Source: a bacterium (lineage in GTDB: Bacteria; Hydrothermota; Tepidihabitantia; B3-TA06). From it: a stretch of DNA of 33,785 nucleotides. The stretch lies in contig JAAYVC010000011.1 in assembly GCA_012517375.1 (NCBI GenBank), positions 1-33,785 of the forward strand, read 5' to 3'. Each line of letters opens with the position of its first letter. Positions within the stretch are counted from its first letter, which is position 1. The notes below the pieces were generated by a model. That model had not been told where the DNA came from, ran no database searches, and worked only from the letters and a program-made list of their open reading frames with translations. The position numbers and the translations under genes were made by a program. Shown here one piece after another: positions 1 to 33,785 of the stretch.

Positions 1-26
1 CCGGACATGATGAGAGTTTTTTTCAT
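1..26 (-). CDS. 5' end of a secreted-protein gene (partial)
   Basis: Read on the minus strand, an ATG at 26 opens MKKTLIMS and runs off the window edge. AGGAG lies at 32-36, five bases before the start. The MKK plus hydrophobic beginning matches the signal peptides of the neighbouring genes. An in-frame-shifted ATG at 30 sits too close to the SD. Only eight codons are visible, so nothing can be said of function. Confidence 0.4.
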
Positions 27-42
27 TCATACTCCTTTCCTT

Positions 43-72
43 AAAAAACATGGGGGAGCTTACGCTCCCCCA
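43..72 (-). terminator. Rho-independent terminator after the 100-882 gene
   Basis: A perfect 9-bp stem (TGGGGGAGC at 51-59 with GCTCCCCCA at 64-72, four-base loop) is followed on the minus strand by TGTTTTTT. It lies 28 bp after the stop codon of the upstream gene and before the start of the partial gene at the window edge. Confidence 0.85.
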
Positions 73-99
73 ATTTTCATAGACTATAATGCTTAAAGG

Positions 100-882
100 T
101 TATTCCATAACCCAGGCAATGCCGTCTTTAAGCTGATAGCCGAGCTTAAGGGTCGCCTTGTAGATATTGCTGCCCTGGTCTGCAAGCGCGGTAACGTAGA
201 CTTTGCCGAAGTTATCGGTGGTTGCATAGGCAGTGCCAGTACCGACGATGATGCCGTATGTGCCGTTGTTTGAAAGTGCAGTCTGGGTCGAGGTGGCGGA
301 GCTCACGACCAAGTCAAGGCCTGCATAGTCCTCGGTCGTCTGAACCGACCATCCGTACCTTGAGTTCAAGGGATTAGGCGTGTGGTCGGAGGGCGAGGTG
401 AGCGTGGGGGTGTTGCCTGACTGACCCATCGATATGTAGAAATCGCAGTTCTCAGGGTTGTTGGCAACCGAGTAGGATGCAGCAGTTCCTGCAGCGCTGA
501 AGCCGAAGCCTGACGGATGGGTGGCCGAAGGATCGTTAACGGTCCATACATCGAGTGTCGGGGTCTCCACGACTGCGAAGTCGAGCGTTACGCCCGTGCT
601 TTTTGTGCCGCTCGTTACTGCGTAGACCTTAATCTCCTTTGCGGGAATATTGACCATGTCGTAGGTTGTTGTCACGGCAACCTGGTCAACACCGTCAACG
701 GAAACAACATACTCATCAGGGGTGCCTTCGGCAGGCGCGTCCCACGTAATCTTCGCTTTGGCGCCTTCCTCAAGCGGCTCGTAGCTCAGGTTGCGTACTT
801 CGCCAGTCGGTATGACGCAATCCAGGTTCATGAACGCGAAACCGGCTACCGCTAAAAGCGCAATAGCAACAAACTTCTTCAT
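100..882 (-). CDS. Secreted or lipid-anchored protein with fibronectin III-like domain
   Basis: This 260-residue protein begins with a typical signal peptide (MKKFVAIALLAVAGFAF) followed by N-L-D-C at about 20-23. A cysteine there suggests lipid attachment, but Asp at -1 is not a normal lipobox residue. Residues about 28-103 have the look of a fibronectin type III fold (NLSYEPLEEG, then KITWDAP, then EYVVSVDG). The rest, rich in Thr, Ser, Gly and Asn, is unrecognised. AAGGAGG sits just upstream of the ATG. The gene follows the coiled-coil lipoprotein gene by 28 bp on the same strand and is probably cotranscribed with it from the promoter at 1290-1318. A strong terminator follows. The function is unknown; an adhesion or envelope role is only a guess. 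Confidence 0.75.
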   Translation of the reverse strand: MKKFVAIALLAVAGFAFMNLDCVIPTGEVRNLSYEPLEEGAKAKITWDAPAEGTPDEYVVSVDGVDQVAVTTTYDMVNIPAKEIKVYAVTSGTKSTGVTLDFAVVETPTLDVWTVNDPSATHPSGFGFSAAGTAASYSVANNPENCDFYISMGQSGNTPTLTSPSDHTPNPLNSRYGWSVQTTEDYAGLDLVVSSATSTQTALSNNGTYGIIVGTGTAYATTDNFGKVYVTALADQGSNIYKATLKLGYQLKDGIAWVME

Positions 883-910
883 ATTTTTTCCTCCTTAAAG
901 GTTTTGGTTA

Positions 911-1213
911 CTATCTCGATGTCGGCGGTTTTACTGTGCCGCCTCCGCCCACAGGGGGCTTGGGTTTGGGTTCAACCTTGGTGCCGTGGTACTTTTCCAT
1001 GTGCTCGTCGTACTCGGTCTGAAGGTCGGAGAGTGCGGTGGAAAGCGCTTCCACGTCGCCCTCAAGGGTCGATATCCTGTCTTCAAGATCAGTTATCATT
1101 TGGGCCGTCTCGTCGGCTTTTGCGCCGCCGCCGCCGAGCTTATCGCAGCCCAGCGCGAAGCCGGCCACGATAACAAGACCAGCCACAGCCGCCAATGTGA
1201 AGAGTTTCTTCAT
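911..1213 (-). CDS. Small coiled-coil lipoprotein
   Basis: The start is placed at 1213 because AGGAGG at 1221-1226 precedes MKKLFTLAAVAG; the frame stays open upstream to 1252, but that extension has no SD. The 100-residue product has a signal peptide ending in A-L-G-C at 20-23, so Cys23 is the likely lipidated residue. Residues about 32-68 form a heptad-rich coiled coil (ITDLEDRISTLEGDVEAL). The C-terminal third is Lys, Pro and Gly rich. The architecture resembles Lpp-like murein lipoproteins, which trimerise through such a coil, but sequence identity is not claimed. It is the first gene of a two-gene unit with the 260-residue protein. Confidence 0.8.
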   Translation of the reverse strand: MKKLFTLAAVAGLVIVAGFALGCDKLGGGGAKADETAQMITDLEDRISTLEGDVEALSTALSDLQTEYDEHMEKYHGTKVEPKPKPPVGGGGTVKPPTSR

Positions 1214-1289
1214 ATAGAAACCTCCTTGGTTTATATGTTGTTCTGCACTCAAATAATTTCCTGCATTCGTGCATCGCGTTCAACTCATA

Positions 1290-1318
1290 ATAATAGGAAC
1301 AAGAGGGGGGGTTGTCAA
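1290..1318 (-). promoter_or_regulatory. Sigma-70-type promoter for the lipoprotein operon
   Basis: On the minus strand TTGACA (1313-1318) is followed by a 17-bp spacer and TATTAT (1290-1295). It directs transcription into the 1213-start gene with a leader of about 70 nt. Its -35 box lies back to back with that of the divergent promoter at 1323-1350. Confidence 0.75.
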
Positions 1319-1322
1319 GTGC

Positions 1323-1350
1323 TTGACATCCTAGTCCGAAGGTATATATT
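1323..1350 (+). promoter_or_regulatory. Sigma-70-type promoter for the cyclase gene
   Basis: TTGACA (1323-1328), a 16-bp spacer and TATATT (1345-1350) precede the ATG at 1365. The expected transcription start near 1357 leaves a leader of only about 8 nt with no SD, so initiation is leaderless or nearly so. Confidence 0.7.
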
Positions 1351-1364
1351 TATAAATCCATAAT

Positions 1365-1826
1365 ATGGATGCATTGAAGACAAAGAAGGCGGTTCTTTTT
1401 TTCGACCTCAAGGGCTGGTATTCCAGCCAGGAAGGCAAATGCGCCAAAGAGATTGCCGAAGGTCTCAACACCTTTTATGGAGAAATTATTGACCTTGTCG
1501 ACCAGTTGAAAGGTAGGGTTGTAAAGTTCATGGGCGATGCAGGTCTTATTATCTTCGAAAAAACAAGCGATGCCGTCGATTTTGCGAAGGTTATAGCCTC
1601 AAAGCACGAGGCAAACATCGGCATAGAATCAGGAGAGGTTGTGGAGGGTGTTTTCGGCAAGGATGAAGCGACCTGGTTCGACGTTTTTGGACCTGCTGTT
1701 AACGAGGCTGGAAAGAACATGGGCAAGGCTCGAAAAAGCGGGAAGGGGATTGTTGCCGGACCAAATGCATGGGAGGAACTTAGCCAGGAGGAAAGAAAGG
1801 GTCTGGACCGCTCGGCAGACCTGTAA
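1365..1826 (+). CDS. Stand-alone class III adenylate/guanylate cyclase domain
   Basis: The 153 residues are almost only a class III nucleotidyl cyclase catalytic domain, which makes cAMP or cGMP from the triphosphate as a dimer. Metal-binding aspartates are D14 (in LFFDLKGW) and D58 (KFMGDAGL). K54 and D106 occupy the base-recognition positions of adenylate cyclases. N113 of the VN motif is present, but the transition-state Arg expected four residues later is K117. There is no signal peptide, membrane segment or sensor domain, so the enzyme should be cytosolic and need a partner or be regulated by expression. It is monocistronic, transcribed divergently from a lipoprotein operon, and has no SD. 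Specificity for ATP and activity with Lys at 117 are inferences. Confidence 0.8.
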   Translation: MDALKTKKAVLFFDLKGWYSSQEGKCAKEIAEGLNTFYGEIIDLVDQLKGRVVKFMGDAGLIIFEKTSDAVDFAKVIASKHEANIGIESGEVVEGVFGKDEATWFDVFGPAVNEAGKNMGKARKSGKGIVAGPNAWEELSQEERKGLDRSADL

Positions 1827-1973
1827 TGATTGTCTCGAATTGCACCGTCGATTCTTTACATCCACTAGGATGTGAAGTGTAAGTTCTAATTAAACAATCC
1901 GATAGAGCCTTTTCGTCTCAACAACTACGGGTTTGACTTCAAAATTCACATTACACAAGGATGTAACAGGGTG

Positions 1974-2002
1974 CCCAAAAAGATTCAAAGAATCTTTTTG
2001 GG
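1974..2002. terminator. Terminator-like hairpin between convergent genes
   Basis: A perfect 13-bp stem (CCCAAAAAGATTC at 1974-1986, loop AAA, then GAATCTTTTTGGG) follows the stop of the minus-strand beta-barrel gene. It is symmetric, with T runs inside the stem and none after it, so it could act in either direction. The rest of the 1827-2005 gap holds a short hairpin (ACATCC, loop, GGATGT near 1859-1874) and no gene. Confidence 0.55.
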
Positions 2003-2005
2003 GTA

Positions 2006-3379
2006 TCAAAAGTACAACGTTACGTCCGCCTTGAGTCCGTTGAAGGGCAGTTCGTACGAGCAGATGCCGTTCTTGCAGATGTATTCTCCCTTGAACCGGC
2101 CGTAGGATAGCGTGAGATCAAACGGATAAGCGTTGTAGCGAATGGAGCCCCATGGCCACACTTCAGTTGAATCCGAAAGAACAACGACGCCTCCTCCAGC
2201 CAGCATCCACGGTCCCCAGCCAAGTTCGAGCAACAGGTGCGGCTCGTTCCACTTCTCAGCAGCCTCTGTAACAATACGCCAGGAGCCCTTAAAATGCGCC
2301 GATATTTCCCAGATCAGGGTTTCGTATCCGAGACCAGCCTCAAGCTGGTCGTTCTGGGGAGAGGTGGATGAGCCTCCGCCTCCGGGAAGCTCCCGGTCTA
2401 TTAGTGTAAAGAACGGATTAAATGTGTGACCGGCAATATCGAGTCTTGTATCAAGACCGGTGCGCGATACCTTGCTCGTGCGGGAAGAATCCCAGGCAAG
2501 CGCGTATCCTGCATCCACAAAGAGCCACGGCCACGGCGCAAGATTGAGATTCGCCCTGAATCCCTGTTCATCAGCACCCTCGTTTATTGACTCGCCGTCA
2601 GGATTTGCGGGCGGCGGAGCGTTGATGCCGCCGGCAAGCCCTTTGTAGCTTTTACCTTCAAGGAGAACCCCTATCCCCTCTTGAGCGTAGGAGAGCGTTG
2701 CAAAGAATCCAAACCCGTTGACGCTGTCCACGCCGATCCATCCTTTGGGCGAGTAGCGACCCCATACGAAGCGCTGGGCGGAGGCCAGTCCCAGATTAAA
2801 GCGCCAGAACCCGAAATCAACATTCTCCTCAGCCCATTCCTCCCACGCCCTTCCGAAAAGCGTATCCGCGTCGGTCGTAGCGTCACGCCTAAGGTAGATG
2901 CCTTCTATTTTCAGATTTTCGAGAGGCGTAACGCTAACGTCTGCACCGTAGAGCCATTCGTCACGGTTTTCTTTGTCCGGTTTCAGCATCCTTCCTGCAA
3001 GCGCTCCAAGGGAAAGCCAGTTCTTCTGCCAAGAGAATTTCCCACCGTCAAGATTGCGGTCAATTCGCATGGCTTTGTCCTCGAAGGAGGAGAGCGCCAG
3101 ACCGTAGCCCAGTGTCGTGTAGTAATTGCCGAGAGTGAGGGAGAACCGCTCGCCCGAGTACTCGAGGTAGCGCTGTGTAAGTTCGATGCGGGTAAGGGTA
3201 TCTCGGAGTTTTTCGGCATCCAGAAGGAAGCGGCCTCCGACCCTGAATGCATCCACATAGAGGTCGGCGTTAGCTTCATTGCAGAACTGGGTCTTCCACC
3301 CGGGCTGCTCGAGCCACAGGTGCATCTCGTTCGAGCCGGAGAGGGAGACCTCTCCAAGCAGGGTTAATAAGAGAATCAT
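2006..3379 (-). CDS. DUF6029-like outer-membrane beta-barrel protein
   Basis: The 457-residue protein opens with a short signal-like segment (MILLLTLLGEVSLSGSN) and continues as alternating amphipathic strands with many aromatic residues, ending in DVTLYF as outer-membrane barrels do. Around residues 83-115 the segment GNYYTTLGYGLALSSFEDKA and the following DRNLDGGKFS resemble DUF6029 proteins of Bacteroidetes-type genomes (recognition from memory). The ligand is unknown. The gene has its own promoter six bases before the ATG and no SD, so translation is predicted to be leaderless. A hairpin at 1974-2002 follows. The start is supported by the promoter position; the signal peptide is rather short, which leaves some doubt. 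Confidence 0.75.
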   Translation of the reverse strand: MILLLTLLGEVSLSGSNEMHLWLEQPGWKTQFCNEANADLYVDAFRVGGRFLLDAEKLRDTLTRIELTQRYLEYSGERFSLTLGNYYTTLGYGLALSSFEDKAMRIDRNLDGGKFSWQKNWLSLGALAGRMLKPDKENRDEWLYGADVSVTPLENLKIEGIYLRRDATTDADTLFGRAWEEWAEENVDFGFWRFNLGLASAQRFVWGRYSPKGWIGVDSVNGFGFFATLSYAQEGIGVLLEGKSYKGLAGGINAPPPANPDGESINEGADEQGFRANLNLAPWPWLFVDAGYALAWDSSRTSKVSRTGLDTRLDIAGHTFNPFFTLIDRELPGGGGSSTSPQNDQLEAGLGYETLIWEISAHFKGSWRIVTEAAEKWNEPHLLLELGWGPWMLAGGGVVVLSDSTEVWPWGSIRYNAYPFDLTLSYGRFKGEYICKNGICSYELPFNGLKADVTLYF

Positions 3380-3385
3380 CTAGAC

Positions 3386-3413
3386 ATTATCCTGTAAGTG
3401 CATGGTTTGTCAA
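3386..3413 (-). promoter_or_regulatory. Promoter giving a leaderless mRNA for the beta-barrel gene
   Basis: On the minus strand TTGACA (3408-3413), a 16-bp spacer and GATAAT (3386-3391) end six bases before the ATG at 3379. The expected transcription start coincides with the start codon. Confidence 0.7.
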
Positions 3414-3426
3414 CGCAGATTCAGAC

Positions 3427-3455
3427 AAAAGCGGGGCACAGCTGCCCTGCCCCGC
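3427..3455 (-). terminator. Rho-independent terminator after the 3476-3904 gene
   Basis: An 8-bp stem, GCGGGGCA at 3431-3438 with TGCCCCGC at 3448-3455, is followed by TTTTG on the minus strand. It separates the small secreted protein gene from the promoter of the beta-barrel gene. Confidence 0.75.
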
Positions 3456-3475
3456 AAATATCAGTAAAACCGATC

Positions 3476-3904
3476 TTACTCCGCAATCTTAAGGATGAAA
3501 GCCTGAGAGTCTACTTCTTCTCCTGAAGCGACCGTCAAGACAATCTTGCCTTCGGTGCCGGCGGTCATGGTTCCTACGGTAAGGTGTGAGCCAAGTATTG
3601 AATCGCTAGCTTTGAGCACCATTGTGCTGCAAGGCAGCGGGTAGCAGTTGAGCGTATCGCAGTAAGAGATATACCATCCTTCAGGCAGGGTCTGCATGGA
3701 CGTCGGGCAGTCGACTATGAGCGGCAGATCGGCTGCCGTATTATTCTTTAATGTGAACTCGAAGTTATGGGACATGCCGATGCTATCAACTGTATAAACT
3801 GTATCACCTACGGGTACAACCGAGAAGTTACCTTCATCCGGCGGCTTGCATTCAAGCCCTAGAAAGATGAGCGATAGTGCGGTAATAGCAAGGATTTTCT
3901 TCAT
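3476..3904 (-). CDS. Small secreted or lipid-anchored Cys-containing protein, unknown
   Basis: The 142-residue product has a signal peptide ending L-G-L-E-C (Cys19), close to a lipobox but with Glu at -1. The mature part is beta-rich and resembles an Ig-like sandwich with the phrase FEFTLKNNTAADLPL, as in proteins that describe differences between tissue-like beta domains; no family is recognised. Three cysteines lie close together in CDTLNCYPLPC (about 83-93) and one in DCP (about 65), so disulfides are likely. The latter would make it a plausible client of the thioredoxin-fold proteins encoded just upstream. GGAGG lies eight bases before the ATG. A TATAAT-like box is visible in the 138-bp gap upstream, but no good -35 goes with it. 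Confidence 0.7.
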   Translation of the reverse strand: MKKILAITALSLIFLGLECKPPDEGNFSVVPVGDTVYTVDSIGMSHNFEFTLKNNTAADLPLIVDCPTSMQTLPEGWYISYCDTLNCYPLPCSTMVLKASDSILGSHLTVGTMTAGTEGKIVLTVASGEEVDSQAFILKIAE

Positions 3905-4042
3905 TTATCGAGCCTCCGTTTTTAGATTATACATCCTGCTGTATAAGCAATATCAATGAAGATCTTGGATAAGCCCTTATTGCCTCCCTTGAAAAAACCA
4001 GGTTCCTGACACCGCTTACTCCCTTATTTTGAAAATCTCGAT

Positions 4043-4840
4043 TCATTTTGCCTGTGTTAAAGATGCCAAGCTTATCTTGCTCGATGCGGCCTGCACAACC
4101 TCTATATCTTCCTTTTCGACCCAGACCACGGCCGTCAAGGGAAATCCCCACGACGCATCTCTGGGAAGCGCTCTGCGGAAAGTATAAGTTTGTCCAATTT
4201 CGAAAGTTAAGTTGTCAGTCGACGTCGATTCAGGAAGCCTTCGAACCACGTGGCTGAGACCGTCCCACATCTCGTTCTTAAAAGGGACAGAATCCTCGAC
4301 CAGGGCGATGCGGAGAACGCCGTCAAACGAACTGTGCAGCTTTGAAGAAACATTCACTGAGATGTCATAAATCACGCTATCCGAGGTAATTGAAGAGGTA
4401 AGAGTTATCTTTAAGGGCGAGCCGAGCTTTGTATGATGTTCGCTGTACATGGATTCAAGAGTAGACACCTTATCGTCAGCCGCTTTCTCAGTGCCGTCGA
4501 ATATGATGGTTGGGAAGGCGCTGATGCCGAGCGTTTTAACCCTGGCTTCGGTTTCCGCTGTGGCGAATGTGTCTGGGGCACTCGAGTGCAAGGCAAGCAC
4601 GATGACGCTGTCTTCGGGAAGATTTATTAAGAGCTCTTCTACGTGCGAGGCAGCCCGCGGGCAGTTCACGCACCAGGTACCTGTTCCTTCTTCTATGAGT
4701 ACGGTTTTGTCGAACTCATCCCGCTCGGGGTCTGGAAACCGCTCACCGCAAGAAACCAAAAGTGTTATCGAGAGTATTAAAGATATCCAAAAGAAGACGT
4801 CTTTTAATACCCGCCCCCTGGAAATGACCGAATATGACAT
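4043..4840 (-). CDS. Thioredoxin-fold lipoprotein (Omp28-like)
   Basis: This 265-residue protein has an n-region with Arg and Lys, a membrane segment and a canonical lipobox L-V-S-C (Cys31). A thioredoxin-like domain follows: the redox motif W-C-V-N-C (Cys57 and Cys60) in GTGTWCVNCPRAA and the cis-Pro loop AFPTIIFDG near residue 110. The second half is a beta domain. The same GTGTWC...C segment occurs in the sorting-tail protein at 7410-8780, so these two are paralogues, but this one is membrane-anchored and lacks the tail. The start codon overlaps the TlpA-like stop (TAATG), with no SD, so it is translated by coupling. It likely exchanges electrons or disulfides in the periplasm or at the outer membrane. 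Confidence 0.85.
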   Translation of the reverse strand: MSYSVISRGRVLKDVFFWISLILSITLLVSCGERFPDPERDEFDKTVLIEEGTGTWCVNCPRAASHVEELLINLPEDSVIVLALHSSAPDTFATAETEARVKTLGISAFPTIIFDGTEKAADDKVSTLESMYSEHHTKLGSPLKITLTSSITSDSVIYDISVNVSSKLHSSFDGVLRIALVEDSVPFKNEMWDGLSHVVRRLPESTSTDNLTFEIGQTYTFRRALPRDASWGFPLTAVVWVEKEDIEVVQAASSKISLASLTQAK

Positions 4841-5337
4841 TACGATGTCTGATAATTCCCGTGAACGGCCTTGCGTATAGTTTCCGATATCGTTGCCGCA
4901 TCCTTCTTGGTATAGCCTATGACGGATTTAAGAAGCGTCTTGTCAGGTTTTATGTAGAAGGAGTGCGGTATTGGACTTACTTTGAACTGACGCATAACGT
5001 TTGCATCAGGGTCTAAGAGAACCTTGAACTTCCACCCGTAACTCTTCACCATTGGGGCGACTTGTGCAAGGGTTTTCTTCGAGTCTATGTTTACTGCAAT
5101 CACAGCAAGACCTGAATCCTTGTAGATCTTGTAAAGACTATCCAGAAGAACCAGTTCCTCCTTGCATGGTCCGCACGAAGTACTCCAGAAGGAGATTATG
5201 GTCAGCTTGGAACCCATTAGTGAATCAAGGGTTAAGGTTTTTCCGTTAAGGTCTTTAGCGGAAAAACTCTGTACAGTAGCTCCTGTTAATAAAATTGCCG
5301 CTCCAAACAACAAAGTCGCTATCTTTTTCATACTCAT
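4840..5337 (-). CDS. TlpA/ResA-like thiol-disulfide oxidoreductase
   Basis: The 165-residue protein has an N-terminal signal or anchor (MSMKKIATLLFGAAILLTGA) and a complete thioredoxin-like domain of the TlpA/ResA/AhpC-TSA group. The redox site is S-C-G-P-C (Cys55, Cys58) in SFWSTSCGPCKEE, and the cis-Pro is in SPIPHSFYI near residue 130. Such proteins reduce periplasmic disulfides using electrons from a DsbD or CcdA type membrane protein, not encoded here. GAGGTG precedes the ATG by seven bases. It is cotranscribed with the lipoprotein gene that starts at its stop codon, suggesting that the two form a redox relay (inference). Confidence 0.88.
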   Translation of the reverse strand: MSMKKIATLLFGAAILLTGATVQSFSAKDLNGKTLTLDSLMGSKLTIISFWSTSCGPCKEELVLLDSLYKIYKDSGLAVIAVNIDSKKTLAQVAPMVKSYGWKFKVLLDPDANVMRQFKVSPIPHSFYIKPDKTLLKSVIGYTKKDAATISETIRKAVHGNYQTS

Positions 5338-5369
5338 AATCGTTCACCTCGCAAGGTTAATCTTACCTT

Positions 5370-5397
5370 ATTATAGTCATTGAAGACATAAAGTAAA
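5370..5397 (-). promoter_or_regulatory. Candidate promoter for the TlpA-like operon
   Basis: On the minus strand a perfect TATAAT (5370-5375) lies 16 bp after TTTACT (5392-5397, four of six consensus bases). The transcript would start about 25 bases before the start codon. Confidence 0.5.
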
Positions 5398-5663
5398 GCC
5401 TTCAATTCTTATACCCTTCGGAGGTACGTTTTATTCCCTATTTACAATAATGACGCAAGCCCATTCCGGTTTGTTTCTCAAGAAAACAGCATAGCAAGAT
5501 TCTATGACAGTTCGGTTTCCAATCCTCAATTTTTGCTCACCTTATCTTCTAACTCTATAAAAAAGCTTCACTTCTTGAAAACTGCCGCAACCTTAAAAAC
5601 AGTTCAAGGATAAGCGGAAGAGCATTTTCAAGTCCCGATTTGCATTTGATAATCTCTTGTTTC

Positions 5664-5692
5664 TCAAACAAAAAGGGGCCTTAAGGCCCCTT
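5664..5692 (-). terminator. Rho-independent terminator after the 5712-7109 gene
   Basis: Stem AAGGGGCC (5673-5680) with GGCCCCTT (5685-5692) and a TTAA loop, then a T-rich tract on the minus strand. It begins 20 bp after the stop codon. Confidence 0.85.
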
Positions 5693-5711
5693 AAGTCCAA
5701 TTGAGTTTGAA

Positions 5712-7109
5712 TTACCTGGAAACTACAACCTTGCTGACCGATGTGTTTTCGCCTGCAGCGATTCTTACGAAGTACACGCCGTTGGACAAATTGTCGAGCG
5801 AGATGGGGAGTTCGTGCCTACCAGCGTTGAGACTGCCCGAGTAGAGGGTCTTGACTCTTGCGCCGGATACGTCGAAAAGGTTGAGTTCAACCGCTCCGGA
5901 CGCAGGCAGTGAAAGGGAGATAGCGGTATTAGAGGTGGTTATGACAGACGCAACGCTTGTCCAGAACTCAGGTTTCGTTTCTTCATTGATCCCGAGGGGC
6001 TGAACGTAGGAAGACCAGTAGCCTTCTCCGGAGCCGGCTTCGGCAGTCATATCGAAGGGTGTATCTTTAACATAACTGCTCTTGGTTTTGAGCTTAAGTC
6101 CGTCGCCTTTTGACTCTTCAACAACGTAAGCCTCACCGGGGGCAATCAAGGGAATCTCGGCATAACCGTCTATCACGTCAACTTTTGTATCATCTATGGT
6201 CAGGAATACGTGAGCGTTCTCAATGGGAGAGTCGGAAGAGTTCGTTATAGTGACTTTTACTTCAGCTTCTTCGCTGGGCTCCAGGCTTCCGTTCTGGTTG
6301 CTGTCAAAAACCTGAATGTTCGAGAGAATCATCACAGGAGCTGCGGAGTCGGCTCCAACGACCTTTGCCTTGGCGGCATTGTATATAAGCTTGCCCGAGG
6401 CTTCCTGACACCAGAACACGAGTTCGCAGTTCCCGGCTACAACGTCATGCGGGTCAGGGGTCGTATTGATAGTGTGGTTGGTTGTAAAATCGAACTCGAA
6501 CATCTTTCTCTCGTATTTTTTCAAAGTGACGAGGGTTCCATCGTATTCCGGAATCATATCGAACACGGCTTGATCGTGTTCGGGGTCGCCGTTCGTTCCC
6601 GTGTAAAGGACTTCGCTTTCGGTTAAAGCGCCGTAGAGTTTGAATGTTGCTTCGTTCTTGTCTTCATTATAAAGCTCAACCTTGACCTTTCCGTTACCGG
6701 ATTCGTATAGGGATGAGACCGGATACTGCCTGTAAATGGAAATCTGAAGCGTTGTTGGTTCAGCCGCTTTCATATCGACGATGGATGTGGATACTCCGGC
6801 GGTCATTCCGTCCGCAACGAACGTAGGAACTGCATCGATAGCGTACATCGCTCTCCAGAAGTTGTTCATAGCCGGGTCGTAATGATACCATGGGTCATTG
6901 CCCGGCGAGGGCCAGTTCATGTGAAAGCGAACGACCGCGAGCGTGCTTTCGCGCTCGGCGAGAACCTGATCGAGCGCCGCATTTGCCGCAACGCACGGCG
7001 GACACGTCGTGCTTGTGAAAAGCATGCCCAATACTTTGTTTCGAGTGCCGGCGAAAACGGCAACCGGCAACAGCAGTATTATGGCTGCGATAAAGAGGAT
7101 TTTTTTCAT
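5712..7109 (-). CDS. Omp28-like thioredoxin-fold protein with T9SS-type tail
   Basis: This 465-residue secreted protein has four parts. A signal peptide (1-20) is followed by a thioredoxin-like domain with C-P-P-C at 36-39 (LFTSTTCPPCVAAN) and a cis-Pro in AVPTFVADG near 100. A beta-rich middle includes an Asp/Asn-rich segment near 268 (DSNQNGSLEPSEE) leading into a CARDB-like domain. The last 85 residues are a Por secretion-type sorting tail (LFDVSGARVKTLYSG, then NGVYFVRI, ending KVVVSR). In Bacteroidetes such tails direct export by T9SS and anchoring on the cell surface; no T9SS component is in this window. AAGGAGG precedes the ATG. It is a close paralogue of the 8808-10208 protein, sharing the CPPC region and the phrase TGTNGDP. 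Confidence 0.88.
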   Translation of the reverse strand: MKKILFIAAIILLLPVAVFAGTRNKVLGMLFTSTTCPPCVAANAALDQVLAERESTLAVVRFHMNWPSPGNDPWYHYDPAMNNFWRAMYAIDAVPTFVADGMTAGVSTSIVDMKAAEPTTLQISIYRQYPVSSLYESGNGKVKVELYNEDKNEATFKLYGALTESEVLYTGTNGDPEHDQAVFDMIPEYDGTLVTLKKYERKMFEFDFTTNHTINTTPDPHDVVAGNCELVFWCQEASGKLIYNAAKAKVVGADSAAPVMILSNIQVFDSNQNGSLEPSEEAEVKVTITNSSDSPIENAHVFLTIDDTKVDVIDGYAEIPLIAPGEAYVVEESKGDGLKLKTKSSYVKDTPFDMTAEAGSGEGYWSSYVQPLGINEETKPEFWTSVASVITTSNTAISLSLPASGAVELNLFDVSGARVKTLYSGSLNAGRHELPISLDNLSNGVYFVRIAAGENTSVSKVVVSR

Positions 7110-7214
7110 TGTCGATTCCTCCTTGAGACCGGTTCCATTGTTTTCGGAACCTTTTGGATTTAAAGTTTTAATTATCTACGCCTCTGCAAATCCTACGTAG
7201 ACTTCTTCTCGTGC

Positions 7215-7243
7215 TTTATCGTAATCACACATATAACGGTCAA
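7215..7243 (-). promoter_or_regulatory. Candidate promoter for the 7109-start gene
   Basis: On the minus strand TTGACC (7238-7243), a 17-bp spacer and GATAAA (7215-7220). The leader would be about 100 nt long. Confidence 0.45.
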
Positions 7244-7353
7244 TTTAACAAATTGGCACTTTTTGGCCGACTAAAACAAACCGTTAGACCAATGACCTTA
7301 AATTCCCCATATGATTATAGTCTCCATCTCCCTCATGTAAAGACCATGCTTTT

Positions 7354-7386
7354 TTATTAAAAAGGGCGACAGCCTGGCCGTCGCCC
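7354..7386 (-). terminator. Rho-independent terminator after the 7410-8780 gene
   Basis: Stem GGGCGAC (7364-7370) with GTCGCCC (7380-7386) and a nine-base loop, followed by TTTTTAAT on the minus strand. The 300-bp gap 7110-7409 holds only this and the promoter at 7215-7243. Confidence 0.8.
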
Positions 7387-7409
7387 ATAATATTTCAAGT
7401 GATTTGAGT

Positions 7410-8780
7410 TCAGCGAACCACTACAAGTTTCTTTATCGTTGAGCGCTCGCCCGCGTTCAGTTTGATGAAATATGTTCCCGTAGCCAGGTTATCAACTGAG
7501 AAGGGGAGGATGTTAGCACCTGCAGAGAGATGTCCGTTGTAAAGATTCTTTACAAGACGTCCGGAGGCGTCAAATATATCGAGCCTACCTGCTGTCGGTG
7601 AGGCAACTGATATTGCCGCAACGCCGTTTGACGAAACAACACTGGGAATGCTGAAGTTAAAGAAGCTTCCTTTGTCTTCGGAGATGCCGGGTTTGAATGG
7701 CTCGAAGCCCACCAATTCCTGACCGCGGCCCAGGTTGTCCTCTATTGTCAGGTTAAGAACCGGGCTGTATCCGTCAGGAGCGCCTGACTTAAGCTTGAGT
7801 TTAAACGAGTTATCGTCGTTAGTTACTTCTTCGCCTGGATCGGCAGCGTCCCATTCTCCCAGAGAGTCCACTACCTGGACGTTGTTGTCAGCCGTTGAGA
7901 GAACGCCGCTCATGCTTGCCCATGAATCTTCTCCACTGTTGAGGAGCGTAACGACGAAGTTGGATGTCTGTCCGGGATGGAGTAAACCGTCCTCGCTCTT
8001 AATCTTCGTGTCAACTATCTCGGCGGAGAGATCGGGAACGATTCCTGTTCTTGCCGCCTGATACACCTCTGCGGGGAAATAGGAAACGGCTTCCTGAACA
8101 AAACACGCTATCTCGAAGTTGGTAATATTATGCGTGTTTGAAGGCCATTCCTGGTCGATTGTGAAGTCTTTCTCTACGACTACAGTATCACCCTTATTTA
8201 TGGTGATATCCGTTCCCTGCGCATCAGGTAACATGTCGCGGTTGACGAAATCGAGTACGCTCTGACCCTGCCAGCTGTAAGGTATGTGGGATTCAAGCAC
8301 TACGAAATGGATTTTACCCGTTATTTTTCCTAGGGTAGTGGTTCCGTTAATTACGGTTGCTGTTACTGTGCCCTCCCATGTCGAAGCGTTGAATGTGACA
8401 GCAAGCTGTATATCGAGCGGCGAGGGAACGGCAAAACGGCTTTGAACTATTGGATTATAATTGGGATACATTGACTGGGTGTGGCTGCCTCCAATTGATT
8501 TCGTCATTCCGTCGAACACCGCTGTCGGGTAGCCGGTGATGCCGTAAAAAGAATTGCGGGCATCTGATTCAACAAAGGCGAAGATGTCGCCATTGTGGTT
8601 TTCGATAGGAACGACCCTTGAACCATAGGCCGAGTCTAAGTCGTCCACGCCAAGAGCGGCGCCCGGACAATACTGGCACCATGTACCTGTGCCTACTTCA
8701 ACGCATACGTTCCTCTCGAACTGGGCGAATCCTATAAAAGGGATTGCCAGCAGCAATGCGAATAGCAAGGTTTTTTTCAT
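7410..8780 (-). CDS. Omp28-like thioredoxin-fold protein with T9SS-type tail
   Basis: The 456-residue product has a signal peptide ending FIGFA-Q, a thioredoxin-like domain with W-C-Q-Y-C (Cys35, Cys38) in GTGTWCQYCPGAALG, and cis-Pro in GYPTAVFDG near residue 87. A beta-rich middle with a CARDB-like segment follows, then a sorting tail (LDIFDASGRLVKNLYNG, TGTYFIKL, ending KLVVVR). The active site differs from the two CPPC paralogues and matches the lipoprotein at 4043-4840, so two sub-types of redox site exist side by side. AAGGAG lies 11 bases before the ATG. It follows the 8808-10208 gene by 27 bp and is probably its operon partner. Surface location is inferred from the tail. Confidence 0.88.
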   Translation of the reverse strand: MKKTLLFALLLAIPFIGFAQFERNVCVEVGTGTWCQYCPGAALGVDDLDSAYGSRVVPIENHNGDIFAFVESDARNSFYGITGYPTAVFDGMTKSIGGSHTQSMYPNYNPIVQSRFAVPSPLDIQLAVTFNASTWEGTVTATVINGTTTLGKITGKIHFVVLESHIPYSWQGQSVLDFVNRDMLPDAQGTDITINKGDTVVVEKDFTIDQEWPSNTHNITNFEIACFVQEAVSYFPAEVYQAARTGIVPDLSAEIVDTKIKSEDGLLHPGQTSNFVVTLLNSGEDSWASMSGVLSTADNNVQVVDSLGEWDAADPGEEVTNDDNSFKLKLKSGAPDGYSPVLNLTIEDNLGRGQELVGFEPFKPGISEDKGSFFNFSIPSVVSSNGVAAISVASPTAGRLDIFDASGRLVKNLYNGHLSAGANILPFSVDNLATGTYFIKLNAGERSTIKKLVVVR

Positions 8781-8807
8781 CTTAATCTTGACTCCTTCTG
8801 GTTCGGC

Positions 8808-10208
8808 TCAATCGAGCAGAACTACTTTGTACGTTTGCTTCCCCGCCGAGGTCTCAACTCTTATGAAGTAGAGGCCTCCAGGTACGCTGGGGATCGTTAG
8901 TTCATTAAGACCGGACGCTCTTCCTGCATAAAGACCTTCTACCAGCCTGCCTGAAGCGTCGAACATCGTTATCCTGCATTCGCCTGCAATCCCGCCGAAT
9001 CCTGCAAGTTTTATTGAGGAGCCGGCTCTTGCTACAGACGGGAAAGCTGGCGCAAAAGCGCCAGTTCCGGTTTCAGATATCCCCGAGTTCAGCTTTTTCG
9101 TCGACCATCCTAGCGATGCGTCAGTCGAGCCTGAACCGGCGTAGCACTTCAGATTGAACTCCTTGCCGTCGTATGCGGAGCCGCCCTTTATAACAATCTC
9201 TTTGCCGGAGATTGTTACGCTTCCGTTGGCCGGTATTTCGGGTATCTCGTATGAGCCTTTTACGACCAGGATGCCGGTGTTGTCAACCTCAACGAGCATG
9301 TGCACCTTGCTCATCTTGGCCGATGAACCGTTCCTTATCTTTGCATGAACGTACGCCTCTTCGTCTTTCGAGATTATGCCGTCTCCAGACGCATCCGAGA
9401 CCTCAAGCTCCTCAACGAACAAAGGCTTTGAGCCTTCGACGGCGACCTTTGCCGACTGGTAAATCTCCTTGGTAGTCTTGTCCTGGCACCAGAACACGAG
9501 CTCGCACTTCTTTGCGTCCACGATATGAACTTCACCCGTAGGCTCAAGCAGTGTATTGAGCAACTTTACCGTATCGTCGACATTGTAGTCGTAACCGATG
9601 CTCTTCGTCTCGCCTGGCTCTATATCGACCTTGAGTCCGTAAGCATAAGGAATCATGTCGATCATGACCTGATGATGCATTGGGTCGCCGTTCGTGCCCG
9701 TGTACGCAACATCGTTCTCTACAAGCGCTCCGAAAAGACTGAATGAATAAGCCTTCGAGTCCTCGTTCTTTATCTCGACTACAAACATACCGGAACCCTG
9801 ATCAGCGCTATAAGCGGTGAAGTTATCGTAGCTCCGATACGCCTTCATGCTGAACGGCGAAGGAACATTATGCCTTGAGTCCACTGCGAGCTGTGTGATG
9901 TTCGACTGAACTCCATCGATGAAAAGCATTGGCACTGAATTGCAGCCGTAGTTGCTTCTTCTGGCTCCGTTCTCCGCGGTGTTGTAATGGTAGAACGGGT
10001 CGTTGCCGGGGTTTGGCCAGTACATATGGTAGCGTACCGCCGCAACGTACTTTCCGCTGTTGCTTATTATTGAAGTAAGCGATGCGTTTCCCGCCACGCA
10101 GGGAGGGCAGGTTGTACTTGTGAAAAGCTCGAGCATAACCCTTCTTTCGGGCAACGCTCCAAAAACCGCAAAGCTTAACGCCAGTAATAGTAATAGCACT
10201 TTCTTCAT
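8808..10208 (-). CDS. Omp28-like thioredoxin-fold protein with T9SS-type tail
   Basis: This 466-residue secreted protein is the third tailed paralogue. It has a signal peptide (MKKVLLLLLALSFAVFGA), C-P-P-C at 34-37 in LFTSTTCPPCVAGN, and cis-Pro in SVPMLFIDG near 99. A middle beta region has an Asp-rich loop (DASGDGIISKDEE) leading into a CARDB-like domain, and the sorting tail reads MFDASGRLVEGLYAG, then GGLYFIRV, ending KVVLLD. The motif HMYWPNPGNDPFYHY matches HMNWPSPGNDPWYHY in the 5712-7109 protein, showing that the pair shares a conserved loop beyond the redox site. GGAGG lies four bases before the ATG. It is the first gene of a two-gene unit with 7410-8780. Confidence 0.88.
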   Translation of the reverse strand: MKKVLLLLLALSFAVFGALPERRVMLELFTSTTCPPCVAGNASLTSIISNSGKYVAAVRYHMYWPNPGNDPFYHYNTAENGARRSNYGCNSVPMLFIDGVQSNITQLAVDSRHNVPSPFSMKAYRSYDNFTAYSADQGSGMFVVEIKNEDSKAYSFSLFGALVENDVAYTGTNGDPMHHQVMIDMIPYAYGLKVDIEPGETKSIGYDYNVDDTVKLLNTLLEPTGEVHIVDAKKCELVFWCQDKTTKEIYQSAKVAVEGSKPLFVEELEVSDASGDGIISKDEEAYVHAKIRNGSSAKMSKVHMLVEVDNTGILVVKGSYEIPEIPANGSVTISGKEIVIKGGSAYDGKEFNLKCYAGSGSTDASLGWSTKKLNSGISETGTGAFAPAFPSVARAGSSIKLAGFGGIAGECRITMFDASGRLVEGLYAGRASGLNELTIPSVPGGLYFIRVETSAGKQTYKVVLLD

Positions 10209-10333
10209 AAAGCCTCCATATTATGATTATGGTATATTGTTATAAACCTGATATCAGGCTATACAATTTTCAGCGTTTGTCAATACCCTCTGCCCAACTT
10301 ACAAAGCCCGGATTACTCCATTGATTTTAATAT

Positions 10334-10360
10334 ATTGTACGCAAAATTCCCGCTTGTCAA
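10334..10360 (-). promoter_or_regulatory. Possible promoter for the 10208-start gene
   Basis: On the minus strand TTGACA (10355-10360) and TACAAT (10334-10339) are separated by 15 bp, shorter than usual. A second TTGACA at 10278-10283 lacks a well placed -10. Either could serve the two-gene thioredoxin unit. Confidence 0.35.
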
Positions 10361-10435
10361 TCCCCCTCCCTAACGCCTAAGCCTTATGCACCTTTTTTTT
10401 GCCGGAGGAGCAGGTTTCTTCAATAGCTAATTATC

Positions 10436-10463
10436 TTGACATTGGCTCTGGTTTGGCTAATCT
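10436..10463 (+). promoter_or_regulatory. Promoter for the hpf-hprK-EIIA operon
   Basis: TTGACA (10436-10441), a 16-bp spacer and TAATCT (10458-10463) lie about 30 bp before the hpf start, leaving room for the AAGGAGG at about 10482. Confidence 0.5.
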
Positions 10464-10494
10464 TATTGTAGAATAAACGACAAGGAGGTTCACC

Positions 10495-10827
10495 ATGACC
10501 ACAAGATTGACTGGTCGCCATGTCGAAATCACCCCTGCACTTAAGTCATATATAGATAAGAAGTTTGCTAAACTTGACCGCTACAGCATGCACATAGTGG
10601 ATTCTGAGCTCATACTGTACCGTGAAAATAACTTCGAGTGGGCTGAGGGTGTCCTCCACCTGAAGAACGACAAGATAACAACCCGTGTTAAGGCTTCAAG
10701 CTTCGATCAGGCGATTCATGACCTTACGGATAAGCTTGTCCGGCAGATGGAGAGGTTCGAAGGAAAGCATCGCGCAAAGGTCAGACCGAAGCGTGCGGCA
10801 GGAGCAAACTCAGCAGAAGCCGAATGA
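10495..10827 (+). CDS. hpf: Ribosome hibernation-promoting factor, short form
   Basis: The 110-residue protein is a short-form HPF/RaiA. It starts with the family opening MTTRLTGRHVEITPALKSYI and keeps the beta-alpha-beta-beta-beta-alpha core to about residue 95, ending in a Lys/Arg-rich tail. It binds the 30S decoding region in stationary phase and inactivates ribosomes, by 100S dimer formation with the short form in enterobacteria. It lacks the C-terminal dimerisation domain of long HPF. AAGGAGG precedes the ATG. The stop overlaps the hprK start by four bases (ATGA), so the two are coupled. In many proteobacteria hpf sits in the rpoN-ptsN-hprK cluster, and this is a reduced version of that order. 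Confidence 0.93.
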   Translation: MTTRLTGRHVEITPALKSYIDKKFAKLDRYSMHIVDSELILYRENNFEWAEGVLHLKNDKITTRVKASSFDQAIHDLTDKLVRQMERFEGKHRAKVRPKRAAGANSAEAE

Positions 10828-11810
10828 GCGATTCCAAGCACATTTCCGTATCGGAGCTCTTCGATGAACGCAGGCATGACCTGCGGCTGGGGGTGATTGC
10901 AGGCAAGGACGGAATGGAGGCAAATTTAATAAAATCAATGGATATACACAGGCCGGGACTCGCCCTTGCAGGTTTTACCGGCGAGTTCCCGGCCGACAGG
11001 CTTCAGGTCCTTGGCGCGACTGAACTGGCTTTTCTTGAAACACTGGATTCTAAAGCAAGAAGAGCGGCTGTAAGGAACATGGCGGAACTCGGTCCGCCGT
11101 GTCTGGTCGTGACTAACGATCAGGAACCCCCTGAAGAGATTATTGAGGAACTTGATAAATCGAAGATACCTCTGCTTGTCTCAAGGCTTTCGAGCAACGA
11201 CTTCATAAGCGCGGTCTCGGATTATCTCGAGCTTCGGCTTGCGCCTGAGACGCACACGCACGGGACGCTGGTAGATGTCTACGGGGTAGGTCTTCTGATT
11301 GTGGGCGAATCCGGCATAGGCAAGAGCGAAACGGCTCTTGACCTGGTCGAGCGCGGACACAGACTGGTGGCGGACGATTTGATAAGGATCCGCAGACGCA
11401 GAAGCCTTCTCATAGGCGAGGGAGCTGAGCAGCGCCCGGCCTTTCAGCATCATATGGAGATACGCGGACTCGGAATAATCAATCTCTACTCCATATTCGG
11501 CATTCGCTCGATAAGGCTTCAGAAAAGGATTGAGGTGATAGTCGAGCTTAAACGCTGGGAGAAGGGGATGGCTGTAGACAGGCTGGGTCTGGAAAGAGAA
11601 ACGAGGGAGATTCTTGGTGTCAACATACCGTTGCTGACCCTGCCTGTGCTTCCGGGCCGCAACATAGCTATGATATGCGAGGTGATAGCCATGAACCACC
11701 TGGTCGTTCTTAGAGGCTATCATCCTATGCAGCTTTTCGACAGCGAACTCAAGAAACTTTTGAGACGCAAGATAAAAACGGCAAAGGAGGTCGAGGAGGA
11801 CGATGAATAG
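10824..11810 (+). CDS. hprK: HPr kinase/phosphorylase
   Basis: The 328-residue protein matches the bifunctional enzyme that phosphorylates and dephosphorylates a serine of HPr or an HPr-like protein. The N-terminal domain (about 1-130) leads into the catalytic domain. Visible there are H146-G, the Walker A motif GESGIGKS (161-168), RLVADD (180-185), and the family signature EIRGLGIIN (212-220). The C-terminal region includes PGRNIAMICEV. Length is typical (about 310-330). It overlaps hpf by four bases and the EIIA gene by eight, a tightly coupled operon. No HPr or EI gene is in the window, so the substrate must be encoded elsewhere. A regulatory rather than sugar-transport role is likely from context. 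Confidence 0.95.
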   Translation: MSDSKHISVSELFDERRHDLRLGVIAGKDGMEANLIKSMDIHRPGLALAGFTGEFPADRLQVLGATELAFLETLDSKARRAAVRNMAELGPPCLVVTNDQEPPEEIIEELDKSKIPLLVSRLSSNDFISAVSDYLELRLAPETHTHGTLVDVYGVGLLIVGESGIGKSETALDLVERGHRLVADDLIRIRRRRSLLIGEGAEQRPAFQHHMEIRGLGIINLYSIFGIRSIRLQKRIEVIVELKRWEKGMAVDRLGLERETREILGVNIPLLTLPVLPGRNIAMICEVIAMNHLVVLRGYHPMQLFDSELKKLLRRKIKTAKEVEEDDE

Positions 11811-12189
11811 GCTGATTCATGCCGTCATAATCGGCCACGCTAAGTTTGCGCAGGGAATGCTTTCGGCGGCTGAAAGTATCGTGGGAAGGCAGGAAGGCGT
11901 TATAGCGGTATCAAACGAAGGACTCGGCGAGCTAGAGATGGTGAGATCGATTGAAGAGAAGCTGGATTCATACGAGGGTGATTTGTACGTTTTTGTTGAC
12001 CTCTTCGGAGGCAGCTCGTTCAATGCATGCAGGCAGCTTAAACAGAAACATAAGGGCTGGCGGTTGGTTTCCGGGGTAAACCTTCCTATGCTGGTTACGT
12101 ATTTAACCTATAGGACAAGACTCAAGGGAAGCCAGCTTTTGTCTAAAACTCTCGAGTCCGGGAAAAGAGGTATGGAAAAGTTTGATTAA
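11803..12189 (+). CDS. Mannose-family PTS EIIA domain protein
   Basis: This 128-residue single-domain protein resembles EIIA of the mannose/fructose/sorbose PTS family. The phosphorylated histidine should be H12 in AVIIGHAKFAQGML. The family turns VDLFGGSSFNA (about 66-76) and SGVNLPMLV (about 89-97) are present. No IIB, IIC or IID component is nearby. In proteobacteria with incomplete PTS such an EIIA follows hprK and acts as a regulatory phospho-acceptor. GGAGG lies three bases before the ATG, inside the end of hprK. The start overlaps hprK by eight bases. Confidence 0.9.
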   Translation: MNRLIHAVIIGHAKFAQGMLSAAESIVGRQEGVIAVSNEGLGELEMVRSIEEKLDSYEGDLYVFVDLFGGSSFNACRQLKQKHKGWRLVSGVNLPMLVTYLTYRTRLKGSQLLSKTLESGKRGMEKFD

Positions 12190-12223
12190 TAGAGGATACT
12201 GACAAGACAATCCAGGAGGCAAA

Positions 12224-13924
12224 ATGAATATACCGACTGTTCGTGGACCTTTGAAGATTGAAACCATACCACGGATGTTCAGGCGTGCGGCTGAAACATA
12301 TCCCGATCATCCCGCCCTTCTCATGGAGCGCGAAAATTTAAGACAGGAGTTCACGTACAGGGAGCTCCGGGAGAGGGTTGAGTATCTTGCGCGTTCACTT
12401 CGCAAACTGGGGTTTAAGCACGGTGATAAGATAGGACTCATTGGAGAAAACTGCCCTGATTGGGAAGCAAGTTATCTTGGTATCCAGTGGGCTGGGTGTA
12501 CGGTCGTGCCAATAGACAGAATGCTTAAAGCTCCTGAAATACGTCATATCCTTCGCAATTCGGATTCCATGGGTATTATCTCCACCTCCTCGTCCGTAGA
12601 AGTGGTAGATGAGGCAATTTCCGAGATAGACAGGAAATTCAAAAAAATAGTAATCGGAAAGGTCTCAAAAGGGTGGCTCTCCCACGAATCTCTTGTAACG
12701 GAAGGCTGCGAACTACCCCAGGTAGAACCTCCAATTAATATGGAGGATACTGCGGCTCTTCTCTACACCTCCGGGACGACCGGCCAGGCTAAGGGTGTCA
12801 TCCTCACGCACCGCAACATTGCATCGAACGTTTCAGGCGCCTACCAGGTGCTCGATTTCAACGAATCGGATATATTCCTATCTGTTCTTCCTCTGCACCA
12901 CAGTTTTGAGGCGACATGCGGCTTCATTCTACCAATGTGCTGCGGATGCAAAATAGTCTTCTCGCCGAGCTTGAAATCAAAAGAGATACTCGAAACTCTC
13001 GCGAAGAACGGCGTCACCCTTATGCTGGGCGTGCCCCTCCTGTTTGAAAAAATCGTAGAAGGGGTTCAGAGAAACGTAAGAGAGGCACCGCCCTTCAAGC
13101 GCTTCGTCTTCAACGCCGGAATGAATATCGGAAAGATAGCAAAAGGCATCTCGAAGGCTATGTTCACAAGCGTCCGAAAAACAATGGGCATGGACAAGGT
13201 GCGTTACCTCGTATCCGGCGCTGCGGCGCTCGCGCCCTGGGCGTCGAGCTTCATGGAACGCCTCGGCCTGCCGGTTCTTCAGGGCTACGGGCTGACCGAG
13301 ACATCGCCGGTGATCTCGGTAAACCGCTTCGCCAATCCCGATAATCTCTCGGTAGGTCCGGTAATTCCAGGCTTCGAGATAAAGATAGACGAGCCTGACG
13401 CAAACGGCAACGGCGAGATAATGGTTCGCGGAGAGTCGGTCATGAAAGGGTATTACAAGAACGAGGAGGCTACACGCGAGGTTTTATCGAAAGACGGATG
13501 GCTTCGCACGGGCGACCTGGGGAGATTGGACCAGCGCGGCTTCCTCTTCATCACCGGACGCGCCAAAAATATGATAGTGACGGCTGCGGGTAAGAACGTT
13601 TATCCGGAGGAGGTTGAAGCGGTCGTCGGCCAGAATCCCTACATCTCAGAGATACTCGTAATAGGCTATCACAATGATGCTACCGGACGCGAGGAGGTTC
13701 ACGCCATTATCGTGCCCAACTTCGAGCTTCTCGATGCCGAGAAACCGGAGATAAGCGAGTCAGAGCTTGAGGAGTTCATGCGCGCTCAGGTTTTCAAGGA
13801 ATGCGAGAAACTCGCCGACTACAAGCGCATCAAGCACTTCGAGATTCACGAGGAAGAGTTGCCCAAGACCACTACAAAGAAGGTCAAACGGTACCTGTTC
13901 GACAAAAAGCCGGTCAAGGTATAG
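12224..13924 (+). CDS. Long-chain acyl-CoA synthetase (AMP-forming), copy 1
   Basis: The 566-residue enzyme belongs to the ANL adenylating superfamily, which activates a fatty acid with ATP and transfers it to CoA. Visible motifs are A3 YTSGTTGQAK (181-190), A5 LQGYGLTETSP (352-362), A7 with the ribose-binding Asp in LRTGDLG (D431), A8 GRAKNMIV (445-452), and the A10 region LPKTTTKKVKR (546-556) with the catalytic Lys. There is no signal peptide. AGGAGG lies just before the ATG, and the gene follows the EIIA gene by 34 bp, so it is probably in the same operon. The second copy follows after 105 bp. The Cys-rich CCGCK insert near 239-243 is absent from copy 2. Confidence 0.93.
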   Translation: MNIPTVRGPLKIETIPRMFRRAAETYPDHPALLMERENLRQEFTYRELRERVEYLARSLRKLGFKHGDKIGLIGENCPDWEASYLGIQWAGCTVVPIDRMLKAPEIRHILRNSDSMGIISTSSSVEVVDEAISEIDRKFKKIVIGKVSKGWLSHESLVTEGCELPQVEPPINMEDTAALLYTSGTTGQAKGVILTHRNIASNVSGAYQVLDFNESDIFLSVLPLHHSFEATCGFILPMCCGCKIVFSPSLKSKEILETLAKNGVTLMLGVPLLFEKIVEGVQRNVREAPPFKRFVFNAGMNIGKIAKGISKAMFTSVRKTMGMDKVRYLVSGAAALAPWASSFMERLGLPVLQGYGLTETSPVISVNRFANPDNLSVGPVIPGFEIKIDEPDANGNGEIMVRGESVMKGYYKNEEATREVLSKDGWLRTGDLGRLDQRGFLFITGRAKNMIVTAAGKNVYPEEVEAVVGQNPYISEILVIGYHNDATGREEVHAIIVPNFELLDAEKPEISESELEEFMRAQVFKECEKLADYKRIKHFEIHEEELPKTTTKKVKRYLFDKKPVKV

Positions 13925-13970
13925 TTGACTGTTGCACTTTTAGGAAGATAATACTTATTGGAGGGTTGTG

Positions 13971-14015
13971 ATGAAAGCGGTGAACTCATGTGTCGGGATA
14001 TGTTATCATCTCTGA
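13971..14015 (+). CDS. Possible 14-residue leader peptide or decayed ORF
   Basis: Between the two synthetase genes a 15-codon ORF (MKAVNSCVGICYHL) follows GGAGGG five bases upstream and ends 14 bp before the next gene's ATG. Its placement and SD suggest a translated leader that feeds ribosomes to the second synthetase, but such a short ORF can arise by chance and no terminator or antiterminator is seen around it. Confidence 0.25.
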   Translation: MKAVNSCVGICYHL

Positions 14016-14029
14016 GTTAAGGAGTAGCC

Positions 14030-15742
14030 ATGCTTGACGTACCTCGATATTATCCAGCGCTTGAACTCGAAACAATACCTCGAATGTTCATTAAGGCGGC
14101 CGGGAAATTCAAGGATAAGGAACTTTATTTTATGGAGAGAGGGAACACAAAACAGCAATTCAACTACGCCGAAGGGTTGACAAGGGTCAGAAACCTTGCG
14201 GCATCCTTAAGGAAAATAGGGGCAAAACCCGACTCCAAAATAGCCGTCATTGGCGACAACTGCCCCGACTGGGAGATTACGTATCTTGCGATTCAATGGG
14301 CAGGAGCGACAGTGGTTCCCCTGGACAGGATGCTCAAGATGACGGAGATAAGGCATATTCTTGAAAATTCGGACTCAATTGCCGTTATTGCGACAGCCGA
14401 GTACGTCGAAATTGTTGACGAAGCTCTTTCCGGCGTCAAAAGAAAGTTCACGAAAATATCGATATACGAGAATAAGCAGAGCAAGGAATGGCTCCCGTTT
14501 GACCGGTTAGTTTCCGAAGGTTCAAAGCTTGATGCTCCCGAGCCGCCGGAGAATCTGGATTCGGTGGCGGCCATACTTTACACGTCAGGCACTACTGGCC
14601 AGGCCAAGGGTGTTATGTTGACCCATCGCAACATCGCTTCGAACATATCAGGGCTGTACGAATGCTTCGGGTTTGACTCATCGGATGTTTTCGTCTCTAT
14701 ATTACCCCTCCACCACTCCTTCGAGGCGACATGCGGATTTCTCTGCGCAGTAGTCGTAGGAGCCAAGATAGCTTTCTCGCCAAGCCTAAAGTCGAAGGAC
14801 ATCATAGATACGCTGGGAAAGCACGGAGCGACCATCGTTCTTGGTGTCCCCCTTCTTTACGAAAAGATGGCCGAGGGCGTCATGAGAAACGTCAAGAGTT
14901 CATCCGCGCTTAAGCGCCTTGTTTTCAACACAGGCATGGGACTGGGGAAAGTATCCAAAGGTATCTCAAAGGCCATGTTCTCTAGCGTGCGCAAGGCTTT
15001 AGGGATGCAGAATGTCCGCTATCTTGTTGCAGGAGGCGCGGCGCTTGTACCCTGGGTAGGCAGCTTTATGGAGCGCCTCGGCTTGCCGATATTCCAGGGT
15101 TACGGCATGACAGAAGCGTCACCAGTAATAGCTGTGAGCAGGGGCAAGGTGATGGATATAGCCTCGGTTGGTCCGATGCTCCCGGGCTTCGAGGACGTTA
15201 AAATCGACGATCCGGACGAGAACGGAAACGGAGAGATAATGGTAAAGGGCCCCTCGGTCATGAAGGGCTATTACAAGAACCCTGAGGCCACTGCCGCGGT
15301 TCTTTCCGAAGACGGCTGGCTTCGCACCGGAGACCTTGGCAAGCTGGACAAGAGGGGATTTCTTTACATTACCGGCCGGGCGAAAAACATGATCGTCACC
15401 GCCGCAGGAAAGAATGTGTACCCGGAGGAGATAGAAGCCGTGGTAGGCAAGAATCCATACATATCTGAGATAATCGTTTACGGTCACCGTAATGAAGCCA
15501 CGGAAAGAGAAGAGATTCACGCCGTAATTGTCCCTAATTACGAACTGATTGATCAGACAAAACCAGGCGTCTCAGAAGAGCAACTCGAGGAAATGATGAA
15601 GACTGAGGTTTTCAAGGAATGCGAGAAGCTCGCAGACTACAAGAGAATAAAGCACTTTGAAATTCATGCTGAAGAACTACCCAAAACAACAACCAACAAA
15701 GTCAAGCGCTATCTTTTCGCAAAGAAGCCTATTCGCGTGTAG
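14030..15742 (+). CDS. Long-chain acyl-CoA synthetase (AMP-forming), copy 2
   Basis: The 570-residue enzyme is clearly a tandem duplicate of copy 1, with the same motifs in the same order: A3 YTSGTTGQAKGVMLTHRN, A5 FQGYGMTEASP, A7 LRTGDLGKLDKRG, A8 GRAKNMIVTAAG and A10 LPKTTTNKVKR. The paralogues differ most in the acyl-binding middle and in the Gly/Cys-rich segment, which suggests different chain preferences (inference). AAGGAG precedes the ATG. The last 77 bases also encode the beginning of the downstream TPR protein in another frame, including this enzyme's A10 motif. Confidence 0.93.
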   Translation: MLDVPRYYPALELETIPRMFIKAAGKFKDKELYFMERGNTKQQFNYAEGLTRVRNLAASLRKIGAKPDSKIAVIGDNCPDWEITYLAIQWAGATVVPLDRMLKMTEIRHILENSDSIAVIATAEYVEIVDEALSGVKRKFTKISIYENKQSKEWLPFDRLVSEGSKLDAPEPPENLDSVAAILYTSGTTGQAKGVMLTHRNIASNISGLYECFGFDSSDVFVSILPLHHSFEATCGFLCAVVVGAKIAFSPSLKSKDIIDTLGKHGATIVLGVPLLYEKMAEGVMRNVKSSSALKRLVFNTGMGLGKVSKGISKAMFSSVRKALGMQNVRYLVAGGAALVPWVGSFMERLGLPIFQGYGMTEASPVIAVSRGKVMDIASVGPMLPGFEDVKIDDPDENGNGEIMVKGPSVMKGYYKNPEATAAVLSEDGWLRTGDLGKLDKRGFLYITGRAKNMIVTAAGKNVYPEEIEAVVGKNPYISEIIVYGHRNEATEREEIHAVIVPNYELIDQTKPGVSEEQLEEMMKTEVFKECEKLADYKRIKHFEIHAEELPKTTTNKVKRYLFAKKPIRV

Positions 15743-18065
15743 CATTCTTGTTGCCGTTGCGACGCAAGCGCTGGGCAGCGATCTCATCAGATCAGGAGAC
15801 GTATACGCCCTGGGCGGAGACATGGAAGGCGCAAGCTCCGCTTATGATGTTGCGATGATTGAAAACCCGAAGCTCTCTCTGGATCTTTCCTTTCTTGTCC
15901 GCAAAAGCAGAGCGGGCCGCGAATTAGGGGATGTGGAGCTTTCAAAAGCGTTGCTCCGAAGAGCGCAAAGTCTAGCAACATCGGGCAAGGACATAGGCCA
16001 AACCAACTGGATTCTTGGCCTTGACGCCTTTTTTGTGAAGGATTATGAATCCGCAAAAAGGTTTTTTGCGCAGGCGTTCATGACCGATCCTGCTCCGCCT
16101 TTGGAACTTCTTTATTATTCAGGATGGGCTCTCTATAAAATGGGGAATTACGATGAAGCCTCAAACGCCTTCCATAACCTTGAAGACCTTAACCAGGGTC
16201 AGTTCGACCCTGGAGAGCTCAATCTTCTTCAGGCGTCGATAGCGTACCACAAAGCCGACCTTGACGAGGCTCAGAAAAGACTCGCCGATACCGCCGCTTA
16301 TCCGCGCGATATAAGGAACAGGGAAGAAGCCCTTTATCTGGCGGCTTATGTTTCCTTGAGGATGGACAGTCTGAGTCAATCAACAGGTTACGCCGAGAAG
16401 TTCGATGATACCGTAAGGAGCATACTAATAAGGGCAAGACTCGCTCTGGAGAACGGTTCCTTTCCTGAAGCTTGCGAGCTCTACTCAAGACTCGAAAGCC
16501 AGGAGGCGCTCTACGGACTTGCAGTATCGCAATATCTCGCTTCAAGAACCAATGAAGCGGAAAAGACCGCCCTTGAATATCTCGACGCATATCCTGGAGG
16601 AGCGGAGACGGAACAAACATTCTTATTGCTTGCTATGATTGAAAGGGGCAGGAACCGGTATGACAAGGCAATAGAGTATCTTAATCGCGGACTTTCCATC
16701 AACTCGCGAAACCGGCCCAGACTTCTTTACGATCTGGCGGAGATTGAGTATTCTGTAAAGCATTACAGCAAGGCTAACGAGGCTTGCGTTGAGATACTGA
16801 CAGAGTATCCACTCTACACTGGGAAAGACATGGTAAATCTTCTTCTCGCACGGGGTCTTTTCTACTCCGGTGAGACTGACTCCACAATCAAGGTACTTAA
16901 CGAACTTGCCAGCTCTACCTCGGATGAGGTTGTTCTCAATGAAATACATTATTATCTTGGCGAGAGCTATTACAGAAAAGGCGATTATTCGAAGTCTGCT
17001 GAAGAATTCAAAAACGTAAGCCCAGGCTCGTCATACTTTAAGGCTTTGAAGAGAAGGGGCGAGGTTCTTGCCGCTGCAGGCAGGAACTCCGAATCTGTCG
17101 AATCTTTCCTCCTGGCTTACAGCGAAGCGCCGTCACTTGTTGAGAAGGAAAGCGTATTGCTTGCCATAGAGGAGCGCCGTCTTGCTATGGGCAGGTATTC
17201 CGACAAGGCGAGCATGCTGAAAAGCTTTCTTGAAAAATATCCCGATGCTTCGATAGCGTCGGGAATTCAGCTTCAGATAGCGCTAGATTATTTCGAAAGG
17301 CGCAACTGGACTTTTGCTCTGCATGAGTTCAACAAGGTGCTGGATAAATACCCCGATTCGGACGCGGCCGCGGAAGCCCTTTACTACAAGGCAAGATGCC
17401 AGAGAAATCTCGGCAAGACGGATGATGCGCTTAAGACTTACAGTTCTATACCTCCAAGATTTCCATCCTCCGCCGTCGTATCCCGCTCCCAAACCGAGCT
17501 CGCCAATATGCTTTTGTCTCTTGGACGTCCTGGAGAAGCGCTTTCAGTTTACAGAGACCTTCTCTCATCCACGAAAAGCTCTTCAGAGAGGGCTTCTTAT
17601 ACCCTTAAAATGGCGGAAATATACTGCGGCATGGGAAACCTTCAAACCGCATCCGATCTTGTAACCGCAGCCCTGACTGAAAACCCTCCTTCAGACGTCG
17701 CGAAAAGACTCCTTCTTTTCGGGATGAGGGTGGAGCTATCGAAAGGGAGTATTACATCGGCCGTCAATTATTCGGTGCGGTATAGGAACCGTTTCGGTGA
17801 GACGCCTGAGTATCTTCTTGGAAAGGGGGATATTGACAAGGCTTCCGGCAATCTCAAGGACGCTCTTTCTTCGTACAGGGAAGCCGCTTCCAGACTGCCC
17901 GAACGATCAGAATCGCGCATCGAAGCCCTTCTCGGAGCGGCTTCTACGGCCGAGCTCCTGGGAGGAGTGGACGAGGCTAAAAGATATCTTGAGCAAGCCG
18001 CCATTGAAGTGCAACTCGATCGTCAGCGAGTCGAGATCACCAAAAGACTTCAAACGCTCAAGTAG
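15666..18065 (+). CDS. Large exported TPR-repeat protein
   Basis: From the ATG at 15666 the product has 799 residues. A basic n-region of about 25 residues leads into a hydrophobic core (SLFACSILVAVATQALG), so it is probably exported to the periplasm. The remainder is a long run of tetratricopeptide repeats, for example FFAQAFMTDPAPPLELLYYS, ALYYKARCQRNLGKTDDAL and RYDKAIEYLNRGLSINSRN. Such proteins act as scaffolds in envelope assembly; no partner can be named. The start is uncertain: no ATG, GTG or TTG lies in frame between 15666 and the signal core except a TTG at 15657, and no SD is visible. The gene therefore overlaps the synthetase by 77 bp. Confidence 0.85.
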   Translation: MLKNYPKQQPTKSSAIFSQRSLFACSILVAVATQALGSDLIRSGDVYALGGDMEGASSAYDVAMIENPKLSLDLSFLVRKSRAGRELGDVELSKALLRRAQSLATSGKDIGQTNWILGLDAFFVKDYESAKRFFAQAFMTDPAPPLELLYYSGWALYKMGNYDEASNAFHNLEDLNQGQFDPGELNLLQASIAYHKADLDEAQKRLADTAAYPRDIRNREEALYLAAYVSLRMDSLSQSTGYAEKFDDTVRSILIRARLALENGSFPEACELYSRLESQEALYGLAVSQYLASRTNEAEKTALEYLDAYPGGAETEQTFLLLAMIERGRNRYDKAIEYLNRGLSINSRNRPRLLYDLAEIEYSVKHYSKANEACVEILTEYPLYTGKDMVNLLLARGLFYSGETDSTIKVLNELASSTSDEVVLNEIHYYLGESYYRKGDYSKSAEEFKNVSPGSSYFKALKRRGEVLAAAGRNSESVESFLLAYSEAPSLVEKESVLLAIEERRLAMGRYSDKASMLKSFLEKYPDASIASGIQLQIALDYFERRNWTFALHEFNKVLDKYPDSDAAAEALYYKARCQRNLGKTDDALKTYSSIPPRFPSSAVVSRSQTELANMLLSLGRPGEALSVYRDLLSSTKSSSERASYTLKMAEIYCGMGNLQTASDLVTAALTENPPSDVAKRLLLFGMRVELSKGSITSAVNYSVRYRNRFGETPEYLLGKGDIDKASGNLKDALSSYREAASRLPERSESRIEALLGAASTAELLGGVDEAKRYLEQAAIEVQLDRQRVEITKRLQTLK

Positions 18066-18077
18066 GGCGGCATAGGG

Positions 18078-18974
18078 ATGTCCGGTTTGAGAATCCAGAA
18101 GTTCCTCTCTTCATGGGGAGTGGCTTCCAGGCGAAGGATCGAAGAATGGATTGCAGGCGGAAGGGTGCTACTTAACTCATCGAGGGCGAATCCCGGGGCC
18201 ACGATTAAGGAGGGCGATGAGCTTGTCGTTCTTGACGCCTGCGGAAAACCGTCTTATCGGGCGACGCTGCGAGGAGTGTACGACGAGAGGAACTGTAAAT
18301 GGCTTAATAAAGAGTGCGAATACTGGATGGTCAATAAGCCCAGGGGAGTGCTCTCTTCTACGAAAGATCCGCATCACAAGATGATGGTTACCGCACTCGT
18401 GGCTTCACCGGCACGATTGTACCCCGTAGGACGTCTCGACAAGGAGAGCGAGGGATTGCTTCTTTTAACCTCGGACGGAAGCCTGGCGCACAAACTTACT
18501 CACCCCCGCTTCGGAGTCAGCAAAAAGTATCATGTCACTGTTGACTGGCCTCCCACAAAGGAGACTCTTGCGATCATCGGGAAGGGCGGATTGAAGCTGG
18601 AGGACGGTCCAGCTCCGCCCGTATCAATCAAGGAGCTTTCAGCCCGTAGATTCGAACTTGTTTTACGCGAGGGCAGGAAGAGGGAGATTCGAAGGATATT
18701 TGAAGCGCTCGGTCACAAGGTGATAAGCCTTGTAAGGGTTGCCTTCGGCCCGCTTGAACTTGGCGGTCTTCCTACGGGCAAGGCGCGAAAATTGACCTTG
18801 GAGGAGATAGAAACGCTGAAGAGATCTTGCACCGGCAATCACCACTCGCTCGAAAAAAGGGTAAGAGACAAGGAAAGACGCCGGCCCGAAGGTAAAACAC
18901 CAGGCCAGATTTGGGGCCGTGAATCCAGCAAGTCGTCCGCACGAAGAACCACCCGGAAAGGCTCCCGCTCATAA
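18078..18974 (+). CDS. rluB: RluB/RsuA-type rRNA pseudouridine synthase
   Basis: The 298-residue enzyme has an N-terminal S4 RNA-binding domain (LRIQKFLSSWGVASRRRIEEW, about 4-52) followed by the catalytic domain. The catalytic Asp is in the family motif VGRLDKESEGLLLLTSDG (about 116-133); KYHVTV and EGRKREIRRIF are further landmarks. It isomerises a specific uridine of rRNA; RluB (23S) and RsuA (16S) cannot be separated with certainty here. Residues about 255-298 form a basic, low-complexity tail. The last 136 bp overlap the convergent beta-barrel gene on the other strand. The gap to the TPR gene is 12 bp, so the operon continues; the SD is weak. Confidence 0.9.
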   Translation: MSGLRIQKFLSSWGVASRRRIEEWIAGGRVLLNSSRANPGATIKEGDELVVLDACGKPSYRATLRGVYDERNCKWLNKECEYWMVNKPRGVLSSTKDPHHKMMVTALVASPARLYPVGRLDKESEGLLLLTSDGSLAHKLTHPRFGVSKKYHVTVDWPPTKETLAIIGKGGLKLEDGPAPPVSIKELSARRFELVLREGRKREIRRIFEALGHKVISLVRVAFGPLELGGLPTGKARKLTLEEIETLKRSCTGNHHSLEKRVRDKERRRPEGKTPGQIWGRESSKSSARRTTRKGSRS

Positions 18975-20137
18975 AACAAACCCGCGTCTAATTCCACCGA
19001 TGGTCCAATTTCCTCGAACGCGCATACCCGGGGTCCCGAGGTTTTTATTATTCCGAAACCCCCAATACTATTGAACCTTACTGTCAAGGAATCGGATAAA
19101 AGCCACGGCGGAGTCCAGACGGTTCCGTCCTGGTATAGATTGATCCTGACGATTCCGGTGCTGGAGACGTTTTCGCGTTCTAGCTTTGTTCTTGCTTCAA
19201 CACCTGCAAGGGTATAAGGAACAAGCGTCAGTAAGGGATAAGGCATTGTACCGTCCCTCTGCCAGAAGAATCCTTCGCCCCTTGAAACAAAACCCTCTAT
19301 CTCCACGCCTCTGTATCCGAGAATCAGGCCCAGGCGATCCTCGAGGAGCCTCGATTTTGCAGCATCGGAAATCCCTGCATTAACAGGATTCAAAAGAAAG
19401 GTGTCGAGTATGACCGGTGTTGCGTATTTGTACCTGCCGTCCAAGCCAAGAGTGAAATTTCCAATGACCGCTATGAGATTCAGCCCCGCTCCTGCACCAA
19501 GAGGGTTCTTTTCGCTCGTCAAAACCCTCGCCTGAAGATTAGGAGTCAGCAGAATAAAACCCAGCTGGTACTGCATAAATCCGTCAACGTAAGTTTCAAA
19601 GCTTCCTTGCCGTATAAAAGTCGCGTTTTTGATAAGCGCTTTCGCCCAGGACTTATCCAGGAAAAACCTCGCATTGAGTGCGTATCCCGAAATATCATCC
19701 TTGTTCATGGTCGACTCATACCTCTGCAATTCAAATCCGGCAAGCGTATTCGTATGATGCCAGAATCCGAAAAGGATTGCATCGGAAAAGAACTTCTCTT
19801 CGGCTGATGAATAGCTTCGCGCATCGACGCTTGCGCCTGTCTGGAACTTGCCTATAACACCTTTAAGAGCTCCCTTCAACATTCTTTCGACGCCCTCATA
19901 GTAGTCATTTCGTTCGTGGAGAGACAGATAAGCCCTGTAGGATACTAGTCCGCCGTCCTGCCTCGCCGCTATGTCCAGACCGAAAGGGCTTCCTAAGTCG
20001 ATACCTACGCCAATTGTATCATTCTCTAAAGGAATAACCAGAGGTTTGTCCGTCGGCGGTTCCAGATCTAAAGGAGGCGGAAACTCAGGCAGTATCGGTT
20101 GAGAAAAAGCAAGGAGGAAGAAGATCGCGGTACTCAC
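18839..20137 (-). CDS. Outer-membrane beta-barrel protein, unknown
   Basis: The 432-residue product begins with a short signal segment (MSTAIFFLLAFSQPILP) and a Pro-rich stretch, then alternating strands typical of an outer-membrane barrel (FGLDIAARQDGGLVSYRAYLS; NFTLGLDGRYKYATPVI). It ends LSLSLTLFSSEW, with the terminal aromatic residue such proteins use for BAM recognition. No specific family is recognised. Translation starts at GTG and overlaps the mtnA stop by four bases (GTGA), with AAGGAGG-like purines absent, so coupling to mtnA is expected. Its 3' end is antisense to the rluB tail for 136 bp. Confidence 0.75.
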   Translation of the reverse strand: MSTAIFFLLAFSQPILPEFPPPLDLEPPTDKPLVIPLENDTIGVGIDLGSPFGLDIAARQDGGLVSYRAYLSLHERNDYYEGVERMLKGALKGVIGKFQTGASVDARSYSSAEEKFFSDAILFGFWHHTNTLAGFELQRYESTMNKDDISGYALNARFFLDKSWAKALIKNATFIRQGSFETYVDGFMQYQLGFILLTPNLQARVLTSEKNPLGAGAGLNLIAVIGNFTLGLDGRYKYATPVILDTFLLNPVNAGISDAAKSRLLEDRLGLILGYRGVEIEGFVSRGEGFFWQRDGTMPYPLLTLVPYTLAGVEARTKLERENVSSTGIVRINLYQDGTVWTPPWLLSDSLTVRFNSIGGFGIIKTSGPRVCAFEEIGPSVELDAGLFYEREPFRVVLRADDLLDSRPQIWPGVLPSGRRLSLSLTLFSSEW

Positions 20138-21168
20138 AGAGGTAAGTTCTTTCTATAGGGAGGTCTGGCGACGCCTTCTTCGGTAATAATCGCAGTAATG
20201 AGCTCGGCCGGTGTGACATCGAACGCCGGATTGAAAGCCTTAGCGCCGCGGGGCGCCGAGCGGCATGAATTGAACTCGGCAACTTCGGAAGCGTCCCGGA
20301 TCTCTATTGGTATCTCTGCACCCTTTCTAGCGCCTGCATCAACGGTAGATGTGGGAGCCACGACGTAGAAAGGAACCCCAAAGCTCCGGCAGAGTATGGC
20401 TAGTCCATAAGTTCCGACCTTGTTTGCGGTATCCCCGTTTTTCGCTATCCTGTCGGCCCCGACAAAACATGCTTCGATGGAATTCAACACGCTTGCAAGC
20501 GCCGATTCCGTGACGAGGATGTGCGGTATCTTCCACTGCGTCAATTCCCAGGATGTTAGTCGAGCGCCCTGAAGCAACGGCCTGGTTTCAGGAACTACTA
20601 CATCTATCTTCTTTCCTTCAAGATGCGCCTTGATAAGCACACCAAGGGCGGTTCCCAATCCAGGGCAGGCAAGCATGCCGGTATTGCAGTAAGTCGTAAT
20701 CCTGGCTCCTTTCCCTACCAAACCCTGAGCATGCTCAACCATTGCGTACGAACGCTCTTCTTCTTCTTTCCATATGTTCAGGGCTTTTGTGACTATTGCG
20801 TTGCAGGACGAGTCTTCATTTATGACCTTTTTAATCTCGCGGAGAACATTGAAGAGATTGACTGCCGTGGGCCTCGTCGAAGCAAGCTTTTCTGCGGATT
20901 TGAGAAGAATTTTTTTTGAAGCGCCTGAACGGGCGGCATGCGCCAGAGCCAAAGCCGCGCAAACGCCTATGAGAGGTGCCCCTCTCACGGCGAGACTTTT
21001 TATTGCAATGCATGCAGATTCGATATCAGAAAGTTCCAGATATTTTTTTTTGTGCGGAAGAAGACGCTGGTCGAGAACCCAGAATTTCCTATATCCCCAT
21101 TTTATCGCCTCGTAAGGGGGATTTAAAAGGTAAGGGGGGCGCGAACGCCCCCCTTTGTTGTAAGACAT
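20134..21168 (-). CDS. mtnA: S-methyl-5-thioribose-1-phosphate isomerase
   Basis: This 344-residue protein converts methylthioribose-1-phosphate to methylthioribulose-1-phosphate in methionine salvage. The proton-transfer residues are C161 (ITTYCNTGMLACPGLGTALG) and D239 (CFVGADRIAKNGDTANKVG). VRGAPLIG (61-68) and PETRPLLQGARLTSWEL (193-209) are further family motifs. The length is normal. The ATG directly follows the hup stop (TAAATG). No other ATG, GTG or TTG lies in frame before the conserved WVLDQRLLP. As a result codons 4-13 coincide with the terminator-like hairpin at 21124-21155, and the first 20 residues do not look conserved. No other salvage gene is in the window. Confidence 0.93.
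   Translation of the reverse strand: MSYNKGGRSRPPYLLNPPYEAIKWGYRKFWVLDQRLLPHKKKYLELSDIESACIAIKSLAVRGAPLIGVCAALALAHAARSGASKKILLKSAEKLASTRPTAVNLFNVLREIKKVINEDSSCNAIVTKALNIWKEEEERSYAMVEHAQGLVGKGARITTYCNTGMLACPGLGTALGVLIKAHLEGKKIDVVVPETRPLLQGARLTSWELTQWKIPHILVTESALASVLNSIEACFVGADRIAKNGDTANKVGTYGLAILCRSFGVPFYVVAPTSTVDAGARKGAEIPIEIRDASEVAEFNSCRSAPRGAKAFNPAFDVTPAELITAIITEEGVARPPYRKNLPL
21124..21155 (-). terminator. Terminator/attenuator hairpin between hup and mtnA
   Basis: On the minus strand a perfect 10-bp stem, AAGGGGGGCG (5' arm, complement of 21146-21155) and CGCCCCCCTT (complement of 21132-21141), closes on a TTCG loop. ACC and TTTT follow. It sits 13 bp after the hup stop, inside the first codons of mtnA. 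Confidence 0.7.
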
Positions 21169-21441
21169 TTATGCAACAGCGTCACGAAGAGCTTTGCCAG
21201 GCTTGAAGACGGGGCGCTTGCCGGCTTTGATTTTGATCTCTTCGCCGGTACGGGGGTTGCGACCCTTGCGAGCCTTGGTGCGGCGAACCATGAAGGTTCC
21301 AAAACCTACAAGAGGAACTCTCTGTCCCTTCTTGAGAGCCTTGGTTATCTCGCCTACCATTGTGCTTACGGCGGTTGTAGCCGCTTTCTTCGTGATTTTC
21401 GCATCGCTGGCGATTTTGTCTATTAATTCGGCCTTTGTCAT
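21169..21441 (-). CDS. hup: HU-family DNA-binding protein
   Basis: The 90-residue protein is a complete HU/IHF-type nucleoid protein. The helical dimerisation half (MTKAELIDKIASDAKITKKAA) is followed by VGFGTFMVRRTKARKGRNP and the Pro-tipped DNA-binding arm ending PVFKPGKALRDAV. It bends DNA as a homo- or heterodimer. AAGGAGG lies eight bases before the ATG. It has the best promoter of the region and is followed by a strong hairpin, as expected for an abundant protein. The downstream mtnA gene begins at the next base after the stop. Confidence 0.96.
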   Translation of the reverse strand: MTKAELIDKIASDAKITKKAATTAVSTMVGEITKALKKGQRVPLVGFGTFMVRRTKARKGRNPRTGEEIKIKAGKRPVFKPGKALRDAVA

Positions 21442-21471
21442 ATGTGCACCTCCTTAACAAAGGTTCCAGAG

Positions 21472-21499
21472 ATTATAGGAAAATCGCGGGTTTTGTCAA
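21472..21499 (-). promoter_or_regulatory. Consensus sigma-70-type promoter of hup
   Basis: On the minus strand a perfect TTGACA (21494-21499), a 16-bp spacer and a perfect TATAAT (21472-21477). The leader is about 24 nt and includes AAGGAGG. Confidence 0.88.
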
Positions 21500-21519
21500 G
21501 TCCCAGCGCGCTGATCAAA

Positions 21520-22581
21520 TCAATTCAAGAACTTGCTGATTTCCTTGCAAAGCGTTCCGAGGGGCGCTTTTATAGCTTCCCTAGTCTTGCGGTATACTTC
21601 CAGGGGCCTACCTATAGGGTCGTCAATCTGACGACCGCGAGGCCAGGGCTCCGGAAATCCCGACAGGAGAAAGGTTTTCGAGGCTTCTTCCGGATGCGCT
21701 CGCCTTATGCGCAAAAGATGCGCGCGAGTCATTACAAGAATAACGTCAGCCCGTGAGACCATTTCCGGCGATAGTCTTCGGGAACGATGTGAATCAAGAG
21801 ATATTGAGTACTCCCGCATCACCTCGATGGATTGTGAGGATGCCGTCTCGCCGTCAGCCGCGGATAAACCTGCGCTCTCTGATTCTACTCTGTCTTCCCT
21901 GCACAACGAGGAAAACATCGCCTGGGCCATTGGCGAACGGCAGGTGTTGCCGCCGCATACAAAAAGCACCCTCATAGCCTCAGGCGCAGGAAGATAAGGC
22001 GTGGCATTGAGTCTTCTGGCTATTGTCCATATAGATGCTGCACCTTTGCGGAGAATTCGAGGCCTTTCGCTCGTTAAATCGACAACGGTCGAAGCCATAT
22101 TCAGCGGGGCGCCGGACATTTCATATGCGCCTATCAAATGCGCGACTCGCTCCATGTCATGCGAGATGCTACCGGCTTCCGGAGTACCCTCGCCTGAAAG
22201 ATTGGCCGATGTGGCGAGAAGAGGGCCTGTCCTGCGTATCAGCGCCCTCAGGGACGCGTCCATCGGAAGCCTCACCCCTATGGTTCCCTCGCTTTCATTT
22301 CTTGAAGGAAAGATGAGGGTCACCTTGCCCGGAAGAAGCCTTTGCATTGCAAGCTCCTGGACTTGGTTGGTGATAAGTACCCTTTCTGATATCTGCTTTC
22401 GCGAACCGAACATCCGCGCAATGGGTTTTGCGCCGGAGCGGCCTTTGATTGACTTAAGCAGTTCGCAAGCCTCCGGGGTGTCGATTGCGAAAAGACCAGC
22501 GACCGTATCCGTCGGCATTATTACAGCCTCGCCTTTCCTCAGAAGCTCATAGGCTTCATCTATGTTCTTCTGGCTCAACAT
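21520..22581 (-). CDS. Fusion of TsaC/Sua5 (YrdC domain) and YwlE-like phosphatase
   Basis: The 353-residue protein joins two enzymes. Residues about 5-190 are a YrdC/Sua5-type threonylcarbamoyl-AMP synthase for tRNA t6A (MPTDTVAGL, KPIARMF, LLPGKVTLIFP, GVRLP, LLATSANLSGEGTP). Residues about 203-353 are a low-molecular-weight phosphatase: P-loop C209-G-G-N-T-C-R215-S, and the general acid in IDDPIG (D321). Thr213 matches the Thr that makes B. subtilis YwlE a protein-arginine phosphatase rather than a tyrosine phosphatase. In Bacillus the two activities are encoded as separate neighbours, ywlC and ywlE. The start overlaps the cation transporter stop by 26 bp without an SD. It is the last gene of the purD operon. 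Confidence 0.92.
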   Translation of the reverse strand: MLSQKNIDEAYELLRKGEAVIMPTDTVAGLFAIDTPEACELLKSIKGRSGAKPIARMFGSRKQISERVLITNQVQELAMQRLLPGKVTLIFPSRNESEGTIGVRLPMDASLRALIRRTGPLLATSANLSGEGTPEAGSISHDMERVAHLIGAYEMSGAPLNMASTVVDLTSERPRILRKGAASIWTIARRLNATPYLPAPEAMRVLFVCGGNTCRSPMAQAMFSSLCREDRVESESAGLSAADGETASSQSIEVMREYSISLDSHRSRRLSPEMVSRADVILVMTRAHLLRIRRAHPEEASKTFLLSGFPEPWPRGRQIDDPIGRPLEVYRKTREAIKAPLGTLCKEISKFLN

Positions 22582-23422
22582 GGACTATCACGTCTTTTAT
22601 TGTTTGTTCGCGCTCCATCAACCTTAAGCGGACTTGCTCGGCAATATCATGGCCTTTCTTGACCGTAAGGTTCCCGTTAACCGAAACGGTTATCTCAAGA
22701 AAAAAATACGTACCCACCGGATGCGCTCTTAGGCCGTATACTTTCCTTACCTCTTTAACGGCCGAAAGAGCCTCCTCTACCTTTGCAAAAAACTTGTCCT
22801 CTGGTCTTGTTTCGATGAGAACGTGTATGTTCTCTTTGATGAGGCGTATTCCGGTCCAGATGATGAAACTGCCTACTATGGCGGCGCCCACTGGATCAAA
22901 GAATTTGATGCCGATTCTTGCGAGGAATATGCTGACGACGGCTGCCGATGTTGCCATGATATCGGAACGGTGGTCGGCAGCTTGTACTGAGACGGCCGGC
23001 GAACGAAAACGTTTGGCGACCGAGGTGGCATATATATAGAGGAATAGCTTTGAGGCTATGGTTACTCCTTCGGCAATCAGGGCAAGCATTCCGGGCGCCT
23101 CGAGTGCCGGATTTATAGCGCTTCTTATGCCGTCGTAGATTATAACCCCGCCGGTCGCAACTATGATGAGCGCGGCTATAAAGGCAACAAGAACCTCTAT
23201 GTTGCCGTGCCCGTAAGGATGATCTTTGTCCGCAGGCTTGGAAGCCCAGCGGAAGGAGAGAAGTATCATTACGGAAAAGAAAATATCGAGGGTTGAATTG
23301 ATGCCGTCGGCTACAAGCGCTCGCGAGTGCGCAAGGAAGCCCACGGAAAGCTTCATGGCCATCAGGGCAACGTTCGCTACCGTGCTTATTACAAGAACGG
23401 CTTTTGCTTTCTTCTCGCTCAT
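22556..23422 (-). CDS. Cation diffusion facilitator, possibly manganese efflux
   Basis: The 288-residue protein is a CDF family antiporter with six predicted membrane helices and a C-terminal cytoplasmic domain (about 205-288). The metal site residues can be read directly: N42 and D46 in TM2 (ADGINSTLD) and D150 and D154 in TM5 (AADHRSD). Zinc exporters usually carry His at two of these positions; an Asn-Asp / Asp-Asp set is the pattern I recall for bacterial MntE-type manganese exporters. DHPYGHGNIE is the usual family loop. It begins five bases after purE with no clear SD, and its 3' end overlaps the Sua5 fusion gene, so it is in the purD operon. Confidence 0.9.
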   Translation of the reverse strand: MSEKKAKAVLVISTVANVALMAMKLSVGFLAHSRALVADGINSTLDIFFSVMILLSFRWASKPADKDHPYGHGNIEVLVAFIAALIIVATGGVIIYDGIRSAINPALEAPGMLALIAEGVTIASKLFLYIYATSVAKRFRSPAVSVQAADHRSDIMATSAAVVSIFLARIGIKFFDPVGAAIVGSFIIWTGIRLIKENIHVLIETRPEDKFFAKVEEALSAVKEVRKVYGLRAHPVGTYFFLEITVSVNGNLTVKKGHDIAEQVRLRLMEREQTIKDVIVHVEPEEHR

Positions 23423-23427
23423 ATTGT

Positions 23428-23850
23428 TTATTGGGCGCTATCTATAATGTCCTTGATTCTCCTGCAAAACCTCGCCGCGTTAGATGCGCCCGCTTTCCCC
23501 ACACTCATAGCCGCAACAGGAACGCCCTTCGGCATCTGGACTATCGAGAGAAGCGCGTCCCATCCGGATAGAGGCGATGTATCCAGAGGCACGCCGATAA
23601 CAGGCAAGGATGTATAAGCGGCTAAAACGCCGGGCAGCGCCGCGGCGTAGCCTGCAAGGGCGATGATTACTGAAAACCCTCTGTCCTGGGCCGCTTTAGC
23701 AAACTCGGCTACTTCCTCTGGCTGGCGGTGCGCGGAGAGATAATGTGTATCGTAAGGGATTCCAGCTTCTTCGAGTTCGACCTCAGCGAGCTTCACATAC
23801 TCCTCATCGCTTTTGGAACCTGCTACAATCGCTACTTTAAAAGGACTCAT
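23428..23850 (-). CDS. purE: N5-carboxyaminoimidazole ribonucleotide mutase
   Basis: The 140-residue protein is class I PurE of purine synthesis, which rearranges N5-CAIR to CAIR. GSKSD (near 12-16), LSAHRQPE with the catalytic His, and the late motif WDALLSIVQMPKGVPVA are clear. The usual AAHLPG loop reads AAALPG, with Ala where His is common. The ATG at 23850 is chosen because AAGGAGG lies four bases upstream; the TTG three bases earlier is too close to it. The gene overlaps the end of purD by 14 bp. No purK is in the window, although class I PurE normally needs one. Confidence 0.92.
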   Translation of the reverse strand: MSPFKVAIVAGSKSDEEYVKLAEVELEEAGIPYDTHYLSAHRQPEEVAEFAKAAQDRGFSVIIALAGYAAALPGVLAAYTSLPVIGVPLDTSPLSGWDALLSIVQMPKGVPVAAMSVGKAGASNAARFCRRIKDIIDSAQ

Positions 23851-25126
23851 CAAGCCTCCTTATGCCTTTGTCGCCAATGTCGCGGCGAAAGTAAATGCCG
23901 TCGAAGGATATTCTGCCCTCAAGGAGCGGGGCATAAACCTTCTCTTTGGCTTCCCGGACACTGCCTGAGAAGCCAGTGACGCCAAGGACTCTTCCGCCGG
24001 ATGTAATTGTTTCACCATAGGACTGAGAAGTGCCTGCATGGAAGACGGCAAAATCCCTGTCTTCCTTAACGTCGAGTCGTATCCGGTCGCCCTTCTTGTA
24101 TGCGCCAGGATAACCGCTCGCTGCGGCAACCACGCATAATGAGCAGCCCTTTCTGACTTTTACAGGACGGCTTTCTCCCAGATTTCCGTTTGCTGTATCT
24201 ACGAGTAGGGGGACTATGTCTTCATCCATAAGCATCATCAAGGGCTGAGTCTCAGGGTCGCCGAACCGGCAGTTGAACTCAAGAACCTTCGGCCCGTCCT
24301 TCGTGAGCATGAGACCGAAATAAAGCACCCCGCGATACTGAATGCCTTCTTCTTTCAAGGCCTTAAGAGTCGGAGCGATGATTCTTTGTTCTATATCGAT
24401 GAGAACGTCTGAATCCGCGACAGGCGCCGGAGCGTACGCTCCCATTCCGCCTGTGTTAGGTCCACGGTCATTGTCGAATATCCGCTTGTGGTCCTGCGCA
24501 GGCGGGAAAGTTACGCTGTGGTCGCCGTCGGTCAGAACAAGGACGGAAATCTCCTCCCCTTCCAATAGCTCCTCTACAACGATATTTGAGCCGGATTCGC
24601 CGTAAACCTTTTCGACCATCATCTCTTCCGCTGCTCGAAGCGCCTCTTCACGGCTATGGCATACCGCAACACCCTTGCCAAGAGCGGGTCCCGAAGCCTT
24701 AACGACAAGGAACCCGTCGCTAGCCTTGATGTATGCCTTCGCATCTTGAGCCGAATCGAACTTCACGTACCGGGCCGTAGGCACTCCATATCGAGCCATG
24801 AACCCCTTTGCGAAAGTCTTTTCCTTCTCGAGCATTGCAGCCTTTTTAGATGGTCCGAAAACGAGAAACCCTTTATCGGTTAGCGCGTCGGATACGCCTG
24901 CATAAAGAGGCGCCTCAGGCCCTACGACAATGAGGTCGGGCTTCTGCGTTTCAGCGAGAGAAAGCACTGCCTGAGCGTCCGATGGGTCAATCTTGATGTT
25001 GGTTCCCAGCCTGGATGTTCCTGCATTGCCAGGAAGAAAAAAAATGTCTTTTACCTTTTTTGATTGGGCAAGCTTCCAACCAAGGGCGTGTTCCCTTCCG
25101 CCTGAGCCGAGCACAAAGACCTTCAT
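23837..25126 (-). CDS. purD: Phosphoribosylamine-glycine ligase (GAR synthetase)
   Basis: The 429-residue ATP-grasp enzyme joins glycine to phosphoribosylamine in purine synthesis. The N-terminal GSGGREHALGWKLAQS, the ATP-grasp region (FLVVKASGPALGKGV), the segment DHKRIFDNDRGPNTGGMGAY, and the metal-binding LEFNCRFGDPETQ are all present. The length is standard. The ATG lies six bases after a -10 box, without an SD, so a leaderless mRNA is predicted. purE, the cation exporter and the Sua5-YwlE fusion follow with overlaps or a five-base gap. Confidence 0.96.
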   Translation of the reverse strand: MKVFVLGSGGREHALGWKLAQSKKVKDIFFLPGNAGTSRLGTNIKIDPSDAQAVLSLAETQKPDLIVVGPEAPLYAGVSDALTDKGFLVFGPSKKAAMLEKEKTFAKGFMARYGVPTARYVKFDSAQDAKAYIKASDGFLVVKASGPALGKGVAVCHSREEALRAAEEMMVEKVYGESGSNIVVEELLEGEEISVLVLTDGDHSVTFPPAQDHKRIFDNDRGPNTGGMGAYAPAPVADSDVLIDIEQRIIAPTLKALKEEGIQYRGVLYFGLMLTKDGPKVLEFNCRFGDPETQPLMMLMDEDIVPLLVDTANGNLGESRPVKVRKGCSLCVVAAASGYPGAYKKGDRIRLDVKEDRDFAVFHAGTSQSYGETITSGGRVLGVTGFSGSVREAKEKVYAPLLEGRISFDGIYFRRDIGDKGIRRLDESF

Positions 25127-25132
25127 GCTTAG

Positions 25133-25160
25133 AATATATCGCTTATGACCCGGAAGTCAA
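25133..25160 (-). promoter_or_regulatory. Promoter giving a leaderless mRNA for the purD operon
   Basis: On the minus strand TTGACT (25155-25160), a 16-bp spacer and TATATT (25133-25138) end six bases before the purD ATG. It occupies nearly the whole 35-bp gap after the upstream gene. Confidence 0.72.
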
Positions 25161-25161
25161 T

Positions 25162-26292
25162 CTAATCGCTGAGTTCAAAGAGTGATGTCTGCCAGTAGTG
25201 CTTGCCGGTTCCGCCGTCAAGCCTCTCCGTGTATCTCGTTTGTCTGACTGCGCCCTTTCCCTTAATACGTTCAATCCTGATGCTGTCATAGAACGACCCT
25301 TCCCTTGAGCCTTCCACGTAAGAAATCAGAAGCGTGTCACTAATATACGTCACATTGTAAGAGGATTTATGCCAGGTCGAGAATGCCTTTGAACCGGAAT
25401 CGGGATAAAGCATGGACATAAAATAAACGAGTGAGAACAAGGAATCGTCTTTGACGGATGCGGTATCTCCAATATCCCAGAAGGTATCCGATAGGACCCA
25501 GTACAAACGTCCTTTATCTGTAAAAGTATCCTTGACGGAGATGGTGAGAGTCTCGGTCTGCAATACAGAAGTGTCGTATACTGGACCCGGCATAATCAGC
25601 TCTCCTGCCGCGTATGAATATTCATAAGCAAAGCCCATCCCAAGCTCGAAGGGAAAGTAGGTTTCTATAAGCCTGTAGCCAACGATGCGTCTGGTTTTTG
25701 AGGGAGCGCTTGCTGGCTGACCGGCGGAGAACGCCTGAACGCGCCAGTAATACGTAGCGGGAGAAAGACTGTCCGGAAGCGACAGGGAGGTTGACGAGAT
25801 TGACGTATCGATAAGGATTTCGCGAAAATCGGCGTAGCGCGACAGGGAAAAGCTGTAGGACTGGGCTCCGGGATAAGGTTTCCAGCTGAATATAGGAACA
25901 TTTGTGCTGTCGGGCGGCGCCGGCGTGAGGATTTGGATTCCTTCTTTGGTTATGAATTCAGCCGGAGCACTTGGAGCGCTTTCATCGCCCTGAGCGCTCC
26001 TTGCGCTTACCCTCCAGTAGTACTTAGATCCCAGTTCGAGCGTATCGGCTAACACGAAGGTCGTATCGCTGAAGACGACTGTATCAATCGCTTCATTGAA
26101 ATTCTGGCTCTTGGATATCTCGATGCGGTACGACCTCGCATCGGCGACCGATTCCCAAACGAATTCGGGAGTCGGGGAGAAAACGACCGCCCCCCCTTTT
26201 GGAGAGACCGGAACCGGCGCAACTAAGGTGGAGCAGCTTAGAGCGATGAGCGAAATAGACGTCAGTATCTTGGTTATTCGGAATAATTTCAC
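25162..26292 (-). CDS. Lipoprotein with two fibronectin III-like domains
   Basis: The start is taken as GTG at 26292, where GGAGG (26298-26302) lies five bases upstream; the open frame continues to 26400 but passes through the promoter. The 376-residue product has a signal peptide with A-L-S-C (Cys20). Two fibronectin-like repeats follow, each with a Y-Y-W-R-V strand (ELGSKYYWRVSARSAQGDES near 95 and PATYYWRVQAFSAGQPAS near 180). The C-terminal half (LIETYFPFELGMGFAYEYSY and on) is a separate beta-rich domain of unknown type. It is probably attached to the outer membrane. It has its own promoter and is transcribed apart from the ABC-F gene upstream. Confidence 0.82.
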   Translation of the reverse strand: MKLFRITKILTSISLIALSCSTLVAPVPVSPKGGAVVFSPTPEFVWESVADARSYRIEISKSQNFNEAIDTVVFSDTTFVLADTLELGSKYYWRVSARSAQGDESAPSAPAEFITKEGIQILTPAPPDSTNVPIFSWKPYPGAQSYSFSLSRYADFREILIDTSISSTSLSLPDSLSPATYYWRVQAFSAGQPASAPSKTRRIVGYRLIETYFPFELGMGFAYEYSYAAGELIMPGPVYDTSVLQTETLTISVKDTFTDKGRLYWVLSDTFWDIGDTASVKDDSLFSLVYFMSMLYPDSGSKAFSTWHKSSYNVTYISDTLLISYVEGSREGSFYDSIRIERIKGKGAVRQTRYTERLDGGTGKHYWQTSLFELSD

Positions 26293-26312
26293 ACTTACCT
26301 CCATAAGCTTAT

Positions 26313-26340
26313 AGCATAGTGAAGGAATCCCTCGTGTCAA
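26313..26340 (-). promoter_or_regulatory. Promoter for the fibronectin-type lipoprotein gene
   Basis: On the minus strand TTGACA (26335-26340), a 16-bp spacer and TATGCT (26313-26318), about 20 bp before the GTG start. Confidence 0.6.
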
Positions 26341-26350
26341 GCATGATTCT

Positions 26351-28291
26351 TTATTCCTCAAGAAGGCCTTCGAGCTGTTCCTGAAGCCTTTCGAGTTCAA
26401 GCCTCAGGGCCCGGTGCCTGGACGTAACCTCTACCAGCCTGTTCTTATCGGAGTAAAGCTTTTGCTCGCTCATCTCCTTTTCGAGATTCTTTATCTCCTT
26501 CTCTCTTGATTCAATCTCGGCAAACGTGCGATTTACCTCCTCCTCACGCATCCTTGCTTCCTTTGCCCTTGTTTTCTTATCGAGGGATTCCCTGGGCTCA
26601 GGCAGTTTCTTTCCTGATTCCTTTTTTGGCTCCTTAGACGCCTTCTTTACGGGTTGCGGCGACGGTGTTCTTGCGGAGGAGGCCTTTTCGTTCTCTCTCC
26701 AGTGCTCGAACTCGGTCCAGTTCCCGAGATGGAGTCTTGCCCTGCCCTGACCTATCTCGACGACCTTGTTTGCGATGCGGTCGATGAGAAAGCGGTCGTG
26801 CGAGGAGAAAACTACCGTTCCGGGGTACTGGCGCACAGCATCCTCTAGCACGTCGCGCGAGGCAAGATCGAGATGGTTGGTGGGCTCGTCCAGCAGGAGG
26901 AGGTTGGACGGCGAGAGAAGGATGCGCGCGAGGGCGAGCCGTGACTTTTCGCCGCCGGAGAGCACGGCCACCTTCTTTTCCGTATCGTCTCCCGAGAAGA
27001 GGAACGCGCCTGCAAGACCCCGCAGAACCGGCGTTGTTTCCCAAGGCGCTGCGTCCTCGAGCTCCTCAAGCACCGTTTTTGAGGGATCAAGCCGCTCCTC
27101 CACTATCTGGGTGTAGAAGGCTGACTGAAGCTTTGAGGAGCGCCAGACCTCTCCCGAAGAAGCGTCGAGTTCGCCCGCGATTATTCGCAAAAGCGTGGTC
27201 TTTCCCTCGCCGTTCGCGCCCACGAGTGCGATACGGTCCCCGGGTTCCACAGCAAGATTGACGTCTGCGAACACCTCGTGTTCGCCGAATCTCTTTGACA
27301 CTCCTTCGAGAGCCATCACCCTTCCTGAGATTTTTTCCGACTGAGGGAAGCGGATGGATATAGTCTTCTGGTTTCCGGGCAGCTCCTCTACATCAGGAAG
27401 ACGCTCAAGCATCTTCTTGCGGCTGCGAACGAGCGCGGCCTTCTTTGGATAACCCCTGAACTTGTCGATAAAGCGTTGAAGGTGTTCGCGGGTTTCGGAG
27501 ACCTTCTCGCGCTGGCGTTCGACCTGCTCGCGGTAAAACTCCTTCTGTCCCGTGAATGCCGAGTAGTTCCCTTTGTAGGAGGTTATCCTGCGGTTGAAGA
27601 CGTCCCATATGTTGTCGACGACGCGGTCGAGAAAGAAACGGTCGTGAGAGCTTATAACGAGAGCGCCCCGAAAACCCTTGATGAACTCCTCCAGCCACTC
27701 TATTGACGGCAGATCGAGGTGATTGGTTGGCTCGTCGAGCAAGAGCAGGTCGGGCTCTTCCAAAAGCATCCGCGCAAGGGCGATGCGCATCTGGTAGCCG
27801 CCGGAGAACTCGCGGCATGGACGGTTGAAGTCATTCTTGTGGAATCCGAGTCCTTCGAGTATCTCTTCGGTGCGGGATTCGAATGTGTAGCCGTCCTGCG
27901 CGTACTCTTCCTGCAGACGGCTGTAGCGCGAAAGAATCTTTTCAAGCTCCCTTGGCGCAAGCGATGTATCCTGCATCTTAGCCTCGAGTTCGTGCATCGC
28001 AAGCCTGATTTCATGTATGTGATCGAATGCCTTGACGGCCTCGTCGAATACGCTCTCAGAACCGAGTACGACCTCCTCCTGAGGCAAGTATCCGATTCTC
28101 AGGTTTTTGGGCATCTCTATAGAGCCTTCGTCCGGGGAACGCTCGCCTACGAGAAGCCGGAACAAAGTGGTCTTTCCTGTACCGTTTGCTCCGACAAGAC
28201 CTATGCGTGCGCGTTCCCCTATGACGAGGTTGGCCTCGGAGAATAACGCCCGCGCCCCGAACCAGACGCCTGCATCCTTTAAAAGTATCAT
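26351..28291 (-). CDS. ABC-F family ATPase
   Basis: The start at 28291 (MILLKDAGVWFG) is chosen because AGAGGA lies upstream; the 17-codon extension to 28342 overlaps the permease gene. The 646-residue protein has two ABC domains and no membrane segment: Walker A at 34-41 (GANGTGKT) and 358-365 (GANGEGKT), signatures FSGGYQ (162-167) and LSGGEK (444-449), and LLLLDEPTNHLDL in both halves. The linker at about 240-305 is rich in basic residues, as in ABC-F proteins that reach the ribosomal P-site tRNA. A Lys-rich region and coiled coil (about 540-646) resemble Uup. ABC-F members act in translation or ribosome protection. Position after an ABC-2 exporter suggests a link to a drug or peptide response, which is inference. 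Confidence 0.93.
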   Translation of the reverse strand: MILLKDAGVWFGARALFSEANLVIGERARIGLVGANGTGKTTLFRLLVGERSPDEGSIEMPKNLRIGYLPQEEVVLGSESVFDEAVKAFDHIHEIRLAMHELEAKMQDTSLAPRELEKILSRYSRLQEEYAQDGYTFESRTEEILEGLGFHKNDFNRPCREFSGGYQMRIALARMLLEEPDLLLLDEPTNHLDLPSIEWLEEFIKGFRGALVISSHDRFFLDRVVDNIWDVFNRRITSYKGNYSAFTGQKEFYREQVERQREKVSETREHLQRFIDKFRGYPKKAALVRSRKKMLERLPDVEELPGNQKTISIRFPQSEKISGRVMALEGVSKRFGEHEVFADVNLAVEPGDRIALVGANGEGKTTLLRIIAGELDASSGEVWRSSKLQSAFYTQIVEERLDPSKTVLEELEDAAPWETTPVLRGLAGAFLFSGDDTEKKVAVLSGGEKSRLALARILLSPSNLLLLDEPTNHLDLASRDVLEDAVRQYPGTVVFSSHDRFLIDRIANKVVEIGQGRARLHLGNWTEFEHWRENEKASSARTPSPQPVKKASKEPKKESGKKLPEPRESLDKKTRAKEARMREEEVNRTFAEIESREKEIKNLEKEMSEQKLYSDKNRLVEVTSRHRALRLELERLQEQLEGLLEE

Positions 28292-28302
28292 GCGTTTTTC
28301 CT

Positions 28303-29163
28303 CTATCCGTTTCTTGCGAGCTTGCCTTTTCGCTTGGCCCATCTCTCGGCGGTGTTGAAGATTAAAAAGCCGAGAGGGATCAGTACGGCTCCTATACCGG
28401 CCAGAAGACCGATTGCGGGGCCGAGTTCCCTGAAGGAGGCTCCTTCAAGAAGCGCCGCTCTAATCGCCTTCAGCGTGTATGTTGCGGGCGATATGACCGA
28501 GAGCGGCTGAAGCCAGCGCGGCAGCACATCAACCTCGTAGTATACTCCGGATACGAGAAGTATCAAAGCCTGGAATATGTGCGAGGCCTGCGCGCCGCGT
28601 TCGGTCGATAGCAGAGGAAGGATTGCGGCGATGAGTCCCATGCCGATGAACGAGAGGCCGGATACGAGGAGCACGACGAGAGCTCCGAGTATGTTGGCGT
28701 TCTTGAGCGATAGTCCGAGAAAGAGTACGATTGCTCCGAGAAGAAGCACGGAGCGCAGGACACCATAGACTACGGCATAGAAGCAGTTTCCGAGGAGGTA
28801 TGTGAGCCGGTGCATGGGCGCCATGAAGCTGTACTCGATTGTACCTTCCCAGCGCTCCCACTGAACCTGTTCGGCAAGCTCGTGGAACAGAAGGGACAGG
28901 AAACCCCATATGAGGGCGCCTATCACGAGATACATCACGTACTCCTTGCCCATCTTTACGCCGATGAAGCCGATGCATAGCGAGTTGACGATGGAGTAGA
29001 ACACGAATACCGTCTCCCACGCTATGTAGCGCTTGATGAGCATGAAGTTGCGCTCAATCATCGCAAGGAACCGCAGCCTCATGCGCGGGGTTGACCCGCG
29101 GGGCACCATCGGCTCGAAGGTGCCGGGAGGGGACGCGGACGTTTGGAATATGGATTGTTTCAT
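28303..29163 (-). CDS. ABC-2 type transporter permease
   Basis: The 286-residue protein has a cytoplasmic N-terminus of about 45 residues and six predicted membrane helices (for example YVMYLVIGALIWGFLSLLF and YLLGNCFYAVVYGVLRSVLL). The ABC-2 landmark LPRWLQPLSVISPATYTLKAIR precedes the last helices. It is the membrane subunit for the ATPase encoded two genes upstream. Substrates of this family include drugs, polysaccharides and peptides; the sequence does not tell which. AAGGAG lies six bases before the ATG within a segment (GAAAGGAGAAAAA) that is repeated before the 78-residue gene. It is followed after 11 bp by the ABC-F gene. Confidence 0.9.
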   Translation of the reverse strand: MKQSIFQTSASPPGTFEPMVPRGSTPRMRLRFLAMIERNFMLIKRYIAWETVFVFYSIVNSLCIGFIGVKMGKEYVMYLVIGALIWGFLSLLFHELAEQVQWERWEGTIEYSFMAPMHRLTYLLGNCFYAVVYGVLRSVLLLGAIVLFLGLSLKNANILGALVVLLVSGLSFIGMGLIAAILPLLSTERGAQASHIFQALILLVSGVYYEVDVLPRWLQPLSVISPATYTLKAIRAALLEGASFRELGPAIGLLAGIGAVLIPLGFLIFNTAERWAKRKGKLARNG

Positions 29164-29194
29164 TTTTTTCTCCTTTCTATAAAGGTTTATCGGT

Positions 29195-29431
29195 TTAGAG
29201 TCTATCGCACTTCAAGGCGCCTGAGGATACAGACTTGCCGATGGTCCTAGCTCGTCTTTCTTGTTCGCGGGCGCTTTCTTTAAACTGCTTGCGATTCCCG
29301 AGGATTTTGCCAAGCAGTTCCTTCATATGCTCTTCATCTCCGCTAAGCAGGCTCAGTATTTGCGCAATACCGGGAACCGTTGGTCCTGCGCTTGCGAAAC
29401 CCGCCTGATCGCGGGCGTAATGTGGCGTCAT
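29195..29431 (-). CDS. Uncharacterised 78-residue protein in the ABC operon
   Basis: The ORF starts at 29431 with AAGGAG four bases upstream, in the same strand and between the ATPase and permease genes (gaps 52 and 31 bp). The product begins MTPHYARDQAGFASAGPTVP, has a short helix (GIAQILSLLS), then a basic amphipathic helix (EHMKELLGKILGNRKQFKES and on). There is no signal peptide or clear membrane helix. I recognise no family. The good SD and tight placement argue that it is translated; it might be an accessory subunit or a peptide handled by the transporter. Confidence 0.6.
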   Translation of the reverse strand: MTPHYARDQAGFASAGPTVPGIAQILSLLSGDEEHMKELLGKILGNRKQFKESAREQERRARTIGKSVSSGALKCDRL

Positions 29432-29483
29432 TTTTCTCCTTTCTACGTTTTCATTGCGGCTTTACGACTGCCGCCAGCGACGA

Positions 29484-30302
29484 TTATTTTTTCTCCTCTT
29501 CGATGTCATCGTCGCTGTCTTCGACCCACTCCTTGTGGGTGAGTTCAAGGAAGACGTCCTCAAGGGTCGCGTGGTTGGAGCCTCTGCGAACAGAGACTAT
29601 CTCCTTAAGACCTGCCGGAGTGTCGAGCGCCACGATTCGTCCCTTGTCTATGATAGCGACTCTATCGCACAGGGCTTCAGCCTCGGCCATGTCGTGCGTG
29701 GTCAGGAAGATCGTCAAGTCCGTCTCTTTTCTTAGCTTCTGTACGTACGACTCAACCTCGCGCTTCGAACGAGGATCAAGGCCTGTCGTCGGCTCGTCCA
29801 GAAGAAGCACCCGCGGACGGTTTATTAGCGCTCGAGCAACAGCTACCTTCTGCTGCATCCCGCGGGATAAATCCTCCATCGGATCCGTGAAACGCTTCTC
29901 AGGGAACCCCATCTCGCTCAAGGCTTCAAGCGCCCGTTCCTTCGCCAGCTTGACGGGCACCCCGTAGAGCCTTGCCGAGTACCTAAGGTTCTCCCATGCC
30001 GAGAGCTTCTTGAAGAACGCGGCGTCCACAGACACCCGGCTAATGAGCTCGCGCACGGGGTAGGGCTTTGCGACCACGTCTAAGCCGCATACGAGCGCCT
30101 CTCCCTTGTCAGGATAGAGAAGGGTCGAGAGTATGCGAATGAGGGTCGACTTGCCTGACCCGTTCGGACCTATGAGTCCGAAACACTCGCCGGGACGTAT
30201 GTCGAAGTTGATATCGATAAGGGCCGTTACCGGTTTCTTCCTTTTTATTATGCCGTCCACGTAGGTCTTTGAGATCCTCTGACAGCTTATTATCGGTTGC
30301 AA
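29484..30302 (-). CDS. ABC transporter ATP-binding protein (ABC-2 system)
   Basis: The start is set at TTG (30302), five bases after GGAGG; the open frame upstream to 30401 runs through hairpins of the leader. The 272-residue protein has Walker A GPNGSGKS (45-52), signature LSRGMQ (145-150), Walker B LLLDEP (166-171) and the switch His in TTHDM (H203). The C-terminus has the ABC-2 partner motif RRGSNHATLEDVFLELT followed by an acidic tail. It powers the permease at 28303-29163. Expression is probably controlled by the structured leader at 30303-30642. Confidence 0.93.
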   Translation of the reverse strand: MQPIISCQRISKTYVDGIIKRKKPVTALIDINFDIRPGECFGLIGPNGSGKSTLIRILSTLLYPDKGEALVCGLDVVAKPYPVRELISRVSVDAAFFKKLSAWENLRYSARLYGVPVKLAKERALEALSEMGFPEKRFTDPMEDLSRGMQQKVAVARALINRPRVLLLDEPTTGLDPRSKREVESYVQKLRKETDLTIFLTTHDMAEAEALCDRVAIIDKGRIVALDTPAGLKEIVSVRRGSNHATLEDVFLELTHKEWVEDSDDDIEEEKK

Positions 30303-30433
30303 GTGCACCTCCGAATATCGAATGAAGGCTACTTTGACCTTTTCATTCAGGTTAAGTTGTTTTCCGAGCGCGCCGAGCACAAATCGTCGCGCTCGCCTCA
30401 AGTACCGCTCTGGCGAGACTTGAGGCTTAAAGC

Positions 30434-30460
30434 AAAAACCCCGGATTTCCCGGGGTTTTT
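30434..30460 (-). terminator. Terminator hairpin in the ABC operon leader (H2)
   Basis: An 11-bp stem AAAAACCCCGG / CCGGGGTTTTT with a five-base loop. The T5 run closes the 3' arm on either strand, so it may act in both directions. It lies 132 bp before the ATPase start. Confidence 0.7.
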
Positions 30461-30476
30461 GCGGTGTTATAAAGAG

Positions 30477-30502
30477 AACCCCGGGCTTGGATGCCCGGGG
30501 TT
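30477..30502 (-). other. Hairpin H1, possible anti-antiterminator
   Basis: A perfect 10-bp stem AACCCCGGGC / GCCCGGGGTT with a six-base loop and no T run after it. Its arms share the eight-base core AACCCCGG / CCGGGGTT with terminator H2, so the two can exchange partners. Confidence 0.55.
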
Positions 30503-30529
30503 AAATTCTACAGATCTTGTAGGATTAGA

Positions 30530-30613
30530 CTACGGGCACCCGATGGATACCTCAAGAGTAAACACGATTGCGGGAATCGTGCCCCATTGGTTGCAGTCTA
30601 ATTTAAAGATCAT
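30530..30613 (-). CDS. 27-residue ORF in the ABC operon leader
   Basis: ATG at 30613 follows TGGAGG (30621-30626) by seven bases. The peptide begins MIFKLDCNQWGTIPAIVF and ends VSIGCP before TAG; it has two cysteines (positions 7 and 26), one Trp and a hydrophobic middle. It has its own consensus promoter and is followed by hairpins H1 and H2, so it is a complete transcription unit as well as a leader. Roles that fit are a leader peptide sensing ribosome stalling, a small precursor or signal peptide for the ABC exporter, or a chance ORF within a structured RNA. Codons 4-6 pair with the stop codon region in helix P1. Confidence 0.5.
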   Translation of the reverse strand: MIFKLDCNQWGTIPAIVFTLEVSIGCP

Positions 30614-30648
30614 TTTTTATCCTCCAAAAGTAAAAATTCCAACAATCA

Positions 30649-30676
30649 ATTATACAGATTTTGAAACGCTTGTCAA
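30649..30676 (-). promoter_or_regulatory. Consensus promoter of the ABC operon leader
   Basis: On the minus strand a perfect TTGACA (30671-30676), 16-bp spacer and perfect TATAAT (30649-30654). The transcript should begin near 30642. It is as good as the hup promoter. Confidence 0.88.
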
Positions 30677-30774
30677 GCCCTTAAATCACAATTTATAGGC
30701 ATTAATGCGTTATGTCTCTGACTATAGTCAGGTTTTGTTGAGCGTTTGTCCACGTTGGATAACGGCAAAGATAC

Positions 30775-30802
30775 TTGACATTTTTTAAAAATGGAGCATA
30801 GT
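30775..30802 (+). promoter_or_regulatory. Promoter for the 30845-31648 gene
   Basis: TTGACA (30775-30780), 16-bp spacer and CATAGT (30797-30802). An in-frame ATG at 30791 lies inside this promoter, which supports the later start at 30845. Confidence 0.6.
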
Positions 30803-30844
30803 AAGTGCAGATTAGAAAATTTTACGATTATTTATGGAGGACGC

Positions 30845-31648
30845 ATGAAATTTTTACTAGTCTTTCTTTCACTTGCCGCATCCGTTTTCGGACAATACAG
30901 AATGGGAAAGCCTGACCTTATGATAAAACTGGACGAGGATACCCTTTATCTAGGCGACAACGTTTACAACGACAACGCCAACCGTCAGACGGAGTACGAT
31001 ACTGTTCCGACAACGGTAAAGGCGATTTTCTATATCAGGGTTCAGAACGACGCCGACTACCAGGAGATGAAAGACAACATACTGGTCAAAGGAACCAAGG
31101 AGGACTCAGGCTGGACCGTTAAGTATTTCGACTCCCACATAGGCGGAGCCGATATTACGGTGGACATCACAGGAACCGGCTGGTCAACAGGGCTCCTTTC
31201 CAAGGGTTCTTTCCAGAACATGAGAGCGGAGGTTACCCCTCCAGCGGATGCGCCGCAGGGAAGCGAATTCATTGTGGCGCTGACCGGCAAATCGAATAAC
31301 GAGCCTGACAGGATAGACGTTGTAAAGGCCATAACGACCGTTTCAGGAGTGGCGGTCAAGGAGACAAAAATACCAACCGGACTCTATATTCTGGCAACGA
31401 ACACATCTGCACCTTCGGTTCAGGTTTCCTACGGTATTCCTTCCCAAAGCAATGTAAGCGTTGTAGTTTACGACGTAACCGGCAGTGCGGTAAGAACCCT
31501 TCTTTCAGGCTCCTGCATGGCTGGAACTTACTCGCTCGAGTGGAACGGTAAGAACGAGGAGGCTAAGGACGTTCCGGCAGGCGTGTACTTCGTTAGGCTT
31601 ATCTCGGATTCCGGCTCGGCAACCGCAAGGCTCGTGCTCGTGAGATAG
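30845..31648 (+). CDS. Secreted protein with FlgD-like/T9SS-type C-terminal domain
   Basis: GGAGG lies four bases before the ATG at 30845. The 267-residue product has a signal peptide (MKFLLVFLSLAASVFG) and a beta-rich domain of unknown type to about residue 180, opening with KPDLMIKLDEDTLYLGDNVYN shortened here to its first part KPDLMIKLDEDT. The C-terminal 80 residues are a FlgD-like Ig fold with sorting-tail features: VVVYDVTGSAVRTLLSG, GTYSLEWNGKNEEAKD, GVYFVRLIS and a final RLVLVR. It belongs with the three tailed proteins at 5712-10208 as predicted T9SS-type cargo, but has no thioredoxin domain or CxxC. The middle mentions no catalytic motif. Confidence 0.82.
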   Translation: MKFLLVFLSLAASVFGQYRMGKPDLMIKLDEDTLYLGDNVYNDNANRQTEYDTVPTTVKAIFYIRVQNDADYQEMKDNILVKGTKEDSGWTVKYFDSHIGGADITVDITGTGWSTGLLSKGSFQNMRAEVTPPADAPQGSEFIVALTGKSNNEPDRIDVVKAITTVSGVAVKETKIPTGLYILATNTSAPSVQVSYGIPSQSNVSVVVYDVTGSAVRTLLSGSCMAGTYSLEWNGKNEEAKDVPAGVYFVRLISDSGSATARLVLVR

Positions 31649-32016
31649 CCCCGCCCGCAACACGCCGACCTGAACACGCACGCCCTACAGGATTGGGGGT
31701 TTGGATAATAGGGCGGAAGCGGATGTCATTGCGGGGAAGCATCGCGCGGCAGAAGCCTCCGAAGTGCGAACATAGCGAGCTATCGCATAGCGCCGCGTGA
31801 ATGAGACCCTCACGTCGCATAACCTTTACGCTTGTCGAACGAAGTTCGACCCCTGCGGCTTCCAGCCGCTGCCTCCGGGTGACAGCTCAGTTGTCATTCT
31901 AAGGACGCGTCAAGCGTCCGTGAGTCCGAAGGGCGACTATTCTCCGAAGAGAATTTCGCTTGCAGAACAATCTCCTGCAACGCTTGACAATGTAAGAGCA
32001 CTGTATATTATGTCTT
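31649..32016 (+). repeat. Palindrome-rich intergenic repeat region
   Basis: This 368-bp stretch has no gene. It holds a run of perfect small inverted repeats: CGCCCTA/TAGGGCG (31681-31687, 31709-31715), CGCGGC/GCCGCG (31745-31750, 31792-31797), GTCGAAC/GTTCGAC (31834-31850), GCGGCT/AGCCGC (31855-31869), TGACA/TGTCA (31880-31896), GGACGC/GCGTCC (31903-31919), ATTCTC/GAGAAT (31939-31954) and TTGCAG/CTGCAA (31960-31980). The openings TGTCATTGCGG (31724) and TGTCATTCTAAGG (31892) look like two degenerate members of a dispersed repeat family common in intergenic DNA. The end of the array runs into the methyltransferase promoter. Confidence 0.65.
31984..32011 (+). promoter_or_regulatory. Promoter giving a leaderless mRNA for the methyltransferase gene
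   Basis: TTGACA (31984-31989), 16-bp spacer and TATTAT (32006-32011), five bases before the ATG at 32017. There is no SD. Confidence 0.72.
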
Positions 32017-33528
32017 ATGGGTGACTGGCGCAACCAGCTTTACTTCGGCGACAACCTCGACGTTTTGCGAAACAAGATTTCCGATGAATCCGTTGACCTC
32101 ATTTACCTCGACCCGCCGTTCAACTCGAAGGCCGACTACAACGTGCTGTTCAAGGAGGTTGACGGTACGCCTTCAGCGGCGCAGATTCACGCGTTTACCG
32201 ATTTCTGGCACTGGGACGAGGTTGCGGCGCGCACGTTTCACGAGCTTGTGGAGAGCGGCGATGCGCCGCCCGCCTTGGTTGAGTTGTTGCAGGGTTTTGC
32301 GCGGTTCCTTGGTCACAACGACATGCTGGCGTATCTGGTGATGATGGCTCCAAGACTGGTCGAGTTGAGACGTGTCTTAAAGCCGACAGGAAGCATCTAC
32401 CTGCACTGCGACCCCACGGCTGGTCGTTATCTCAATGTCCTTATGGATGCCATCTTTGGAAATAAGAATTTTCGCAACGAAATTATTTGGCATTACAAGA
32501 GATGGCCTGCAAAACAAAAAAATTTCCAGAGGATGCACGATACGCTCCTGTTTTACTCAAAAACTTACAGTCAAAATACTTTCAATATTGTCTTAGAAGA
32601 TTTGTCACCTGGGACATTAAAAAGGTGGCGAGGGAAGAAAAGTAAGGTAGAGTTTGAAGGCGATGTAAGACTTGTCACTAAGATGACTGATGAAGATTCT
32701 CCAGGTCGTCCAGCGGATGATGTATGGGACATACCTGTTGTTAATTCTCAAGCAAGGGAACGACTTGGATACCCGACCCAAAAACCTCAAGAACTACTTG
32801 AACGCATCGTGCAGGCATCCTCCAACGAAGGCGACGTTGTACTTGACCCGTTCTGCGGGTGTGGAACCACAATTGCCGCCGCGCAGGCGCTGGGCCGCCG
32901 CTGGATTGGCATTGACGTTACCTACCTTGCCATAAACCTCATCAAGAACCGGCTCGCCGACCACTTTGCAGACGAAGTGTCCTACGAGGTGCACGGCATA
33001 CCTATGGACTGGGAGTCTGCCCGAGAGCTAGCCCAACGAACTGACATGCCGCGCAAGGAGTTCGAGATTTGGGCGCTCTCGCTCGTCTCCGCCCGACCCA
33101 AGGGTGATCTGACTCGCAAGGGGGGAGGGGATAAGGGCATTGACGGCGTCCGCTACTTTATTGACGGAAAGGAACGCTCGCCCCACGCGGTCATCGTTCA
33201 GGTCAAGAGCGACGCAAAGCCGAAGACCGCCTACGTCCGCGACCTCGTAGGCACAATGGAGCGAGAGAAGGCCGTAATGGGCGCGCTCATCCTGCTCTAC
33301 CCGCCGACCGACCGCTCGGAGATTAAGGCTGAGGCGGCGTCGGCAGGGTTCTTCCACTCGCAGATAATGAACAAGGACTACCCCAGGGTTCAGGCGCTTA
33401 CGGTCGAGGGTTTGCTCAACCGCACCGAGCGGCTCGAACTGCCGCAGGTTGCGCCGGACGACATCACCTTCAAGAAGGCCGAAAAGATTCCCAAGGACAA
33501 GAACAAGCAGAAGACGCTTGACGTTTGA
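32017..33528 (+). CDS. DNA methyltransferase fused to Mrr-like endonuclease domain
   Basis: The 503-residue protein is an amino-methyltransferase (N6-adenine or N4-cytosine) with the catalytic motif first, LDPPFNSK (31-38), and the AdoMet motif later, VLDPFCGCGTT (275-285), the order of the beta class. After about 335 a PD-(D/E)xK-type domain follows: E350, GGGDKGIDG with D376, and VIVQVKSD with Q395-x-K397, close to Mrr_cat domains. A single chain could thus both methylate and cut DNA. No separate endonuclease or specificity gene is near. Residues about 148-228, where the target-recognition region should lie, are encoded by DNA of about 36% GC against 58-68% in flanking parts. The gene is leaderless and lies between repeat clusters, which suggests transfer. 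Confidence 0.85.
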   Translation: MGDWRNQLYFGDNLDVLRNKISDESVDLIYLDPPFNSKADYNVLFKEVDGTPSAAQIHAFTDFWHWDEVAARTFHELVESGDAPPALVELLQGFARFLGHNDMLAYLVMMAPRLVELRRVLKPTGSIYLHCDPTAGRYLNVLMDAIFGNKNFRNEIIWHYKRWPAKQKNFQRMHDTLLFYSKTYSQNTFNIVLEDLSPGTLKRWRGKKSKVEFEGDVRLVTKMTDEDSPGRPADDVWDIPVVNSQARERLGYPTQKPQELLERIVQASSNEGDVVLDPFCGCGTTIAAAQALGRRWIGIDVTYLAINLIKNRLADHFADEVSYEVHGIPMDWESARELAQRTDMPRKEFEIWALSLVSARPKGDLTRKGGGDKGIDGVRYFIDGKERSPHAVIVQVKSDAKPKTAYVRDLVGTMEREKAVMGALILLYPPTDRSEIKAEAASAGFFHSQIMNKDYPRVQALTVEGLLNRTERLELPQVAPDDITFKKAEKIPKDKNKQKTLDV

Positions 33529-33545
33529 TTCCCCTCACCCCAGCC

Positions 33546-33593
33546 CCTCCCCCAAAGGGGGAGGAGGCAATTTTCCTCTCCCTGTGGGAGAGG
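33546..33593. repeat. Two C-rich/G-rich hairpins after the methyltransferase
   Basis: CCTCCCCC/GGGGGAGG with an AAA loop (33546-33564) and CCTCTCCC/GGGAGAGG with a TGT loop (33575-33593). The first is followed by GGCAATTTT, so it could serve as the gene's terminator. Hairpins of this C-rich, then G-rich type are common dispersed intergenic repeats. Confidence 0.6.
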
Positions 33594-33650
33594 AGTAGAG
33601 GTGATGGTGAAGTTAGAAAAGATTACAAAGACAAAAAAGAAGCAAGCGAC

Positions 33651-33785
33651 CGAAGCAATCGCCTAAGACCCCACCTTGTGCTTCCTTGAAGCGAAATCCT
33701 CACCCCACAAGGGGGGGAGGGGGATATCAGAGGCATTCACTCCGTGAATAGATTGCTTCGTTTTCCCGGGGAAAGCCTCGCAAAG
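33651..33785. repeat. Inverted dispersed-repeat fragments at the window end
   Basis: CGAAGCAATC at 33651-33660 recurs inverted as GATTGCTTCG at 33751-33760. Between and beyond lie ATTCAC/GTGAAT (33735-33749) and a C/G-rich tract (33700-33723). Read on the minus strand the end begins CTTTGCGAGGC, similar to the TGTCATTGCGG opening at 31724. No gene is evident in 33529-33785. Confidence 0.55.

Follow-up and report, generated by a model that had tools for sequence, protein, structure and literature searches.

A putative ribosome-mediated transcription attenuator upstream of a DrrAB-like exporter in uncultivated bacteria

Leader region and downstream operon

The window (the whole stretch of 33,785 nucleotides analyzed here, part of a 2.54 Mb assembly) carries on its minus strand a promoter, a short open reading frame (ORF) and a series of hairpins, followed by three genes for an ABC-2 type exporter ATPase, an ABC-2 permease and an ABC-F ATPase. 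From the promoter downstream the features are:

30649..30676, minus strand: sigma-70-type promoter, TTGACA-16-TATAAT, matching the consensus at 12 of 12 positions; TTGACA and the -10 box are kept in relatives
30530..30613, minus strand: leader ORF with ATG start, 27 codons plus TAG, MIFKLDCNQWGTIPAIVFTLEVSIGCP; SD GGAGGA upstream, peptide conserved in 7 leaders
30593..30602, minus strand: 5' arm of helix P1, codons 4-7 of the ORF; partner 30524-30533
30563..30581, minus strand: hairpin P2 within the ORF, in the MFE and centroid folds
30554..30559, minus strand: codons 19-20 (Thr-Leu; positions -9/-8 before the stop), predicted P-site of a productive stall, from the masking peak and residue class
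30535..30551, minus strand: hairpin P3 (putative anti-antiterminator), GGTATCC-ATC-GGGTGCC, from the folds
30533..30541, minus strand: antiterminator strand 1 (AT5), GGGTGCCCG, final three ORF codons, from alignment pairing and shuffle test
30524..30533, minus strand: 3' arm of P1, stop codon and the bases just 3' of it, from the predicted fold and shuffle test
30508..30522, minus strand: small hairpin CTAC-N7-GTAG, apex of the antiterminator, with arms invariant in the aligned leaders
30489..30497, minus strand: antiterminator strand 2 (AT3), CGGGCATCC, part of the H1 5' arm and loop, from alignment pairing
30471..30502, minus strand: H1, intrinsic terminator, hairpin 30502-30477 and T tract TTCTCTTT, conserved in all 7 type-1 leaders (defined below)
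30432..30462, minus strand: H2, second symmetrical GC-rich hairpin with T run, not part of the core; only in G000, G002, G004 and G005
29484..30302, minus strand: ABC-2 type exporter ATPase, DrrA-like (PF00005, 7e-31; best NCBIfam match TIGR01188 drrA, 255 bits)
28303..29163, minus strand: ABC-2 permease (PF01061, 2.5e-17)
26351..28342, minus strand: ABC-F ATPase, ribosomal protection-like (NF000355, 461 bits against a cut-off of 380)

The consensus promoter at 30676-30649 and the SD-led 27-codon ORF (GGAGGA; ATG frame 30613-30530) of the first-pass annotation are both borne out, and the two GC-rich hairpins that it described as having a common core indeed share CCCCGGG. A scan of 30200-30850 on the minus strand disclosed no promoter-like site besides that at 30676-30649; a promoter downstream of H2, for which the first-pass annotation had allowed, was thus not seen. 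The 209-base transcript folds at -76.8 kcal/mol versus -53.1 for shuffles (z = -5.8), and the 101-nt core without the terminators at z = -3.9. In the predicted fold of the window leader, P2 and P3 are held together in a three-way junction closed by P1, and the mutual exclusion of P2 and P3 once proposed is therefore not upheld, although the earlier helix names may differ from those used here. Rfam, to which the leader had been referred, gives no match in the window at gathering score; the below-gathering matches (DsrA, His_leader, rimP and others) cover only terminator-like hairpins and were rejected.

The 130 bases between the end of H2 (30432) and the ATPase start (30302) contain long hairpins, e.g. 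GCCTCAAGT..ACTTGAGGC, and other strong hairpins occupy this place in relatives. On the opposite side, a divergent gene with a FlgD-like/secretion-tail domain (30775-30848, plus strand) starts near the leader promoter and has a promoter-like TTGACA-16-CATAGT of its own.

The ATPase starts with TTG at 30302, which aligns with ATG in relatives. Subfamily cut-offs for DrrA and DrrB were missed (TIGR01188, 255 vs 312 bits; TIGR01247, 44 vs 223), and from these profile scores the exporter is classed as DrrAB-like only. The ABC-F protein scores far under the OptrA, Msr, Vga and Lsa cut-offs. Its frame and the end of the permease frame have 40 bases in common (28342-28303), which points to translational coupling. 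The gene order exporter, ABC-F, fibronectin-type III protein and PurD (window 25126-23837 and 26400-25162) is conserved in G001, G002 and G004, the purine gene being odd in the mix. Upstream of the ATPase SD, GATCGGTT can pair with AACCGATC in codons 2-5, possibly a second, translational level of control; this hairpin is found in 5 of the 6 type-1 relatives tested (L002, L003, L004, L005 and L006; p 0.006-0.020), and for the window itself it was rejected (p = 0.275). Elsewhere in the window, 32017-33528 encodes an N6/N4 DNA methylase fused to an Mrr-type endonuclease domain, which may be a restriction system in one protein.

Related leaders in the class and beyond

The leader was found by BLAST in 5 of 7 same-family genomes and by covariance model in one more, G007, where it lies at a contig end; with the window's own, seven genomes of the family carry what is termed here the type-1 leader. 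The orthologous exporter ATPase (relatives 77-79% identical) follows as the next gene in 6 of the 7, and in G007 leader and exporter are both present on different contig ends; G006 has neither. The ABC-F gene is retained in operon order in G001, G002 and G004. In the alignment the promoter, the ORF, H1 and TAGTYTAATCCTAC-N6-TGTAGAATTT are conserved across type 1, and the junction residues and the P2 and P3 sequences are not; G001 and G003 lack H2, and none can be seen in G007. The peptide follows the pattern M-I-x(5)-N-x-W-G-x(4)-I-G-F-T-L-x(4)-G-C-P-stop, with Asn8, an invariant Trp10, the end GC(P/L)-stop, and IGFTL kept in most members with synonymous changes (G000 has it without its Gly). 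Third codon positions show an excess of change (p = 0.0024 by column permutation within type 1), a result that is supportive and not strong, as the sequences are related.

ATPase orthologs of 55-62% identity occur in 15 genomes of other families of the window's class, and 14 of these have a leader of different sequence and the same architecture (type 2), composed of a promoter, an ORF ending in variants of QGVKST-stop, and a terminator CGCCGTGGGC..CCCACGGCG. G010, which has the ortholog and belongs to another family, shows a promoter and a hairpin and no leader ORF of either type. In many type-2 leaders the first ATG lies 5-8 bases past the -10 box, so that translation would be leaderless. Searching 147 genomes of the phylum with the type-2 covariance model returned 14 exporter leaders, all in the window's class. 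Four leaders (L025, L029, L037 and L118) contain two overlapping short frames, the first leaderless and about 14 codons long and the second with an internal SD, an arrangement that suggests coupled re-initiation. The type-2 model also matches leaders of small LuxR/GerE-type helix-turn-helix proteins of 74-97 residues in G040, G044 and G058 (L164, L166, L167 and L168, near base 1501); PF00196 is found in 3 of these 4 proteins, one of them above the curated cut-off, and besides the exporter a type-2-like leader may thus control a regulator.

Among the matches listed in the ATPase profile search, the next nearest ATPases belong to Chloroflexota and a few others. The exporter is present in 52 of 298 sampled genomes of one Chloroflexota class, and 29 loci with enough upstream DNA were compared with 190 opposite-strand pieces as controls. 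A terminator lies upstream of the exporter at 27 of the 29 loci (9 of the 190 controls), and an SD, an ORF of 12-40 codons and a terminator stand in a row just before the ATPase at 20 of the 29, as against 0 of 190. These Chloroflexota leader peptides often end in CRSAP or GRSAP.

Competing pairings and the predicted stall position

A conserved pairing that had escaped the first-pass annotation links the last codons of the ORF with H1, at its 5' arm and loop: AT5 GGGTGCCCG (30541-30533) pairs with AT3 CGGGCATCC (30497-30489). This antiterminator excludes H1, P3 and P1; conversely, P1 and P3 exclude the antiterminator, since P1 crosses it and P3 also draws on AT5. Across the type-1 alignment the two strands pair in 91.7% of cells, compared with at most 62% when they are slid, and no pair is changed on both sides. 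In type 2 the ORF end GAAGTCCAC pairs in like manner with terminator GTGGGCTTC; 97.4% of cells are paired, sliding the strands gives 51% or less, and three pairs are changed on both sides. The first-pass annotation had held its reading liable to fail should homologous leaders lack a conserved ORF and covariation; the ORF is conserved, and covariation is present in type 2. Compared with dinucleotide shuffles, the duplex reaches p ≤ 0.033 in 4 of 7 type-1 and 14 of 14 type-2 leaders (p = 0.13 in G001 and 0.22 in G003), and the p values combined over 21 leaders, which are not independent, give 5e-20. In Chloroflexota the ORF end can also pair with a terminator arm, reaching p ≤ 0.1 in 13 of 22 leaders; this is a lower proportion than the window's class gives, in part because shuffled GC-rich sequences pair well too. 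L042 shows by eye an 11-base match.

P1 joins the ORF start to the bases just past the stop in 7 of 7 type-1 leaders, in three registers (p 0.001-0.014 each; Fisher 7e-12). As a helix in a single fixed register it had to be given up, for only 62% of cells are then paired; it is conserved only when a register shift is allowed. Judged against shuffles, neither the antiterminator nor the P1 pairing is a matter of chance. P3 is a local hairpin present at the same place in all leaders and only modestly better than shuffles. The exchange of the H1 3' arm for pairing with the H2 5' arm, proposed earlier as the switch, can take place on paper, but only because CCCGGG is self-complementary; with H2 absent in several relatives it is not conserved as a switch and was discarded.

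At equilibrium with no ribosome, the antiterminator beats P1, P2 and P3 in most type-1 leaders, so that an off state would need either kinetic trapping in P1/P2/P3 or active translation covering AT5. The estimated barrier is 14.6 kcal/mol in G000, only about 5 in G001, and below that of G000 in several others.

To represent the ribosome, leaders were folded up to the H1 loop with a footprint of -13 to +14 around the P-site codon masked, codon by codon. With the P site within about six codons of the stop, the antiterminator is impossible. In type 2 it is predicted to form best with the P site at -9/-8 (mean 0.78 and 0.84), following a dip, and in type 1 the same two positions are open as well (0.83 and 0.85). 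Exactly these codons are constrained in residue class: -9 is T/S/P/A and -8 is L/I/V/F, each in 19 of 21 leaders of both types, counts that are not independent because the leaders are related. The second base of both codons is nearly fixed (1.55 and 1.45 bits), the first carries 0.16 and 0.26 bits, and the third varies. That the RNA calculation and the peptide pattern converge here is the best hint of a role for the nascent chain.

For a ribosome with codon -8 in its P site, A, S, T or P is the penultimate residue. Chloramphenicol and linezolid stall ribosomes above all after A and to a lesser degree after S or T, proline not being listed (PMC8987054). Since the penultimate residues resemble this drug stall preference, a phenicol- or oxazolidinone-like inducer is suggested by analogy, as a lead and not a result; proline lies outside the stall list and the ABC-F protein far under the OptrA cut-off. 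That the inducer is a peptidyl-transferase drug is a guess. TnaC carries Trp and then Pro-stop; the likeness was dropped because AT5 would be covered by a ribosome halted at the stop.

Proposed mechanism, alternatives and known systems

The element is very probably a ribosome-mediated transcription attenuator of the DrrAB-like exporter and, in the window's family, also of an ABC-F gene. This confidence attaches to ribosome-dependent attenuation as such, within which a version with a specific stall is about twice as likely as a general translation sensor. By default, P1, P2 and P3 would form, followed by H1, and transcription would stop before the exporter genes; a ribosome completing the ORF would cover AT5, leaving H1 free to form as well. 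A ribosome stalled around codons 19-20 (FTL of IGFTL) would instead cover the P3 5' arm, keep P1 open and leave AT5 free to pair with AT3 before the H1 3' arm is made. H1 could then not form, and polymerase would read on through ATPase, permease and ABC-F. Sequence comparison shows the ORF, the antiterminator, P1, H1 and the linkage to the exporter to be conserved, and the stall positions that permit the antiterminator are computed from modeled folds. We infer that stalling occurs, that a ribosome-targeting compound which the operon exports or counters brings it about, and that specificity lies in the sequence of the peptide. The first-pass annotation had proposed stall-controlled termination; a ribosome on the leader ORF choosing between termination and readthrough is well supported, owing to the conserved peptide, the anti-antiterminator/antiterminator/terminator set and the exporter synteny, and antibiotic-induced stalling is the part that would go beyond the comparison.

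The general sensor would work with no specific stall peptide: any failure to reach the ORF end (blocked initiation, slow elongation or starvation) would free AT5 and open the operon, and efficient translation would lead to termination. Transcripts cut at the H1 loop form the antiterminator with no ribosome in most type-1 leaders (mean 0.78) and lose it only with a ribosome within about 6 codons of the stop, and bmrB readthrough follows translation efficiency and codon usage (PMC4191407). However, P1, conserved at shifted registers, would then have no use, and type 2 has a specific -9/-8 window with the residue class conserved exactly there; this reading is possible but on the whole unlikely.

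Much less probable is a ligand-binding RNA of a new riboswitch class, the other option raised by the first-pass annotation, in which P1-P2-P3 would be the aptamer and the open frame incidental. The compact three-way junction (z -3.9) and the conserved pairing of P1 are what such an RNA would show; yet the frame is conserved as a protein, keeping its peptide despite third-base changes, and the junction residues and P2/P3 sequences vary. Sister leaders before the same exporter, moreover, differ completely in sequence and keep the same ORF, antiterminator and terminator logic, and Rfam offers nothing at gathering score and only weak terminator-type matches below it. Equally improbable is an amino-acid attenuator of the trp/his kind, with the ribosome stalling on scarcity of one amino acid: its architecture is alike in form and Trp10 is invariant in type 1, but there is no run of regulatory codons, the -9/-8 residues form a class and not one amino acid, and the operon encodes an exporter and ABC-F rather than biosynthesis. 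A small RNA gene in its own right, ending at H1/H2 while transcription of the exporter begins elsewhere, would account for the strong promoter and the two consecutive terminator-like hairpins, but the constant exporter linkage, the conserved antiterminator and the lack of a second promoter-like site on the minus strand make it the least credible of all.

Ribosome-mediated attenuation has close counterparts in Bacillus subtilis. Common to bmrB-bmrCD and the present element are a translated short ORF, a terminator/antiterminator/anti-antiterminator set, a downstream ABC multidrug exporter and ribosome-driven attenuation (PMC4191407). The bmrB ORF has 53 codons with the terminator inside it, as against 27 codons in the window, and the likeness drawn is one of architecture; bmrB induction is experimental (PMC4191407), whereas the window leader is known from sequence alone. 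In vmlR (PMC9226507) a uORF stall likewise prevents the anti-antiterminator, an apex-hairpin antiterminator blocks the terminator, and the operon contains an ABC-F gene; its gene-start hairpin has a counterpart in 5 of 6 relatives and not in the window. The vmlR uORF is of three codons (MIN) and senses initiation inhibitors (PMC9226507), in contrast to the 27 codons, conserved internal motif and exporter-first gene order found here. The msrD leader, in the part of its description consulted, is alike in uORF-dependent ABC-F induction by stalling that counters termination, a likeness by description, and there the macrolide specificity is known (PMC10314930). Like bmrB and vmlR, the present leaders have a conserved short ORF, complete with start signals, lying between the promoter and the terminator, an intrinsic terminator (H1) before the first structural gene in all leaders, and an antiterminator exclusive with it; as anti-antiterminator, P1 is supported by the shuffle test, and P3 is present and weak against shuffles. 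The leaders differ from bmrB and vmlR in length, host and gene order, with the same logic and no Rfam match. A survey of premature terminators, in the portions seen, lists many candidate attenuators (ABC-leaders) before ABC transporter operons (PMC2965389). Chloroflexota do not occur in its main text, and in those portions no mention was found of the present exporter family, nor are ABC-leaders tied to leader peptides (PMC2965389).

More tentatively, and with rather less than even confidence, the leaders may represent a widespread, undescribed family of drug-responsive leader peptides that goes with a single clade of exporters, in two phyla or more. The stall motif of this family, set by the nascent chain, would be [IL]-[G/D/A]-F-[T/S/P/A]-[L/I/V/F] followed by 7 residues to the stop; in one class the ORF would be apparently leaderless (beginning no more than a few bases from the 5' end) and would also control small LuxR-type regulators, pointing to a regulon for translation-inhibitor stress in uncultivated bacteria. 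Two unlike leader types with a shared stall window, together with the spread over two phyla, are the part that could prove more than a known kind.

Most of what is known about leader-peptide control of resistance genes comes from Bacillus, Streptococcus and other cultured hosts. In the present case comparison alone suggests that such control would be the norm for a single exporter clade in uncultivated lineages and that its stall site is predictable from the RNA, and it gives a testable sensor motif with a set of about 40 natural leader variants. The leaders may thus offer a way to learn which ribosome inhibitors these bacteria meet in nature.
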